NCBI RefSeq assembly: GCF_000381925.1
Contig: NZ_KB907307.1
Coordinates: forward strand, 4,836,001-4,900,000
DNA: 64,000 nt
From: Nocardia sp. BMG111209
GTDB taxonomy: Bacteria; Actinomycetota; Actinomycetes; Mycobacteriales; Mycobacteriaceae
Reading direction: 5' to 3'
Below are positions 1 through 64,000 of the stretch, piece after piece; the first letter of the stretch is position 1; every line of letters begins with the position of its first letter. Below the pieces are notes generated by a model that was not told the DNA's origin, did not search any database, and was given only the letters and a program-made list of their open reading frames with translations. Made by a program: the position numbers and the translations under genes.

Positions 1-901
1 CGGCGATATCGAGATCCTGCGCGGCGACCTGTCCGGCATCCTGTACCGGCGCACGGCCGGTGGTTGCGAATACCTCTTCGGCGACACCGTCACCGCCCTC
101 ACCGAGACCGCCGGCGGTGTGCACGTCGAATTCGCACACGCCGAGGCGCGCCGCTTCGACCTGGTGATCGGCTGCGACGGCATCCACTCCCGGGTGCGGC
201 GGCTGGCCTTCGGCCCCGAATCGGACTTCGTCGCCCACAAGGGCTACTACTACGCGATCGCCGGCGCCACACCGTGGGAGACGCCGGCCGACGGCCCCCG
301 CGAGCGCGCGGTGGCGCACGGCTGGAACACCCCCGGCCGCCTGGCCACCTCCGGCGGTTCGAAAGCCGCCCAGATGTACATGTTCACGTCCCCCGAACTC
401 GACTACGCCCGCGACGACATCGACGCCCAGCGCCGCCTGATCGCGGACCGATTCGCCGACATGGGCGGCGAGGTCCCCCGCATGCTCGCCGAACTGCCCC
501 ACCTGGACGGTTTCTACCTCGACTCGCTGAGCAAGGTGACGATGCGCGACTACACCAGCGGCCGCATCGCCCTGCTCGGCGACGCGGCCTACGGCATCAC
601 CCTCGGCGGCTTCGGCACCGGTCTCGCGGTGGTCGGCGCCTACGTCCTGGCCGGCGAACTCCGCACCGCCGCAGGCGATCACACGATCGCCTTTCCGCGC
701 TACCAGGAAATCATGAAGCGCTACACGAAACTCGCCGGCGGCTCGAACCCCGGCCCGTTCCTGGCCCCCGAAACCGCACTCGGCCTGCGCTTCCGGAACT
801 GGTTCCTCGGCTCCCGCGGCATGGACCTCATGTCGAAGTACACCGACCGCGCCAAGAACGACATCGAACTCCGGGACTACCCGGCGCTCGTGACCGCCTG
901 A
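1..901 (+). CDS. FAD-dependent monooxygenase, 3' part only
   Basis: The gene enters from the left edge; about 299 C-terminal residues are visible, read in frame from base 2. It shows two hallmarks of the PHBH-fold flavoprotein hydroxylases: the DG motif (VIGCDGIHSRVRRL, near visible residue 55) and the GD motif (RIALLGDAAYG, near residue 187) that contacts FAD ribityl and pyrophosphate. The FAD Rossmann start (GxGxxG) lies outside the window. Family members hydroxylate aromatic or polyketide substrates, or act in drug inactivation, using NAD(P)H; the substrate here cannot be told. An ATG exists at 119 but the reading frame is clearly homologous upstream of it. Confidence 0.85.
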   Translation, partial: GDIEILRGDLSGILYRRTAGGCEYLFGDTVTALTETAGGVHVEFAHAEARRFDLVIGCDGIHSRVRRLAFGPESDFVAHKGYYYAIAGATPWETPADGPRERAVAHGWNTPGRLATSGGSKAAQMYMFTSPELDYARDDIDAQRRLIADRFADMGGEVPRMLAELPHLDGFYLDSLSKVTMRDYTSGRIALLGDAAYGITLGGFGTGLAVVGAYVLAGELRTAAGDHTIAFPRYQEIMKRYTKLAGGSNPGPFLAPETALGLRFRNWFLGSRGMDLMSKYTDRAKNDIELRDYPALVTA

Positions 902-1032
902 GCGACTGTCCACACCCCTGACAGCGAGATGTGCTGCGGCCGTGCGCTGTTCGATTTTCACTCGCGTCCGGGGCGGGGATGTTCTACAGTGACGGACGGG
1001 AGGGACTGGGGATGTCCACGGGGAGAAGTGCG

Positions 1033-1482
1033 ATGAAATCGTTTACTGGACAGTCATGCTCACGTACGGCCGGGGCGCTCACGATGCTGGCCGCGGTCAC
1101 CGTGATCGCCGGCTGCGGTGGCAGCGATGATGTGGTCAGCGCGAGTCCGGACCAGAGTCAGATGGAATCGAACCTGCGCGCGGTGATGAACGCGAAGACC
1201 CCGCGCGACGCGTCCGGGCAGTACTGCGCGCAGTTCGCGGAGATCTTCAGCAGCATTCCCGCCGAACTGAGCACCGGTTTCTCCGCCGCCAAGCCGCGCG
1301 GGACGCTGACCAAGCTGCAGAAGGTCCAGATCACCGGCGACAAGGCGACCGCCGAGGCGGTCGGCAAGTCCGACACCGGCGGCGACGCCAGCGGTCCGGT
1401 CACCTTCCGGAAAGAGAACGGCACCTGGAAGTACTGCCCCGACCTGGGCATGCCGGCCGTGACCCCGCCACCGACGAAGTGA
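1033..1482 (+). CDS. Lipoprotein with NTF2-like/DUF4878-like domain
   Basis: About 149 aa. The N-terminus is a lipoprotein signal: positive start, hydrophobic stretch and a lipobox ending AGC with the acylated Cys at residue 28. The mature part carries the pattern of small secreted NTF2-like proteins: an amphipathic helix, paired Cys (QYCAQF and KYCPD), and the ending TGDKATAE..VTFRKENGTWKYC. No enzymatic residues are evident. The ATG at 1033 follows GGAGAA with 6 nt spacing; an in-frame ATG at 1012 is also possible. It is first of a co-directional set (gap 15 nt to the next gene) that ends in a toxin/immunity-like pair, so it may assist surface localisation of those products; that role is inference. 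Confidence 0.75.
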   Translation: MKSFTGQSCSRTAGALTMLAAVTVIAGCGGSDDVVSASPDQSQMESNLRAVMNAKTPRDASGQYCAQFAEIFSSIPAELSTGFSAAKPRGTLTKLQKVQITGDKATAEAVGKSDTGGDASGPVTFRKENGTWKYCPDLGMPAVTPPPTK

Positions 1483-1497
1483 TGCGGGTGAGCGGGC

Positions 1498-1935
1498 ATG
1501 AGAATTCCTGGCTGGTTGCGGTCCCGCCGCGCGCTGGTGCTGATCGCGGCGGCGCTCGTGGTGGTGGTCGTCGCGGGTATCGGCATCGCCTTGGTGCTGG
1601 GCGGGCACCGCATGTCGCCCGCTGAGCGGGAGGCGCGGAGCGAGGCGGAGATCGAGCATGTGCTGCGCACGGTGCTGGATGCGGAGCGGCCCGCCGCGGT
1701 GATCGATCTGCACAGCGCGGAGATGCGGGCGCGCTTTCATCTCGCTCAGGCGAACGGGCTGTTGCCGGAGAAGAACGATCGCAGCGATCAAGGCGAGATC
1801 CTCTATGTCAGCAACTATTTGATCGACGGCGATCTGGCCAATGCTGATGTGACCCGGCTCTATCCGGACCTCACCGAGATCACCAGTACTTTCGTTCTCG
1901 TCAGGGAGGGCGGGAAATGGCTTCTGGCAGGCTGA
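1498..1935 (+). CDS. Single-pass membrane protein with NTF2-like ectodomain
   Basis: 145 aa. Residues 12-34 form one very hydrophobic transmembrane segment (runs of V, A, I, L) after a basic N-terminus, so the C-terminal ~110 residues should be extracytoplasmic. That part has the helix then sheet layout of small NTF2-like proteins and ends in VREGGKWLLAG, similar to the ending of the preceding lipoprotein (KENGTWKYC). It lies 15 nt after that lipoprotein and its last 19 nt overlap the start of the secreted toxin-like gene, which points to translational coupling. Function unknown. Confidence 0.7.
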   Translation: MRIPGWLRSRRALVLIAAALVVVVVAGIGIALVLGGHRMSPAEREARSEAEIEHVLRTVLDAERPAAVIDLHSAEMRARFHLAQANGLLPEKNDRSDQGEILYVSNYLIDGDLANADVTRLYPDLTEITSTFVLVREGGKWLLAG

Positions 1936-3179
1936 ATCTCGTCCGCTTCTCGGCTTTTCTGGTCGCACTCGTGGTCGCGGCGGTGCTGGGTGCCGGTACC
2001 GCCGTCCAGGCGCAGGCGCCCGCACCACCGCCGATCGACCCGGCGTGCGCGACCTTGCCGCAGCGGGCCCTCGCGCACAATGACGCGGCCGAGGCGCACA
2101 ACAGTCAGGAAGCGGGTATCGACCACACCGATGCCGGTGTGGTGACGTCGTTCAACAACGTCAGCAAGCAGCTCAACGACGAGAAGGCAACGCTCGAGCA
2201 GGAACGCGCGAGCTGTGTCACCGCGATTCAGCAGGCACAGGCGGCCACTCGTGCGACCGCTCCCGGTAAACCGGTCCCCGTTTCGAAAGGCCCGCGCGGC
2301 CCACCGAGCAAGAGTGAGACGGTCAATGCCTCGCTCGCCGACAAGGCGAAGGATCCGACCTACGTCTACCGGTACTACGACAACGCCGGTCCCAACGGCG
2401 AAAAGCGCCGGCGCAATCCCAACGAGGTCGACCTCAACGGCAAACCCGTTCCGGTCCTCCGCCAGGACGCTGCCGACCCGACTCAGTATTTCCCGGTCCC
2501 CGATACAGCAATTCCGCCGCAATTCGTGTCCGGTAGCCGCGATCGGCAGAACGCCTCCCTTCCGCAATGGGTGGGTGTCGCCGAGCAGATGTCGGCCCGT
2601 TCGATGGCCACCATGATGGTGAACACATGGGAAGCACAGGAGCACCGGGAAATCGCGGCCACCGGTGCGGTCAGCCCGCAGACCGCCGCCGCGCTCGACG
2701 CGGTCTACACCGCACAGACGAAGGCGGGCGAGCAGGTCGGGCTGTACGCCGGTCAGCAGTTCCTGGACACCGCCTACCCGGTAGCCCGGTACGACCGGAG
2801 TCCTTCGCTCACCGATCCGGCGAACGACAAGTCCGGGACATTCGACGGGGTCTACGAGATAACCGACAAGGCAACCGGGGCGAAGAAGATACTCATCCTC
2901 GAGGCGAAGAGTCCGAATTCCGCGTTGGGGTCCCGCAAGGGTGCACAGAACGAGAATTGCAAACAAGGTTCGCGCTGCTATTATGACAGCATCGTGCTCG
3001 CACTCACCAATAGTACGTCCGCAATCGAAAGAGACCTCGGATTCCGGCTCTCGACCACCCCCGATTCGGATATCGAATACATCCTGGTACGTGCCATGGT
3101 CGCCGAAGAGCAGAGGGACGGGGTCACCGATCAACGATACGACGGGTATCGGAGCGAGCAGTTCGACCTGACAAGATAG
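1917..3179 (+). CDS. Secreted protein with C-terminal REase-fold (Tox-REase-7-like) nuclease toxin domain
   Basis: 420 aa. Residues 1-33 are a Sec signal peptide (cleavage near VQAQA). Residues 38-105 are Ala/Gln-rich and probably helical, and 105-200 are a Pro/Gly-rich linker. The C-terminal ~130 residues match the restriction-endonuclease-like toxin domains of polymorphic toxins: D310 in FDGVY, E329 and K331 in ILEAKSP, then SALGSR and QGSRCYYDS, i.e. the D...ExK metal site followed by the LG-R and QG-Y motifs. It probably cuts nucleic acid in a rival cell. The start overlaps the preceding gene by 19 nt, and an Imm49-like gene begins 5 nt after its stop. There is no WXG or LXG module, so export would be by Sec. 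Active toxicity is inferred. Confidence 0.7.
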   Translation: MASGRLNLVRFSAFLVALVVAAVLGAGTAVQAQAPAPPPIDPACATLPQRALAHNDAAEAHNSQEAGIDHTDAGVVTSFNNVSKQLNDEKATLEQERASCVTAIQQAQAATRATAPGKPVPVSKGPRGPPSKSETVNASLADKAKDPTYVYRYYDNAGPNGEKRRRNPNEVDLNGKPVPVLRQDAADPTQYFPVPDTAIPPQFVSGSRDRQNASLPQWVGVAEQMSARSMATMMVNTWEAQEHREIAATGAVSPQTAAALDAVYTAQTKAGEQVGLYAGQQFLDTAYPVARYDRSPSLTDPANDKSGTFDGVYEITDKATGAKKILILEAKSPNSALGSRKGAQNENCKQGSRCYYDSIVLALTNSTSAIERDLGFRLSTTPDSDIEYILVRAMVAEEQRDGVTDQRYDGYRSEQFDLTR

Positions 3180-3184
3180 GCATC

Positions 3185-4066
3185 ATGACCGTGGATGTGC
3201 CCCGCCACTCGATCGATCTCTCGCTCTTCGAAGGCCGCGCCGCCGAATACAGTGAACATCTCGCCAGGTTGCTGCCGTTGCTGGAAACGATGCCGGACAA
3301 GTTCGTATTCGCCTGCGGGACAGCGAACTCGTTGTTGTCGGTGCAGTCGCTGGCCGATCCGCAGGGGCTGAGCCGGTCGACGCAAGAGGCCGCGCTGCGG
3401 AACGAGCAGCTCGCCGTCGGCATGTTCCAGGTCACCGACGTCGGGTTCGCCGGACAGGCCGCGACAGTGTCACTGCGAGTGCTCGATACGGAACTGACCA
3501 TTCCCGCGAAGCGGAATCACGCTGCTACCCAAGGGAGCTGGCGAGAGGCGTTCTGGTGGTCCCGCATCGCCCGCGACGACGACGCCTCGACGCTTCTCTC
3601 CCGGTTCCCGGTCGACCGCTTGCGCAACACCGGCGACGGCAGTTGGAGCAGTGAATTCACCTATCAGTGGGTATCGATTCTGCAGGATGCCTGGCTGGCC
3701 GGTCTGCGCGAACAAACAGGGCGGGTGAACAGCCTCGCTACGAACGAAGACGTCAGCGGACCCGAGGGCCAATACAGGACCGACCACCTACTGCGGCCTC
3801 CGATGGACGTCTTCGACGCCCTCGCAGCAGGCGACGGTGAGCGATTCGATCAGGCTCTCGCGGATGCCTTGATCGAATACCGGACGTTCTACGACACCGC
3901 TCGAGCACGGACCGATCCCAGTGGATTCGTTTCGGTACCACTGCTGGCCCTCGCCTGCTGGGCCCATGACCTCGGCCTGCCCGTCACCGTCGAATCCGAC
4001 TACATACCTAAACATTTCATCGAGAACCCCGACTGGGTGGCCGAACTCACCGCCACCTCCACCTAG
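3185..4066 (+). CDS. Imm49-family immunity protein
   Basis: 293 aa, cytosolic, mostly helical, without signal or membrane segments. It resembles the Imm49 immunity proteins common in Streptomyces and relatives: a central WWSRIARDDD segment, then FTYQWVSILQDAWLAGL, a VFDALAAGDGERFDQAL helix, and the characteristic ending ALACWAHDLG followed by VESDYIPKH. Family members neutralise polymorphic-toxin domains encoded next to them. It starts 5 nt after the stop of the REase-fold secreted protein, the normal toxin-immunity order. Stop at 4064-4066. The family call is from memory of the motif pattern; a profile search would settle it. Confidence 0.7.
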   Translation: MTVDVPRHSIDLSLFEGRAAEYSEHLARLLPLLETMPDKFVFACGTANSLLSVQSLADPQGLSRSTQEAALRNEQLAVGMFQVTDVGFAGQAATVSLRVLDTELTIPAKRNHAATQGSWREAFWWSRIARDDDASTLLSRFPVDRLRNTGDGSWSSEFTYQWVSILQDAWLAGLREQTGRVNSLATNEDVSGPEGQYRTDHLLRPPMDVFDALAAGDGERFDQALADALIEYRTFYDTARARTDPSGFVSVPLLALACWAHDLGLPVTVESDYIPKHFIENPDWVAELTATST

Positions 4067-4096
4067 ATCCGGAGGTGGCGGGACCGCGATCGAAAA

Positions 4097-5503
4097 CTAT
4101 TGCCCGTCCTGAACTTTCGCCATCGACAGCACATCCAGCCGCCGGTCCAGTTCCGCTTCCGACAGCTTGTCCCCGATCAGTCCGCGGTCGATCACGGTCC
4201 GACGGATCGTCTTGTGCTCCTTCAGTGCTTCCTTCGCGACCGCCGCGGCCTCCTCGTAGCCGATGGCCGAGTTCAGGGGGGTGACGATGGAGGGTGAGGA
4301 TTCGGCGAGGTGGCGGAGGTGGTCGATGTCCGCGGTGAGGCCCGTGATGCAGCGGTCGGCGAACAGGCGGGAGACGTTGGCCAGCAGGCGGATCGACTCC
4401 AGGATGTTGCGGGCCATCATCGGGATGTAGACGTTGAGTTCGAAGGCGCCGTTGCCGCCGCCCCAGGCGATGGCCGCGTCGTTGCCGATCACCTGGGCCG
4501 CTACCTGGGTAACCGCTTCCGGGAGAACGGGATTCACCTTGCCGGGCATGATCGAGGAGCCGGGCTGGAGGTCGGGCAGGTGGAGTTCGCCGAGGCCGGT
4601 GAGGGGGCCGGAGCCCATCCAGCGGATGTCGTTGGCGATCTTGGTGAGGCTGATCGCGACCGTGCGCAGGGCGCCGGACAATTCCACCAGGCCGTCGCGG
4701 GCCGCCTGGGCCTCGAAATGGTTTCGGGCCTCGGACAATTGGTCCAGGCCGGTGACGCGGCGCAGTTCCGCGGCGACCTGTCCGCCGAAGCCGTCGGGGG
4801 CGTTCAGGCCGGTGCCGACCGCGGTGCCGCCGATCGCGAGTTCGCCGACCCGGGGCAGGGTCGCGGCCAGGCGCTCGATGCCGGCCTCGATCTGGTGGGT
4901 GTAGCCGCCGAACTCCTGGCCGAGGGTCACCGGGACCGCGTCCATCAGGTGGGTGCGGCCGGACTTCACGACCGTGCGCCACTCGGTTGCCTTGTCCAGC
5001 AATCGAAGTCGCAGATGGTCCAGGGACGGGATGAGGTCCTTCACCACCGCCTCGGTCGCGGCGAGGTGGGTCGCGGTCGGGAAGGTGTCGTTGGACGACT
5101 GCGACATGTTGACGTCGTCGTTGGGGTGCACGGTCACGCCGGCGCGGGCGGCCAGGGACGCGATCACCTCGTTGGCGTTCATATTCGAGCTGGTACCGGA
5201 ACCGGTCTGGAACACGTCGATCGGGAACTGGTCGTCGTGCCGGCCCGCCGCGATCTCGCCCGCCGCGGCGGCGATGGCATCGGCCTTCGTGGCGTCCAGC
5301 AGGCCCAGATCCCGATTCACCGTGGCGCACGCGGCTTTCAGCAGGCCCAGCGCGCGGATCTGCGCGCGTTCCAGACCGCGGCCGCTGATCGGGAAATTCT
5401 CCACCGCACGCTGAGTCTGCGCGCGCCACAACGCGGCCGCCGGGACCCGCACTTCTCCCATCGTGTCCCGCTCGATTCGGTACTGAGTCTGGTCTTCGCT
5501 CAT
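4097..5503 (-). CDS. fumC: Class II fumarate hydratase
   Basis: 468 aa, the usual length for class II fumarases. It interconverts fumarate and L-malate in the TCA cycle as a cytosolic homotetramer without an iron-sulfur cluster. The superfamily signature [11 protein letters not shown] lies near residue 316 (mobile catalytic loop), with [15 protein letters not shown] near residue 105 and SSNDTFPT near residue 140. The frame is open far upstream, but ATG at 5503 ([21 protein letters not shown]) is the conserved fumarase N-terminus. It is convergent with the Imm49-like gene (30 nt gap) and divergent from the LLM oxidoreductase. Confidence 0.95.
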
Positions 5504-5665
5504 GATTCCGACACTATGCGCGGCATCGGGGAAAATGGGCTGCCACGCGTGAGTGGATTCGCACAGCAGCGCCGGGAATATCGGGTTATACGCGCCTGAC
5601 CGGGCCTTTACCAGGGCCGGTTTGTCACTGCCGGACCGTGACCGCCGAGCGGTAGTTTGGCGGCC

Positions 5666-6631
5666 ATGAGCATTCGTCTCGGGTATCAGATGCCCTATTT
5701 CAGCCACGCTGCCTCGCCACGCGAGCTGTTCCCTCAGGTCATCGCCCAGGCGCAGGCCGCGGAGGCGGCCGGTTTCGACGCCGCCCTGGTGATGGACCAC
5801 TTCTACCAGCTGCCGACGATGGGCACGCCCGACGAGCCGATGCTCGAGGCGTACACCGCGCTCGGCGCGCTGGCCACCGCCACCTCGCGCATCCAGCTGT
5901 CGACGCTGGTCACCGGCAACACCTACCGCAATCCGGCCATGCTGGCCAAGACCGTCACCACCCTGGACATGGTCAGCGGCGGTCGCGCGGTGCTGGGTAT
6001 CGGCGCGGGCTGGTTCGAGTTGGAGCACAACTCGTTCGGCTACGAATTCGGCACCTTCACGGATCGGTTCCAGCGACTCGACGAGGCGCTGCAGATCATC
6101 GCGCCGATGTTGCACGGGCAGCGGCCCACGGTGAACGGCAAGTGGTACCACACCGTGGAGGCCATCAACGAGCCGCGCATCCGCGACGATCTGCCGATCA
6201 TGCTCGGCGGCAGCGGCGAGAAGAAGACCTTCGCCCTGGCCGCGCGCTACGCCGACCATCTCAACATCATCTGCAACGCCGGCGAACTGCCGCAGAAGAT
6301 CGACGCGCTGCACCAGCGCTGCGCGGAGATCGGCCGCGATCCGAAGACCCTGGAGACCAGCTACCTGGCCTTCACGATCATCGACGCCGACGGTGACCGG
6401 GCGCACAAACTGAAGCAGGACATGCTGGATCGGCAGACTGCGCTGGTCGGCGCACCCGTCCCGGCCGATCGGATCTTCGTCGGCGATCCGGACGACGTCG
6501 CCGAGCAGATCCAGCGCCGGATCCTCGATCAGGGCGTCGACGGCGTCATCTGCAACATGATCGCCAACGGGCACGAGGAGGGCATCCTCGAACTGGCCGG
6601 CAAGGCGCTCGGACCGCTGGTCCACAAGTAA
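5666..6631 (+). CDS. LLM class (F420-dependent type) oxidoreductase
   Basis: 321 aa luciferase-like TIM-barrel protein. Visible family features are the N-terminal strand [18 protein letters not shown] near residue 47, the [24 protein letters not shown] block, and [16 protein letters not shown], typical of mycobacterial and nocardial F420-dependent LLM proteins. F420 (rather than FMN) use is inferred from this subgroup. Substrate unknown. The ATG at 5666 is preferred; a TTG at 5657 is in frame (adds three residues) but has no better ribosome site. The 3' end shows a small repeat expansion described separately. Confidence 0.85.
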
Positions 6632-6676
6632 TCTGCACCGCTGGTCCAGCCTGCACCGCTGGTCCACAAGTGGTCC
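6616..6676 (+). repeat. Threefold short direct repeat at the end of the LLM oxidoreductase gene
   Basis: The core ACCGCTGGTCCA occurs three times in about 60 bp: across the last codons of the LLM gene, then twice after its stop within TGCACCGCTGGTCCA units; the outer copies extend to CCACAAGT. It looks like slippage duplication of the gene end. The stop codon lies between the first and second copies, so copies two and three are untranslated. Confidence 0.7.
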
Positions 6677-6687
6677 GCGAAACGACA

Positions 6688-6720
6688 GAGCCCCTCGCGC
6701 CGCACCGGCGCGAGGGGCTC
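6688..6720. terminator. Bidirectional hairpin terminator between LLM gene and glyA
   Basis: Perfect 14-bp stem (GAGCCCCTCGCGCC with its complement, loop GCACC) in the gap between convergent genes. No T-tract follows on either side, which is common for actinobacterial terminators. Confidence 0.75.
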
Positions 6721-6737
6721 GATCCGTTCGGATGCGC

Positions 6738-8033
6738 TCAGCCGAGCAGGCGCCACTCCTCCAGGCCCTCGTACAGCGGGAAGTCGCGGGCCAGTTTCGA
6801 CACCCGCGCGCGCAGCGACTCGGCATCGGCCGCGCCGGTGAGCGCGGTGGCGATGATGTCGGCGACCTCGGCGAATTCGGTGTCACCGAAGCCTCGGGTG
6901 GCCAGCGCCGCAGTGCCGATCCGCAGGCCGGAGGTGACCATCGGCGGCCGCGGGTCGAACGGCACGGCGTTGCGGTTCACGGTGATGCCGATCTCGTGCA
7001 GCAGATCCTCGCCCTGCTGGCCGTCCAGCGCCGAATTCCGCAGATCCACCAGCACCAGGTGCACGTCGGTGCCGCCGGTGAGCACGGCGATGCCCTTGGT
7101 CTGCACATCGGCGGCGGTCAGCCGCTCGGCCAGCAGCTTCGCACCGGACAGCGTGCGCTCCTGGCGCTGCTTGAACTCGTCGGTACCGGCGATCTTGAAC
7201 GCCGCGGCCTTGGCGGCGATCACATGCATCAGCGGCCCGCCCTGCTGACCCGGGAACACCGCGCTGTTCAGCTTCTTCGCGAACTCCTGCTTGGCCAGGA
7301 TCAGCCCCGAACGCGGGCCGCCGAGGGTCTTGTGCACAGTGGACGACACCACATCCGCGTGCGCGACCGGCGACGGGTGCAGACCGGCGGCGACCAGGCC
7401 CGCGAAATGCGCCATATCGACCCAGAGGTAGGCGCCGACCTCGTCGGCGATCTCCCGGAACGCCGCGAAATCCAGATGCCGCGGATAGGCCGACCAGCCG
7501 GCCACGATCACCGTGGGCCGCGCGTCCTTGGCCTGCTTGCGCACCTCGTCCATATCGATGCGGTGGTCTTCCTTGCTGACCCCGTACGCGTGCACCTCGT
7601 ACAACTTGCCGGAGAAGTTCAGCCGCATACCGTGGGTGAGGTGACCGCCGTGCGCGAGGTCCAGGCCGAGCAGCCGGTCGCCCGGATTCATCAGCGCCAT
7701 CAGCACGGCCGCGTTGGCCTGCGCGCCGGAATGCGGCTGCACATTGGCGAATTCGGCCCCGAACAGCTCCTTGACCCGGTTGCGGGCCAGATCCTCGACG
7801 ACGTCGACGTGCTCACACCCACCGTAGTAGCGGCGACCCGGATATCCCTCGGCGTACTTGTTGGTCAGTACGCTGCCCTGCGCCTGCAACACCGCGCGCG
7901 GTACGAAATTCTCCGAGGCGATCATCTCGAGCGTGTCGCGTTCGCGGGCCAATTCGCCGGCCATCGCGGTCGCGAGCTCGGGGTCCAGGTCGGCGAGCGA
8001 CTGGGTATTGACAGAAGCGGTCGTCTGGGTCAC
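6738..8033 (-). CDS. glyA: Serine hydroxymethyltransferase
   Basis: 431 aa, full length. PLP enzyme that converts serine and tetrahydrofolate to glycine and 5,10-methylene-THF. Seen in the sequence: [43 protein letters not shown], and the PLP lysine motif [14 protein letters not shown] (Lys near 235). Starts at GTG 8033 (protein begins MTQTTASVN). In mycobacteria glyA is close to coaA, as it is here. Convergent with the LLM gene across a hairpin. Confidence 0.96.
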
Positions 8034-8191
8034 CAGGACAGTCTAGGTGTCCGACCGGAGCCTTCCGGTGCGGGATACCCCAGCTTCCAGGGCTGCCGAG
8101 CCGCCCGGAATGCCGTAACGTACGCCGCGCGCGCATGTCGCATCCGGCAGCGGCCGGGTGGGCTTCACATCATGAGTTCACAGAGGTACCA

Positions 8192-8320
8192 ATGCTCTTC
8201 TCCGCGGCGCCCATCGCAACCACCGGGACCTTCCTCGACACCATCCTGGCCCTGCTGGCCTCGGCCTGCAGCATCTCCGCCAGCGGCAGCCCGTCCTGCA
8301 ACACCTGGACCACGTTCTGA
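8192..8320 (+). CDS. Small hydrophobic peptide, 42 aa, hypothetical
   Basis: The ORF begins at ATG 8192 with AGAGG 5 nt upstream, a good ribosome site, and stops 1 nt before the convergent DUF885 gene ends. The product is short with one hydrophobic stretch (FLDTILALLASACSIS) and ends SCNTWTTF. An upstream in-frame ATG at 8135 lacks a ribosome site. No family recognised; it could be a small membrane peptide or a chance ORF. Confidence 0.4.
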   Translation: MLFSAAPIATTGTFLDTILALLASACSISASGSPSCNTWTTF

Positions 8321-8321
8321 C

Positions 8322-9521
8322 CTAGGACATCCGGCGGAGCGCACCGGGTGTGAGCGGTTCGTCCAGCAGCCGGCCGAAGCGGTCGGCGCGGTCGTCCGCG
8401 TCGGCGGCCCGGTCCAGCCAGTCGCCGAGCAGCCGGTACCCCTCCACATAGGTGCTGATGTAGGCCCGCCACAGCGGTGACGACAGGAATCGCAGCGACT
8501 GCCTGGCCCGTTCCGGCGTGGTCAGGCTCCAGCGCTGGAGGAATTCGGCCACCTCGTCGGCGTCGCGGCCGCGGTCGTGCAGCAGCAGGGCCGCGTCCTG
8601 TCGCACGCCGAGCAGTTTCGCGGCGGCGAGGGAGACCCGCTCGGCGCGCTCACCGTCGAAGCGCAGGCCCAGGTCGGCGTAGATCTCCTCGGCCCAGCGG
8701 CCCCAGCCGGGGCCGACGATCGACTTCAGCGCCAGATCCGCCAGGCCCTCGGCCATCAGGCATTGCGGCGTGTTCACCAGGAACAGGGTCTGCTCGGCCT
8801 GTCCGGCCGACACCAGGCCCGCCTCCTTGCGGCAGTGTTCGGTGTGATGGCCCGGGTAGGCCTCGTGCGCGATCAGCGCGGGCAGATGTGCCATGTGCTG
8901 TTTCAGATCGGAGTTGATCGCGACCTTGGAGCGGTAGTCGCCCAGGTAGTAGTTGAACCCGGACCACGGCTTGTCGCCGACCACCTCGTAGTCGATCTGT
9001 TCGTGATCGGGCAGCGGATACCGGGCCCGCACCTTCTCCCGCAGCGCGCCGGAGAAGGCGTCCACGCAGTCGCGCAGCCGCTCGGACGGGATCTCGTCGG
9101 CCTTGCGGTGCGCGGTCATCCGGTCCAGCAGAGGTCCGTCGCCGGCCAGCACCTCGTCCAGGTGCCGGTGCGCCTCCCGATAGTCCTCGACCTCGCCGGG
9201 CGCGATGTCGACGTCGAAATACTCGCGGACCTCCTCGACGAACGGGATCGCGTCGCCCGCGAACTTGCGCGCCGAACATTCCAGCGCGCGCAGATGCACC
9301 TCGAGGAATTCCGCGCGGGCGGCCGGCAGCCCGGCCGCGGGCACCTCCCGGCGCAACTCGGCGGCCCGGCGGGCCAGCGCGCGCGGCTGTGGGGCGGGAC
9401 CGTCGGTCACCTCCCGGCGCAGTGCCGGATCGCCGGTGTAGGCATCGACGAAACCGGGTTCGAGACGGTCGAATGCCAGCCCCAGCCGGAGGTATTCCGG
9501 CACCAGCGAGTGCGCGTCCAT
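8322..9521 (-). CDS. DUF885 family zinc-peptidase-like protein
   Basis: 399 aa. The DUF885 hallmark HEAYPGHHTEH, a gluzincin-like HExxxxxH zinc motif, is present near residue 220, with a downstream Glu in MAEGLADLAL as a likely further ligand. Family members are thought to be metallo-carboxypeptidase-like. The frame is open to 9653, but ATG at 9521 (MDAHSLVPEYLRLGLAF) fits the family start; the upstream residues are Arg-rich and look like translated promoter. No signal peptide. Divergent from coaA over about 250 bp. Confidence 0.8.
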   Translation of the reverse strand: MDAHSLVPEYLRLGLAFDRLEPGFVDAYTGDPALRREVTDGPAPQPRALARRAAELRREVPAAGLPAARAEFLEVHLRALECSARKFAGDAIPFVEEVREYFDVDIAPGEVEDYREAHRHLDEVLAGDGPLLDRMTAHRKADEIPSERLRDCVDAFSGALREKVRARYPLPDHEQIDYEVVGDKPWSGFNYYLGDYRSKVAINSDLKQHMAHLPALIAHEAYPGHHTEHCRKEAGLVSAGQAEQTLFLVNTPQCLMAEGLADLALKSIVGPGWGRWAEEIYADLGLRFDGERAERVSLAAAKLLGVRQDAALLLHDRGRDADEVAEFLQRWSLTTPERARQSLRFLSSPLWRAYISTYVEGYRLLGDWLDRAADADDRADRFGRLLDEPLTPGALRRMS

Positions 9522-9772
9522 GTCCGGAGACGATAGTCCGCCGACCCGGACCCGCGCAGCGCCGCGAGGACGCCCGGGAGTGCGCGCGCAGCGGCGGCGG
9601 AGAGAAATATCACTCCAAGTTACCCAGCGGTAGTACGACCCCGGGTGCGGCACACTGTTGGCCCGGAGGACAATTCGGTTATGCGAGCAGCGTCGTACGG
9701 ATCACGCCATGGCGATGCCGCTCGCCCGAACAACGAAGTTTGGCGGGACGGGGTCGTGGGTAAATGGCACGG

Positions 9773-10696
9773 ATGAGCGAGCCGAGTCCCTATGTGGAAT
9801 TCGACCGTAAACAGTGGCGCACGCTGCGGAAATCCACTCCTCTGGTACTCACCGAGGAAGAACTGACCGGTCTGCGCGGACTCGGCGAGCAGATCGACAT
9901 GGAAGAGGTGGCCGAGGTCTATCTGCCACTGGCCCGGCTCATCCATCTGCAGGTCGCGGCCCGGCAACGATTGTTCGCGGCGACCGCGACCTTCCTCGGC
10001 GAAACCCATCCCGACCACCAGGTACCGTTCGTGATCGGTATCGCGGGCAGCGTGGCCGTCGGCAAATCCACCACCGCGCGCGTGCTCCAGGCGCTGCTGG
10101 CCAGGTGGGAGCACCATCCCCGGGTGGACCTCATCACCACCGACGGATTCCTCTACCCCACAGCGGAATTGAACCGTCGCGGAATCATGCACCGCAAGGG
10201 TTTCCCGGAGAGTTACGACCGGCGCAAGTTGCTGCGCTTCGTCACCGAGGTGAAATCCGGTGCGGCCGAGGTGTGCGCACCGGTGTATTCACACATCCTG
10301 TACGACATCGTGCCGAATGATTTCCACTGCGTGCGGCAACCGGACATCCTCGTCGTCGAGGGGCTGAACGTACTGCAAACCGGACCGCGGCTCATGGTGT
10401 CGGATCTGTTCGATTTCTCGATCTATGTCGACGCGCGCATCGAGGATATCGAGCAGTGGTATATCAATCGTTTTCTCACACTGCGCAAAACGGCATTCTC
10501 GGATCCCAATTCGCACTTCCATCACTATGCGAAGCTGACCGACGACGAGGCGACCGCCACCGCACAGGAGATCTGGAACTCCACCAACCGGCCGAATCTG
10601 GTGGAGAACATTCTGCCCACCCGGCCGCGCGCGACCCTGGTGCTGCGCAAGGACGGCGATCACGCCATCAATCGAATCCGGTTGCGCAAGCTCTGA
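9773..10696 (+). CDS. coaA: Pantothenate kinase, type I
   Basis: About 307 aa. It phosphorylates pantothenate with ATP, the first and CoA-feedback-regulated step of coenzyme A synthesis. The P-loop [17 protein letters not shown] is near residue 91, followed by [10 protein letters not shown] and [16 protein letters not shown], all diagnostic of the bacterial CoaA type. ATG at 9773 ([12 protein letters not shown]) is chosen; ATG 9764 would add three residues. Convergent with the Z-prenyl synthase, only 8 nt apart. Confidence 0.95.
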
Positions 10697-10704
10697 ATCG
10701 GGGC

Positions 10705-11478
10705 TCAGATGCCGTACCGGCGGTGGCGGGCGGCGTAATCGCGCAGTGCGCGCAGGAAGTCCACCCGCCGGAACGCCGGCCAGTACGCCTCCGTGAACCA
10801 GATCTCCGAATATGCGCTCTGCCACAACAGGAATCCGGACAGCCGCTGCTCGCCGGAGGTGCGGATGACCAGATCCGGATCCGGCTGACCCGAGGTGTAC
10901 AGGTGCTGGCCGATGGCGTCGACGGTGATCGACTGCACCAGATCCTCACCGGTCTCCCCCGCGGCCATCTCCTGCCGCACCAGGGACCGCACCGCGTCGG
11001 CGATCTCCTGCCGTCCGCCGTATCCGATCGCGACGTTGACGTGCACGCCGCTGCGGCCGTGTGTCTCGGCCGCGGCCTTCTCCATCCGGCGCGCGATCTC
11101 GCCCGGCAGGCCGTCGAGCGAGCCCACGATGCGCACGCTCCAGTTCTTCTCCGGCGCGGACAACTCCTCGACCACGTCGGGGATCACCTCGAACAGGGTT
11201 TCCAGCTCGTCCGGCGCGCGGCGCAGATTCTCGGTGGACAGCAGGTAGACGGTGACCAGTTCGATGCCCTCGGCATGACACCAGTCCACCAGTTCGGCGA
11301 TCTTCAGCGCGCCGACCCGATGGCCGTGCGCGACATCGGTGAAGCCGTTCTCGCGGGCCCAGCGCCGGTTGCCGTCGCAGACCACCGCGACGTGCCGGGG
11401 GTGCTGCCGGCCGGCGAGTTGTTTCGACAGCCGCGTCTCGTAGACGCGATAGGGCAGCAGCCGCAGCCTGGCCTTCAC
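10705..11478 (-). CDS. Short-chain Z-isoprenyl diphosphate synthase (UppS family)
   Basis: 257 aa. Cis-prenyltransferase with the catalytic Asp in VVCDGNRRWARENG (D35), the VYLLSTENLRR block, GYGGRQEIADAV, and the C-terminal SGEQRLSGFLLWQSAYSEIWF. It resembles the mycobacterial Rv1086 type, which makes omega,E,Z-farnesyl diphosphate as primer for decaprenyl phosphate synthesis; another paralogue would elongate it. Start GTG 11478 (MKARLRLLPYRVYETRL). The neighbour hemolysin III is divergent, the same pairing as Rv1086/Rv1085c. Confidence 0.9.
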   Translation of the reverse strand: MKARLRLLPYRVYETRLSKQLAGRQHPRHVAVVCDGNRRWARENGFTDVAHGHRVGALKIAELVDWCHAEGIELVTVYLLSTENLRRAPDELETLFEVIPDVVEELSAPEKNWSVRIVGSLDGLPGEIARRMEKAAAETHGRSGVHVNVAIGYGGRQEIADAVRSLVRQEMAAGETGEDLVQSITVDAIGQHLYTSGQPDPDLVIRTSGEQRLSGFLLWQSAYSEIWFTEAYWPAFRRVDFLRALRDYAARHRRYGI

Positions 11479-11801
11479 GCCGCGCCCCCGCTCATCGACC
11501 GCTCCGGGTTCGGCTTCGGGCGCCTCGGCTGTCCGTCACAGATGCTCGACCGCCTCTCCGCATTGTCCATACTCGTCCGCCTCTGCGCGATGCTGGTTCA
11601 CCTCTCCGCGAGTTCGGCCGCACGAGTCGGAGCCGCGGTGGCTGGCACAGGTCATACCCTAGTGCGGCCGGACCGGCAGGTTCCAGGGAAGGCACCCGTG
11701 TACTCCCACCAAATCAGCCGTGGCCCGCCGGGTGCAAGTCGGGCGGGGCACAGCGACATCGGCGCCTCGCCGGGGCGCGCGGGCGGTACAGTGACGAAGC
11801 A
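11479..11801. other. Intergenic region between Z-prenyl synthase and hemolysin III
   Basis: About 320 bp. I see no supported gene; short frames here lack ribosome sites. It should hold the promoters of the two divergent genes. The palindrome at its right edge is listed separately. Confidence 0.5.
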
Positions 11802-11821
11802 AACCTACGGAACCGTAGGTT
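11802..11821. promoter_or_regulatory. Perfect palindrome, likely TetR-type operator for hemolysin III
   Basis: AACCTACGGAACCGTAGGTT: two perfect 9-bp arms around AA, ending 17 nt before the GTG start of the hemolysin III gene and just upstream of its ribosome site. This size and symmetry fit a TetR-family operator. The cognate regulator is not in the immediate neighbourhood. Confidence 0.65.
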
Positions 11822-11838
11822 ACTCGGGAGGTAAGTAC

Positions 11839-12525
11839 GTGTCCGTGGACGAGGGGCCGGTGACCGGGGTGCCGGCGGCCGTCGAAGCCGTGGTCAGACC
11901 GCTGATGCGGGGATGGATCCACACCTATGCCGTCGGATTCGCGGCGGTCGCGGGGATCGTGCTGGTCTCCGTCGCGGCCACGCGATCGACGCTGGCCGGT
12001 TGGTCGACACTGGTGTACGCGCTGACGGTGTGCGGCGTGTTCGGGGTGAGCGCCACCTATCACCGGGTCACCTGGCGCAGCGACCGCACCCGGATGCGGA
12101 TGAAACGCGCCGACCATTCGATGATCTTCCTGTTCATCGCGGGCAGCTACACCCCGTTCGCGCTGCTGGGCCTGCCCCGGCAGTCCGGCGTGACCCTGCT
12201 GACCGTGGTGTGGATCGGCGCGGTGGCCGGGGTGGGCCTGAAACTGCTGTGGCCGACCGCGCCACGCTGGGTGGGGGTGCCGCTGTATCTGCTGCTCGGC
12301 TGGGCGATCGTGCCGGTGGCGGCCACGCTCACGCACCGGGTCGGGGTGACGCCGATGGTGTTGCTGCTCGTCGGCGGGATCGCCTACAGCGTCGGCGCGA
12401 TCCTGTACGCGGCCAAATGGCCCGATCCCTGGCCCCGGGTCTTCGGTCATCACGAGTTCTTCCATGCGGCAACGGTTCTCGCGGCCATATGTCACTACGT
12501 GGCGGTGTGGCTGGTACTACCGTAG
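11839..12525 (+). CDS. Hemolysin III / PAQR-like seven-TM membrane protein
   Basis: 228 aa with about seven hydrophobic segments. Family features are SATYHRVTWRS near residue 72, KRADHSMIFLFIAGSYTPF near residue 90, and FGHHEFFHAATVLAAICHY near the C-terminus; the conserved His/Asp set suggests a metal site as in PAQR receptors (hydrolase activity is only inferred). Start GTG 11839 with GGGAGG 6 nt upstream; the open frame continues far upstream but lies over the opposite-strand prenyl synthase. Six nt separate it from the adenylate cyclase, so the two are probably co-transcribed under the palindrome just upstream. Confidence 0.85.
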   Translation: MSVDEGPVTGVPAAVEAVVRPLMRGWIHTYAVGFAAVAGIVLVSVAATRSTLAGWSTLVYALTVCGVFGVSATYHRVTWRSDRTRMRMKRADHSMIFLFIAGSYTPFALLGLPRQSGVTLLTVVWIGAVAGVGLKLLWPTAPRWVGVPLYLLLGWAIVPVAATLTHRVGVTPMVLLLVGGIAYSVGAILYAAKWPDPWPRVFGHHEFFHAATVLAAICHYVAVWLVLP

Positions 12526-12531
12526 ACGCTC

Positions 12532-14181
12532 ATGGGCCGGCTGATTCTGTGGGCGCTGCGGGCACGCTGGGGCCTGTCGGCGGTGGTGATGGCCTGCAAC
12601 CTCAGCGGCCTCGGCGTGATCGTCAGCGAATTGTGGCTCAGCGGTTTCCTCGGCCGGATGGGCGCGGACTGGATGTCGGCGGTGTCGCGGATCGCGATCT
12701 ATCCGACGCTGGGCGCGCTGGCCGGGATCGTGCTGGCCGTCCGGGACCGGGACCACTACTTCGGCTGGCTCGACGCCCACCGCGGGCCGGGCCCGGTGGA
12801 GGCCCGGCGGCTGCTGCAACTGCCGATCGCGATCACCGCACGGGCACTGGCGATCTGGCTGCCGGGCGTGATCATCGCGGGCATCCTGTTCGCCCACGAG
12901 ATCGACCGCCGGGCGCTGCCCACCGTGCTCGGTATGTTCACCCTCGGCGCGTTCGAATCGGCCGGGCTGACCTTCCTGATCGTCGACCGGATGATCCGGC
13001 CGACCATTCCCGCGGTGGCCGCGGTACTCGGCCCCGCCATGCACTGGAGCGCCACCGTGCTGAACCGCGTGGTGGTGTCGTGGATCGTATCGGCGGCCGT
13101 GCCGATGCTGGGCCTGATCACGGTGCTGTCCGATGCCGAATCCGGTACCGCGGAACGGGTCCGCACCGGCATCTATCTGGCGTGCATCAGTATCGCGGTC
13201 GGCGCGCTGGCGACGTCGGCCCTCGCGCTGGCCGTCGCCGAACCGCTGCGGCTGCTGCGCCGCGCAGTGGACCGGGTGGCGCACGGCGACCTCGACGTCG
13301 AGGTCCCGATCGGCAGCACCAGCGAGATCGGCCGCCTGGAACACTCGGTGAACGAACTGGTGGCGAATCTCCGTGAGCGCGAACGCATGCGGGACGTGTT
13401 CGGCCGCCACGTCGGCCCGCAGGTGGCCGCCCGAGCCCTCGCCGGCGGCGCCGACCTCACCGGCGACCTGCGCGAGGTGACCACCCTGTTCGTCGACGTG
13501 ACCGGATCGGTGCAGATGTCCACCGGCCTGCCGCCCCGCGAATTCGTCGCCACGCTGAACCGGCTCCTGTCGACGGTGGTCGCCGCCACCGAGGAGAACG
13601 GCGGCCTGGTCAACAAATTCGAGGGCGACGCCGCACTGTGCATCTTCGGCGCACCGATTCCCATGGCGGACAACGCGACTCCCGCGCTGCGCGCCGCCCG
13701 CCGGATCCGCGACGAGGTGATCGCGGCGGCCGAACTCGACATCGGGATCGGCGTGGCGCGGGGTCTGGTGTTCGCCGGGGACGTCGGCACCGACACCCGC
13801 CTGGAGTTCACCGTGATCGGCGACGCGGTCAACGAGGCGGCCCGGCTCACCACCGAGGCGAAACGGGTGCCGCGCCGAATCCTGGTGAGCCAGGACGTGA
13901 TCGAGGCCGCCACCGCTGCCGAGGGCACGAATTGGCAACGGTACGAGACCATCCAGCTCCGCGGGCGGCCCGCGCCGACCTACTGCTGGACCGATGTGCC
14001 GGTGGAGTTGCCCGATGTCGGGACCGATTCCGCCGGTGCTGCGGGTGTTCCCGTCGCCGCCACAACCGATTTCGTCACCGCGTCGGCCGAAATCGACATC
14101 GCCGACCGGGCCGCTGTCGACATCCGGCCGATCCTGGAGACCGGCGACGGGTCGGCGCCGCAGCCGGGCCGGGCACCGTAG
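12532..14181 (+). CDS. Membrane-anchored class III adenylate cyclase with HAMP domain
   Basis: 549 aa: about six transmembrane helices (residues 1-235), HAMP (about 236-285), and a class III cyclase domain (about 300-490) with a ~60-residue tail. All canonical catalytic residues are visible: metal Asp D322 (LFVDVTGS) and D366, adenine-specifying K362 (NKFEGD) and D431 (GDAVNEAARL), and transition-state N434 and R438. It should therefore form cAMP from ATP at the inner membrane face, like the mycobacterial Rv1318c-Rv1320c/Rv3645 group. It lies 6 nt after hemolysin III, probably in one operon. A CRP-type site elsewhere in the window (28127) could respond to its product. Confidence 0.9.
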   Translation: MGRLILWALRARWGLSAVVMACNLSGLGVIVSELWLSGFLGRMGADWMSAVSRIAIYPTLGALAGIVLAVRDRDHYFGWLDAHRGPGPVEARRLLQLPIAITARALAIWLPGVIIAGILFAHEIDRRALPTVLGMFTLGAFESAGLTFLIVDRMIRPTIPAVAAVLGPAMHWSATVLNRVVVSWIVSAAVPMLGLITVLSDAESGTAERVRTGIYLACISIAVGALATSALALAVAEPLRLLRRAVDRVAHGDLDVEVPIGSTSEIGRLEHSVNELVANLRERERMRDVFGRHVGPQVAARALAGGADLTGDLREVTTLFVDVTGSVQMSTGLPPREFVATLNRLLSTVVAATEENGGLVNKFEGDAALCIFGAPIPMADNATPALRAARRIRDEVIAAAELDIGIGVARGLVFAGDVGTDTRLEFTVIGDAVNEAARLTTEAKRVPRRILVSQDVIEAATAAEGTNWQRYETIQLRGRPAPTYCWTDVPVELPDVGTDSAGAAGVPVAATTDFVTASAEIDIADRAAVDIRPILETGDGSAPQPGRAP

Positions 14182-14195
14182 TACCCGGCCCGGCT
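14162..14195. terminator. Bidirectional terminator overlapping the cyclase stop codon
   Basis: Stem of 12 bp (AGCCGGGCCGGG / CCCGGCCCGGCT) with a 10-nt loop, lying between the convergent cyclase and infA-like genes. The cyclase stop codon is in the loop. Confidence 0.65.
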
Positions 14196-14200
14196 CACCG

Positions 14201-14434
14201 TTACGTGCGGTACCGGAACAGGATTCGGCCGCGGGCGAGGTCGTAGGGGCTCAGCTCCACGAGCACCCGGTCCTGCGGCAGGATCTTGATGTAGTTCTTC
14301 CGGATCTTCCCGCTGATGTGCGCGAGTACCGTGTGCCCGTTGGGGAGTTCCACCCGGAAGGTGGCGTTGCGCAGGCACTCGACGACGGTGCCCTCGATCT
14401 CGATACCTTTGCCGTTGTTCATCCGATCGCTCAT
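14201..14434 (-). CDS. infA: Translation initiation factor IF-1 paralogue
   Basis: 77 aa, a single OB-fold. It carries the near-invariant IF-1 core: [36 protein letters not shown], and [16 protein letters not shown]-1 sits in the 30S A site with IF-2 and IF-3. The usual infA lies in the ribosomal cluster beside rpmJ and rpsM; here it stands alone, coupled to a GNAT gene by a 4-nt ATGA overlap (14431-14434). This is therefore probably a second, conditional IF-1. The N-terminus ([15 protein letters not shown]) is slightly longer than normal; an internal ATG at 14422 is possible. Confidence 0.9.
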
Positions 14435-15213
14435 CGCAGCACCAACTCCAGGTTGCTGCCCGCACGACCGCCGCCGATGCCGTCGAACAGCCCGAGAGTG
14501 GCGGTGTCGGCGGCGTTCACATATGCCGACACCGTCGCGATCCCGGACCGGTGCAGTGCGCCGAGCACCTCGGTGAGCAGGGCTCGGGCGATGCCGCGGC
14601 GGCGATGATCGACGCGCACGCCGACGAACTCGATCCGGGCATGCCGGCGGCGCATCCCGATCCGGAGCAGGCCGACGTAGCCGCCCGATCCGACCGCGAC
14701 CGCATACCGTGCCGGATCGACCGGCACCCGCCCGTCCGGGCAGGCGACGATCTCGACCGGCACGAAACCACCGGCCCCGGCCTCGATCTCGGCGCGAATC
14801 GTGTCGTCCGCCAGCCGGAGTGGTTCTGCTCGCGCCGCGCCGAGCGGCAGGATCGTCACCTCCTCAGGAATCGGCGCCTTGTCGAGACCGCCGGTGGACA
14901 GGAAGTATTCCCACTCCCGGCGGCCGATAGCGAAACCCGCTCGCTCCCAGGCGATTCGCAGTGCGGTGTCGACCTCGTCGACCACCGTGTACAGCGGCGC
15001 GGGCAGATTCGGCAGCATCGCCGCGGCCAGTTCGTCGAAAACCGGCTCGTGCCATGCGTCGATGCTGAGGAAGATCCGGCCGTCGGGCCGCTGTGTGGCC
15101 TCGCCTCGGCCGACCACTCGGTCGTCGGCCACCGCGTGCCATTGTGTTTCCGCAACTCGGGTGATCGTTGCGGTGGGTTCACCCGTACCGGGTGTGAATG
15201 GTGTGAAAGTCAT
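14431..15213 (-). CDS. GNAT family N-acetyltransferase, two-domain
   Basis: 260 aa. The C-terminal GNAT domain (about residues 165-258) shows the acetyl-CoA binding strand and loop [21 protein letters not shown] and the following [25 protein letters not shown]; the N-terminal ~130 residues are a degenerate second GNAT-like or substrate-binding half. Substrate unknown; actinobacterial relatives include antibiotic- and peptide-acetylating enzymes. The start ATG 15213 lies in a leader hairpin arm and follows a short leader ORF, an arrangement typical of ribosome-sensing control. The stop overlaps the infA start by 4 nt, so the two are made together. Confidence 0.8.
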
Positions 15214-15217
15214 CGGT

Positions 15218-15263
15218 CGTCGCCTTTCGGGATTGCCTTGCTGTGCAGGCGCTCCCGGCGACG
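15218..15263 (-). promoter_or_regulatory. Attenuator hairpin sequestering the GNAT ribosome site
   Basis: On the minus strand CGTCGCC just after the leader stop codon pairs with GGCGACG just before the GNAT ATG (15257-15263 with 15218-15224), enclosing further stems GGGA/TCCC and GCCT/AGGC. The purine-rich AAAGG ribosome site of the GNAT gene lies at the base of this stem. A ribosome stalled on the leader ORF would disturb it. Confidence 0.55.
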
Positions 15264-15264
15264 G

Positions 15265-15324
15265 CTAGATCGTTCGCCCGACCGTGATGACGAGAGGGAG
15301 GCCCCACATGCTCATAGTGTTCAC
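15265..15324 (-). CDS. Leader peptide, 19 aa, upstream of GNAT-infA
   Basis: GTG start at 15324, TAG stop at 15265-15267; product MNTMSMWGLPLVITVGRTI. It is preceded by AAGGAGGTGA (15330-15339), a full complement to the 16S anti-Shine-Dalgarno end, with 8 nt spacing. It lies 51 nt upstream of the GNAT ATG, and the sequence after its stop folds with the GNAT start region. The layout (promoter, very strong ribosome site, tiny hydrophobic peptide, hairpin, resistance-like gene) is that of translation-attenuation leaders. No known leader family is recognised. Confidence 0.6.
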   Translation of the reverse strand: MNTMSMWGLPLVITVGRTI

Positions 15325-15362
15325 GGGTCTCACCTCCTTGCCGAATGTCACGGTTCCCGGAC

Positions 15363-15399
15363 AGTATCAGTCGGCCCGCCGTTCCCGCCAACCCTTTTT
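15363..15399 (-). promoter_or_regulatory. Promoter of the leader-GNAT-infA unit, WhiB7-like layout
   Basis: Minus strand: -35 TTGGCG (15386-15391) and -10 GATACT (15363-15368) with exactly 17 bp spacing. An A5 run (15395-15399) lies 3 bp upstream of the -35. A short A/T tract at that position is the recognition feature of WhiB7-dependent promoters in mycobacteria. WhiB7 control is an inference from one sequence. Confidence 0.5.
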
Positions 15400-15420
15400 C
15401 GATGACCGCCCCCCGCCCCC

Positions 15421-15452
15421 CGACCGCCGACCGCCGACCGCCGACCGCCGAC
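15421..15452. repeat. Heptanucleotide tandem repeat
   Basis: Four perfect copies of CGACCGC plus a partial fifth, next to a C-rich run. It lies between the DUF255 gene and the GNAT leader promoter. It is the type of unit that changes copy number by slippage. Confidence 0.8.
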
Positions 15453-15505
15453 GAGACCTTCCGCCCATCGCACTCCACAGTGACGGGCGGACCCGTGAGT
15501 TCCGA

Positions 15506-17560
15506 TCAGCGAACCGAATCGAGTGCGGCGATCAACGCCTCCGGATCGGTGGTCGGAAGATCGCACACCGTGCCGTGGCAGACGTAGGCGGCGGGGCGCC
15601 CCGTGACCGGCGGCCGATCGACCAACAGCGGGCTCGAATTCTCCGATCCGGCAAGCACTGCCGAGCCGCCGGGAGCGAATTGCCTTGCCGCGGTGAGTAG
15701 TTCGCTCGCATCCGCGTCGGCGGGCAGGGCAACCGCCACCTGGATCGGCCCGGCCAGCGCCGCCTCGGCGACGGCCAGCCAGTGACCACCGGAACGCGGG
15801 GCCCGGGCCAGCACGATCGCGCCCCGGGCGAGGGTGGCGTCGGCCAGCACCCGGTACCGTCCGGCCCGCTCCGGCCCGGTGAGCACCGAGGCGGTCAACA
15901 GCGCCTCGGCGAGTGCGGAGGCACCGGCCGGCGTGGCACCGTCGAACGGGTCACGCGGCCGGGTGACCAGCGATTCGGCATCGGCGGCGGTATCGAACCA
16001 ACTGCCCGACTGCGCCGAATCGGCGAACAGATCGATCGCGGCGTCGAGCAGGCGCTCGGCAGGACCGAGCCATTGCGGATCACCGGTGGCCTGGTACAGC
16101 GCGAGCAGCCCCGTGGTCAGCCACGCGTAATCCTCCAGCACACCCGGGGCCGCACCGGCCACACCGCCCAACGAGGCCCGCACCACCCGATCGTCCGTGA
16201 CATGTTCGGCCAGCAGGTACCGGGCACAGCGCACAGCCGCCTCGACCCACTCCGAATGTCCCAGTGCCGCACCGGCTTCGGCGAGCGCGGTGATCGCGAT
16301 CCCGTTCCAGGCGGTCACCACCTTGTCGTCCCGCTCCGGCTGTGGGCGCCGATCGCGAACATCCCGCAGCCGCAACCGAATCCGTTCCAAATGCGCCGGA
16401 TCCTCCGGATCCCGGTACCGGGTGAGCACCGAGGTCCCGTGTTCGAAGGTGCCCGAGGCGGTCACATTGAAAAATGCCGCAGCCCAATCACCGTCGTCTA
16501 CACCGAGCGTTTCCCGCAACTGCTCCGGAGTCCACACATAGGTGGCCCCCTCGACACCGGCCGCACCCGCCTCGACATGCGTATCGGCATCGAAAGCGGA
16601 GGCAAACCCACCCTCGGCGGTACCAAGATCATCGATCAGGAATCGAGCCGTCTCGGCCGCGACCCGCGCGGACGACGAAACCATCTGCCCCACTGTTACA
16701 TTCGAGAACCGCCGAGCGAGATGCCCGTACACACGCAGCAATTGCGCATTGTCGTACAACATCTTCTCGAAATGCGGTACCACCCACGAAGCATCGACCG
16801 AATACCGCGCGAACCCACCGCGCAACTGATCGTAGATACCACCCCGGGCCATCGCCTCGGCAGTCAGCGCCGTCACCGCGAGCGCCTGCTCGTCACCGGT
16901 CCGCTCGACATGCCGCAACAACCCCTCCAGCAACGCGGACGGCGGAAACTTCGGCGCCCCACCGAATCCCCCGTTGTGCGAATCGACATCCCGAACCACC
17001 AGGGCCACAGCCTGATCCAGCAGTTCGGATGTCACGGTCGCATCGGTCTCCGGCAACCCGTCGGCCTGCGCCCGCAACGCATCGACCACCTGCGCCGCCG
17101 CCTGGTCCACCTCACCCCGCCGATCCCGCCAGGTCTCCGTCACGGCGTCGAGCAACTGCGTGAACGAGGGCATCCCCCCACGCGCCACCTTCGGATAATA
17201 GGTACCGCAGTAGAACGGCTCCCCCGCCGGCGTGAGGAAACACGTCATCGGCCACCCACCCTGCCCGGTCATGGCAACGGTCGCCGCCATGTACACCGCA
17301 TCCAGATCGGGCCGCTCCTCGCGATCCACCTTCACGCACACGAAGTTCGCGTTCATCACCGCCGCAGTCGCCTCATCCTCGAACGACTCGTGCGCCATCA
17401 CATGACACCAGTGACAACTCGCATACCCCACGGACAGCAGAATCGGCACATCCCGCTCCACCGCCTCCGCCAGCGCCTCGGCATCCCACTGCCGCCAGTC
17501 GACCGGGTTTTCGGCGTGCTGGCGCAGATAAGGCGAGGTCGCACTGGTCAAATGGTTCAC
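15506..17560 (-). CDS. Thioredoxin-fold DUF255 (YyaL / SSP411-type) protein
   Basis: 684 aa. The N-terminal domain is a thioredoxin-like fold with the CxxC pair C49-H-W-C52 (GYASCHWCHVMAHESFED) and the family start NHLTSATSPYLRQHAENPVDW. The remainder is an alpha/alpha toroid typical of N-acylglucosamine-epimerase-like or glycosidase-like domains. Biochemical role unknown. Start GTG 17560. The mycobacterial orthologue (Rv1084) sits between mca-Rv1083 and hemolysin III; here a toxin-antitoxin island and an MFS gene have come between. A decayed copy of its CxxC region lies at 18990-19075. Confidence 0.9.
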   Translation of the reverse strand: MNHLTSATSPYLRQHAENPVDWRQWDAEALAEAVERDVPILLSVGYASCHWCHVMAHESFEDEATAAVMNANFVCVKVDREERPDLDAVYMAATVAMTGQGGWPMTCFLTPAGEPFYCGTYYPKVARGGMPSFTQLLDAVTETWRDRRGEVDQAAAQVVDALRAQADGLPETDATVTSELLDQAVALVVRDVDSHNGGFGGAPKFPPSALLEGLLRHVERTGDEQALAVTALTAEAMARGGIYDQLRGGFARYSVDASWVVPHFEKMLYDNAQLLRVYGHLARRFSNVTVGQMVSSSARVAAETARFLIDDLGTAEGGFASAFDADTHVEAGAAGVEGATYVWTPEQLRETLGVDDGDWAAAFFNVTASGTFEHGTSVLTRYRDPEDPAHLERIRLRLRDVRDRRPQPERDDKVVTAWNGIAITALAEAGAALGHSEWVEAAVRCARYLLAEHVTDDRVVRASLGGVAGAAPGVLEDYAWLTTGLLALYQATGDPQWLGPAERLLDAAIDLFADSAQSGSWFDTAADAESLVTRPRDPFDGATPAGASALAEALLTASVLTGPERAGRYRVLADATLARGAIVLARAPRSGGHWLAVAEAALAGPIQVAVALPADADASELLTAARQFAPGGSAVLAGSENSSPLLVDRPPVTGRPAAYVCHGTVCDLPTTDPEALIAALDSVR

Positions 17561-17931
17561 CCTGCCAGCCTCCCATACTCATGAGAGATGCACCGCTGAG
17601 GCCGAGCGAGACTTGTCCGAGCGGCGCAGCCCGAAGCAGATGCCGACAGGTCGTGCCAACCGGTGTTCATCACCGGCCTCGTGTTTCAGAAATGACCTCA
17701 ACTTGTGGTCCGGAGGATATCGCACACGACCCCTGCCGACCGGAGCCGAACTATTGAAGTCACATGCAGTAATCGACGATGTGTCCGATTCCTTGGAAAT
17801 AGCCGCCATCGAGCCGGTTAATGGCCGACGATGTATAAAAGAAATTCTACTCAGATCAGCCGAAAAACTCCGGCAGCCGAGCATACACCGGATGCGACAT
17901 AACACGCCGCATCGAAGCAATTGATGACTGT
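17561..17931. other. Gene-poor stretch of lower GC bordering the toxin-antitoxin module
   Basis: About 370 bp without a supported gene. Frames exist on both strands, but none has a ribosome site or recognisable product. From about 17750 the sequence is A/T-richer than its surroundings, suggesting transferred or decaying DNA. Confidence 0.5.
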
Positions 17932-18348
17932 TTACACCGCCACGACACGTACACCTTTGCCGCACAGCTTGGTCATATCGTCCACATCCGAGGTCAAGAT
18001 CACCACAGGCTTGGTCGCATGCAGGGCCGTCGCGGCCACCACGGCATCTATCGCATACTTGTGCCCGTGCAGGCCGGCTTCGCGGAGAAGGCCGATCGCA
18101 TCGAATGCGATCTCGTCTGTCACAGGTTCGATCCGCAAACGAGACAGGTGCCAGCGAAAACGCTCATTCTTGACCTTCATGTCGTATGCCTCGATGGGAG
18201 TGAGGGCAGTGACAATCACACGGAAGTCGTTGTCTTGAGCCTCACGGACATACGCGGTGACCTTCTGATCCGCTGCACACCACTTCGACAGTCCTTCGCT
18301 GTCGAGCACAAGAGTTCCGGCGGTCAGTCGGCTTTGCGGGCGTGCCAC
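17932..18348 (-). CDS. PIN-domain toxin, VapC-like
   Basis: 138 aa, the usual VapC length. The acidic metal-binding residues are visible: D16 (LVLDSEG), E53 (PIEAYD), D101 (YAIDAVVAATAL) and D121 or D123 (LTSDVDDM). PIN toxins are Mg-dependent RNases that cut tRNA or rRNA. Start GTG 18348, overlapping the upstream antitoxin gene by 25 nt, the classic toxin-antitoxin arrangement. GC and codon use look lower than in the neighbouring core genes, consistent with transfer. Confidence 0.8.
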   Translation of the reverse strand: MARPQSRLTAGTLVLDSEGLSKWCAADQKVTAYVREAQDNDFRVIVTALTPIEAYDMKVKNERFRWHLSRLRIEPVTDEIAFDAIGLLREAGLHGHKYAIDAVVAATALHATKPVVILTSDVDDMTKLCGKGVRVVAV

Positions 18349-18635
18349 GCACTGCCTCCCTGCAATTCGGGCGCGGACTTCACCTCACGGAACAGAGAAG
18401 CCGCTTCATCCTTGATTTCCTGCGAAATCACGCCTGCCTCTTCTTCATTCACGAGCAGCGCCTCTTCGAGAAGATCGCGTTCAATCTGGCGCTCCACGGC
18501 TGCGTCGACGTAGGCCGAAAACCCCCGCGAACCTACTCGCTCCTTGACCGCCCGGATGTTGCCGGCTCTGAGCGAAACACTCACCTTCGCGGCCGGCCCA
18601 TCGCCAGGCGGATACTCATCGCGCAACGCAGTCAT
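18324..18635 (-). CDS. Antitoxin of PIN-toxin pair (RHH/VapB-like)
   Basis: 103 aa. The segment KVSVSLRAGNIRAVKERVG followed by FSAYVDAAVERQIERDLLEE has the strand-helix-helix form of ribbon-helix-helix antitoxins; the acidic C-terminal part (LVNEEEAGVISQEIKDEAAS) should wrap the PIN toxin. It lies directly upstream of and overlaps the toxin gene by 25 nt. Such antitoxins usually repress their own promoter. Confidence 0.7.
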   Translation of the reverse strand: MTALRDEYPPGDGPAAKVSVSLRAGNIRAVKERVGSRGFSAYVDAAVERQIERDLLEEALLVNEEEAGVISQEIKDEAASLFREVKSAPELQGGSAWHARKAD

Positions 18636-18769
18636 GCCGTCAGTTTACTACTCGAAGTAGGAAACGGCATCCACCGTGTGTCAGGGCGCTCATGGCCCGT
18701 GGAACGCACCTACCCACAACAAGCGAGACTCTCGGAACTGTGGCGGATCCGATGTCGGTTCGTGGTATG

Positions 18770-18940
18770 TCATTCGGTTACGCCCTCGGTCTTACTGGAT
18801 GTTCCCGATTGCTGGACACGTCCGAGATCCGGGGTGTAGGCCGCGCCCGACTCGGAAGGTTCGCGGGACACCCGCATCTCCACGTCCAGCTCGGCGAAGA
18901 TGGCACCATCGACAACTCGAGCGTCTTCATCGGTCTGCAT
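18770..18940 (-). CDS. Small acidic ORF, 56 aa, hypothetical or remnant
   Basis: From ATG 18940 to TGA 18770. The product is hydrophilic and acidic at the start (MQTDEDARVVDGAIFAELD) and Ser/Glu-rich later. The frame is open upstream as far as a TGA about 40 nt before. No ribosome site is obvious and no family is recognised. It lies between the antitoxin gene and the decayed DUF255 copy, so it may itself be part of a broken gene. Confidence 0.25.
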   Translation of the reverse strand: MQTDEDARVVDGAIFAELDVEMRVSREPSESGAAYTPDLGRVQQSGTSSKTEGVTE

Positions 18941-18989
18941 GGAATCTTCGCAGGTCGAAACACCTTTCGGAAGACTATGTTGCTCAACA

Positions 18990-19075
18990 ACTCATGTGAC
19001 ATCTCCAGTGAAAACTGGCGTACCCCACGGACAGCAGAATCGGCACATCCCGCTCCACCGCTGCGGCCAGCGACC
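18990..19075 (-). pseudogene. Decayed fragment of a second DUF255 (YyaL-type) gene
   Basis: The minus strand reads LAAAVERDVPILLSVGYAS, matching residues 30-48 of the intact gene at 15506-17560. At DNA level 19021-19072 matches 17424-17475 with 41 consecutive identical bases and 49 of 52 overall; weaker similarity continues to about 18990. There the catalytic CHWC has become FHWRC by substitution plus a 3-nt insertion and a stop follows. Only this short piece remains. Confidence 0.7.
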
Positions 19076-19291
19076 CCCTAGTATCGATCGCGGCGGCCAC
19101 GGATCGCCATCGCCGCCACTACTACCGGTAATCCGCAGTGCGGCGAGGCATACGACGCCCGCGGTATCGGCAGGATCGGAACACTCCATGTCCCTGCGCA
19201 GGGTGCGCACAAGCGAATCGCGAAATATGCGAGCGCACAAGCCGTTCAGTGATAAATTGGCGGCGCTCGACACGATCCGAGGGGTGGGTAG
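19076..19291. other. Non-coding stretch before the EACC1-like gene
   Basis: No gene supported. It contains a direct repeat of GCGCACAAGC about 22 bp apart and an A/T-rich GATAAATT about 35 bp before the EACC1-like gene that could be its -10 region. Confidence 0.4.
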
Positions 19292-19684
19292 GTGGGCGTG
19301 CCAGAATCCGTTTCCGTTACGACGTCGGGGAACAGTGACGACCTGCGTGCGTTGCGATCTCGACTGTCGGCCGACGATGCTCTGCGCGGGCGGGTGCGGC
19401 TGACCCGCAGGATGCCGCCGGTGGGTGCGCTCGGTCCGGCGATCGAGACGTTGACCGTCGCGCTGGGGACCGACGGCGCCGCGACGGCGCTGAACAGCGC
19501 ACTCATCACCTGGATCCGTGGGCAGCGTGGCGACCTCACGCTGACAGTGGCGCGGGCCGATGGTGTGGCGGTGGAATTCAGCGCCGAGGATGTGGGTCCG
19601 GATGATGAGGACTCGCGGAGCCTGATCGCGGATCTCTCGGCGGATTCGGTGCGCGAGACGCAGACCCGTACCGGGCAGGACTGA
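19292..19684 (+). CDS. EACC1-like protein (effector-associated constant component)
   Basis: 130 aa. It matches the pattern I recall for EACC1 domains of actinobacterial conflict systems: DDALRGRVRLTRRMPPVGAL, then PAIETLTVALGTDGAATAL, then LITWIRGQRGDLTLTV and ARADGVAVEFSA. Such proteins are normally followed at once by a caspase- or trypsin-type effector gene or other effector-associated domains. Here none follows: the next gene is an MFS exporter on the other strand and the 80 bp after its stop hold nothing similar. It is therefore an orphan or the remnant of a deleted system. Start GTG 19292 or GTG 19298. Confidence 0.65.
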   Translation: MGVPESVSVTTSGNSDDLRALRSRLSADDALRGRVRLTRRMPPVGALGPAIETLTVALGTDGAATALNSALITWIRGQRGDLTLTVARADGVAVEFSAEDVGPDDEDSRSLIADLSADSVRETQTRTGQD

Positions 19685-19767
19685 CGGGTACCTCGCGGTC
19701 ACCGGCGCCGCAGTGGCGGATCGCTGCCGGAATTGCTTGCCGCACCGGGTCTTTCGGCATGTGACGC

Positions 19768-21021
19768 TCAGGGCACGTCGTCCGGATGGGGTGGGGTGTG
19801 GACTCGGGCGGCGACTGCGGCGGCGATCAGGCAGGCGGCGGCGCCGGTGAGGAGCGCGGCGCGGGGGCCGGAGGTATCGATGATCCAGCCGGTGAGGATG
19901 CTGCCGATCGGGGTGGTGCCGAGGAAGACGAAGACCCAGAGGGCCATGATCCGGCCTCGGTAGGCGGGGTCGGCGTGCAGTTGCAGGGCCGTGGAGGCCA
20001 GGGTTACGAAACCGAAAGCGGCGCAGCCGGTTACGGCCAGGGCTATGCAGGCCGTGATCAGATTCGGGACCACTGCGGTCAGGGTGAGTCCGGCGGCGAA
20101 GGCGGCGGCCGCGGCTACCAGGTAGAGGCGGCGCGGGTGGCGGATCAGGCCGACCGCGAAGGATCCGGCCACGGATCCGATGCTGAGCATCGCGGACAGT
20201 AGGCCGTAGGTGCCGCCGGTGCCGTGGAAGGTGTGTTCGGCGAAGACCGGCAGGATGACGGGGAAGTTGAAGGCCAGCACGCCGACCAGGGCCATCATGG
20301 TCAGGGGGAGCCAGAGTTGTTGCCGGGTGCGGGCGTAGCGCAGGGCCGCCGCGACGCCGCCGGGATGCGCGGTCACCGGGGCGGTTGTGGGCAGGGGGCG
20401 GATCAGGACCAATGCGGCGATCACGGCCAGGTAGGAGATCGCGTTCACCGCGAAGCAGGGGGTGGTGCCGATCGTCGCGATCAGGACGCCGGCCAGGGCG
20501 GGGCCGACCACGCGGGCGCTGTTCTGGACTATGCCGTTCACGGCGGCGGCGCTCGCCAGGTCCGCGGGTGGGACCAGTTGGGCGACGAAGGATTGGCGGG
20601 CGGGTGCGTCGACGATCTGCACGATGCCGCTCACGACCGTGATCGCCACGACCAGTGCGACGCCGGCGTGGCCCGTTGCCGCGGCCAGCCACAGCAGGGC
20701 GGCCAGCAGGCCGAAGGCGATCTGGGTGCCGATCAGCAGGCGACGCAGGTCGACTCGGTCGGCGATCACTCCGCCCCACGGGCCGAGCAGCAGCGGCGGT
20801 ACGCCACCCGCGGCCAGGACCACACCCAGGGAGGCCGGGGAGCCGGTCAGTTGCAGGACCAGCCAGCCGATCGCGGTCGATTGCACGAAAGAACCACTGG
20901 CAGAGGCTATCTGGCCTGCGAAATACCAGCGGAACGGGCGGGATCGCAGGGCTCGGACGGCATTCGCGCGGCCGGATGTGGCGACAGGTTCGGGGCGCAT
21001 CGCCGATATGTGCGGATCCAT
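19768..21021 (-). CDS. MFS transporter (EntS / transmembrane secretion effector type)
   Basis: 417 aa with about 12 membrane helices. It begins with the family pattern RALRSRPFRWYFAGQIASA and STAIGWLVLQLTG, and has GGVIADRVDLRRLL in the loop between TM2 and TM3. This MFS_3 group includes siderophore and drug exporters; substrate unknown. ATG 21021 (MDPHISAMRPEP) is preferred over upstream starts, which would add a non-conserved Arg-rich stretch; GGAAGTG lies upstream. It has no neighbour in the same direction. Confidence 0.85.
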   Translation of the reverse strand: MDPHISAMRPEPVATSGRANAVRALRSRPFRWYFAGQIASASGSFVQSTAIGWLVLQLTGSPASLGVVLAAGGVPPLLLGPWGGVIADRVDLRRLLIGTQIAFGLLAALLWLAAATGHAGVALVVAITVVSGIVQIVDAPARQSFVAQLVPPADLASAAAVNGIVQNSARVVGPALAGVLIATIGTTPCFAVNAISYLAVIAALVLIRPLPTTAPVTAHPGGVAAALRYARTRQQLWLPLTMMALVGVLAFNFPVILPVFAEHTFHGTGGTYGLLSAMLSIGSVAGSFAVGLIRHPRRLYLVAAAAAFAAGLTLTAVVPNLITACIALAVTGCAAFGFVTLASTALQLHADPAYRGRIMALWVFVFLGTTPIGSILTGWIIDTSGPRAALLTGAAACLIAAAVAARVHTPPHPDDVP

Positions 21022-21282
21022 CGGCGGCACTTCCTTCGTTCGGGCTCGGGGTCGATTCTGCCGCGCGGGCTCGCCTCGGTGTGTGTGCAGCGGCGCGTTC
21101 GTACCCACCGTTACCCGGCTGTCGACGTGCACACCGATGTCATCTTCGTGCGGGACGGCACCCCGTACAGCTCGGTGAGGGTGGCCGCGGGCATCGATCC
21201 GGCGTCGGCGCCTGTCAGCGATTTCCCGGGTCGCATACCGAAACGTGATCGAGTACCGGTCCGGAATGGGTATTTACCCGGT

Positions 21283-21447
21283 ATGAAGAACACGCTGTCC
21301 TCTCCCTCGCCAGGGACGGCGACCACCCGCCGTCCCTGGTTCGTCGATCTCGAGGATGCCGAGCGCCGCGGCGCGCGCGGCAGCGCCGGGATCGGGTACT
21401 TCGATTGCGACTGCGACCTGTGTCGCCGTCCCGGGCTGCGGTACTGA
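21283..21447 (+). CDS. Small Cys-containing peptide, 54 aa, hypothetical
   Basis: From ATG 21283. The C-terminus is notable: GIGYFDCDCDLCRRPGLRY, with a CxCxxC cluster. No ribosome site is clear, and the frame is open upstream over the MFS promoter, so the start is uncertain. It could be a metal-binding small protein or a modified-peptide precursor, or it may not be expressed. No modifying enzyme lies next to it. Confidence 0.3.
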   Translation: MKNTLSSPSPGTATTRRPWFVDLEDAERRGARGSAGIGYFDCDCDLCRRPGLRY

Positions 21448-21469
21448 TCGAGTACCGGCCGAAAAGCCC

Positions 21470-21727
21470 TCAGGGAGTGCCGGAATCGGCCGGCTTCTCC
21501 GAATCCGGATGCGCCGCACCGTGTTCGGTGCCCTCGTCCGCCTCCTGATCCGGTTCCGGGTGCTCCGGGGAGAATTCGGCGGGCAGGCCCTTGATGTGCT
21601 TGTTCATCGAGCGGATCAGCAGTGCCGTACCGGCCAGCAGGATGAGCACGATGACCAGGCCCAGCGGTGAGGCCTTGCCGAATTCGGGACCGGTCGGATT
21701 GGTCGACTGCGCGAGCAGGGTGAACAT
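21470..21727 (-). CDS. Small membrane protein downstream of mca (Rv1083-like)
   Basis: 85 aa. One transmembrane segment (ASPLGLVIVLILLAGTALLIRSM) follows a short N-terminus; the C-terminal ~45 residues are acidic and Pro-rich. The ATG overlaps the mca stop by one nt, giving translational coupling. The same gene order (mca then small membrane protein) is known in mycobacteria. Function unknown. Confidence 0.75.
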   Translation of the reverse strand: MFTLLAQSTNPTGPEFGKASPLGLVIVLILLAGTALLIRSMNKHIKGLPAEFSPEHPEPDQEADEGTEHGAAHPDSEKPADSGTP

Positions 21728-22641
21728 CAGGACTCGTCCTCCACCGCGATATCCGCGGTCTCGTCGGCCTCCCGGATCCCGGCGAACAGGTCGTGCTCGG
21801 GAATCTCCGTGCGCACCCGGGTCCGGGCGAGCTCGAATTCCTCGGTGGGCCACAGGCGTTGCTGCATCTCCAGCGGGACCGCGAAGAACGCGCCGTTGGG
21901 ATCGATCTGGGTCGCGTGCGCGCGCAGCGCGTCGTCACGCTGCGGGAAATACTTCGCGCATTCGATCTGGGTGGTCACCCGGGTCATGATGTCGCCGCGC
22001 TCGGCGGCCGCTTTCCGGATCCGATCCAGGAACTCCTGCATCGGGAACGGATCGCCGATCCGCTCGTACTCGTCGGCGAAGATCAGCAGGCGTTGCAGGC
22101 TGAAGCCGTGGTCGTAGTACAGCTTCAGCGGGGTCCAGGGCGCGCCCGCGTCGGGGAAGCGCTCCGGATCGCCCGCGGCCTCGAAGGCGGCGACCGACAC
22201 CTTGTGGCACATGATGTGGTCCGGGTGCGGATAGCCGCCGTTCTCGTCGTACGTGGTCATCACGTGCGGCTTGAATTCGCGCACCTGCCGGACCAGCGCC
22301 TCGGTGGCCTCCTCGAGGGGCACCAGCGCGAAACTGCCCGCCGCCAGCGGGGGCGGCGGATCGCCCTCGGGCAGGCCGGAGTCCCGGAAGCCGAGCCAGT
22401 GCTGCCGCACGCCGAGCGCCTTGGCGGCCTCGGCCATCTCCTCCCGGCGCACCTCCTCGATGCGGTCGAGGACACCCGGGATGTCCATCGCCGGATTCAG
22501 GATCGAGCCGCGTTCGCCGCCGGTGAGCGTCACCACCAGCACGTCGTCGCCCTCCGCGGCGTATTTCGCGGTGGTCGCGGCGCCCTTGCTGGACTCGTCG
22601 TCGGGATGGGCGTGCACCGCCATGAGACGAAGGCCGCTCAC
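21727..22641 (-). CDS. mca: Mycothiol S-conjugate amidase
   Basis: 304 aa. Zinc amidase that cleaves mycothiol S-conjugates to a mercapturic acid for export and glucosaminyl-inositol, a detoxification step found only in mycothiol-making actinobacteria. Zinc ligands are visible in VHAHPDDE (H12, D15) and [28 protein letters not shown] and [19 protein letters not shown] match Mca rather than its MshB relative. Start GTG 22641 ([15 protein letters not shown]), as in mycobacterial Mca. Overlaps the small membrane gene downstream by one nt. Confidence 0.95.
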
Positions 22642-22836
22642 CTCTTGTTCACCTCGTCGCTCACCGTCGTCATCTCGTCGCTTTCGCCGTGTCGTCTCTG
22701 GGGTAGCCGCTGCGTCGTCCCGGCGCTGGGATACCGGCGGCAGACCCGCCGGGCGGAAGGGGCGCAGCTCCCTGTTCCCTATAGTTCCATCCGACCCACG
22801 CGCAATCCGATCTACCCCCCGGGAGGGTCCACCACG

Positions 22837-23316
22837 ATGAACGACGCCACACCGGAAATTGATCCCGCCGCCGACGCCGGCCGGCGGGTGGCCGATCGCT
22901 ACGGGAATGCCGGGCCGCGGGCCGGACTGGACACCGGACCCCGGCGGCGGCGGCGAATTCCGTTCGTGCTCGGCGCGGTGGTGGTGCTGCTCGGACTGCT
23001 CGTGGCGTATGTGGGATATCGCCAATTCGGACCCAAGGACATCCAACCGGACGAACTCGGCTATTCGGTGGTGAACGACTCCACCGTCGACGTCCACTTC
23101 AAGGTCACCCGGACCCACCCGGACCGGCCGGCCGTCTGTTTCGTGCGGGCGATGGATGCCGACGGCAACGAACTCGGACGTCGCGAGGTTCTGATCCCGC
23201 CGTCCAGCAGCGGTACCGTCGAGGTGAACGTGCCGGTGCGCGGGACCGCCCGGCCGGCCAACGGCAACGTGTACGGATGTGGTGGCAACGTTCCGGCATA
23301 TCTGAAAGCGAGCTGA
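22837..23316 (+). CDS. DUF4307 membrane protein
   Basis: 159 aa. Cytoplasmic N-terminus ([14 protein letters not shown]), one transmembrane helix (about residues 42-63), then an extracytoplasmic beta-rich domain with [18 protein letters not shown] and paired Cys ([15 protein letters not shown]). The DUF4307 orthologue Rv1081c has the same position, divergent from mca and upstream of greA. Function unknown. ATG 22837 with GGGAGG upstream; a TATAGT -10-like box lies at 22782. Confidence 0.85.
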
Positions 23317-23334
23317 TCGGGTACTCGTCGCTCG

Positions 23335-23350
23335 CGGGGGGCCACCCCCG
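23335..23350. terminator. Short hairpin after the DUF4307 gene
   Basis: CGGGGG / CCCCCG with loop GCCA, starting about 19 nt after the DUF4307 stop. A compact GC hairpin without T-tract. Confidence 0.45.
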
Positions 23351-23430
23351 TGACCGCCCGGTTCACACCACGTTTCAGCCGCGAAACGCCCACGAACACC
23401 CACTCCGACCTGCGAATTTATGAATCGTGG

Positions 23431-23672
23431 TAGAATGGGCCGATACACGGTTCCGAACATCGGAGCCGTGTTTGCTGCATTGGCGGCCAGCGTTGTCGGT
23501 TCCGGGGCACACGACGCCCTCGGGACAGAACCTGCCGGGGCTCGAGGGACATCCCCCAGGATCGCTCCAGCCGTCCACTGCTGCCGTGTGCGCTCGACCC
23601 AGAGCGGGTACGGGCAGCGGGTATCAGGGAATCCCGGGCCCGCCGGGAACAACTACTAGGGAGTTGATCGAG
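23431..23672 (+). promoter_or_regulatory. greA promoter and long 5' leader
   Basis: An extended -10 (TGGTAGAAT, hexamer TAGAAT at 23431-23436) is followed by a ~230-nt untranslated stretch up to the greA ATG. The leader holds several GC-rich inverted segments but no riboswitch class I can name. The region 23351-23430 before it contains nothing else of note. Confidence 0.45.
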
Positions 23673-24167
23673 ATGACTGAGACGAACGTGACCTGGCTCA
23701 CACCGGAGTCGCATGACAGGCTCAAGGGCGAGCTCGACGCGCTCATTGCCAACCGTCCGGTCATCGCGGCCGAGATCAACGAACGCCGCGAAGAAGGCGA
23801 TCTCAAGGAGAACGGCGGCTATCACGCGGCCCGCGAGGAGCAGGGCCAGCAGGAGGCCCGCATCCGCCAACTGCAGGAGCTGCTGAACAATGCCAAGGTC
23901 GGCGTGCCGCCGTCGCAGTCGGGTGTCGCGCTGCCCGGTTCGGTCGTCAAGGTCTACTACGACGGCGACGAGAGCGATACCGAGACCTTCCTGATCGGCA
24001 CCCGCGAGGAGGGCCTGGGTCAGTCCGATCTGGAGACCTACTCGCCGAGTTCGCCGCTGGGCGCCGCACTGCTGAAGGCCAAGGTCGGCGAGACCCGCGA
24101 ATACACGCTCCCCAACGGCAACACCATGAAGGTGACGCTGCTCAGCGCGGAGCCGTACCACAGCTGA
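23673..24167 (+). CDS. greA: Transcription elongation factor GreA
   Basis: 164 aa: N-terminal antiparallel coiled coil (about residues 10-75, with [26 protein letters not shown], whose tip Asp/Glu act in the RNA polymerase secondary channel) and a C-terminal FKBP-like domain (GSVVKVYY to [18 protein letters not shown]). It stimulates RNA cleavage in backtracked RNA polymerase. ATG 23673 is preceded by AGGGAG. Convergent with metB over a strong hairpin. Confidence 0.95.
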
Positions 24168-24209
24168 GACATCCGGCCGATCCCGTCCCCGATCGGCGCG
24201 CGGGAACCG

Positions 24210-24239
24210 AACGGCCGCACCGGATCCGGTGCGGCCGTT
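24210..24239. terminator. Bidirectional terminator between greA and metB
   Basis: Perfect 13-bp stem AACGGCCGCACCG / CGGTGCGGCCGTT around GATC, followed by TGG on the greA side. Confidence 0.75.
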
Positions 24240-24251
24240 GGTATCCCGAAA

Positions 24252-25400
24252 TCAGCTCAGGGCCTGCTGCACATCCGCCAGCAGATCGGCGGCGTCCTCG
24301 ATGCCGACCGACAACCGCACCAGATCCTCCGGCACCTCCAGCGCGGAACCGGCCGTCGACGCATGCGTCATCGCGCCCGGATGTTCGATCAACGATTCCA
24401 CCCCGCCCAGCGATTCGGCGAGGGTGAAGATCCGCGTGCGCGCGCAGAAGTCCAGCGCCGCCTGCCGGCCGCCGCGCAGCCGTACCGAGATCATGCCGCC
24501 GAACCGACGCATCTGCTTCTGCGCGACCGCGAAGCCGGGATGCTGCGGCAGGCCGGGGTAGATCACCTGCTCGACCGCCGGGTGATCGACCAGGAATTCG
24601 GCCAGCGTCTCGGCGTTGTCGCAATGCCGGTCCATCCGGACCGCCAGGGTCTTGATGCCGCGCAGGGTCAGGAAGGCGTCGGTGGGGCCGGGCACCGCGC
24701 CCGCGCCGTTCTGCAGGAATCCGAAGGCCGCGTCGAGTTCGGCGTCGTCGGTGATCAGCGCGCCGCCGATCACGTCGGAATGTCCGCCGAGGTATTTGGT
24801 GGTGGAGTGCAGCACGATATCCGCGCCGAGATTCAGCGGCTGCTGCAGATACGGCGAGGCGAAGGTGTTGTCGACCACCAGCCGGGCCCGACCGGCGTGC
24901 GCGATATCGGCCAGCGCGGCGATGTCACCGATGTTGAGCAGCGGATTGGTCGGCGTCTCGACCCACACCAGCTTGGTGTTCGGCCGCATGGCCGCGCGCA
25001 CCGCGTCCGGATCCGAGACCGCGGCCACCGAGTACTCGATACCCCAGTTGGTGAAGACCTTGTCGATCAGGCGGAAGGTGCCGCCGTAGGCGTCGTTCGG
25101 GATGACCAGATGATCGCCGGGCCGCAGCGCGGCTCGTAACGTACAGTCCGTGGCCGCCATCCCGGAGGCGAAGGCCCGGCCGTATCGGCCCGACTCCAGC
25201 GCGGCCAGATTGGCCTCGAGCGCGGAACGGGTGGGGTTGCCGGTGCGCGCGTACTCGAAGCCGCCGCGCAGGCTGCCCACCCCGTCCTGAGCGAAGGTCG
25301 AGCTGGCGTAGATCGGCACGTTCACCGCGCCGGTGCGCGGATCCGGGTCGTAGCCCGCGTGTACGGCGCGGGTGGAGAACCCCAGCAAATCGTCGGTCAT
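24252..25400 (-). CDS. metB: Cystathionine gamma-synthase
   Basis: 382 aa PLP enzyme of the Cys/Met metabolism family. It joins an O-acyl-homoserine and cysteine to cystathionine; actinobacterial members may also have gamma-lyase activity. Seen: GFSTRAVHAGYDPDPRTGAV, YARTGNPTRSALE, WVETPTNPLL, the PLP lysine in LHSTTKYLGGHSDVIGG (Lys near 201), and ESLIEHPGAMTHAS. ATG 25400 (MTDDLLGFSTRA). With cbs in the same window it gives both directions of transsulfuration. Confidence 0.93.
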   Translation of the reverse strand: MTDDLLGFSTRAVHAGYDPDPRTGAVNVPIYASSTFAQDGVGSLRGGFEYARTGNPTRSALEANLAALESGRYGRAFASGMAATDCTLRAALRPGDHLVIPNDAYGGTFRLIDKVFTNWGIEYSVAAVSDPDAVRAAMRPNTKLVWVETPTNPLLNIGDIAALADIAHAGRARLVVDNTFASPYLQQPLNLGADIVLHSTTKYLGGHSDVIGGALITDDAELDAAFGFLQNGAGAVPGPTDAFLTLRGIKTLAVRMDRHCDNAETLAEFLVDHPAVEQVIYPGLPQHPGFAVAQKQMRRFGGMISVRLRGGRQAALDFCARTRIFTLAESLGGVESLIEHPGAMTHASTAGSALEVPEDLVRLSVGIEDAADLLADVQQALS

Positions 25401-25526
25401 ACCCCAGAGCCTACGGAACGGTCGGCCCGGACCGGCGGCCACGGTACCGGCCGGAACCCGGGACCGAGAAATAACCGGCAAATAACCCTGTCCGGATGGG
25501 CTAGATATTCATCACAGTGCGATAAA

Positions 25527-25542
25527 TATCGGATAACCGATA
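25527..25542. promoter_or_regulatory. 16-bp palindrome upstream of the 25553 gene
   Basis: TATCGGATAACCGATA: perfect 6-bp arms around ATAA, ending 10 nt before the GTG start of the following gene, in an A/T-rich promoter region shared with metB on the other strand. Likely a repressor operator. Confidence 0.55.
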
Positions 25543-25552
25543 GAGTGGCAAC

Positions 25553-25921
25553 GTGTTCTCGATCGGACCTGTGATGGCTGAAGTGGCGGCGCGAAGGACG
25601 CTGAGCCGCCTGCAACTGTCGCACGGCGTTCCGGCGGCCGATGCCGCGAAGGTGGTTCCCGCGGTGTCGGCGACTCTCGATCAGCATGCGGCCGCAATTC
25701 GTGACATTCTCGACTTCGGAATCGAGAATTCCACGGCGGTACCGGTTTCCGTGCTGCTGGCCGGATATGCCCGGGGTCTGGTGGAACACTCCGGCCCCGA
25801 GGCCGTCCGCGCGCCGCTCGACGTGGCGGGCTGGGCCGAGGCCGGCTGGCTGCCGATGCGGCTGGCCGCCGTCTGCCTGCTCGCTCCCGCGTCCCGCGCG
25901 CACACGAAGAGAGAGGCCTGA
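25553..25921 (+). CDS. Helical hypothetical protein, possibly DUF6401
   Basis: 122 aa, cytosolic, mainly helical, with SATLDQHAAAIRDILDFGIEN in the middle and a YARGLVEHSG segment. The DQHAAAxRDIL pattern resembles DUF6401 proteins of Streptomyces natural-product contexts; this is a tentative memory match. Function unknown. Starts at GTG 25553, or at ATG 25574. A palindrome sits immediately upstream, so the gene is probably regulated. Confidence 0.55.
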   Translation: MFSIGPVMAEVAARRTLSRLQLSHGVPAADAAKVVPAVSATLDQHAAAIRDILDFGIENSTAVPVSVLLAGYARGLVEHSGPEAVRAPLDVAGWAEAGWLPMRLAAVCLLAPASRAHTKREA

Positions 25922-25978
25922 GCACCCGCCGGCAGCGGATGCTCGGGCCTCTCCCGTGAACGGAGCCTTCGCCCCCGG

Positions 25979-26818
25979 CTACGACCGGCCGTAACCGGTC
26001 TGGTCGCCGTACTGGTACCCGGAGGTCGTCGCGGTGGCCTGCGGATATCCGCTGCCCTGCGGCGCCGCGGACCACTGCCGCTGCCGGGCCGCGTCCTCCC
26101 GCCCGCGCTGGAAGGCCTCGGCGTGGCCACGCAGCTCCGGCATCTCGCCCTCGACGGTGTCCAGCCAGTGCTCCCAGCGCTGCTGCATCGGCCGGATCAG
26201 GCCGCCACCGAGGCCGACGATCAGCACGCCGCCGATCGTGGCGAGCACGGTGACCAGCACCGGGGTGGTGACCGAGGTCGCGACGCCGATCTGGTTGAGC
26301 GCGGCGATGATGCCGATACCCCAGATGAACACCGCGGCGATCCGGCCCAGCATCCGGCCGTAGGACAGGCCGCTCAGCATGTTCGAGACCAGATCCATCA
26401 CCACCCGCGCGACCGCGGCCGCGACGCAGACGATGATGATCGCCACGGCCGCCTTCGGCAGCCAGGACACGATGCCGTCGAGCATCCGGCTGATCGGGTT
26501 CGGGCCGAAGGTGCCGAAGCCGAGCTGCAGGGTGATCAACATGATCGCGTAGTAGATCAGCTTGCTGAACATCGAGGTGGCGTCGTACCGGCTGTTGGCG
26601 AGCATCCGGTTGACCCCGCCGTGTTCGGCCAGGCGATCGAATCCGACCCGGCGCAGCACCCGGTCGCATATTCGCGAGATGACCTTCGCGATGATCCAGC
26701 CGATCACCAGGATGACAATGAATCCGATCAGTTTCGGCACGAACGTCGCGACCGAACTCCACGCGTCCGTGAATCCCCTCTGGAAATCGATAGCCACAGT
26801 GGAGGTGTACACGACCAT
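25979..26818 (-). CDS. Mechanosensitive-type membrane protein (conserved TM-helix family)
   Basis: 279 aa with about five transmembrane helices. Two internal repeats of the TM_helix type are visible: LIGFIVILVIGWIIAKVISR and the second PKAAVAIIIVCVAAAVARVV, followed by IWGIGIIAALNQIGVA, as in CmpX/MscS-related proteins. The C-terminal ~60 residues are Gln/Gly/Tyr-rich and disordered (QATATTSGYQYGDQTGYG). Probably an osmotic or cell-envelope stress channel. Monocistronic. Confidence 0.8.
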   Translation of the reverse strand: MVVYTSTVAIDFQRGFTDAWSSVATFVPKLIGFIVILVIGWIIAKVISRICDRVLRRVGFDRLAEHGGVNRMLANSRYDATSMFSKLIYYAIMLITLQLGFGTFGPNPISRMLDGIVSWLPKAAVAIIIVCVAAAVARVVMDLVSNMLSGLSYGRMLGRIAAVFIWGIGIIAALNQIGVATSVTTPVLVTVLATIGGVLIVGLGGGLIRPMQQRWEHWLDTVEGEMPELRGHAEAFQRGREDAARQRQWSAAPQGSGYPQATATTSGYQYGDQTGYGRS

Positions 26819-26948
26819 TCCCTTCGAAATCAGGCGCGCCCGGCCGTCTGCCGCGGCTGCTGGAGAGGATGGAACTGGTCTCAGTAGATCACCCGGTCAT
26901 CCCATTTGCACGAGTATTGCCGAGATCGTGAACTTGTCCGAAATGCCG

Positions 26949-26981
26949 CCGGCCGTGGCCTCTCGAGGAGGCCACGGCCGG
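26949..26981. terminator. Hairpin terminator downstream of the SLT gene
   Basis: Perfect 14-bp stem CCGGCCGTGGCCTC / GAGGCCACGGCCGG around TCGAG, about 27 nt beyond the SLT stop on its coding strand. Confidence 0.7.
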
Positions 26982-27007
26982 AAACGGTGTGAGGAACGGA
27001 ACGCGGA

Positions 27008-27640
27008 TCAGTACGCCGAGTTGACGTTGTCCATCGAGCCGTAGCGCGCGGCGGCGTAGTTGCAGGCCGCGGCGATGTTGGCCACCGGGTCGTAGATGTC
27101 CCAGGAGGTGCCGTCGACGTGGTAGGTCTGGAACGTCGGATCGATCACCTGCAGCAGGCCCTTCGACGGAATTCCGTTGATGGCGTTGATATCCCACAGG
27201 TTGATCGCACGCGGATCGCCCGAGGACTCGCGCTGCACGTTGCGGTAGATGCCGTCGTAGGTGGCGGGGATGCCGTGCGAGTTCATGATGTCCATGGCCT
27301 GGTGGATCCAGCCGTCCAGGTCGTTGGAGTAGACGGCCGGGGCGGGCGCGGGGGCCGGCGGCGCCGGCTCCTGCATCGCGGCCGGGGCCGGGTCATCGAT
27401 CTGCGCCGGATCGAATGCGGGGGTGGCATCCTCCACCGGATCGTCGATCGGCTTGGCCTTGGCAGTCACCGCATCGGCGGCGGCGGCGAGGGTCGACTGC
27501 AGGGCTACCGGCTGCACCTCGGTGCTGCGGTGGCCTCCGGCGGAGGTGATGGCCGCGAAGGCGGCCAGGGCCAGGGCGCCGGCACCGGCGGTACGAGCGG
27601 CGGACTTGACGCGACTGGACTTGATGGTGCTTGCAGACAT
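27008..27640 (-). CDS. Secreted transglycosylase (SLT / resuscitation-factor-like) protein
   Basis: 210 aa. Residues 1-35 are a signal peptide region (AARTAGAGALALAAFAAITSA), 55-100 an Ala/Pro/Asp-rich linker, and the C-terminal ~110 residues an SLT lysozyme-fold domain: catalytic Glu in NVQRESSGDPRAIN, GIPSKGLLQVIDPTF, and PVANIAAACNYAAARYG. It should cleave peptidoglycan glycan strands during growth or resuscitation. Upstream are a ~490-nt leader with a small ORF and a hairpin, and a CRP-type palindrome, suggesting tight control. Confidence 0.85.
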   Translation of the reverse strand: MSASTIKSSRVKSAARTAGAGALALAAFAAITSAGGHRSTEVQPVALQSTLAAAADAVTAKAKPIDDPVEDATPAFDPAQIDDPAPAAMQEPAPPAPAPAPAVYSNDLDGWIHQAMDIMNSHGIPATYDGIYRNVQRESSGDPRAINLWDINAINGIPSKGLLQVIDPTFQTYHVDGTSWDIYDPVANIAAACNYAAARYGSMDNVNSAY

Positions 27641-27771
27641 GTGTTCGTGGTTCCTATCTGGGGACGTCGGCCGTCACCGGCCTGCCACAGGCAGCACTGA
27701 ACCAGGGCGGTACCCTCGGAGAGGTTCGCCCGCAAATGGCTGATCGTGGCTTTTGCTGTTGAAAGGGGACC

Positions 27772-27788
27772 GGGGAGCTGTGCTCCCC
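27772..27788 (-). promoter_or_regulatory. Hairpin in the SLT leader, directly after the small ORF
   Basis: GGGGAGC / GCTCCCC with a 3-nt loop, starting at the base after the TGA of the 51-aa leader ORF. A position this close suggests an attenuator or a transcript-processing element. Confidence 0.45.
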
Positions 27789-27944
27789 TCAGCGAAGAGG
27801 ACTCTGGCTCTCCACCGACACTGACGCGACTTCAGCAGCTGACGGGCTGGCGACCCGGCGGCGAAGCGAGATGCGCGCGCGATTGCGGCAGACGCTGCGG
27901 CTGCGGTGCCGGACGGGCACTGCGGTCGCCGTCGTGTTCCACAT
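27789..27944 (-). CDS. Small Arg-rich leader ORF upstream of the SLT gene, 51 aa
   Basis: ATG 27944 to TGA 27789. The product starts MWNTTATAVPVRHRSRSVCR and is very basic (many Arg, one Cys). Third codon positions are mostly G or C, as in real genes of this genome. GGAG lies 12 nt upstream of the ATG, a weak ribosome site. Its stop abuts a hairpin. It could be a regulatory leader peptide or a small basic protein. Confidence 0.4.
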   Translation of the reverse strand: MWNTTATAVPVRHRSRSVCRNRARISLRRRVASPSAAEVASVSVESQSPLR

Positions 27945-28070
27945 AAGCGTTGACAACTCCTTGAGCTTTCCAGACTTGCGGTCTGTTAACCGACAGATCA
28001 CAGCCTGATCTCGCAAAGTTAATTCGATAGAAACTGAAGTTGAACTAAAGGTGAACTGGTTCGAGTTGAA

Positions 28071-28084
28071 GGTCCGTTCGGACC
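28071..28084. promoter_or_regulatory. Palindrome 1: GGTCCGTTCGGACC
   Basis: Arms GGTCCG / CGGACC around TT. It is nearly identical to the palindrome at 28236. On the minus strand it directly follows a TATAGA -10-like box, so a bound repressor could block the SLT leader promoter. Confidence 0.5.
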
Positions 28085-28126
28085 GTCTATATCGCTCCCA
28101 TCAGGCGTTTTATCCAAAACCTTAAA

Positions 28127-28140
28127 GTGACGTGCGTCAC
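28127..28140. promoter_or_regulatory. CRP/Rv3676-type cAMP receptor protein site
   Basis: GTGACGTGCGTCAC, a perfect palindrome matching GTGA-N6-TCAC, with A on both flanks. It lies upstream of a TATAGA -10-like box on the minus strand and hence of the SLT gene and its leader. In M. tuberculosis rpfA is a known CRP target. Confidence 0.6.
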
Positions 28141-28235
28141 AGAAAAAGTTACCCCGCCGATATCGACCTGCGTGATTTGTCCGAATTAGAAGTTCGCTGG
28201 ACCCTCGAAGGTCACGCTCGAGACTCGACGGAACG

Positions 28236-28249
28236 GGTCCGTACGGACC
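28236..28249. promoter_or_regulatory. Palindrome 2: GGTCCGTACGGACC
   Basis: Fully symmetric 14-mer, differing from palindrome 1 only in the central two bases, 165 bp away and on the other side of the CRP-type site. I see no gene in 28141-28399. Confidence 0.5.
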
Positions 28250-28400
28250 TGAAATCGGTCGTAGGTATCGACCCCGCAACATTCGGGAAGCCGACATTAC
28301 GGTCATATCGGCCGAAATGCGGTGGCCGGATCGGGCCGCGGCGATCACCCGGCCCCGGATTACACCCCCGCACGACCGCCGAACGCCCCCGAAGACGGGA

Positions 28401-28430
28401 AAACCCCGGCGGCCGTGGCCACCGGGGTTT
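28401..28430 (-). terminator. Terminator of cbs
   Basis: Stem AAACCCCGG-c-GGCC / GGCC-a-CCGGGGTTT, 20 nt past the cbs stop; on the cbs coding strand the stem ends in TTTT. Confidence 0.8.
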
Positions 28431-28449
28431 CGCGCGGGGAGTGTGCCGA

Positions 28450-29829
28450 CTAGTTGCCGGACAGGAAACCGAGCAGATCGTGCCGCGTGATGACGCCGAT
28501 CGGCTTACCGTCCTCCACGACCATCAGCGCGTCTGTCATCTCCAGTTCCTTGGTCGCCGACGAGACCGGCTCACCCGAGCCGATCAGCGGGAACGACGGG
28601 CTCATGTGCTTGGACACCGGATCGGTGAGGTGGGCGCGGCCCTCGAACACCGCCGACAGCAGATCGCGCTCGGTGACGCTGCCCGCGACCTCGCCCGCCA
28701 TCACCGGCGGTTCCGCGCCGACCACCGGCATCTGCGAGACGCCGTATTCGCGCAGGATCTCGATCGCGTCGCGCAGCGTCTCCTGCGGATGCGTGTGCAC
28801 CAGATCGGGCAGCGCGCCCGACTTGCCGCGCAGTACGTCGCCGACCAACGGCTCCGGCAGCGTCGGATCCAGGCGGGTGCGCAGGAAGCCGTAGGAGCTC
28901 ATCCACTGGTCGTTGAAGATCTTCGACAGGTAGCCGCGGCCGCCGTCGGGCAGCAACACCACCACCACGGCGTCGGGATCGCGCTCGGCGACCCGCAGCG
29001 CGGCCACCACCGCCATACCGCACGAACCGCCGACCAGCAGCCCCTCCTCGCGGGCCAGGCGCCGGGTCATCTCGAAGGAGTCGGCGTCGGAGACGGCGAT
29101 GATCTCGTCCGGGATCTCGGGGTCGTAGGCCGAGGGCCAGAAGTCCTCACCGACGCCCTCCACCAGATACGGCCGGCCGGTACCGCCGGAGTACACCGAA
29201 CCCTCCGGGTCGGCGCCGATGATCTGCACCTTCCCGCCGGACACCTCCTTGAGATAACGGCCGGTGCCGGTGATGGTGCCGCCGGTGCCGACGCCGGCCA
29301 CGAAGTGGGTGACCCGGCCCTCGGTGTCGCGCCAGATCTCCGGACCGGTGGTCTCGTAGTGGCTGGCCGGGCCGCCGGGGTTGGAGTACTGATCCGGCTT
29401 CCAGGCGCCGGGGATCTCGCGGACCAGGCGGTCGGAGACGTTGTAGTAGCTGTCCGGATGTTCCGGCGCCACGGCGGTCGGGCAGACCACCACCTCGGCG
29501 CCGTAGGCCCGCAGCACGTTCCGCTTGTCCTCACTGACCTTGTCCGGGCAGACGAAGACGCATTTGTAGCCGCGTTGCTGCGCGACCAGGGCCAGGCCCA
29601 CCCCGGTGTTCCCGGACGTGGGCTCGACGATGGTGCCGCCCGGCCGCAGCAGACCGTCCTGCTCGGCGGCATCGATCATCTTGACCGCGATGCGGTCCTT
29701 GGAGCTGCCGCCCGGATTCAGGTATTCGATCTTCGCCGCCACCAAGCCGGAATTCGGCCCCACCACGGAGTTCAGTCGAACGAGTGGGGTGTTGCCGATG
29801 AGATCGACGACATGGTTCGCGATGCGCAT
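28450..29829 (-). CDS. cbs: Cystathionine beta-synthase (PLP domain plus CBS pair)
   Basis: 459 aa. Residues 1-330 are a fold-type II PLP domain: IGNTPLVRLN, PLP lysine K44 in NPGGSSKDR, EPTSGNTGVGLALVAQQRGY, and GTGGTITGTGRYLKE. The C-terminal ~120 residues contain two CBS motifs (DAIEILREYGVSQMPVV and DALMVVEDGKPIGVITRHDLL), often adenosyl-ligand sensing. It condenses homocysteine and serine to cystathionine. No heme-binding N-terminal extension. ATG 29829 (MRIANHVVDLIGNTP); ATG 29838 is possible. Same neighbourhood as metB, as in mycobacteria (Rv1077/Rv1079). Confidence 0.93.
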   Translation of the reverse strand: MRIANHVVDLIGNTPLVRLNSVVGPNSGLVAAKIEYLNPGGSSKDRIAVKMIDAAEQDGLLRPGGTIVEPTSGNTGVGLALVAQQRGYKCVFVCPDKVSEDKRNVLRAYGAEVVVCPTAVAPEHPDSYYNVSDRLVREIPGAWKPDQYSNPGGPASHYETTGPEIWRDTEGRVTHFVAGVGTGGTITGTGRYLKEVSGGKVQIIGADPEGSVYSGGTGRPYLVEGVGEDFWPSAYDPEIPDEIIAVSDADSFEMTRRLAREEGLLVGGSCGMAVVAALRVAERDPDAVVVVLLPDGGRGYLSKIFNDQWMSSYGFLRTRLDPTLPEPLVGDVLRGKSGALPDLVHTHPQETLRDAIEILREYGVSQMPVVGAEPPVMAGEVAGSVTERDLLSAVFEGRAHLTDPVSKHMSPSFPLIGSGEPVSSATKELEMTDALMVVEDGKPIGVITRHDLLGFLSGN

Positions 29830-29968
29830 GGCACCCATCGTTGCAGAAGCGACCGACCGCCCTGTCGTGGCACCTGCCACTGACGCGGCACGCTGTCGTC
29901 CACATCACAGCGCGGACGCACCGGCCATACTGCCGCGCTGGATTCGGATTGCATTTATCATCGCCGCC

Positions 29969-30583
29969 GTGAGGATTCCGAAGACCGCTTCCGCCACCGC
30001 GCTCGGGGCCCTCGGGGCCGTCGCCACGCTCGCGCTGCCCGGCTCCGCCAGTGCCCAGACCGTCGAATTCCCGCAGATTCAGACGCTGTTCTACGGCGGC
30101 GCCTGCTGGGGCAACATCCGGACCTGGGCCGACACCGGCCCCGACTATCCGGGCCGGGCGGTGCTCAACATCCAGTCCCTGCCCATCCAGGGCGTCGGGC
30201 CCGGCGATTACCCGCTCGCGCCGCTGTGCGAGGTCGACACCACGGTCGCCTGGCGCAACGTCGGTACCGGCGCCACCGGCGACTATCACGTCACCGTCGT
30301 GTCGGGTATCTACGGCAGCATCCTGTACTCGCTGTTCCAGGACACCGGGCCGGGCCACATCGAGGTCACGGTGACGACCAACAATGCCGCGACCCCCGTG
30401 CACGGCTCCTTCGACGTGCTCGGACCGCCGCCGGAGGCCCCGAAGCCCGCGCCGGTCGACGAGAAGACCGCCGACAGGTCGGCGCGGGTCGGGTCCACCG
30501 ATCCGTCCACCCCACTGGACGAGAAGACCGGCACGGTCCGGCCCGCCGACACGGACACGTCCGTCGAGGACTCCCCCGCCTGA
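29969..30583 (+). CDS. Secreted protein with Ala/Pro-rich acidic tail, unknown function
   Basis: 204 aa. GTG 29969 is followed by a signal peptide (ALGALGAVATLALPGSASAQ, cleavage near residue 28). The mature ~115-residue domain is beta-rich with two Cys (GGACWGNIRTW, LAPLCEVDTTVAW), probably disulfide-bonded, and the tail (DEKTADRSARV...) is hydrophilic. No enzyme motif and no family name I can assign. Divergent from cbs. A TTTATC box lies about 15 nt upstream of the start. Confidence 0.7.
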   Translation: MRIPKTASATALGALGAVATLALPGSASAQTVEFPQIQTLFYGGACWGNIRTWADTGPDYPGRAVLNIQSLPIQGVGPGDYPLAPLCEVDTTVAWRNVGTGATGDYHVTVVSGIYGSILYSLFQDTGPGHIEVTVTTNNAATPVHGSFDVLGPPPEAPKPAPVDEKTADRSARVGSTDPSTPLDEKTGTVRPADTDTSVEDSPA

Positions 30584-30705
30584 TTCCGGGCCGCGGACCA
30601 TGCCGGCCCGCGGTCGCGCGGTCTCGCGGCGACCGGCGGCAGACCTGCCGCCGTCCGGCGCCGGGGCCTCGTCGGGTGCCGACGGCGACCGAGGCCGAGA
30701 CCGCC

Positions 30706-31269
30706 TCAGGCGGTGGCGATCTCGACGACGAGCCGGGCCGGGTCGCCGGAGACCGTATAGGCCGGTCGATCGGCCTGCACACCGATGAACGACTGGGTGA
30801 CGCCCTCGTAGACCTGGGTGCCGTAGACCCCGGCGATCCCGGGCACGCCCGCATCGGTCACCGGATCCGGCCCGTCGTACTCGTCCACCCCGCTGTCCCA
30901 CGGATACGCCGAACCGAGGATCCGCACCTCGAGGACCGACCGGCCGGCCACCGGCAGCGGCGTACCGCTACCGTCCTGCAACGCCTGCCCGGTGTACTGC
31001 ACCTGCCAGCCGGGCACCCCGGCGCCGCCGAGTTCGTAGATCACCCGGTCGACACCGGGCAGATGTTCCAGATGGACGCCGGTCACCGTCAGCCGCGCAT
31101 CCCGAGAGGCGAGGGCATCGTCGGCCGATTTCGGCACCGCGGGGGCCGGCACCGCCGCCGAGGTGACAACCGGCGGCACCGGGCCGGGTGCCGGGACCGG
31201 GGGCTGCTCCGAGCAACCCGTCAGCAGCGCGAATCCCGCGAGGACCGTCAACGCCAGGCTGTTACGCAT
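30706..31269 (-). CDS. AMIN-like domain lipoprotein
   Basis: 187 aa. Lipoprotein signal with lipobox LLTGC (Cys near 19), Pro/Ala-rich linker, then the AMIN-like domain of actinobacterial exported proteins: DARLTVTGVHLEHLPGVDRVIYEL, GVPGWQVQYTG, VLEVRILG, and the C-terminal FIGVQADRPAYTVSGDPARLVVEI. Such domains are thought to bind cell-wall polymers. ATG 31269; upstream in-frame ATGs would put residues before the signal. Divergent from the methyltransferase. Confidence 0.8.
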   Translation of the reverse strand: MRNSLALTVLAGFALLTGCSEQPPVPAPGPVPPVVTSAAVPAPAVPKSADDALASRDARLTVTGVHLEHLPGVDRVIYELGGAGVPGWQVQYTGQALQDGSGTPLPVAGRSVLEVRILGSAYPWDSGVDEYDGPDPVTDAGVPGIAGVYGTQVYEGVTQSFIGVQADRPAYTVSGDPARLVVEIATA

Positions 31270-31340
31270 GGGGCAGATGGTAAATGTGCGACCCCTGGGG
31301 TCGCGGTGACGACACGGCAACGGTCTAGCACACTGTAGGT

Positions 31341-32510
31341 GTGCTGGAAGTCGACGACGTGCTGAGCCGCCTGCGGCGCTATCCCGATGTGGAGGCAGTG
31401 AATCTTTACGCGGTCGATGCGGCGGACCGGCTGCTGCTGGACGTCGCCGCGGACTCCCTGGCCGCCGCGGGCACCGGCCGCGTCGTGATCGTCGACGACG
31501 GGTACGGCGCCCTCACCCTCGGCGCCATCGCCGCCCACGATCTGCGCGACGTCCGCGTCCATCAGGACCTGCTGACCGGCGAGCTGGCGCTGGCGAACAA
31601 CGCCCGCGCGGTCGGGCTGGCCGACCGGTACTCCGCTCTGCCCCTGGGGCAGGAACTGCTCGCCGACGCCGAGGTGGTGCTGCTGCGGCTGCCGCGCATG
31701 CTGGCCGGCCTGGCCGAGATCGCCGATGCCGTGGCCCGGTACGCCACGCCGGGCGTCCAGGTCTTCGCGGGGGCCCGCGACAAATATCTGACCCCGGCGA
31801 TGAACGAGGTACTCGCCGAGTCGTTCGCGTCCGTGCAGGCCAGCCGCGGGCGGCAGAAATCCCGGATCCTGCTGGCCGGCGCGCCCCGGCCACTCGGCGA
31901 GCCGCCGTATCCGGTGCGCCGGCGACTCGACGAGATCGATCTCGAGGTCGTCGCGCACGGCGCGGCGTTCTCCGGGCCGAAGCTCGACATCGGCACGCGC
32001 TTCCTGCTCGAGCATCTGCGGCGGATGAAGCCCGATGCGAGCGAGGCCGTCGATCTCGGCTGCGGGACCGGCATTCTCGCGGTCGCGCTGGCGAAGGCCC
32101 GCCCGCACGTGACCGTGGTCGGCACCGACCAGTCCGCGGCGGCGGTCGCCTCGGCCCGGGCCACCGCCGCCGCCAACGACGTGGCGGACCGCGTCTGCGT
32201 GCTGCGCGACGACGCCATGACCGGACTCGCCGATCGCAGCGCGGATCTGGTGCTGTGCAATCCCCCTTTCCACGTCGGCGCGGCCGTGCACACCGGCGCG
32301 GCGATCAAGATGTTCGGCCAGGCCGGGCGGGTGCTGCGTCCCGGCGGCGAACTGTGGACCGTGTACAACACACACCTCAACTACCGCGGCGTCATGCAGC
32401 GGATGGTCGGCCGGACCGAGGTGGTCGGCCGCAACGCCAAGTTCACCGTGACCCGATCGGTGCGCGGCCTGCACGAACTGCCGCCGGACCCCGGCAACTT
32501 CGACGCTTAG
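31341..32510 (+). CDS. Class I SAM methyltransferase (RsmC/RlmG-like)
   Basis: 389 aa, two-domain. The N-terminal half is a degenerate methyltransferase-like fold; the C-terminal catalytic half has SAM motif I AVDLGCGTGILAVAL (near residue 238), an acidic loop VVGTDQSAAAV, and the substrate motif NPPFHVG. The NPPFH motif and bilobal layout are those of 16S/23S rRNA guanine-N2 methyltransferases (RsmC/RlmG); the exact target is inferred. GTG 31341. Confidence 0.8.
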   Translation: MLEVDDVLSRLRRYPDVEAVNLYAVDAADRLLLDVAADSLAAAGTGRVVIVDDGYGALTLGAIAAHDLRDVRVHQDLLTGELALANNARAVGLADRYSALPLGQELLADAEVVLLRLPRMLAGLAEIADAVARYATPGVQVFAGARDKYLTPAMNEVLAESFASVQASRGRQKSRILLAGAPRPLGEPPYPVRRRLDEIDLEVVAHGAAFSGPKLDIGTRFLLEHLRRMKPDASEAVDLGCGTGILAVALAKARPHVTVVGTDQSAAAVASARATAAANDVADRVCVLRDDAMTGLADRSADLVLCNPPFHVGAAVHTGAAIKMFGQAGRVLRPGGELWTVYNTHLNYRGVMQRMVGRTEVVGRNAKFTVTRSVRGLHELPPDPGNFDA

Positions 32511-32623
32511 CCCGATTTGTCGGATTTTTGCCGGTTTCCGGAACTTGCCCCGGGCGCCGGACGTTGGATACTCAGAACGACCACGACAACCGTGGCTCGC
32601 GACTTCCGGAAGGGCACGAGACG

Positions 32624-33472
32624 GTGCGCACGACTAGCAACCCGATCTTCAGAAACCTGCCGCAGCGGCAGGGTGGTGGATCCGCCGGGTTCGGTCCGGC
32701 CGATGCCGGCCAATTCGGCGGACAACAGGCGCCGTACGGCACGCAACAGCCGTACCGGACGGCGCCGGCGACGCGGCCGATGACCATCGACGACGTCGTC
32801 ACCAAAACCGGTATCAGCCTCGGTGTGGTCACCGTGGGCGCGATCGTCTCCTACGCGCTGACCTCCGCGAACCACGGGCTCGCGGGCCTGTTCGCGCTGG
32901 CCGGGCTGATCGCGTTCGGCATGACCTTCGTCACCATGTTCTCGCCGCGGCTGCAGACCAGCCCCGCGTTCGTGCTGACGTTCGCGGCGTTCGAGGGCCT
33001 GTTCCTGGGCGCGGTGTCGTTCCTGCTGGCCAACGTCCGCTTCGGCGGGCACGGCGGGGTCGGCGGCTCCGGCATGATCGCCCAGGCCGTACTCGGCACC
33101 TTCGGCGTGTTCTTCGGCATGCTCGTCGTCTACAAGACGGGTGCGATCCGGGTCACGCCGCGGTTCACCCGCATCATGGTCGGCGCGCTGATCGGCGTGC
33201 TGGTGCTGGCGCTGGGCAACGCGGTCGCCGCGATCTTCACCCCCGGCGGCTTCGGCCTGCGCGACGGTGGCCCGATCGCGATCGTGTTCAGCCTCGTGGT
33301 GATCGCCATCGCCGCCTTCAGCTTCCTGCTGGACTTCGACGCCGCCGACGGGCTCATCCGCGCCGGCGCCCCGGAGAAGGCGGCCTGGCAGGTGGCCTTC
33401 GGCCTGACCGTCACCCTGGTCTGGCTGTACCTGGAGATCCTGCGCCTGCTGAGCTATCTCCAGAACGACTAG
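32624..33472 (+). CDS. Bax inhibitor-1 / YccA family membrane protein
   Basis: 282 aa. Gln/Gly-rich cytoplasmic N-terminus of ~50 residues, then seven hydrophobic helices with the BI-1 motifs: MTIDDVVTKTGISLGVV, FAAFEGLFLGAVSF, AVLGTFGVFFGMLVVYKTG, and the C-terminal SFLLDFDAADGLI, whose paired Asp form the pH-sensitive di-aspartyl site in bacterial BsYetJ. Probably a calcium-leak channel. Start GTG 32624 with GGAAGG upstream. Confidence 0.85.
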   Translation: MRTTSNPIFRNLPQRQGGGSAGFGPADAGQFGGQQAPYGTQQPYRTAPATRPMTIDDVVTKTGISLGVVTVGAIVSYALTSANHGLAGLFALAGLIAFGMTFVTMFSPRLQTSPAFVLTFAAFEGLFLGAVSFLLANVRFGGHGGVGGSGMIAQAVLGTFGVFFGMLVVYKTGAIRVTPRFTRIMVGALIGVLVLALGNAVAAIFTPGGFGLRDGGPIAIVFSLVVIAIAAFSFLLDFDAADGLIRAGAPEKAAWQVAFGLTVTLVWLYLEILRLLSYLQND

Positions 33473-33505
33473 CGTCCGGGGCCATGGCCCCGACCGCGTG
33501 AGAGA

Positions 33506-33539
33506 GGAACGGCCGGTCCCTTCGGGGACCGGCCGTTCC
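33506..33539. terminator. Terminator between BI-1 gene and thiolase
   Basis: Perfect 15-bp stem GGAACGGCCGGTCCC / GGGACCGGCCGTTCC with a TTCG tetraloop between the convergent genes. Confidence 0.85.
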
Positions 33540-33545
33540 GGTGTA

Positions 33546-34766
33546 TCAGCTGAGCCGTTCGATGATCATCGCCATGCCCTGGCCGCCGCCGACGCACATG
33601 GTCTCGAGACCGAACTGCTGGTCGTGGGTCTGCAGGTTGTTGATCAGGGTGGCGCTGATGCGGGCGCCGGTCATGCCGAACGGGTGGCCCAGCGCGATCG
33701 CGCCGCCGGACACGTTCAGCTTGTCCAGGTCCATGTCCAGCTCGCGGGCCGAGCCGAGGACCTGCACCGCGAACGCCTCGTTGATCTCGTACAGGTCGAT
33801 ATCACCGATGGTCTTGCCGGCGATCGCGAGCGCGTTGCGCACGGCCTGGATCGGGCCGAGGCCCATGATCTCCGGCGACAGGCCCGACACGCCGGTGGAC
33901 ACGATCCGTGCCAGCGGGGTCAGGCCCAGTTCCTTCGCCTTGGTGTCGCTCATGATCACCAGGGCGGCGGCGCCGTCGTTGAGCGGGCAGGCGTTACCGG
34001 CGGTGACCGTGCCATCGGGCCGGAACACGGGCTTGAGCTGCGAGATCTTCTCGTAGGTGGTGCCCGGCCGCGGGCCGTCGTCGGTCGAGACGACGCTGCC
34101 GTCGGGCAGGGTCACGGGGGTGATCTCGCGCTCGAAGAAGCCGGACTTGATGGCCTCCTCGGCCCGCTGCTGCGAGCGCACGCCCCACTCGTCCTGCTCC
34201 TGGCGGGAGATCCCGGTCAGCTGCGCGACGTTCTCGGCGGTCTGGCCCATCGCGATGTAGATGTCGGGGATCTCGTCGTTCTCGCGCGGATCGGTCCAGT
34301 CGGCGGAACCGGCCTGCGACCGCTTCACGGTGCGCGCCTCGGCCTCGGCGAAGTCGATGTTGTGGGTGTCGGGCCAGCCGTCGGAGGTGCCCTTCGGGAA
34401 CTGCGACACCGTCTCCACACCCGCGGAGACGAACACGTTGCCCTCGCCGGCCTTGATCGCGTGGAAGGCCATCCGGGTGGTCTGCAGCGAGGAGGCGCAG
34501 TAACGGTTGACGGTCGTGCCCGGCAGGTAGTCGTAGCCGAGCTTGGTGGCGACCACCTTCGCCATGTTGAATCCGGCGGTGCCGGCCGGCTGGCCGGAGC
34601 CCAGATGCAGATCGTCGATGTCGGCGGCGGCCAGGCTCGGCACCTTGTCCAGCGCCGCGCGCACCATCTGGGTGACCAGATCGTCGGGGCGGATGCTCAC
34701 CAGGGAGCCCTTGGCGGCCCGGCCGATCGGTGAACGGGCATAGGAAACGATGACGGCCTCGGGCAT
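33546..34766 (-). CDS. fadA3: Acetyl-CoA C-acyltransferase (thiolase)
   Basis: 406 aa. Nucleophilic C90 in VNRYCASSLQT, NEAFAVQ, the catalytic His in GGAIALGHPFGMTGAR, and the second Cys in ETMCVGGGQGMAMI. It acts in beta-oxidation or acetoacetyl-CoA metabolism. The gene next to it is a GDSL hydrolase, the same pairing as fadA3 (Rv1074c)/Rv1075c; the symbol rests on that context and on FadA-type sequence. Confidence 0.85.
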   Translation of the reverse strand: MPEAVIVSYARSPIGRAAKGSLVSIRPDDLVTQMVRAALDKVPSLAAADIDDLHLGSGQPAGTAGFNMAKVVATKLGYDYLPGTTVNRYCASSLQTTRMAFHAIKAGEGNVFVSAGVETVSQFPKGTSDGWPDTHNIDFAEAEARTVKRSQAGSADWTDPRENDEIPDIYIAMGQTAENVAQLTGISRQEQDEWGVRSQQRAEEAIKSGFFEREITPVTLPDGSVVSTDDGPRPGTTYEKISQLKPVFRPDGTVTAGNACPLNDGAAALVIMSDTKAKELGLTPLARIVSTGVSGLSPEIMGLGPIQAVRNALAIAGKTIGDIDLYEINEAFAVQVLGSARELDMDLDKLNVSGGAIALGHPFGMTGARISATLINNLQTHDQQFGLETMCVGGGQGMAMIIERLS

Positions 34767-34877
34767 GAGGTCTCCTTTGTCAGTGACGACTAACCGAACG
34801 TTGTTCGGTAAAACGGTTCCCTACCGAATGTACGTCGCCCGGATTCCGCCCGCACCACCGGATCGCCCGGATCTCGC

Positions 34878-35735
34878 TCAGTGGACAACCGGCGCCGCGG
34901 CGAGCGGCTCCCCCGCCGCCAACTCGACCAATACCGCAGGTAGGAGATGTGCCGCGGCCAATTCGTAGCCCGCGGCGGAGGGGTGGAAACCGTCGGCCGA
35001 GAACAGTACGGCGGGCTGACTGCGGAAATCCCGGCCGAGCAGTCCGCCCAGCGCGACCGCGCGGCCGCCGCCGGCCTGGGTGGCCGCGGCCTGGGCGCGG
35101 GCCAGCCGCACACTCCAGCCGTGCACCACGGTCCGCAGCGGCTGCGGGAACGCCCCGACCGAGCCGAGATCCGGACAGGTGCCGACCACCACCACGCTGC
35201 CCGCCGCCCGCAACCGGGCCACCGCGAGCCGCAACCGCCGCGCCGACTGCAGCACCGAATGCTTCTTCGTGATGTCGTTGGCGCCGACCAGGATCACCGC
35301 GACGTGCGGCGGCCGCCCGGCCACGAACATCGCGTCCACCTGACCGGCGAGCCCCTTCGAGGTGGCCCCCGAGATCGCCTTGGTACTCAACCGGATCCGC
35401 TGCCCGGTCACCTCGGCCAGCCCGCGGGCCAGGCGCACCCCGGGCACCTCCTCGGCCGTCACACAGCCGACCCCGGCCGCGGTGGAATCGCCGAAGACCA
35501 TCAGATGGAGGTCGAAACCGGTACTCGCGCGCCACGGTTCGGGCACGAGGCAGCCACCGGTGTACACGCCGTCGGCCTCGGGCGGGCGGATGATCCCGTG
35601 CCCGATCAGGTCGCGGGCCACCGCGGCCTGCGACGCCAACAACCGCGTGGTGGCCCACCACGCGGTGCCCGCACCGGACCCCGCGGCCAGTGTCGCGGCA
35701 CTCGCCATCGTGACGGTGCGCCAGGTTCGCGTCAT
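34878..35735 (-). CDS. SGNH/GDSL-type hydrolase (Rv1075c-like)
   Basis: 285 aa. Signal or anchor region at residues 10-30. Block I MVFGDSTAAGVG (nucleophile Ser), block III ILVGANDITKKH, and block V SADGFHPSAAGYEL with the catalytic Asp/His are all present, so an active exported esterase or lipase is expected. ATG 35735 is chosen because it starts the signal sequence (MTRTWRTVTMASAATLAAG); the open frame runs on to 35825. Confidence 0.85.
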   Translation of the reverse strand: MTRTWRTVTMASAATLAAGSGAGTAWWATTRLLASQAAVARDLIGHGIIRPPEADGVYTGGCLVPEPWRASTGFDLHLMVFGDSTAAGVGCVTAEEVPGVRLARGLAEVTGQRIRLSTKAISGATSKGLAGQVDAMFVAGRPPHVAVILVGANDITKKHSVLQSARRLRLAVARLRAAGSVVVVGTCPDLGSVGAFPQPLRTVVHGWSVRLARAQAAATQAGGGRAVALGGLLGRDFRSQPAVLFSADGFHPSAAGYELAAAHLLPAVLVELAAGEPLAAAPVVH

Positions 35736-35870
35736 GGACAACCTCCCGGACCCGGGGACCGGACCGTCCCCCGCTACCTCGCATTCTTCTGGATACATGG
35801 TGCCGGAACTTCGGGCCGAGAGCACTACCCGATTCGGCGCCGGCGAAACGCGAGGCGGCGGAAGCCCGGC

Positions 35871-36161
35871 TCAGCTGCCGATGACGGCGTTCATGATGGT
35901 GCCCGCGCTGGTGGCGACGCCGCCGCCGATCATGGCGCCCGCCACCATCTTCGGTGATTCGAGGCCGCCGCCGCTCCACTTCTCCCACGCGAACTTGCCG
36001 CCGCCGTAGGTGATGGCGCTGACGCCGGACAGCAGGACGAACCAGGTGAAGTAGCGGACGAGCTTCATTAGCTTCTCGGCCGCCGGCGGGGTCTCCGGGG
36101 TCGGGTTGCCGACCTGGGCCAGCACGGTGGTGTACATGTCGTGTGCTGCGGCGAGAACCAT
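35871..36161 (-). CDS. Small two-TM protein, VirB2/TrbC-like hydrophobic pattern
   Basis: 96 aa. Two membrane segments (RYFTWFVLLSGVSAITYGGG and AGAMIGGGVATSAGTIMNAVI) are separated by a short charged loop (KFAWEKWSGG). The size and layout recall type IV secretion pilin-like or conjugation-plasmid membrane proteins of actinobacteria, but no other conjugation gene is nearby. ATG 36161, or GTG 36167. Confidence 0.6.
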   Translation of the reverse strand: MVLAAAHDMYTTVLAQVGNPTPETPPAAEKLMKLVRYFTWFVLLSGVSAITYGGGKFAWEKWSGGGLESPKMVAGAMIGGGVATSAGTIMNAVIGS

Positions 36162-38752
<2,591 letters not shown>

Positions 38753-38772
38753 TGGCCCCGGAAAGAGGAAAT

Positions 38773-40209
38773 ATGCCGACTGCCGGGACAACTCGGCCCG
38801 GCCCGGTGCGCACGGCGGCCGAGGCCGCGTGGTCGCGGATACCGCAGCGTTCGGACCGTCCGGCCTGGATCCGCCTGCTGGCCACCGTGATCGTGCTCGC
38901 GGCCCTGGCCACCGCCGTCGTGGAGGCGATGGACGCCTCCGGGATCCGGAACAGCATCGATCTGCTCGGGAACCGGACCGCGCCGAATGTGGCGGCGACG
39001 GAGGATCTTTCGGTGGCCTTCGCCGACATGGACGCGGAGCTGGCCAATATGCTGCTGGCCGGCAGCGACAATCGGGCCGCGGTGGCCGACGCCCACAAGA
39101 CCTACGAGCAGCGCCGCGCCCAGGCCGGCGACGATCTGCAGCGCGCGATCGCGGCGACGGGTTCGGACATCTCCGGCACCCTGCTGAACGAACTCGGCCA
39201 GTACGAGGCGCTGGCCGCCCAGATCATGCTGCTCAACGACACCGAGCAGAATCCGGCGGGCCGGCCCTCGGATCGGATCCTGCGGCTGCAACGGCAGGCC
39301 ACCGATCTGATGTCCCGGATCGAACTGGACACCCAGCGGCTCGCCAACGACAACAAGACCGCCCTGGACAGCGCGTACACCGCGACCCGCCGGGACACCA
39401 CGGACGCTCGGGTCCAGCTGACCGTCCTGGGCGTGATTCTGATCGGCGCGCTGATCGGGCTGCAGGTGCTGCTGCGGGTGGCCACCCGGCGGCGGTTCAA
39501 CCCGGCGTTGCTGATCGCGACACTGATCGCCGCCGTACTGGTCGGCGGCAGCCTGACCGCCGGCGCGGACGCCGCGCACCAGCTGAAGGTGGCCAAGGAG
39601 GACGCCTTCGAATCGCTGCTGACGCTGCAACGGGCCCGCGCCTACGGCTACGACATGAACGCGGACGAGAGCCGCTGGCTGCTGGACCCGCAGCGGGCCG
39701 CCACCTACGAACAGGGCTTCCTGGACCAGAGCCAGTGGCTGCTGAACGTGCATGTGAAATCGGTGGGCGACTACGACGCCGCGGCCCGCACCGCGCTGAC
39801 GGCCTACCGCCGCGACCCGTCCGACATCCGCTTCACCGGCTTCTTCGCCGACGAACTGACCCATCCGAACTTCCCGGGTGAACGCGCCGCGCTGGAGACC
39901 ATGCTGCTGGCCTTCCAGTCCTATCAGCGCGACGACCGGACCATGCGCGCGACGGCCGCCGCCGATCTGACCGAGGCGATCTCGTTCGACACCAGCGACG
40001 ACCCCGGCCAGTCCGACGGCGACTTCCGCGATTACGACAACAAGCTCCAAGCCGTCATCGGGATCGACCAGCGGGCCTTCGACACCGCCGTGACCCGCGG
40101 CATCAATACGCTGGCGGGCTGGAACACCTGGGTGCCGTACACCGCCTTCGCGCTGATCGCACTGCTGGTGTTCCTGGGGGTGCGGCCGCGCCTGGCCGAA
40201 TACCGTTGA
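38773..40209 (+). CDS. Four-TM membrane protein, GlnX-like
   Basis: 478 aa. One membrane helix (about 33-52), a large helical extracytoplasmic domain (60-215), two helices around 216-265, a second helical domain, and a final helix near 455-472 (YTAFALIALLVFLGV). Two repeated sensor-like ectodomains (DLSVAFADMDAELANMLL...) resemble chemoreceptor four-helix bundles. In corynebacteria and mycobacteria a GlnX protein of this type links the glutamine-binding GlnH to PknG. ATG 38773 has GAAAGAGGAA upstream; ATG 38752 overlaps the pknG stop. Confidence 0.75.
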   Translation: MPTAGTTRPGPVRTAAEAAWSRIPQRSDRPAWIRLLATVIVLAALATAVVEAMDASGIRNSIDLLGNRTAPNVAATEDLSVAFADMDAELANMLLAGSDNRAAVADAHKTYEQRRAQAGDDLQRAIAATGSDISGTLLNELGQYEALAAQIMLLNDTEQNPAGRPSDRILRLQRQATDLMSRIELDTQRLANDNKTALDSAYTATRRDTTDARVQLTVLGVILIGALIGLQVLLRVATRRRFNPALLIATLIAAVLVGGSLTAGADAAHQLKVAKEDAFESLLTLQRARAYGYDMNADESRWLLDPQRAATYEQGFLDQSQWLLNVHVKSVGDYDAAARTALTAYRRDPSDIRFTGFFADELTHPNFPGERAALETMLLAFQSYQRDDRTMRATAAADLTEAISFDTSDDPGQSDGDFRDYDNKLQAVIGIDQRAFDTAVTRGINTLAGWNTWVPYTAFALIALLVFLGVRPRLAEYR

Positions 40210-40212
40210 GCG

Positions 40213-41115
40213 TCAATCGGTCCAGGGAATCAGCACGATCTTGCCGCGGACCCGCCCGGACTCGCTGAGCGTGTGCGCCTCGGCCACGTCGGCCAGCGAC
40301 ATCACCCGTTCGATCCGTACCCGCAACCGGCCCGCGGCCGCCAGCGCTCCGATCTCGGCCAGGTCCGCGCCGGAGGGGGTGACGTAGAAGCGCCGGTACC
40401 GCGGGTCGTCCTCGGCGTCGGAGCCCTGCGCGTCGATGTACCGGCCGTCCGGGCGCAGTACCGCGAGCGATCGCGTGCCGTAGTCGCCGCCGATCAGATC
40501 CAGCACCACATCGACATCGCGCACCGCGGTGGTGAAATCGACCGCGCGGTAGTCGATCAGCTCGTCGGCGCCGAGTTCGCGCAGGAAATCGTGATTGCCG
40601 GCCCGCGCGGTGCCGATCACGTACGCGCCTCGCAGTTTCGCGATCTGTACCGCGAGATGCCCGACCCCGCCGGCCGCGGCGTGGATCAGGACCCGTTGTC
40701 CCGCACGCAGTTCCGTCGGGGCCTGCCAGGCGGTCAGCGCGGCGGCCGGCAGCGCCGCGGCCTGTCGGAGGTCCAGGCCCGCCGGGACGACGGCGAGGTT
40801 CGCGGCGGGTACCGTCACGTATTCGGCATAGGCGCCGCGGCGGCTCAGCATCAGCGCGAAGACCTCGTCGCCCGCCGCGAATCCGGTGACCGCCGAACCG
40901 ATCTCGACGACGGTGCCCGCCACGTCCAGGCCGAGGGTGAACGGCGGCGCGCCGAGCCGGCGCACGCTCCCGGCGCGCACCTTCCAGTCGGCCGGATTCA
41001 CCGCGGTCGCGGCGACCCGCAGCAGGACCTCGTCGGCCGCCGGCACGGGCATCGGCAGGTCGGCGGTGCGCAGTACGTCCGGGCCGCCGTAGGTGTTCTG
41101 GGTGATCGCTCGCAT
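40213..41115 (-). CDS. NADP-dependent zinc-free alcohol dehydrogenase / quinone oxidoreductase
   Basis: 300 aa MDR-family enzyme: GroES-like N-terminal half (AVNPADWKVRAG, PFTLGLDVAGTVVEIG, FAAGDEVFA) and Rossmann half (QRVLIHAAAGGVGHLAVQIAK near residue 135). Zinc ligands are missing, so quinone reductase or enone reductase activity is likely. Divergent from an HxlR regulator with an extended inverted repeat between them, the usual redox or electrophile-sensing pair. Confidence 0.88.
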   Translation of the reverse strand: MRAITQNTYGGPDVLRTADLPMPVPAADEVLLRVAATAVNPADWKVRAGSVRRLGAPPFTLGLDVAGTVVEIGSAVTGFAAGDEVFALMLSRRGAYAEYVTVPAANLAVVPAGLDLRQAAALPAAALTAWQAPTELRAGQRVLIHAAAGGVGHLAVQIAKLRGAYVIGTARAGNHDFLRELGADELIDYRAVDFTTAVRDVDVVLDLIGGDYGTRSLAVLRPDGRYIDAQGSDAEDDPRYRRFYVTPSGADLAEIGALAAAGRLRVRIERVMSLADVAEAHTLSESGRVRGKIVLIPWTD

Positions 41116-41135
41116 GTATCGATTCTGGTTTTCGT

Positions 41136-41178
41136 GGTACCTCTTGGGAAGTAGGCACTATTTCCATACCGAGGTACC
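41136..41178. promoter_or_regulatory. HxlR operator: nested inverted repeat
   Basis: GGTACCTC (41136-41143) and GAGGTACC (41171-41178) form 8-bp perfect arms; inside, GGAAGTAGG and CTATTTCC are a second imperfect pair. The whole lies between the divergent oxidoreductase and HxlR starts and ends 2 nt before the HxlR ATG. Confidence 0.65.
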
Positions 41179-41180
41179 CG

Positions 41181-41642
41181 ATGGATACTGTCAGTTTCCG
41201 GCCCGACACCGACGACGCGGTGGTGCACGCCGCCCTGGACGGCTGGGCAGACTCCGCCGACCTGGTCGACAGCTACCTGCGCCGCTGTCCCGCCCGCGAC
41301 ATCCTGGCCGTACTGGCCGACAAATGGGTGCTGCTCGTGCTGGGGGTGCTGCGGGTCGAGGGCGGGCCGGTGCGGTTCAACGAATTGCGCCGCCGGCTCG
41401 ACGGCATCACCCAGAAGATGCTCACCCAGACCCTGCGCACGCTGGAACGCGACGGCCTGATCCGGCGGTCGGTCTATCCGACCGTGCCGCCGCGGGTGGA
41501 GTACACGCTCACCGCACTCGGCGCCGATCTCGGCCGGCTCACCCACGCCCTCGGCGCCTGGTCGCTGCGGCACATGGACGAGATCCACAGTGCCCGAGCG
41601 GAGTTCGACGAGCGCCGGGCGGCCGCACCGCAACCTCTCTGA
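41181..41642 (+). CDS. HxlR-family transcriptional regulator
   Basis: 153 aa winged helix. Family marks: RRCPARDILAVLADKWVLLVLGVL (with the N-terminal Cys typical of redox- or aldehyde-sensing HxlR proteins), RFNELRRRLDGITQKMLTQTLRTLERDGLI, and VEYTLTALG. Probably represses the divergent oxidoreductase and itself via the inverted repeat. Confidence 0.9.
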   Translation: MDTVSFRPDTDDAVVHAALDGWADSADLVDSYLRRCPARDILAVLADKWVLLVLGVLRVEGGPVRFNELRRRLDGITQKMLTQTLRTLERDGLIRRSVYPTVPPRVEYTLTALGADLGRLTHALGAWSLRHMDEIHSARAEFDERRAAAPQPL

Positions 41643-41792
41643 GCCGCAACGAGTTCCGGACGACCGTCGCGCAAACGGGTGCGAGCCGGTCACATTCGGG
41701 CTCACCTATTGCTTTGGCACCGGTGCGAAAGCTACAGTTCGATAACAATAGGAACGCCAGAGTTCCCAGAAGCAGTGATAGCGGGGCCCTGC

Positions 41793-43031
41793 ATGACCGG
41801 ACGCACACGCCACGATATCCACGCCCTGTCCAGGCAACTCGTCGGCCATTTCGCCACCCACCTGGCGCCGTGCGCCACCCTGCCCGGCGACGCGACCCAC
41901 GGTGACATCACCGCGGTCACCCGGATCTGCCTGGAACTGACCGTCGACATGATGTCCGGCGCGGAGCCCGACGGCAAGGTGGAGCGACTGCAGCGCGCCG
42001 CCGCCGAATGGGCCCGCGAGGGCATCCCGATCGACACCGTGCACCACGCCGTGCACGAGGGCTTCACGCTGGCCTTCGATCTGCTGCTGGCACAGACGGA
42101 TCCGCACGAACGCCCGCGCGACACGGCCCGGCTGATGCTCCGGATCATCGACACCATCACGCCCGCCGTCGCACTGGCCTACGTGCGCGAACACCAGGCC
42201 GCGGCGGCCGAGCACCACACCGCCGTGCACACCCTGGTATCGGCACTGCTGGCCGGCCATCCCACCTCGACCATGGCCCGGGTCGCCGGCATCGAGATCG
42301 CCCCGGCCTATCTCGTGGTGGCGATGAGCATTCCGGCGCATCGCGACGAATCGCATCCGCGGGTCGACGGCAAGGTCGTGGCCCGGCGCAAGCTCCGGCG
42401 CTTGCAGTCGGAACTGGCGGACCGGTGCGGCGGACGCGCGCTGTCGCTGTTGTCCGTCGACGGTGGCACCGTGCTGATTCCGCGCGAGCCGGGCGAGACC
42501 ACCACCGACGAACCGGAGGTCGCCCCGGGCGAACTCGACCCGCTGATCGACCGGTTGTCACACGCCTCAGGCGTTTCCGTCACCGCCACCGTGATACCCG
42601 CTGCCGCCGAACGGATTCCGGAGGCGGCCGACCAGGCGCACGAACTGCTCGACACCGTGTTGCGGCTGGGCCGGTCGCCGGGCATCTACCGGCTCGCCGA
42701 TCTGGTGCTGGAATATCAGGTGACCCGGCCCGGTCCCGGCCTGGACCGGCTGGGCACACTCCTGGATCCGCTCGACGACTATCCGGATCTGATGGAGACG
42801 CTGCGCTGCCATCTCGACAACGGCCTGTCCCGGCAGCGGACCGCCCGGCAGTTGCACGTACACGCCAACACCGTCGACTACCGGCTCAAGCGCATCAACG
42901 AGCTGACGGGCCTGGATCCCAGCCGCGACACCGGTCTCTGGTATCTGCGCGCGGCCCTGATCGCCCGCACCTACCGCGACTGCGCGGGTGGTCTGCCCGC
43001 CCTGCGCTCCGGCGGATTCACCGCCTCCTGA
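41793..43031 (+). CDS. PucR/CdaR-family transcriptional regulator
   Basis: 412 aa. N-terminal helical region (residues 1-150), a central GGDEF-like regulatory region (about 160-290, VAMSIPAHRDES), and a C-terminal HTH (HLDNGLSRQRTARQLHVHANTVDYRLKRI) followed by LDPSRDTGLWYLRAAL, the standard PucR_HTH form. Effector and targets unknown. ATG 41793 after an A/T-rich promoter; an inverted repeat GGAAC/GTTCC (41751-41766) is in the leader. Confidence 0.85.
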   Translation: MTGRTRHDIHALSRQLVGHFATHLAPCATLPGDATHGDITAVTRICLELTVDMMSGAEPDGKVERLQRAAAEWAREGIPIDTVHHAVHEGFTLAFDLLLAQTDPHERPRDTARLMLRIIDTITPAVALAYVREHQAAAAEHHTAVHTLVSALLAGHPTSTMARVAGIEIAPAYLVVAMSIPAHRDESHPRVDGKVVARRKLRRLQSELADRCGGRALSLLSVDGGTVLIPREPGETTTDEPEVAPGELDPLIDRLSHASGVSVTATVIPAAAERIPEAADQAHELLDTVLRLGRSPGIYRLADLVLEYQVTRPGPGLDRLGTLLDPLDDYPDLMETLRCHLDNGLSRQRTARQLHVHANTVDYRLKRINELTGLDPSRDTGLWYLRAALIARTYRDCAGGLPALRSGGFTAS

Positions 43032-43037
43032 GGGATC

Positions 43038-43694
43038 TCAGCCGTGCGCGCCGGCGCACAGCGCCAGCGCGGTCCTGGTGAACAGCGAACTCAGCTCGGG
43101 CAGTTGTTCGGCGCCCTGCTCGTGCAGGCAGGCGCGGACCCGATCGTCGATGCCGCCGAGCAGCATATCGATCAGCTGCGGATCCGGTTCGGAGGTCAGA
43201 TCGCCGCTGTCCACCCCGCAGCGGGCGATATCGATCATGTAGGTGGCGAACATCCGGTGCACCCGCGCGCGGTGCTCCACCAGCGGACCGCCGGCAACCA
43301 GGGTCTCCACGTACAGCGCGCGGGCGGCGGCCGGTTGTGCGGCCAGCGCCGCCAGCCAGACCTCGAACGACAACCGCACGCGGGCCGGGAAACTCATCTC
43401 ACCCGCGGCCGCGATGGTCGCCTGCAAGGTCCGCAACCCGGTCTCCACGCCGAAATCGTATGCCGCGGCGAAGCATTCGTCCTTACCGCTGAACAGGGCG
43501 TAGAAGGTGCGCCGGGCCACCTGGGCGCGGCTGACGATATCGGCCACGGTGGTGGCGGCGTATCCGAGTTCCCCCACGGCGATCAGCGCCGCGGTGCACA
43601 ACCGGTGATATTGCGAGGACCGGACCTCGTCCCGGCTGAGTCGATGCCGGCCCCGCGGTAGCGGACCGGTCGGCTCGTCGGTCGTAGAACTCAT
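43038..43694 (-). CDS. TetR/AcrR-family transcriptional regulator
   Basis: 218 aa. HTH near residues 30-75 (AALIAVGELGYAATTVADIVSRAQVARRTFYALFSGKDECFAAAYD), C-terminal helical ligand-binding domain. ATG 43694. Convergent with the PucR-type gene and divergent from the TMEM175 channel over about 90 bp in which CGCACAGA occurs twice, a possible half-site. Confidence 0.9.
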   Translation of the reverse strand: MSSTTDEPTGPLPRGRHRLSRDEVRSSQYHRLCTAALIAVGELGYAATTVADIVSRAQVARRTFYALFSGKDECFAAAYDFGVETGLRTLQATIAAAGEMSFPARVRLSFEVWLAALAAQPAAARALYVETLVAGGPLVEHRARVHRMFATYMIDIARCGVDSGDLTSEPDPQLIDMLLGGIDDRVRACLHEQGAEQLPELSSLFTRTALALCAGAHG

Positions 43695-43782
43695 GCCGCA
43701 CAGAATATGAGCCCGGCTCGGGTTCGGCCTCCCAGCCGATACCCAGCTGGCCGAAAGACGATATGTCGCACAGACTCGACGC

Positions 43783-44427
43783 ATGGATCGTAGCCGCACC
43801 GAAGCGTTCAGCGACGGCGTGTTCGCCGTCGCCATCACGCTGCTCGTGTTGAATCTGCATGCGCCCGAAGGCGATCTGCGCGAGGGGCTGCTGCACATGT
43901 GGCCGTCCTACCTGGCCTACGTGGTGAGCTTCCTCAACATCGGCATCATGTGGATGAATCACCACGCCGTGTTCCGCCACGTCGTCCGGGTCGATCGGGC
44001 ACTGCAACTGGCCAATCTGGTGCTGCTCCTGGTCATCGTCGCGGTGCCGTTCCCCACCGATTTGCTCGGTCGGCAGCTGGCCCACGAGTTGCACGGCGGC
44101 GACACCGCGACGGTGACCTTCGTCTACAGCCTGGTCATGATCGCGATGGCGGCGGGTTTCAGCCTGGTCTGGTGGTACGCGGTGTTGCGGCCGGGCGTGA
44201 TCGATGCCACGTTGAGCCGGAAGTGGTTGCGGCGGGCCAACTTCCGTTTCAGCGTCGGCGCCGTGGGCTATCTGATCGGCGCCGCGCTCTCGCTGCGGGA
44301 ACCACTGCTGTCGCTGATCCTGTTCGGCCTGCTGTCGCTCTACTACGCCTTCGAACATCTGCCGGAACCCCGCGCCGACGAGCGGTCCGCAGGCGACACA
44401 CCCTCGAATTTCCCGGCCGGATCCTGA
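43783..44427 (+). CDS. TMEM175-family (DUF1211) potassium channel-like protein
   Basis: 214 aa, six hydrophobic helices. The signature RTEAFSDGVFAVAITLLVLNL at the N-terminus is the RxxxFSD motif of bacterial TMEM175 channels, whose first helix lines the pore. NIGIMWMNHHAVFRHV follows. Function as a K+ leak channel is inferred from the family. Probably controlled by the divergent TetR gene. Confidence 0.88.
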   Translation: MDRSRTEAFSDGVFAVAITLLVLNLHAPEGDLREGLLHMWPSYLAYVVSFLNIGIMWMNHHAVFRHVVRVDRALQLANLVLLLVIVAVPFPTDLLGRQLAHELHGGDTATVTFVYSLVMIAMAAGFSLVWWYAVLRPGVIDATLSRKWLRRANFRFSVGAVGYLIGAALSLREPLLSLILFGLLSLYYAFEHLPEPRADERSAGDTPSNFPAGS

Positions 44428-44535
44428 CCAAAACCGTTTGCCACAAGGTAGCCTTGCGGACCGAAGGGGGCGGTCGGCTGCCCTCGTCCGTCCCGTTTCC
44501 TGCGGGGCGTCCGGACGGCACCGAAGCGAGCACCG

Positions 44536-45096
44536 ATGGCCACTATTGGGCAGTTGAGAGCGGCGCTGGCGGTCCTGCGCGCCGAGATCGACGATGTCGC
44601 ACAGCAGGTCCGGGATCGGGAGGCGCCCGGATCCGACCACGCGGGCGTACAGCACGCCATGCTGGCCGGGCTGCTGTACCGGTTGATCGGCGCGGATCTC
44701 CGGCGCACCCTGACCGCCGCTCCCGACCTCGCCAGCTTCGAGCATCGCGCGCGTGCCGCCACCCCGAGCGCGGTCGTCCTCGGCGACGAAGACCTCTACG
44801 ATCAGGCACATTTCGAGGCGTACTGGCTCACCGACCGGATCGCCGAACTGTATTCCGATGCCGACCGGACGCCGCCGCTGGCCGCCGCCGCCTGCACCGC
44901 CGAGGCCACCCGGGCCCTGCTCCGCATCCAGCGCGATCTCGCCCTGGGTAGTGGTCCGGCCATCGGGCATCCGGGCTGGGAGGCCGTCCTGACCCAGCTC
45001 GACCGCGCCCGCGCCCTGGCCCGCGCCGCGCACGCCGCCGCCGAGACCACCCCGCAGGTGCGCATCGTCACGGCTGTGGCGAGCGCGGATCTCTGA
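44536..45096 (+). CDS. Hypothetical helical protein
   Basis: 186 aa, cytosolic, Ala-rich and helical (MATIGQLRAALAVLRAEIDDV; RALLRIQRDLALGSG). No family recognised. It follows the TMEM175 gene by about 110 nt in the same direction and its last 29 nt overlap the end of the convergent amino-acid permease gene. Confidence 0.6.
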   Translation: MATIGQLRAALAVLRAEIDDVAQQVRDREAPGSDHAGVQHAMLAGLLYRLIGADLRRTLTAAPDLASFEHRARAATPSAVVLGDEDLYDQAHFEAYWLTDRIAELYSDADRTPPLAAAACTAEATRALLRIQRDLALGSGPAIGHPGWEAVLTQLDRARALARAAHAAAETTPQVRIVTAVASADL

Positions 45097-46594
45097 CCTC
45101 GGCGTCGCCGGCCGCCCCGAGCCTGGCATGCCGGATGCCGTAGCCGAAATACAGCACCAGGCCCACCGCCATCCAGACCACGAACCGCAGCCAGGTCTCC
45201 ACCGACAGGTTCAGCATCAGCCACAGGCAGGCCAGCACCGCGAGGGCCGGGACCACCGGCACCCACGGCACCCGGAATCCGCGCGGCAGATCGGGCCGGG
45301 TCCGCCGCAGCACCACCACACCGATCGACACCAGGGCGAAGGCGAACAGCGTGCCGATGTTCACCATCTCCGCGAGCGTGCCGAAGTCGACGAATCCGGC
45401 CAGTACCGCGCACACCACCCCGACGAGCACCGTGATCCGCACCGGGGTGCCGCGAGTTCCGGTGTGCGCCAACGTACGTGGGATCAATCCGTCGCGGGCC
45501 ATCGCGAACATCACCCGGGTCTGCCCCAGGAACAGCACCATCACCACCGTGGTCAGCCCGGCGAGCGCGCCGACGGAGATGACGTTCTTCGCCCAGTCGG
45601 CCCCGTGCAACGCGAATGCGGTGGCGAGGGTGGCGTTCTCACCCGACAGCGCGGTGTAGGGGACCATACCGGTCAGCACCAGCGAGACCGCCACGTACAG
45701 CACCGTCACGATCGCCAGCGAGCCGAGGATGCCGCGCGGCACGTCGCGTTGCGGGTTGCGGGTCTCCTCCGCGGTGGTGGCGACCACGTCGAATCCGATG
45801 AACGCGAAGAACACCATGCTCGCCGCCGCGAGCAGTCCGTACCAGCCGAAACTGCTGTTGCCCGCGCCGGTCAGCCAGGAGAACAGCGACTGCCGCAGGC
45901 CGCCACCGGCATTGCCCGGCTGCGACGGCGGAACGTACGGCGACAGATTCGATCCCGAGAAGTACCGCAGCCCGACGACCACCACCATCGCGATGATCGC
46001 CAGTTTGATCGCGACCGCCACCGCCGAAACCCGCGACGACAGTTTGGTCCCCAGCGCCAGCAACACCCCCAGCACCGAAACCAGCAGCACCGCACCCCAA
46101 TCGAAGCTGACCGAACCCAGATGCACGATCGGACTGCGACTTCCGCTCAGCTCACCCAGGTACTGCGACCAGCCCTTGGCGACAACCGAAGTGCCCAGGG
46201 CGAATTCGAGCAACAGATCCCAGCCGATGATCCACGCGACGATCTCGCCGAAGGTGGCGTAGGAGAAGGTGTAGGCGCTGCCGGCCACCGGTAGCGTCGA
46301 GGCGAATTCGGCGTAGCACAGGGCAGCCAGCGCACAGGCGATCGCCGCGAGCACGAACGCCAGCGAGACCGACGGCCCGGCCACGGTCCCGGCGGTGCGC
46401 GCGGTGAGGGTGAAGATGCCGGCGCCGACCACCACGGCCACACCGAAGATGGTCAGATCCCAGGCGGACAGCTCCCGGCGCAGTTTCGCCTCGGGATCGT
46501 CGGTGTCCCGGATGGACTGTTCGACGGATTTGACACGGAACATCCCCCGCCGCGTCGTACCGGCCTGCCGCCGCGCCTGCCCCGGATCGGTCAC
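45068..46594 (-). CDS. APC-superfamily amino acid permease (cationic amino acid transporter type)
   Basis: 508 aa, 12 or more membrane helices. The APC motif LTIFGVAVVVGAGIFTLTARTAG is near residue 47, SAYTFSYATFGEIVAWIIGWDLLLE near 110, and FFAFIGFDVVATTAEETRNPQRDVPRGI near 260, as in YfnA/CAT-type transporters for Arg, Lys or branched amino acids. GTG 46594 has GGGAGGAG upstream; ATG 46543 (MFRVKSVEQ) is an alternative. Confidence 0.88.
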   Translation of the reverse strand: MTDPGQARRQAGTTRRGMFRVKSVEQSIRDTDDPEAKLRRELSAWDLTIFGVAVVVGAGIFTLTARTAGTVAGPSVSLAFVLAAIACALAALCYAEFASTLPVAGSAYTFSYATFGEIVAWIIGWDLLLEFALGTSVVAKGWSQYLGELSGSRSPIVHLGSVSFDWGAVLLVSVLGVLLALGTKLSSRVSAVAVAIKLAIIAMVVVVGLRYFSGSNLSPYVPPSQPGNAGGGLRQSLFSWLTGAGNSSFGWYGLLAAASMVFFAFIGFDVVATTAEETRNPQRDVPRGILGSLAIVTVLYVAVSLVLTGMVPYTALSGENATLATAFALHGADWAKNVISVGALAGLTTVVMVLFLGQTRVMFAMARDGLIPRTLAHTGTRGTPVRITVLVGVVCAVLAGFVDFGTLAEMVNIGTLFAFALVSIGVVVLRRTRPDLPRGFRVPWVPVVPALAVLACLWLMLNLSVETWLRFVVWMAVGLVLYFGYGIRHARLGAAGDAEVRDPRSPQP

Positions 46595-46753
46595 CTCGGT
46601 CTCCTCCCTGAACGGAAAGCACCGCGTGCGAACCCGCACGGTCAGGCGAATGTAACAGCCATCACACCGCGAACGGGCCCGCCGCGGATCCCGAGTCGGC
46701 AGTACCCCGGCCCCGGGCCGATCATGTGCGGGAATTCGGGCCGGCTGATCCGA

Positions 46754-48130
46754 TCAGGCGGCGGCCGGCCGGGCCCGGCGGCGTTCGACCAGCACGATGA
46801 TCGCGGTGACCAGCGCCGCGGTCAGGAACGACAGCAGCGAGGCCGAGGACCACCAGCCGGGATGCATGCCGAGCGCGTCCTGCGCGTGCCCCCACCAGCG
46901 GGCCCAGCCGTCCACCGAACCGGGATTGCAGAGTTGGTAGACCACGAATCCCAGCACCCACGGCACCAGCATCATCGGCCGCGCCGGAGCGCGTTCGGAC
47001 AGATCCCAGCCGTGCCCGCCGCCCGCGGCCCGTCCCCGGCCCAGGAAGAAGTCGACCACCAGCACGGCGGCCAGCGGCACGAACACCGAGCCGATCAGCA
47101 GCAGGAAGTTGGCGAAGCCGGTGAAATCGTGCACTCCCAGCGCGAGCACCGTGGCCAGCACGCCGACCGCGGCGGCGAGGATGCGGCGATCCACCCGCGG
47201 CAACAGGTTCTGGATCGACATCGCCGTGGAGTACACGTTCGCGAACGACTGATCGGATTCGCGCAGCACCAGCACCGCGAAGAACAACCAGCCCGCGCTC
47301 ACCCCGAGGAAGGTGTCGAAGATGCGGTCCCCGTCGCCACCGACCTGGATCAGCGCGATGATGCCCAGCAGATAACACCAGGTCTGTGCGACCGAGAAGC
47401 CGAGCAGCGTGGCCCCCGAGGCGGCGCCCACGGACCGCGCGTGCCGGGTGTAGTCGGCCGCCAGCGGGACGAACGACACCGCCACCGCCAGCGCGGTGTC
47501 CACCGCGGGGAAGAATCCGCTCCACGAGGTGTCCGGCACCACGGGCAACGGCCGGTGCAGCAACTGCACGGTGAAATACAGCATCGCCACGGCCACCGCG
47601 ACCGTCACGTACTTGCGCAGCAGGCGCAGCACCCGCAGCGGCCAGATCGCCATCACCGTGCACAATCCGCCGGCGGCGATGATCACGGGCACGTGCGGCA
47701 GCCGGTGATGGGTCAGCGCCTGCACGCCACCGGCGATCACCGTCAGTTCGTACACACCCCAGCCGACGCACTGCACGATGTTGGCGATCGTCGGCAGATA
47801 GGACAGCCGGGTACCGAACAGGCCACGGAAGTTCGCCATCGCGGGCGCTCCGGTGCGCTCGCCCACCGCGCCGGCCGCGGCCACCATCGCGGCACCGATC
47901 ACGGTGCCGACCGCGGTGGCCAGCAGCGCGCCGGCCAGCGGCAACTGCGGATGCCCGGTGGGGTGCAGGACATAGAGCGCCGCGGTGAAACCGATCAGGG
48001 TCACCCCGAGGTTGGCCCAGAACGCGGTCTGGTCGCCGAACGTCAGGCTGCGGGGCGGTTCGGTGGTCAAGGTGAGCGGCGCTTCGGCGGCCGAGCGCTC
48101 GCCGCTGGTCATCGTCATAGCGGGTGTCAT
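46754..48130 (-). CDS. NCS1-type permease (cytosine/HMP transporter-like)
   Basis: 458 aa, 12 predicted helices. SLTFGDQTAFWANLGVTLIG at the start, RLSYLPTIANIVQCVGWGVYEL in TM3, and FVPLAADYTRHARSV are typical of the CodB/CytX branch of NCS1 transporters for cytosine or hydroxymethylpyrimidine. No thiamine riboswitch precedes it (only about 50 bp to the divergent gene). ATG 48130. Confidence 0.82.
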   Translation of the reverse strand: MTPAMTMTSGERSAAEAPLTLTTEPPRSLTFGDQTAFWANLGVTLIGFTAALYVLHPTGHPQLPLAGALLATAVGTVIGAAMVAAAGAVGERTGAPAMANFRGLFGTRLSYLPTIANIVQCVGWGVYELTVIAGGVQALTHHRLPHVPVIIAAGGLCTVMAIWPLRVLRLLRKYVTVAVAVAMLYFTVQLLHRPLPVVPDTSWSGFFPAVDTALAVAVSFVPLAADYTRHARSVGAASGATLLGFSVAQTWCYLLGIIALIQVGGDGDRIFDTFLGVSAGWLFFAVLVLRESDQSFANVYSTAMSIQNLLPRVDRRILAAAVGVLATVLALGVHDFTGFANFLLLIGSVFVPLAAVLVVDFFLGRGRAAGGGHGWDLSERAPARPMMLVPWVLGFVVYQLCNPGSVDGWARWWGHAQDALGMHPGWWSSASLLSFLTAALVTAIIVLVERRRARPAAA

Positions 48131-48183
48131 GGTGTCACACCCGTCCGGTTGTCCGAATGTCGCTGCCGGTAACCTCGTCCTGG

Positions 48184-49452
48184 ATGGTTAGCGTCACTAC
48201 CTCCAGTCGACCGACGGCCGCGACCCGCCGCTTCCCGCGGATTGTGTGGGCGCTACCGGCGTTGCTGGTCGCGTTCTGCGTCTGGTGGCTGCTGCACCCC
48301 AGCGGGCCGTTGACGCCGATCAAGCGCGAATACATCGACCTTCAGGTCTATCGCCTCGGTGTTCAGGCCATGTGGCACGGCGCCGACATGTACGGCAGCC
48401 TGCCGAAGACGACGATGGGCATCAGCCTGCCGTTCATCTACCCGCCGTTCGCCGCGCTGGCGCTGAGTCCGTTCGCGATGCTGCCCTGGCATGCCGCGGC
48501 GACCGCGTTCTTCGTGGTGACCGTGCTGGCGCTGGCCGTGACCCTCTACCTGTGCGCCCGCCGGATCTGGTCCGGCGGAGTCGAACTCGCCCTCCTGGTC
48601 ACCGCGTGCGCGCTGCCCCTGGGCCTGCTGCTCGAGCCGATTCATTCGACGCTGGACTTCGGTCAGGTGAATCTGCTGCTCATGGTGCTGGTCGCGATCG
48701 ACTGCCTGGCCGGGCGGACCACCGGCGAGGATCCGGCCGCGCGCTCGAAGTGGCCGCGCGGCGTACTGGTCGGACTGGCCGCCGCGATCAAGCTGACCCC
48801 GGCCGCGTTCGTGCTGTATTTCCTGGTGCGCCGCGACTATCGGGCCGCGGCCACGGCCGCGATCACCGGCGCGGTCGCCACCGCACTGGCCTACGCCGTG
48901 CTGCCACGCGAATCCACCCGATACTGGTTCGGCGGCATGGGCAACGTGTCCGGCCTGAGCGGGTCCGCCTTCCGCACCAATCAATCCATCCAGGGCGTGC
49001 TGTCGCGGCTGCAGGTGCCGCGCCCGGAATTCACCGCACTCTGGCTGCTGCTCAGCGTGGTCCTGCTGGCGCTGGTGGTGCCGGCGATGCGGCGGGCCGC
49101 GGACAATCCGCCGCTGGCGCTGGCCTTCAACGCGGTGTTCACCCTGCTGGCCTCCCCGATCTCGTGGTCGCACCACTGGGTGTGGGTCGCGCCCGCGCTG
49201 CTGGCCGGGGTGGGCGCCGCGAGCCGGGTGCCACTGCGGCAGGCCCTGGCCTGGTACGCGATCCTGCTGGCCACCGCCGTGGTGTTCGTGATCGGCCCGC
49301 AGAACTGGGAGCCCGGCGAGGAGAACCGCGAGTTGTCCTGGACGCCGTGGCAACACGTCGTCGGCGACACCTACGTCTGGCTGAGCGTGGTGCTGGTGGT
49401 GCTGTATCTGGTCACCACCGGCACCCGCAAGCCGGCCGCGGTTCCCGCCTGA
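48184..49452 (+). CDS. GT87-family polyprenyl-phosphomannose-dependent mannosyltransferase
   Basis: 422 aa, about ten membrane helices. GT-C fold glycosyltransferase with the acidic loop IDLQVYRLGVQAMWHGADMYG (catalytic Asp after TM1), LPFIYPPFAALAL, STLDFGQVNLLLM, AAIKLTPAAFVLYFLV, and SPISWSHHWVW. This is the PimE/Rv2181 group that adds alpha-1,2-mannose to PIMs or lipomannan outside the membrane. ATG 48184. Confidence 0.85.
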   Translation: MVSVTTSSRPTAATRRFPRIVWALPALLVAFCVWWLLHPSGPLTPIKREYIDLQVYRLGVQAMWHGADMYGSLPKTTMGISLPFIYPPFAALALSPFAMLPWHAAATAFFVVTVLALAVTLYLCARRIWSGGVELALLVTACALPLGLLLEPIHSTLDFGQVNLLLMVLVAIDCLAGRTTGEDPAARSKWPRGVLVGLAAAIKLTPAAFVLYFLVRRDYRAAATAAITGAVATALAYAVLPRESTRYWFGGMGNVSGLSGSAFRTNQSIQGVLSRLQVPRPEFTALWLLLSVVLLALVVPAMRRAADNPPLALAFNAVFTLLASPISWSHHWVWVAPALLAGVGAASRVPLRQALAWYAILLATAVVFVIGPQNWEPGEENRELSWTPWQHVVGDTYVWLSVVLVVLYLVTTGTRKPAAVPA

Positions 49453-49459
49453 TTCTCGG

Positions 49460-50176
49460 TCAGGTCCGCACGGTGATGGTGCCGTGCTGGAAGTTCTGCG
49501 CCTTCCCGCCCGGCACGTCGTACTCGTCACTGGTCGGGAATCCGTAACGGCCGGAATCGCCACCGGCCACGGTCCACTGATCCAGGATCGGGCCGTTGCC
49601 GAGAATGTGCGCGGTGGTCGCCTTGGTCCAGTAGATCGCGCCACCGGAGAACAGATTGGCCCGTCCGCCACCCTTGGTCGCGAATTCGTCACTGGTCGGG
49701 AAGCCCAGCGGCCCACGCTCGTAATCGTGCGCCGCCCACTTCACGTAGATGGCCCCGCCGATCTGATGCGCACCCGTGTCCTGCGACCAGTAGATCGACC
49801 CGTTCTGGAAGTTGTTGTACTTCCCGTCGGTGGCATCGGACTCCCGCGTGGTCGGATACCCGAGCACGCCCTTCTCCCAGCCCAGCGCACCCCACCGATC
49901 CCGGATCAGCCCGCCGATCTCGTGCGCGCCCGTATCCTGCGACCAGTAGATCGACCCGTGCTCGAACACCTGGAAGTGACCGCCGTTGGCCCCCAGGCTG
50001 TCCGCCCCGGTCGGATTCCCCAATAGATCGAATCCGCCGGACTGGTCGTATTCGGTCTCGATCGCGCCACCGACGTCGAATCCGCCGATCTGCCGAGCCG
50101 AGGCGGTGGCGGCGGTGCCGGCAATCAGGACGGTGCTGACGAGGCCTGCGACGACGGCCAGACGGTGACGATGCAT
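49460..50176 (-). CDS. Secreted LGFP-repeat protein
   Basis: 238 aa. Signal peptide 1-28 (VVAGLVSTVLIAGTAATASA). The rest is four to five LGFP-type repeats: FDLLGNPTGADS, GVLGYPTTRESD, GPLGFPTSDEFA and RYGFPTSDEYD, each followed by a Gly/Asn-rich FQ.GSIYWS segment. LGFP repeats bind the mycolyl-arabinogalactan cell wall in Corynebacteriales. No catalytic domain attached. Confidence 0.9.
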   Translation of the reverse strand: MHRHRLAVVAGLVSTVLIAGTAATASARQIGGFDVGGAIETEYDQSGGFDLLGNPTGADSLGANGGHFQVFEHGSIYWSQDTGAHEIGGLIRDRWGALGWEKGVLGYPTTRESDATDGKYNNFQNGSIYWSQDTGAHQIGGAIYVKWAAHDYERGPLGFPTSDEFATKGGGRANLFSGGAIYWTKATTAHILGNGPILDQWTVAGGDSGRYGFPTSDEYDVPGGKAQNFQHGTITVRT

Positions 50177-50410
50177 AGGGCACTTCCTATCGACTACTGC
50201 AATATGAGGTCTACTGAACTGCGGTGCGACAAGGCGAACCTGCGCGCCAGACTACCCATCTGGTCAACCGCCCGGAATTGTCCGTAAGTTTGCTCACAGT
50301 CCGCAACCACCGCCCCACCCCGATCACCGGCGACTCCGGTCCCCTGACCCACCGCGCCACACCCTATCCGGTGCCGCCGCGGGACCGGAACCCGATCGCC
50401 CTGCCCGCTC

Positions 50411-51088
50411 TCAGAAGACGAACTGGTCCCCATAGGCCGTGGTCTGCACGGTCCCCTGGGCATTACCCACCGTGGTGGTGACGAACGGCACGGCCGAAAC
50501 CGGCGAAAGACACTGGGAGACGTTCACCGCGGCGTTGTTGAACGTGATGTGGTACGGAAACCTGGTCTGGTCGTCCAGATTCGCCGTCGCCGTCGTCGCC
50601 ACGGTGACCTGGCCCGGAGCCAGGGTCGCGGCGAGGATCTCCGTCACGCCCAGCAACCCGGCGACAGCGGGCCCGAGGCTGGCACTCGGCGGGTTCGTCC
50701 CGCTCGGCGGGGTGAACGACGGCGCGATACCGACGCTCAAACCCTCGTTGGGCTGGATGCCGACGGGAAAGCCGTTGACCAGATTGATCCCGCACCCGAG
50801 GATGTACCCCGCAACGGCCTGCCCCGACGTGATCGGCTCGCCCTCCACGTTGACCGAGTAATCCCCGGACATCTGCACGGCATGCGAGAACGCCATCATG
50901 TTCGGAGTCCGGTCACCGGGCGGATTCACTCCGATGTTGCCGATCGACGCCGTCAGATGAATCCCCCATGCGGAGATATCCGCACTGAGCGGCTGGGCAC
51001 GACCGGTTTCGGTACCGGCCCACAACCCCAGGACAACCGAACACACCGCGGCCATACCCGCCGCGACGGACACGAGTGGACGTCGCAT
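50411..51088 (-). CDS. MspA-family outer membrane porin
   Basis: 225 aa. Signal peptide to about residue 31 (GRAQPLSADISAWGIHLTASI). Mature features match MspA: GNIGVNPPGDRTPNMMAFSHAVQMSGDYSV, VAGYILGCGINL, AGLLGVTEILAATLAPGQ, and the C-terminal QGTVQTTAYGDQFVF. MspA proteins form octameric channels in the mycolate outer membrane. The two Cys (GCGI and SQCLS) may be disulfide-linked. Confidence 0.88.
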   Translation of the reverse strand: MRRPLVSVAAGMAAVCSVVLGLWAGTETGRAQPLSADISAWGIHLTASIGNIGVNPPGDRTPNMMAFSHAVQMSGDYSVNVEGEPITSGQAVAGYILGCGINLVNGFPVGIQPNEGLSVGIAPSFTPPSGTNPPSASLGPAVAGLLGVTEILAATLAPGQVTVATTATANLDDQTRFPYHITFNNAAVNVSQCLSPVSAVPFVTTTVGNAQGTVQTTAYGDQFVF

Positions 51089-51229
51089 ACTGAATCCCGT
51101 TCACGAAGCAGAGGTTCATCACTCGACCCGGCACGCACAGACCCATACAACTGTCGACTGGCAACGATAGCCGGGGACCCACCCGGCCGGTGCCACGCCG
51201 ACAAGGCGTGTCGACCGATCACCATTTCG

Positions 51230-51306
51230 TGGTGCCCCCGCTGGGACTCGAACCCAGACTTGACGGATTTTAAGTCCGCTGCCTCTGCCAATTGGGCTAC
51301 GGGGGC
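51230..51306 (-). tRNA. tRNA-Leu (anticodon TAA), short variable loop, CCA encoded
   Basis: 77 nt including CCA. Acceptor GCCCCCG/CGGGGGC (perfect 7 bp), D arm GCC..GGC, anticodon stem GCGGA/TCCGT with loop CTTAAAA (anticodon TAA), variable loop CAAGT, T arm CTGGG-TTCGAGT-CCCAG, discriminator A. The anticodon reads UUA (Leu), yet the variable loop is only 5 nt, whereas tRNA-Leu normally is class II. Confidence 0.93.
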
Positions 51307-51362
51307 GTGCCGGTCAGCCTACCTAAGTCGTACGTCCGTCTCGGAATTGTCCGATTGTTTGC

Positions 51363-52826
51363 TCAATGAACCCCCTTCATCAGGCTGGTCACTCGCGGGG
51401 CGAGGAAGTAGACGACGATACCTACTGCGATCGTGAGCGTTCCGGTCAGGCCGAAGTAGGCGATCTCGTGCTCGCGGGAGTAGTAGTTTGCCAGGACCCC
51501 TGACATCGAGGTGCCGATGCCCACCGAGAAGAAGTAGAGGGCCATCATCTGGGCGCGGAAGGCTTCGGGGGCGAGGTGGGTGGTCACCGCCAGGCCGATC
51601 GGGGACAGCAGGAGTTCCGAGATCGCGAAGCCGCCGAGGATCGGGAAGACCAGCCAGGCCGGGACGGTCCTGCCCGTGAAGGCGGCGAGCGGGACGAAAA
51701 GCAGGAAGGCCGTGCCCATACCGATGACGCCGTAGGCGAATTTGCGGGGAGTGCTCGGGGCTCGGTCGGCCAGCCTGGTCCACAGGACGGCGAACAGTGG
51801 GGACAGGGCGATGACCCAGATCGGCTCGGCGGAGCCGATCCAGTTCGCGGGGGCGGTCCAGCCGAACAGATTCCAGTTCATCCGCTGATCGGAGTACACG
51901 GTCAGGACGGTGAAGATCTGCTGGAACAACGACCAGAACAGAGCGTTGGCGACGAACAGCGGGATGAAGGCGCGGACCCGGGTGCGTTCGATCGGGGTCA
52001 CCCGGGGGCTGGTCAGCAGGATCGTGAAATAGGCGATCGAGACGACGGTGATGACGGCGGTGGTGACCGGGGAGAGGTTCTCCAGGCGTACCGCGCCCGC
52101 CTTCGCGGCGAGGGCGACCAGGAGGATCGCGGCGACGGTGACGGCCAGTACCCGGCCGATCGCGCGGTGTGGCAGTGGGTTCGGTATCTCGCGACCGTGC
52201 CCGGCGAGATTCGAGCGCAGCAGCGCGTATTGCACCAGGCCGCAGGCCATGCCGACTGCCGCCGCGCCGAAACCGTAGTGGAAGCCGGCCTTCGATTGCA
52301 GCAGGCCGGTGACCAGCGGGCCCACGAAGGCGCCCAGGTTGATACCGAGGTAGAAGAGTGTGAAACCGCCGTCGGCACGGGTGTCGCCCGGCGGGTAGAG
52401 CGTGCCCAGCAGGGTGGAGGCGTTGGCCTTCACGCCGCCGCTACCGAGTGCGATCAAGGTCAGGCCGATGCCGACGCCGGTCAGGCCGGCGATCAGGGCC
52501 AGTGCGAGGTGGCCGAGCATCACGACGACGCCACCGTAGAACAGCGTCTGTTCGGTGCCGAGCAGCCGGTCGGAGACCCAGCCGCCCAGCACGGTCGACA
52601 GGTACACCAGGCCGCCGTAGGCCCCGACCACACCGGTCGCGGTCGACCGGGACAGGCCCAGGCCGCCGTCGGCGACCGAGTAGTACAGGTAGTAGCCCAG
52701 AATCGTGAGCATGCCGTAGAACGAGAACCGTTCCCACAGCTCCACACCGAACAGGTTCACCAGCCCGATCGGATGCCCGAAGAACGTCCGAGCGGGCCGG
52801 AAGCCCTGTGTCACTGCTCCTGTCAT
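51363..52826 (-). CDS. POT/PTR2-family proton-dependent oligopeptide transporter
   Basis: 487 aa, 14 predicted helices. FFGHPIGLVNLFGVELWERFSFYGM has the POT ExxERFxYY-type motif in TM1, followed by GGWVSDRLLGTEQTLFYGG and FTLFYLGINLGAFVGPLV (PTR2 signature near residue 155). It imports di- and tripeptides with protons. ATG 52826. Monocistronic next to the tRNA. Confidence 0.9.
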   Translation of the reverse strand: MTGAVTQGFRPARTFFGHPIGLVNLFGVELWERFSFYGMLTILGYYLYYSVADGGLGLSRSTATGVVGAYGGLVYLSTVLGGWVSDRLLGTEQTLFYGGVVVMLGHLALALIAGLTGVGIGLTLIALGSGGVKANASTLLGTLYPPGDTRADGGFTLFYLGINLGAFVGPLVTGLLQSKAGFHYGFGAAAVGMACGLVQYALLRSNLAGHGREIPNPLPHRAIGRVLAVTVAAILLVALAAKAGAVRLENLSPVTTAVITVVSIAYFTILLTSPRVTPIERTRVRAFIPLFVANALFWSLFQQIFTVLTVYSDQRMNWNLFGWTAPANWIGSAEPIWVIALSPLFAVLWTRLADRAPSTPRKFAYGVIGMGTAFLLFVPLAAFTGRTVPAWLVFPILGGFAISELLLSPIGLAVTTHLAPEAFRAQMMALYFFSVGIGTSMSGVLANYYSREHEIAYFGLTGTLTIAVGIVVYFLAPRVTSLMKGVH

Positions 52827-52907
52827 GACCGAGACCCCTCCCGTCAGGCATTTCAGGCAATTCGGCAGTTACCCCTAGTAGATGCCGATATCGCAGACTA
52901 TCCGGGA

Positions 52908-53858
52908 TCAGGCAATGGACAGCGCAATTCCGTCGAGGATGTCGTGCTCGCTGACGATCAACTCGGAAACCCCTGCGCGGCGGGCCAATTCGTCGGCGAG
53001 GACCTGCGTGATCACCGCGCCACCGCCGATCACGTCGACCCGGCCGGGATGCATCGGGCCCAGCGCCGCGCGCTCGTCGTGGGTCATGCCGACCAATCGC
53101 CGGCAGACATCGCGCACCTGGTCCAGGCCCAGCCTGGTGAGATGGACGCGCTCCGAATCGTATTCGGGCAAATCGAGAGCGACCGCCGCCAGGGTGGTCA
53201 TCGTGCCGGCCACCCCGACCCAGGTGTGCGCGCGTTCGACCGGCACCACGCCGAAGGCCTGCGCCAGGCGCTCGGCCGCGAAGAACCGCGCCGAGGCCAC
53301 CTCCTCACCGGTGGGCGGATCCGCGTGCAGATACCGCTCGGTGATGCGTACGCAGCCGATGTCGGCGGAATACGCGGCCTGTACGCCGCCGCTCTCGTCG
53401 CCGAGGACCACCTCGGTGGAACCGCCGCCGAGGTCGACCACCACGAACGGGCCCTCGTCGGGATTCAGCTCGCCGACCGCGCCGGCGAAGGACAGCCGCG
53501 CCTCTTCGTCGCCGGTGATCACCTCCGCCTGCGCACCCGGTACCACCCGGCCCAATTCGGCCGCGGCCATGGTGAAGAAGTCCTCGCGGTTGCGCGCGTC
53601 GCGGGTGGCCGAGGTGGCGGCCATGCGGACCCGGGCGACGCCGGCGTCGCGCATCAACTCGACGTAGTCGTGCAGGGCGACCCGGGTGCGTTCGATCGCC
53701 TCCGGATTCAGTTCGCCGGTGGCGTCGACCCCCTTGCCGAGCCGGACGATACGCATCTCGCGATGCAGATCGGTGAGCCGTCCGTCGCGGCCGATATCCG
53801 CGACGAGCAGCCTGATCGAATTCGTGCCGCAGTCGACCGCGGCCACCCGGTCACTCAT
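52908..53858 (-). CDS. ppx: Exopolyphosphatase / GppA-type phosphatase
   Basis: 316 aa, ASKHA fold: VAAVDCGTNSIRLLVAD (phosphate 1), VVVDLGGGSTEVVLG (phosphate 2, near residue 140), GEELxxE-like TGDEEARLSFAGA, and GVAGTMTTLAAV. The short form without HD domain, like mycobacterial Rv1026, which degrades polyphosphate (possibly pppGpp). Its start overlaps the end of the DUF501 gene by 8 nt. Confidence 0.9.
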   Translation of the reverse strand: MSDRVAAVDCGTNSIRLLVADIGRDGRLTDLHREMRIVRLGKGVDATGELNPEAIERTRVALHDYVELMRDAGVARVRMAATSATRDARNREDFFTMAAAELGRVVPGAQAEVITGDEEARLSFAGAVGELNPDEGPFVVVDLGGGSTEVVLGDESGGVQAAYSADIGCVRITERYLHADPPTGEEVASARFFAAERLAQAFGVVPVERAHTWVGVAGTMTTLAAVALDLPEYDSERVHLTRLGLDQVRDVCRRLVGMTHDERAALGPMHPGRVDVIGGGAVITQVLADELARRAGVSELIVSEHDILDGIALSIA

Positions 53859-54414
53859 CAGTGGAACCTCTCTCCCCCGAATCCGGGTGGTACTGCGCGT
53901 AGGACGGCCAGTCGGCGGGCACCGCGGTGCCGCGCAGGCCGCTGTCGGCGGCCAGGGCGACCGCCTCGTCGCCGAGCGGATTGACCCCCGGCCCCTTGGC
54001 CAGTGCGTGCGCGATGAGCACGTGCAGGCATTTCACCCGCTCGGGCATACCGCCGCCGCTGAAGTCGGTGCCCAGCACCTCGACCGCATCGCGCTCGGCC
54101 AGATAACTCTCGTGCGCCGCACGATACGCGGCGGCCAGCGCCGGATCGCGCTGTAGTCGTTCGGTCATACCGCGCATCAGGCCGGCGGCCTCCTGCCGGC
54201 TCGCCTCGGCGGTCAGCCGTGGGTCGGTCAGGTAGTAGAGGGTGGGGAAGGGAGTGCCGTCGGGCAACCGCGGCGCGGTCTTCACCACGGCGGGGTTGCC
54301 GTCCGGTGTGCGGTAGGCGATGGCGAGCACTCCCCGCGGCGGGCGGCCCAGTTGCCGCGCGACGACCTCCAGATCGGCTTCGCTGGGCTGAACCGCGCTC
54401 GTACCGCCGGTCAC
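53851..54414 (-). CDS. DUF501 protein (Rv1025-like)
   Basis: 187 aa. Typical DUF501 start DLEVVARQLGRPPRGVLAIAYR, then PAVVKTAPRLPDGTPFPTLYYLTDPRL and the Cys-containing MPERVKCLHVLIAHALAKGPGVNPLGDEAV. Unknown biochemistry; conserved next to eno, the FtsB-like gene and ppx. GTG 54414 overlaps the FtsB-like stop (GTGA), so the genes are coupled. Confidence 0.88.
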   Translation of the reverse strand: MTGGTSAVQPSEADLEVVARQLGRPPRGVLAIAYRTPDGNPAVVKTAPRLPDGTPFPTLYYLTDPRLTAEASRQEAAGLMRGMTERLQRDPALAAAYRAAHESYLAERDAVEVLGTDFSGGGMPERVKCLHVLIAHALAKGPGVNPLGDEAVALAADSGLRGTAVPADWPSYAQYHPDSGERGSTDE

Positions 54415-55049
54415 CGGGGCGCTCCTTCGGGGGTCGGGGCAGGCGCGGGCGCCGCCGAAACGGGTTGTGGCGTGGACATACTGCGCCACAGCTGGGTGTA
54501 CCAGGGGTCGGGTGGGCGGGGCGGGGCCGTCGGGGTGGGCACGGCCGGCTGCTCGATACCGGGTACCTGCACCACATAGGCGGTATCGCCCGGCAGGACC
54601 AGCCGCAGCCGATCGCGCGCCTCGGAGCGGATGTAGGCCGGATCCTGTTGCTGCGCACGGCGATCCCGCAAGCGGGCGACATCCTGCTCGAGGTCGACGC
54701 GCTGCTGTTTCAGCTGGGTGGCCTCGGCGCGCTGGCTGAAATAGGTGCGCATCGGCACCGCCAGCGTGAGCGCCAGCGCGCAGAACACCGCGGCCAGGAT
54801 CACCGCGCGGCCCGTGGACAGGCCGAGAATGGTTCGGTCGCCGCGTTGTCTCGCCGTTCTGCCGCGGCCGCCCGCCCGGGCCGCGCCGGCGGCCTTACCC
54901 GCGGCCGTGCGGCGCTGTGCCGCACGATTACCCGCCGCGGTCCGCGCCGCCGCCGCACCCGTGCGCTCCTGCCGTGGCCGGGCCGACCGCGACGAGCCGC
55001 GGTCACCGCGTCCGGCCGGACTGGTACCGCGTGCCCGTCGCTCTGTCAT
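54411..55049 (-). CDS. FtsB/DivIC-family septum protein (Rv1024-like)
   Basis: 212 aa. Long Arg/Ala-rich cytoplasmic N-terminus, one transmembrane helix (about 80-97, AVILAAVFCALALTLAVP), then a coiled coil (EATQLKQQRVDLEQDVARLRDRRAQQQDPAYIRSEARDRL, FtsB/DivIC heptads with the conserved R..L) and a Pro-rich tail. Part of the FtsQLB divisome complex. ATG 55049 (GTG 55058 possible). Confidence 0.85.
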   Translation of the reverse strand: MTERRARGTSPAGRGDRGSSRSARPRQERTGAAAARTAAGNRAAQRRTAAGKAAGAARAGGRGRTARQRGDRTILGLSTGRAVILAAVFCALALTLAVPMRTYFSQRAEATQLKQQRVDLEQDVARLRDRRAQQQDPAYIRSEARDRLRLVLPGDTAYVVQVPGIEQPAVPTPTAPPRPPDPWYTQLWRSMSTPQPVSAAPAPAPTPEGAPR

Positions 55050-55114
55050 CTCACCCACCGCTCCATCGTTCGTGACACGCCGAAGTCAGCCCGACACAAC
55101 AGGTTCCGACGGTA

Positions 55115-56560
<1,446 letters not shown>

Positions 56561-56598
56561 TCACCACCCGAACGGGGTGCGAACGGGTCCGCTCGCCG

Positions 56599-57441
56599 TC
56601 ATGCCCGGCGGCCGACGCTGTAAGCGGCCGCGCGAGTACGGACCTTGGCCATGTAGGCGCCGGACTGGTTGTAGGTGAGCAGCGCCCGCTGCCAGCCGTC
56701 GGCGGTGGTGAGATCGCCACCGCTGGCGCACAGATAGCGCGCGGCGGTCAGCGCGGCGTCGTCGATGTTGTCCGGGTCGGCGATGCCGTCGCCGTTGGCG
56801 TCCACACCCCAGTGCTGCCACGTCTCCGGGAGGAACTGGAACGGGCCCATCGCCCGTACGTACACCGGACTGCCCGCCCGGGCCGTGGCGTCCTCGTCCA
56901 CGATCCGCGCCACGCCGGGTGAACCGTCCAGTGGCACACCACGAATCGGCGGCCGCACGGTGCCGTCGGCATCCAGGTGCGAACCGCCGTGGCTGCCGTG
57001 TTTGCTCTCCACCGCGGCGATACCGGCGAGGGTGGTCCAGCCGATCCCGCACTCCGGCCGGGAGCGGGCCAGCACCGCGGCCGCGTAGCCGTAGGACTCC
57101 ATCGCCACCACCGGGATTCCCAGTGGGCCGGACTGCGTTTCGGCCCAGTGGACCAACTGCACAGCGCTGCGGCCCGGCGCGTCGAGATCGATCGAGGGGA
57201 CGGCGACGCCGGGCCCGGGTGGGATGCCGTCCGGGATCGGTGGCAGATTCGAAGTGCCGCAACCGAACACCGCAAGACTCAGCGCCACGAGCACGGCGGC
57301 GCACCCGGCACTGCGCGGGAAGGACAGCGGAGCCCGGCGCCGGGCCAGGACGGAACGCACCCCTTCATCTTGCGTGGTCGGCGCGTCGGCGGCACGCACG
57401 GGTGGCGAGCCACGCGACGCACCGTCCGTCGTCGATACCAT
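56599..57441 (-). CDS. lpqU: LpqU-like lipoprotein lytic transglycosylase
   Basis: 280 aa. N-terminal basic region, hydrophobic segment and lipobox AVFGC (Cys near 62), then a membrane-bound lytic transglycosylase domain (SLT_2 type): the catalytic Glu in LAGIAAVESKHGSHGGS, RAMGPFQFLPETWQHWGVDANGDG, PDNIDDAALTAARYLCASGGDL and LLTYNQSGAYMAKV. Cleaves peptidoglycan. ATG 57441; the open frame continues to 58032 but overlaps the divergent hydroxylase. The iron box lies 24 bp upstream and could touch this promoter. Confidence 0.88.
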   Translation of the reverse strand: MVSTTDGASRGSPPVRAADAPTTQDEGVRSVLARRRAPLSFPRSAGCAAVLVALSLAVFGCGTSNLPPIPDGIPPGPGVAVPSIDLDAPGRSAVQLVHWAETQSGPLGIPVVAMESYGYAAAVLARSRPECGIGWTTLAGIAAVESKHGSHGGSHLDADGTVRPPIRGVPLDGSPGVARIVDEDATARAGSPVYVRAMGPFQFLPETWQHWGVDANGDGIADPDNIDDAALTAARYLCASGGDLTTADGWQRALLTYNQSGAYMAKVRTRAAAYSVGRRA

Positions 57442-57464
57442 GTGGCTATTTGCCGGCCCATGTA

Positions 57465-57483
57465 TTAGGTTAGGCTTGCTTAA
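57465..57483. promoter_or_regulatory. IdeR/DmdR iron box
   Basis: TTAGGTTAGGCTTGCTTAA matches the 19-bp IdeR consensus TTAGGTTAGGCTAACCTAA at 16 of 19 positions, including the first 12 in a row. It lies between lpqU and the hydroxylase operon, 77 nt upstream of the hydroxylase start. Fe2+-loaded IdeR/DmdR represses siderophore genes through such boxes. Confidence 0.8.
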
Positions 57484-57559
57484 GCTATCCGGAGGGGATC
57501 TCCTCCCCCACCGAGCTCCACCGCCTGCTTCACCACTCTCGCGAAGAAGGGATCGATGG

Positions 57560-58660
57560 GTGAAAAACGTTCTCCGCGAACGTGAGAACCACCACCGAGA
57601 AGCACCGGCCGAACTGGAACGTCGAATATTATCAACCGCGGACGCCATCGCCGTTCGCGACATCGCCGACGAGATCGCCGTCACAATCGACGATATGGCA
57701 GGAACGCGCGAGCGGACCGCCGCGACACTCGCCGACCCGCACCTGCTCGGCCTCATCGACGCGCACGTGTGCGCGGTGCCCGAGCGTGTCCGCGCGGCGT
57801 TGCGCCCGCCGGCCACCGCGACCGGCGTGGCGATCATCGACCGATTGCCGCTGCAGGATACGGAACTGGGCCCCACGCCCCGGGACTGGCGGGAGGCCGC
57901 CGCCTGGAGCGCCGATCCGGATCGGCGCACGGTGTCGTTCCGGCTGGATGTCACGATGCTGCTGCTGGCCCGTTGCGCCGGTGAGCCGTTCGGGTGGCAG
58001 GGACAGCAGAGCGGGCGGCTGGTGAACAACATCGTCCCCTCTCCCGGTCACGAGCACGAACAGTCCGGCGCGAGCAGCGTGACGCTGCTGTCCCCGCACA
58101 CCGAGGACGCCTTCCATCCCGATCGCGCGCACCTGCTGCTGCTGGGCTGCCTGCGCAATCCGGATGCGGTGGGTACCACGGTGTCCTCGGTGTGCGAGGC
58201 GCGACTGAGCTCCGCACACCGCCGCCGGCTGGCCGAGACGGCGCTGCCCATCCTCCCGGACGTGTCCTACGGCGAGGGTTTCGACGATCACCCCGCGACC
58301 CCGATCGCGACGCTCGCCGCCGGTCCCACCCTGCGCTACGACCCGGCCTACACCCCGCTGGACCGCGCCGATGCCGAATTCCGCGGCGCCTATGCACAAT
58401 TGAGCGCGGAACTGGAGCGGGTGGCCCATGCGGCGGTGCTGGAGCCGGGTCAGCTGCTCCTGGTCGACAACGACGTGGTGGTACACGGCCGGGTGCCGTT
58501 CGCGCCGCGTTACGACGGCACGGATCGCTGGCTGAAGCGGGTGAACATCCGCCTGCCGCAACGAAGCCGGGCCGAATCCGGCGAAAGCGGTTACGGACAG
58601 CGCACAGTCGCACCGTTCCGCACCGAAGCCGCTGTACCGCAAGCCGTCCCGCACCAGTGA
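57560..58660 (+). CDS. Clavaminate-synthase-like Fe(II)/2-oxoglutarate hydroxylase (AsnO/VioC type)
   Basis: 366 aa. Iron ligands H180-x-E182 (LLSPHTEDAFHPDR) and H309 (VVVHGRVPF); 2-oxoglutarate-binding Arg about R327 (RWLKRVNIRLP). The stretch HTEDAFHP..LLLLGCLRNPDAVGTT is diagnostic of the beta-hydroxylating amino-acid oxygenases AsnO, VioC and OrfP, not of generic TauD. It should hydroxylate the beta carbon of an amino acid, free or carrier-bound. Start GTG 57560 with AAGGGA upstream. First gene after the iron box; 13 nt before the SbnB-like gene. Confidence 0.85.
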   Translation: MKNVLRERENHHREAPAELERRILSTADAIAVRDIADEIAVTIDDMAGTRERTAATLADPHLLGLIDAHVCAVPERVRAALRPPATATGVAIIDRLPLQDTELGPTPRDWREAAAWSADPDRRTVSFRLDVTMLLLARCAGEPFGWQGQQSGRLVNNIVPSPGHEHEQSGASSVTLLSPHTEDAFHPDRAHLLLLGCLRNPDAVGTTVSSVCEARLSSAHRRRLAETALPILPDVSYGEGFDDHPATPIATLAAGPTLRYDPAYTPLDRADAEFRGAYAQLSAELERVAHAAVLEPGQLLLVDNDVVVHGRVPFAPRYDGTDRWLKRVNIRLPQRSRAESGESGYGQRTVAPFRTEAAVPQAVPHQ

Positions 58661-58673
58661 ACCGAGGAATCCA

Positions 58674-59663
58674 GTGAGCACTCGACCGACCCCGTTACGC
58701 GTGCTGTCCCGCAGCGATCTCGCCGACGTCCCCATCACCCCCGGCGATGTGAACCGGGCCGTCGAGGACGCGTATCTCGCACTGGCGTCCGGAGATTCGG
58801 ATAATCCGCGCAAACTCAGCGTGGCCCATCCGGACGGCTGGTCGGTCGCGTACGCCATGCTCGGCCGCGACGGACGCCGCCGGGTGGTCGCGATGAAGAC
58901 CTCGTACAAATTCGATCCGGCGCACGATCGCAGCACCAAGCGCTACTACACCACCATCACGCTCTACGACGACACCACCGGTATGCCGATCGCGATGATG
59001 GACTGTGCCCGTGTCGGCGCGCTGCGCACCCCCGCGGTGTCGGCGCTGCTGGTGCGCGAGACGATTCGCTCCGGCGCGCGCAGCGTCCTGCTGATCGGCA
59101 CGGGCACCCAGGGCCGCAACGCGCTGCCGCATCTGCTGGCCGCCAACCCCCAGCTGAACCGGCTGATGGTGTACGGAACCCATCCCGACGGCCTGAAGGC
59201 GGTGTACGAGCACCTCGCCGTCCACCATCCGCACCTCGAGCTCGAGACCGTCACCGACCCGTACGAGGCCGCCCGCTCCGCCGACGTGGTACTGGCCACC
59301 GCCGGCCCCGGCACCAAGGTCGCAGTCGAAACCGATGATCTCGCACCGGGTTCCGTGGCCGTACTGGTCGGCTACGGGCTGGCGCCCTCGGCGCTGTCCG
59401 GGGCGGACCGGGTCGTCGCCACCAGCGCCGAGCAGATGGCCCTGACCGGCACCGACCTGGTGGACGCGGACGGCCGGTTGCGTCCGGTCGACGCCGAGTT
59501 GCCGCAGATCCTGGGCCGCCGGGCCATCGGCCGCAACTCCGACGAGGACCGGATCTTCGTCTACAACAGCGGCCTGGTCCTCACCGATATCGCGGTCGCC
59601 CACGCCCTGGCCGAGCGCGCCATCGCCGAGGGACGGGGAACGGAGGTACCCCTGTGGGACTGA
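58674..59663 (+). CDS. SbnB-like N-(2-amino-2-carboxyethyl)-glutamate dehydrogenase (ornithine cyclodeaminase family)
   Basis: 329 aa. The NAD-binding motif VLLIGTGTQGRNALPHLLA is near residue 139; the substrate part has VAMKTSYKFDP (catalytic Lys region) and MMDCARVGALRTPAVSAL. In staphyloferrin B and viomycin-type pathways SbnB/VioK oxidatively cleaves ACEGA to L-2,3-diaminopropionate and 2-oxoglutarate. Pairing with an SbnA-like gene two genes later supports this over ornithine cyclodeaminase. GTG 58674; its end overlaps the decarboxylase start by 10 nt. Confidence 0.85.
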   Translation: MSTRPTPLRVLSRSDLADVPITPGDVNRAVEDAYLALASGDSDNPRKLSVAHPDGWSVAYAMLGRDGRRRVVAMKTSYKFDPAHDRSTKRYYTTITLYDDTTGMPIAMMDCARVGALRTPAVSALLVRETIRSGARSVLLIGTGTQGRNALPHLLAANPQLNRLMVYGTHPDGLKAVYEHLAVHHPHLELETVTDPYEAARSADVVLATAGPGTKVAVETDDLAPGSVAVLVGYGLAPSALSGADRVVATSAEQMALTGTDLVDADGRLRPVDAELPQILGRRAIGRNSDEDRIFVYNSGLVLTDIAVAHALAERAIAEGRGTEVPLWD

Positions 59664-61519
59664 GCGCCACCGCCCAGTTCTCCCTGTGGGAAACCGAGGA
59701 CACGGATCCCGCACCCCTCCCCGAAACCACCCCGTCCCCGAAAGTGCCCGCACCCCACCGCCCCCGGTCCCGCCGCCGGTCCACCTCCGCGCCGGATGCG
59801 CGGGTGCCGACGGAAGTCGCTGCCCCGCAGGTCGATTCGACCGCACCCGGCACCAGCGCAGACCCCGCGCCGACGGACGCGAGCGGCGAAGGCGCCGTGG
59901 CCGAGACGCGCACCGACGAGTCGGATACTGCCGCGGCTCGGACCGATTCGGCCGCCGACGAGGACGCGGTCACCTCGGACGTCACCGCGGCCGCCGCGGT
60001 GGGCACCCAGCAATCCCCGGAAGCGCCGACCGCCGCTCTCGCACCGGAGATCATGGACACGTCATCGGCCGAGCCCGGCGCACCACCGATCGCGGGCGGA
60101 ACCACCGAAACCGGAAGCGCCGCAGACGTCACGCGCGACGAGCTCGAAAGCCACACTGCCGCAGCGAACTCCGATGCGCCGGCGATCGTCGAACCGGCGA
60201 CCCCGCCCGGCCGGATCGCCACGCCACTGCCCGCGCATGCCGACGAATGGGAGCGGCGGCTGCTGGCCGATCCGGATCTGCTGAGCGATATCGCCTTCGC
60301 GATCGGCGGACCCTTCCACGTGATGTATCCCGCGCGAGTGGGCAGCAATATCGAGGCGTTCCGGGCGGCATTCGCGGCGGCGGGGGTCGAGGGGTCGATC
60401 TACTACGGCAAGAAGGCGAACAAGGCCGGCTGTGTGGTGCGGGCCTGCGCGGAGCACGGGGCCGGAGTCGACGTGGCCAGCATCGGGGAGCTGACTTCGG
60501 CCCTGGCACAGGGCATTCGGGGCGAGGACCTGATGGTGACCGGACCCGCGAAGTCCGACCGCCTGCTGTGGCTCGCGGCCCGCCACGACGCGCTGATCGC
60601 GGTGGACGCCCCGGACGAGCTGAATCGGCTGGCGGCCAACGGGATCGCGGCCCGAGTGCTGCTGCGGGTGCGGCCACCGAATTCGCAGAGCCGGTTCGGC
60701 ATGACCGATACCGAACTGGACCACGCGGTGACCGGGACCGACCTGGGACCGATCCGGCTGGAGGGGTTCAGTTTTCACCTGTCCGGCTACGAACCGCTAC
60801 CGCGCTCCGAACTCGCCGCGGCCCTGATCGAACGCTGCCTGCGGGCCCGCGACCACGGGCATCGAGCGTCGACGATCTCCCTCGGTGGCGGCTTCGGCGT
60901 CGACTATGTGCCGGCCGAGGAATGGGCCCGGTTCACCGCCGGAACCGGACCGCACTGGTTCCACGGCGGCAAGCGGTTCGATTCCTACTATCCGTACCAC
61001 TGCGCGACCCCGGGCGCGGCGATGCTCGCCGCCGTACTGGCACACGACGATCTGGCGAAGCGGATGCGCGACAACGATATTCGCCCCGCGATCGAACCCG
61101 GCCGCGCGCTGCTGGATCGAGCGGGCAGTACCGTCTTCCGGGTGCAGGGCGCAAAAGCGCGTTCCGTGCAGGATGTCTCGTATCAACTGCTCACCGTCGA
61201 CGGCACCAGTCTGAGCCTGTCGGAGCAGTGGTTCGACAGTGAATATCTGCCCGATCCGGTGCTGTGGCCGACCCGGCCGGGCACCGTGACCGGGGCCAGT
61301 GTCGGCGCGGCGACCTGCCTGGAGTCCGACATGCTCAGTTGGCGGCGTATCCCGCTGCCCCGGCCCGCCACGGCCGGCGATCTGCTGGTGTATCCGAATA
61401 CCGCGGGCTACCAGATGGATTCGAACGAATCGGCATTCCACGAGTTACCGCTCCCGCCCAAGGTGGTGCTGTCCGACGCACCCGGCGGGCGGCTGCGCTG
61501 GACGCTCGACGCCGGGTAA
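59654..61519 (+). CDS. SbnH-like fold-type III PLP decarboxylase with ~190-aa disordered N-terminal extension
   Basis: 621 aa, about 200 longer than relatives. Residues 1-190 are Pro/Ala/Thr/Glu-rich and disordered. From about 195 an alanine-racemase-type barrel: catalytic K254 in YYGKKANKAG, VDVASIGELTSAL, HLSGYEPLP, GGGFGVDYVP, EPGRALLDRAG, then the C-terminal sheet with TCLESDML, whose Cys/Asp act in decarboxylation. Similar to diaminopimelate/ornithine decarboxylases and to SbnH, which decarboxylates a citryl-diaminopropionate intermediate. GTG 59654 overlaps the SbnB-like gene by 10 nt. Confidence 0.82.
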   Translation: MGLSATAQFSLWETEDTDPAPLPETTPSPKVPAPHRPRSRRRSTSAPDARVPTEVAAPQVDSTAPGTSADPAPTDASGEGAVAETRTDESDTAAARTDSAADEDAVTSDVTAAAAVGTQQSPEAPTAALAPEIMDTSSAEPGAPPIAGGTTETGSAADVTRDELESHTAAANSDAPAIVEPATPPGRIATPLPAHADEWERRLLADPDLLSDIAFAIGGPFHVMYPARVGSNIEAFRAAFAAAGVEGSIYYGKKANKAGCVVRACAEHGAGVDVASIGELTSALAQGIRGEDLMVTGPAKSDRLLWLAARHDALIAVDAPDELNRLAANGIAARVLLRVRPPNSQSRFGMTDTELDHAVTGTDLGPIRLEGFSFHLSGYEPLPRSELAAALIERCLRARDHGHRASTISLGGGFGVDYVPAEEWARFTAGTGPHWFHGGKRFDSYYPYHCATPGAAMLAAVLAHDDLAKRMRDNDIRPAIEPGRALLDRAGSTVFRVQGAKARSVQDVSYQLLTVDGTSLSLSEQWFDSEYLPDPVLWPTRPGTVTGASVGAATCLESDMLSWRRIPLPRPATAGDLLVYPNTAGYQMDSNESAFHELPLPPKVVLSDAPGGRLRWTLDAG

Positions 61520-61529
61520 CCCACCGGCC

Positions 61530-61546
61530 CGGGGGTATTTCCCCCG
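61530..61546 (+). promoter_or_regulatory. Intercistronic hairpin in the siderophore-type operon
   Basis: CGGGGG / CCCCCG with loop TATTT in the 67-nt gap between the decarboxylase and SbnA-like genes. It may set the ratio of upstream and downstream products or protect mRNA ends. Confidence 0.45.
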
Positions 61547-61586
61547 AACCTTCCGACACACGATCCGAAAACCGAGGAGACCCGCA

Positions 61587-62615
61587 ATGCCGCTCGTCAC
61601 GCGCGTGACGGACCTGATCGGCGAGACCCCCCTGTTCGAACTCGCGACGACCGACACCGGAACCCGGCTGTTGCTCAAGCTCGAACAGTTCAACCCGACC
61701 GGGACGGCCAAGATCCGAATGGCCCGAGAAATGGTGCTCGATGCCGAGCGCCGTGGTTTGCTCGGGGTTGGCGGGCATATCATCGAATCCACGTCCGGCA
61801 ACACCGGGCTGGGACTGGCGGTCGTCGCGGCCGAGCGCGGCTACCGGTTCACCGCCGTAGTCGACCACCACGCCTGCAAGGACAAACTGCGCGCGATGCG
61901 AGCCATGGGCACCGAACTCGTCTTTGTCGCCGACGACGGCGACGATACGCTGGCCACCTCGGCCCGCGAGGATCTGGCCGCGGACATGGCCGCCGCCGAG
62001 ACCGACGGCTACTTCACCGAACAGCACAACAACGATGCCAACGCAGTCGGTTACTACGCGGTCGCCGAAGAGTTGCTGAAGGATCTCGGTCGGGTGGACA
62101 TCCTGCTGTCGGCCGTCGGCACCGGCGGTTCGCTGTTCGGGACGGCCCGGCGGTTGCGCGAAATGGGCTGTCAGCCGCGCGTGATCGGCGTCGAACCGGT
62201 CGGCTCGATCGCCTTCGGCGGCCCGGGTGGCCCGTACTGGCAGTCCGGCACCGGCACGCCGCCGGGCGCGACCGTCGGCACCGCTGTCGACTACACGCTG
62301 CTCGACGAGGGGCTGACGGTGACCGATGTGGCGGCCTTCGCGACCACCCGCGCGGTGGCACGGAAACTGGGGTTGCTGATCGGCGGCTCGGCCGGCGGCT
62401 CGGTGTATGCCGCGCTCACCCGGCTGGCGGACTTCCCACCCGGGTCCACGGTGGTCACCATCGTCTGCGACGGCGGCGAGAAGTACCTCGACACCGTCTT
62501 CGACGACGACTGGATGAACGACCGCGACCTGCTGGACGAGGCCACCGAACGCGAGGTGACCGCACTGCTGGACCGTTACGCACCGGCCACCCGAAACCTG
62601 GTGTGCGCACTGTGA
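61587..62615 (+). CDS. SbnA-like O-phosphoserine/glutamate aminating PLP synthase (cysteine synthase family)
   Basis: 342 aa. Fold-type II PLP enzyme: IGETPLFEL, PLP lysine K42 in QFNPTGTAKIRMA, STSGNTGLGLAVVAAERGY, SAVGTGGSLFGTARRL and VCDGGEKYLDTVFDD. The AKIRMA sequence in place of the CysK SxKDR, with SbnB-like and SbnH-like neighbours, points to SbnA (O-phospho-L-serine plus L-glutamate to ACEGA) rather than cysteine synthase. ATG 61587 with GAGGAG upstream. Confidence 0.87.
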   Translation: MPLVTRVTDLIGETPLFELATTDTGTRLLLKLEQFNPTGTAKIRMAREMVLDAERRGLLGVGGHIIESTSGNTGLGLAVVAAERGYRFTAVVDHHACKDKLRAMRAMGTELVFVADDGDDTLATSAREDLAADMAAAETDGYFTEQHNNDANAVGYYAVAEELLKDLGRVDILLSAVGTGGSLFGTARRLREMGCQPRVIGVEPVGSIAFGGPGGPYWQSGTGTPPGATVGTAVDYTLLDEGLTVTDVAAFATTRAVARKLGLLIGGSAGGSVYAALTRLADFPPGSTVVTIVCDGGEKYLDTVFDDDWMNDRDLLDEATEREVTALLDRYAPATRNLVCAL

Positions 62616-62643
62616 ATTCGACCCACGACAGGAGGCAACTCCG

Positions 62644-64000
62644 ATGACCGCCGACCGGGACGACCGGCCGGACGGGCGGCGCCTGACCGCGCTGGCCACC
62701 CCGATCGCGCTGACCCAGCTGGCCCAGGTGGCGGTGTCCACCACGAATATCGCGCTGATGGGTTCGCTCGGCATCACCCAGGTCGCCGCGGGCGGCCTGG
62801 CGCTGACGCTGTTCAACCAGATCCGGACGATGTGCGTCGGACTCGTCACCGCCACCGGCAACCAGGTCGCGACCGCCGCGAGCCGGGCCGAGCAGGAGTC
62901 GGGACAGCACACCACGGCCGGCCGGGCACCGCACGCGCCCGGCGGCACCGTGGCCGACCCGGCCGGTGACGAGATCCGCGATGTGGTGCGCGCCGGATTC
63001 CTGATCGCCACCGTCGCGGGGGTGCTCGGCGCGCTGATCCTGGCCGGGCTCGGCTGGGCACTGCAATGGCTCGGCCAGGACGCGGCCGTACTCGCCACGG
63101 CCCGGCCGATGCTGATGGCGCTGGCGCCCGGCCTGCTGCCGTGCCTGTGGTTCCAGGTGATCCGGCAGTACACCGTCGGCATGCAACGCCCGCAGGCGCT
63201 GCTGCTGGTGACGCTGGGTTCGGTCGCGCTGAACGCCGCGCTCGCGCTGGGACTCATGCACGGCTGGGGCGGCCTGCCGGAACTCGGCCTGACCGGGATC
63301 GGGGTCGCGAGCTCGCTGGTCTTCCTGATCACCTGCCTGGTGTTCTGGGTGATGGTCCGCCGCGACCCGATCCTCAGCGCCACCCTGCCGCTGCGGATGT
63401 GGCCCGTGCACCTCGGGACCGTCGGCGCCGAGGTGCGGCTGGGCCTGCCGATCGCGCTCACCTACGGCTCCGAGGCGGGCATGTTCTCCGTGCTGGCGCT
63501 GGTGATGGGTTCGCTGGGCCCGGCGGCCCTGGCCGCCCACAACGTGGTCTATCAGCTCGTGTACATCGTCTTCCAGGTGGCGATCGGGTTGTCGCACGGA
63601 GTGTCGATCCTGGTCAGCCGGGCGGTGGCCCGCGCGGAACATCAGCGCGCGCACGGGCTGGCCCGGCTGGCGCTGCGGCAGGCCGCGGTGGTCGCGGCCC
63701 TGGTCGGCGTGCTGTACGCGACGGTGCCCGATGTGGTGCTGCGCCCGTTCCTGACCGGTGACGACCACGAGACGGTGGCACTCGCGCACCGGCTGCTGCT
63801 GATCGCGATCGTGTTGCAGTTCTTCGACGCGGCCCAGAACATCGGCAACGGCCTGCTGCGCGGGATGCAGGACACCCGCGCCGGATTCCGGCTGTCACTG
63901 GTCGGGTACTGGGTTGTGGGCTTGCCCACAGCGTTGATACTCGCGCTGCCGGTCGGGCTGGGCGCCGCGGGTGTCTGGTGGGGCCTCACCGCGGGCCTCG
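62644..64000 (+). CDS. MATE-family efflux transporter, cut by the window end
   Basis: At least 452 aa in frame from ATG 62644 (AGGAGG upstream) to the window edge with no stop. Visible helices include LTALATPIALTQLAQVAVSTT at the start, VAGVLGALILAGLGWAL, and IALTYGSEAGMFSVLALVMGSLGPAALAAHNV, the duplicated MATE pattern. A hydrophilic Gly/His/Pro-rich insert (about residues 80-115) follows TM2. It begins 28 nt after the SbnA-like gene and is the likely exporter of the operon's product. Confidence 0.88.
   Translation, partial: MTADRDDRPDGRRLTALATPIALTQLAQVAVSTTNIALMGSLGITQVAAGGLALTLFNQIRTMCVGLVTATGNQVATAASRAEQESGQHTTAGRAPHAPGGTVADPAGDEIRDVVRAGFLIATVAGVLGALILAGLGWALQWLGQDAAVLATARPMLMALAPGLLPCLWFQVIRQYTVGMQRPQALLLVTLGSVALNAALALGLMHGWGGLPELGLTGIGVASSLVFLITCLVFWVMVRRDPILSATLPLRMWPVHLGTVGAEVRLGLPIALTYGSEAGMFSVLALVMGSLGPAALAAHNVVYQLVYIVFQVAIGLSHGVSILVSRAVARAEHQRAHGLARLALRQAAVVAALVGVLYATVPDVVLRPFLTGDDHETVALAHRLLLIAIVLQFFDAAQNIGNGLLRGMQDTRAGFRLSLVGYWVVGLPTALILALPVGLGAAGVWWGLTAGL

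Follow-up and report, generated by a model that had tools for sequence, protein, structure and literature searches.

The five co-directional genes that follow an iron box at the right end of a 64,000-nucleotide stretch of the Nocardia sp. BMG111209 genome (the window) appear, with good confidence, to form a complete operon that makes and exports an aminopolycarboxylate siderophore, either EDHA (ethylenediaminesuccinic acid hydroxyarginine) or a compound very close to it. EDHA was reportedly described from Streptomyces by Spohn in 2018, and the kind of system is most likely already known, the operon being a genus-wide Nocardia member of the EDHA type. The product, suggested in the first-pass annotation to be a chelator not yet described, is very probably EDHA itself or a close analogue. 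With this operon, the core gene set of Nocardia includes one for a small siderophore that is probably made without a synthetase; scans restricted to NIS or NRPS genes overlook such loci, and the operon offers a complete five-gene unit open to testing.

Operon layout and the upstream iron box

57465..57483, strand not assigned: IdeR/DmdR-type iron box, 16/19, 95 nt ahead of the hydroxylase start
57560..58660, + strand: Fe(II)/2-oxoglutarate oxygenase of the arginine hydroxylase/desaturase (VioC/OrfP/NapI) group; GTG start, 366 aa
58674..59663, + strand: SbnB-like reductase (ornithine cyclodeaminase/mu-crystallin family); PF02423, 78.5 bits
59654..61519, + strand: fold-III PLP decarboxylase (LysA/SbnH/Y4yA-like); PF02784, 75.5 bits
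61587..62615, + strand: SbnA-like PLP beta-replacement enzyme (cysteine-synthase fold); ATG start; PF00291, 214 bits
62644..64104, + strand (window part 62644..64000; L001:8644-10104): MATE-family exporter, final gene of the operon; MatE PF01554, 122.5 bits

The box followed by five tightly spaced co-directional genes (oxygenase, SbnB-like, LysA/SbnH-like, SbnA-like and MATE) was found as first annotated. The box reads TTAGGTTAGGCTTGCTTAA at 57465-57483, and its leading 12 bases all match what we take to be the IdeR consensus. It was the only site of at least 15/19 within the window, and a scan of the genome allowing up to three mismatches returned five places, this box included, compared with one for a reversed control pattern. 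In 72 named Nocardia loci, 19-mers of at least 14/19 numbered 103 in the 23,760 nt near hydroxylase starts (300 upstream to 30 downstream) and 45 in the remaining 1,163,572 nt, counts that are not independent since the loci are related. The top site by the hydroxylase start reached at least 14/19 in 64 of the 72 usable Nocardia loci, against 2 of 1440 mononucleotide shuffles, and began 92-97 nt upstream of the hydroxylase in 32 of the 72. The enrichment at the hydroxylase start is beyond chance and, as judged by sequence alone, an iron-regulator (IdeR/DmdR) site is present upstream of this operon, at which iron-loaded IdeR would repress transcription. Boxes of at least 15/19 were likewise found upstream in 7 of 7 Streptomyces loci scanned, and also in L126 and L129, two Nocardia clusters without a hydroxylase; none of that score was found in the Rhodococcus locus or in L135, so that the box is not a specific marker of EDHA alone. 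Comparison of 56000-64000 with Rfam gave no match.

The operon terminates with the MATE gene at window position 64104, past the window end. The first-pass annotation had required IucA/IucC-type or NRPS genes beyond 64000 and proposed extending the sequence rightwards; the extension was carried out, and the expected genes did not appear. Open reading frames with a minimum length of 180 or 200 aa in 35 kb from C1:4890001 were read by eye, the synthetase search covering the window from about position 52000 rightwards and the 25 kb that follow its end. No synthetase or assembly-line genes were seen, and synthetases further right were rejected for that span. The only genes identified with Pfam in the right flank were those for MATE and a phosphoesterase; reading by eye also noted a stealth-type phosphotransferase, MFS, Mfd, GlmU and ergothioneine-type genes, among others. 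The location of IucA/IucC genes elsewhere was rejected on the basis of zero IucA_IucC matches in the genome, the same profile being positive in 2 of 14 control genomes. Judging from its chemistry, an EDHA-type pathway would require neither NIS nor NRPS enzymes, and the absence of nearby synthetases, which the annotation had regarded as counting against a siderophore operon, therefore does not apply as an objection. Its reading of a small-metallophore operon stood as regards the iron box, the SbnA/SbnB-type enzymes, the decarboxylase, the VioC-group oxygenase and MATE export, while the distant synthetases and the novelty of the product found no support.

The enzymes and a predicted route to EDHA

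The hydroxylase carries the metal ligands H180-x-E182 and H309 and shares with the VioC/OrfP/CmnC/NapI arginine oxygenases the fold, the iron ligands and two aspartates that align with what we take to be VioC D222 and D268. It had been designated AsnO/VioC-type, of which the VioC part was retained. An asparagine hydroxylase of the AsnO type was rejected because the sequence ranks closer to the arginine oxygenases than to AsnO, although AsnO ties VioC in fold score (structure model of pLDDT 78.5; a poor first model of pLDDT 46.7 was set aside); the assignment to the arginine type consequently rests on sequence and residues, and the predicted substrate is the arginine arm. The score against the VioC equivalog TIGR03946 was 190 bits, below the cut-off of 419, and the homologue from S. 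avermitilis was likewise below it at 218 bits. D234, D261 and Q150, the putative Arg-contact residues, are invariant across the Nocardia and Streptomyces hydroxylases. Between the two aspartates lie 25-37 residues in each of 94 loci out of 94, and more in the two comparators measured, 42 in NapI and ∼44 in OrfP.

The SbnB-like protein, with GTGTQG at residue 142, scored 94.7 bits against SbnB model TIGR03944, below the cut-off of 326.9. The best NCBIfam match of the SbnA-like enzyme was SbnA model TIGR03945 (236 bits, below the cut-off of 349.95), and its lysine 42 sits in NPTGTAK. The decarboxylase, the start of which (59654) overlaps the stop of the SbnB-like gene (59663), scored 100 bits against lysA model TIGR01048, below the cut-off of 297.9; it carries KKANK with lysine 254, and CLESD at 555, motifs of putative function here. 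An N-terminal extension of ∼200 aa is of low complexity and hypervariable. Third-position differences in the codons of this tail only mildly exceeded those at first and second positions, and the codons that differ mostly encode another residue. The tail looks coding, because of its frame, overlap and length, yet weakly constrained. The MATE protein exceeded the TIGR00797 cut-off (160.9 against 147.4 bits).

A route may be proposed in which the SbnA-like enzyme would let the amine of either aspartate or (hydroxy)arginine displace the leaving group from activated serine, yielding an N-(2-amino-2-carboxyethyl)-amino acid. From this product the LysA/SbnH-like decarboxylase would then remove the serine-derived carboxylate to leave an aminoethyl group, and the SbnB-like reductase is predicted to join the free amine to a keto acid by reductive N-alkylation, placing the second amino-acid arm on the ethylenediamine bridge. 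With the carboxylate of serine expected to be lost, the Dap pattern itself is probably no more than transient, and ethylenediamine should remain. The VioC-like oxygenase would supply the hydroxylated arginine arm with its extra oxygen donor, and the MATE protein would export the product.

Comparison with Streptomyces loci and alternative products

The five genes recur in identical order in 10 of 10 opened Streptomyces loci with a 57-60% decarboxylase and in Rhodococcus opacus PD630, while an eleventh Streptomyces locus (L151, 49%) had a different order and no hydroxylase match. The link to the characterised EDHA cluster was anchored through the proteins of two Streptomyces. S. avermitilis, listed with EDHA in the available part of PMC10702961, encodes a hydroxylase-family member (P0146) 52% identical to that of the window, and Streptomyces HMX112, for which the available part of PMC12982422 names a single aminopolycarboxylic-acid cluster (EDHA "High"), encodes one (P0231) 49% identical. 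As far as it was available, PMC10702961 also mentions four genes, AesA-D, for EDHA. The EDHA gene cluster of Streptomyces (scab_5231-5311; BGC0002567) was likened by description: locus L149 holds the five genes and four divergent importer genes, the families of which were taken from Pfam in sister loci, in ∼11.2 kb, resembling the 11 kb given for scab_5231-scab_5311 in the accessible portion of PMC8914351. All five genes by which an EDHA-type cluster was recognised (hydroxylase, SbnB-like, decarboxylase, SbnA-like, MATE) lie in one operon in the strain studied here. With the opened loci taken as EDHA clusters of the kind attributed to Spohn 2018, the Nocardia operon has in common with them the gene order, the iron boxes and a hydroxylase of the Arg type in which the loop is short and a GYGQ motif lies at the C-terminus; it differs in that the Streptomyces loci have an adjacent Opp-type importer and a decarboxylase N-terminus that is shorter and less variable.

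An EDHA analogue special to Nocardia, with the same skeleton and logic but another second amino acid or hydroxylation site, is unlikely though credible, and overlaps the close analogue included in the main reading. The enzymes share just 48-69% identity with their counterparts in the ten Streptomyces loci, the importer is not conserved, and close to the active site of the hydroxylase one segment reads VNN in Nocardia and VHN in Streptomyces; however, the putative Arg-contact residues are invariant in both clades, which also share gene order and iron box. More speculative is a variant of EDHA biosynthesis in which the shortened-loop oxygenase would act not on free arginine but on the ethylenediamine-arginine conjugate once this is assembled, the variable, disordered decarboxylase tail would tether the pathway enzymes, and the iron complex would re-enter through a system with no relation to the importer of Streptomyces.

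A metallophore like EDDS that binds zinc or some other metal, the hydroxylase being accessory, is improbable. The [S,S]-EDDS cluster of Amycolatopsis japonicum is reportedly under zinc-dependent regulation, to judge from a paper title. EDDS and EDHA fall in one cluster class in the available parts of PMC10486106 and PMC10702961, and related hydroxylase-less clusters occur, some of them iron-boxed. By description the A. japonicum cluster has a related product class, whereas the Nocardia operon has an iron box and a hydroxylase; the iron-type box is conserved throughout Nocardia and also occurs in Streptomyces, and the hydroxylase is retained in 97 of 98 sampled Nocardia genomes. A Dap/citrate siderophore like staphyloferrin B, with synthetases elsewhere, is strongly disfavoured: SbnA-, SbnB- and SbnH-like enzymes co-occur as in the sbn system of Staphylococcus aureus, but NIS synthetases are missing here (no IucA_IucC match in the genome), the operon finishes at MATE, and the SbnA and SbnB scores (236 against 350 and 95 against 327 bits) are far under the NCBIfam cut-offs. 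Supply of Dap and hydroxyarginine for a viomycin- or streptothricin-type antibiotic is scarcely tenable despite the inclusion of VioC, OrfP and CmnC in the hydroxylase group, given a right flank free of assembly-line genes by eye, genus-wide conservation with the iron box, and a short loop common with the Streptomyces loci and not with OrfP or NapI.

Distribution in Nocardia and uptake

The decarboxylase was found in 98 of 98 sampled Nocardia genomes. Matches to all five genes, some partial, were present in 73 of 80 named Nocardia loci, the remaining seven being at contig ends. Loci with a hydroxylase are not a single clade, as L127 and L135 group with hydroxylase-less loci. An ABC importer, an accessory and not a defining component, was not seen adjacent to the Nocardia operon, whereas the Streptomyces and Rhodococcus operons have one alongside; the best match in the genome to the Streptomyces-type importer was 31%.

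In the available part of PMC11888242 Nocardia makes up 22.62% of the EDHA family (328 of 1,450 windows of that study), and the genus is also counted in the family in the accessible text of PMC10702961. The available part of PMC10920908 assigns cluster 7.2 of N. mangyaensis NH1 to the aminopolycarboxylic acid metallophores and annotates in it an iron-regulator site and a MATE transporter; by this description the cluster resembles the operon in genus, product class, regulator site and exporter. That study included LC-MS under low iron, and its main text does not contain the word EDHA; polar EDHA may have been lost on the XAD resin employed. N. brasiliensis has a second cluster, without a hydroxylase, and the cluster cited for this species may therefore be either. 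The genome of the strain studied here also holds NRPS siderophore-type genes.

Gene content and extent of the operon

In the 9.14 Mb genome, the window corresponds to bases 4836001-4900000 of contig C1, and five co-directional genes lie at its right end behind an IdeR-like box (scored, here and below, as matches of 19 to the IdeR consensus).

57465-57483: IdeR-like box, 16/19, 95 nt before the first gene
57560-58660, plus strand: TauD-fold oxygenase (hydroxylase), GTG start
58674-59663, plus strand: SbnB-like reductase
59654-61519, plus strand: fold-III PLP decarboxylase
61587-62615, plus strand: SbnA-like PLP enzyme
62644-64104, plus strand: MATE exporter, extending past the window end

The box and the co-directional arrangement described in the first-pass annotation were confirmed, with Pfam matches above cut-off for all five genes, and the iron ligands H180, E182 and H309 that it claimed for the hydroxylase were all found in the sequence. 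The genes are separated in order by 13 nt, a 10-nt overlap, 67 nt and 28 nt. Matches to the NCBIfam equivalog models were below cut-off for SbnA (236 bits, cut-off 350), SbnB (95 bits, cut-off 327), lysA with the decarboxylase (100 bits, cut-off 298) and VioC with the hydroxylase (190 bits, cut-off 419), and the enzymes are therefore designated only as "-like". Another PLP enzyme, encoded on the minus strand at window 28900-29808, scored 245 bits with the SbnA family model versus 236 for that of the operon, both below cut-off; its likely identity is either cystathionine beta-synthase or cysteine synthase.

The MATE gene is followed by a calcineurin-type phosphoesterase gene (Pfam). Visual inspection of translated ORFs (minimum length 180 or 200 aa) placed genes for a stealth-type phosphotransferase and an MFS transporter after it, along with mainly housekeeping genes. 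IucA/IucC or NRPS genes had been expected beyond 64000; no NRPS or NIS synthetase was seen among these ORFs in the 25 kb right of the window, and IucA_IucC gave zero matches across the genome in a search of which the control was positive in 2 of 14 genomes. The operon thus consists of five genes. Of the earlier interpretation, the iron-boxed operon of these enzyme families stands, and the synthetases further right are not supported.

Probable relationship to EDHA loci and distribution in Nocardia

Eleven loci were opened in the genus taken as Streptomyces, ten of them with decarboxylases 57-60% identical to that of the window. All ten contain these five genes in the order of the window, and a box of at least 15/19 precedes the hydroxylase in all seven of this group that were scanned. 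The eleventh (L151, 49%) has a different gene order and no hydroxylase match. In sister loci of this genus a divergent importer, comprised of a family-5 solute-binding protein, permeases and a fused ATPase, adjoins the operon. No ortholog of the Streptomyces binding protein was evident in the genome of the window (best match 31%). Rhodococcus opacus PD630 has an importer and the five genes as well.

The Streptomyces locus L149, with four importer genes assigned by position and similarity, spans ~11.2 kb together with the operon. The cluster reported for EDHA (ethylenediaminesuccinic acid hydroxyarginine) in S. scabiei is 11 kb, from scab_5231 to scab_5311, and was not picked up by antiSMASH in that study (PMC8914351); provided the tags step by ten, it would hold nine genes like L149. 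The window hydroxylase shares 52% identity with a protein of S. avermitilis and 49% with a Streptomyces HMX112 protein. Reported holders of the EDHA cluster include S. avermitilis, S. scabies and N. brasiliensis, and the operon is given as four Aes genes (PMC10702961); the single aminopolycarboxylic-acid cluster named for HMX112 is rated "High" for EDHA (PMC12982422). Nocardia accounts for 328 of 1,450 windows in the EDHA family (PMC11888242). N. mangyaensis is described as having an aminopolycarboxylic acid metallophore cluster that combines an iron-regulator site with a MATE transporter; low-iron supernatants of this species were profiled by LC-MS, with EDHA unmentioned in the main text (PMC10920908).

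The decarboxylase was found in all 98 Nocardia genomes sampled, counting this one, and the hydroxylase in 97; in the remaining genome (G013) the contig starts within the SbnB-like gene. Among the named Nocardia loci (the best 80 of 344 confirmed), all five genes were matched in 73, the other seven being truncated at contig ends. In a class-wide sample the decarboxylase was found at E<=1e-70 in 12 of 394 genomes, and at E<=1e-90 in 32 of 295 genomes of the genus taken as Streptomyces. The operon is near-universal in the sampled Nocardia and belongs to an already known kind of system.

By analogy, activated serine would be coupled by the SbnA-like enzyme to either aspartate or (hydroxy)arginine. 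The decarboxylase would next strip the serine carboxylate, after which the SbnB-like reductase, acting in the reductive direction, would attach a second arm from a keto acid. Decarboxylation should precede the reductive step because the fold-III PLP enzyme requires a free amine. Arginine hydroxylation could be either the first or the last step.

The iron box in the genome and genus

Of the 80 named Nocardia loci, 72 were usable for box scoring. The highest-scoring site around the start of the hydroxylase gene reached at least 14/19 in 64 of these and 13/19 in the remaining eight, compared with at least 14/19 in 2 of 1440 mononucleotide-shuffled controls. Sites of at least 14/19 numbered 103 in 23,760 nt near hydroxylase starts versus 45 in the other 1,163,572 nt of these loci; as the loci are related, the events are not independent. 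The box starts 92-97 nt upstream of the hydroxylase in 32 of the 72 loci; in the other 40 it lies 175-267 nt upstream and differs in sequence.

With at most three mismatches, the consensus occurs at five places in the genome and the reversed pattern at one. Beyond the operon, one box is flanked by an NRPS gene and an ABC ATPase gene, and another directly precedes the gene for a siderophore-interacting protein, in the vicinity of an ornithine/lysine N-monooxygenase-like gene. The neighbours of the last two are a DUF2470 gene and a gene for a succinate dehydrogenase membrane subunit. The two best boxes of the genome, C3:98559 (L140) and C3:118588 (L141) with two mismatches each, adjoin siderophore-type genes (NRPS/ABC, siderophore-interacting protein, N-monooxygenase-like). 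On the minus strand, window ~56599-57441 contains a divergent gene that by eye resembles a lytic transglycosylase; the operon box could also touch its promoter, since an ATG at 57441, if the start, would be ~24 nt from the box.

Hydroxylase-less clusters and the decarboxylase tail

SbnB-like, decarboxylase and SbnA-like genes with no hydroxylase match were found in nine loci (L126, L128, L129, L130, L147, L113, L121, L115, L116), hosted by Nocardia as second copies (including N. brasiliensis), M. avium plasmid pMAH135, an Agrobacterium Ti plasmid and Aureimonas. The best SbnA-like match is just 34% identical in L113, L121 and L128. A box stands directly before the first gene of L126 and L129. 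Because N. brasiliensis has a hydroxylase-less cluster in addition to its core locus, the published mention of this species could refer to either.

Hydroxylase-bearing loci were not monophyletic in the decarboxylase and SbnB-like trees, in which some branches are poorly supported. The hydroxylase-less group comprises M. avium, Agrobacterium, Aureimonas and Nocardia second copies, and two second-copy Nocardia loci that carry the hydroxylase (L127, L135) fall with it in both trees. In the decarboxylase tree, the hydroxylase-less L151 forms a long branch next to Streptomyces. The R. opacus locus and L135 yielded no box of at least 15/19, and the sole one of L127 sits ~1.6 kb away.

The N-terminus of the window decarboxylase (59654-60280) places ~200 low-complexity residues before a conserved PAHxDEWERRLLADP core. 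Across core Nocardia loci with a placeable start this tail measures 25-343 aa, compared with 21-34 aa for ten Streptomyces loci. Some long tails carry a short motif close to their start: the window, L023 and L024 have QFSLW[ED], and L052, L055, L068, L072, L092, L100 and L117 have M[VM]LF[DE][VI].

A second decarboxylase in the same genome (L144, C1:1675438-1677737), 36% identical, adjoins an SbnA-family match, and similar pairs occur in other Nocardia (L131, L132). In the Nocardia locus L133 (genome G072), the SbnB-like and decarboxylase genes were each matched in two pieces, the result of either a decaying copy or assembly errors.
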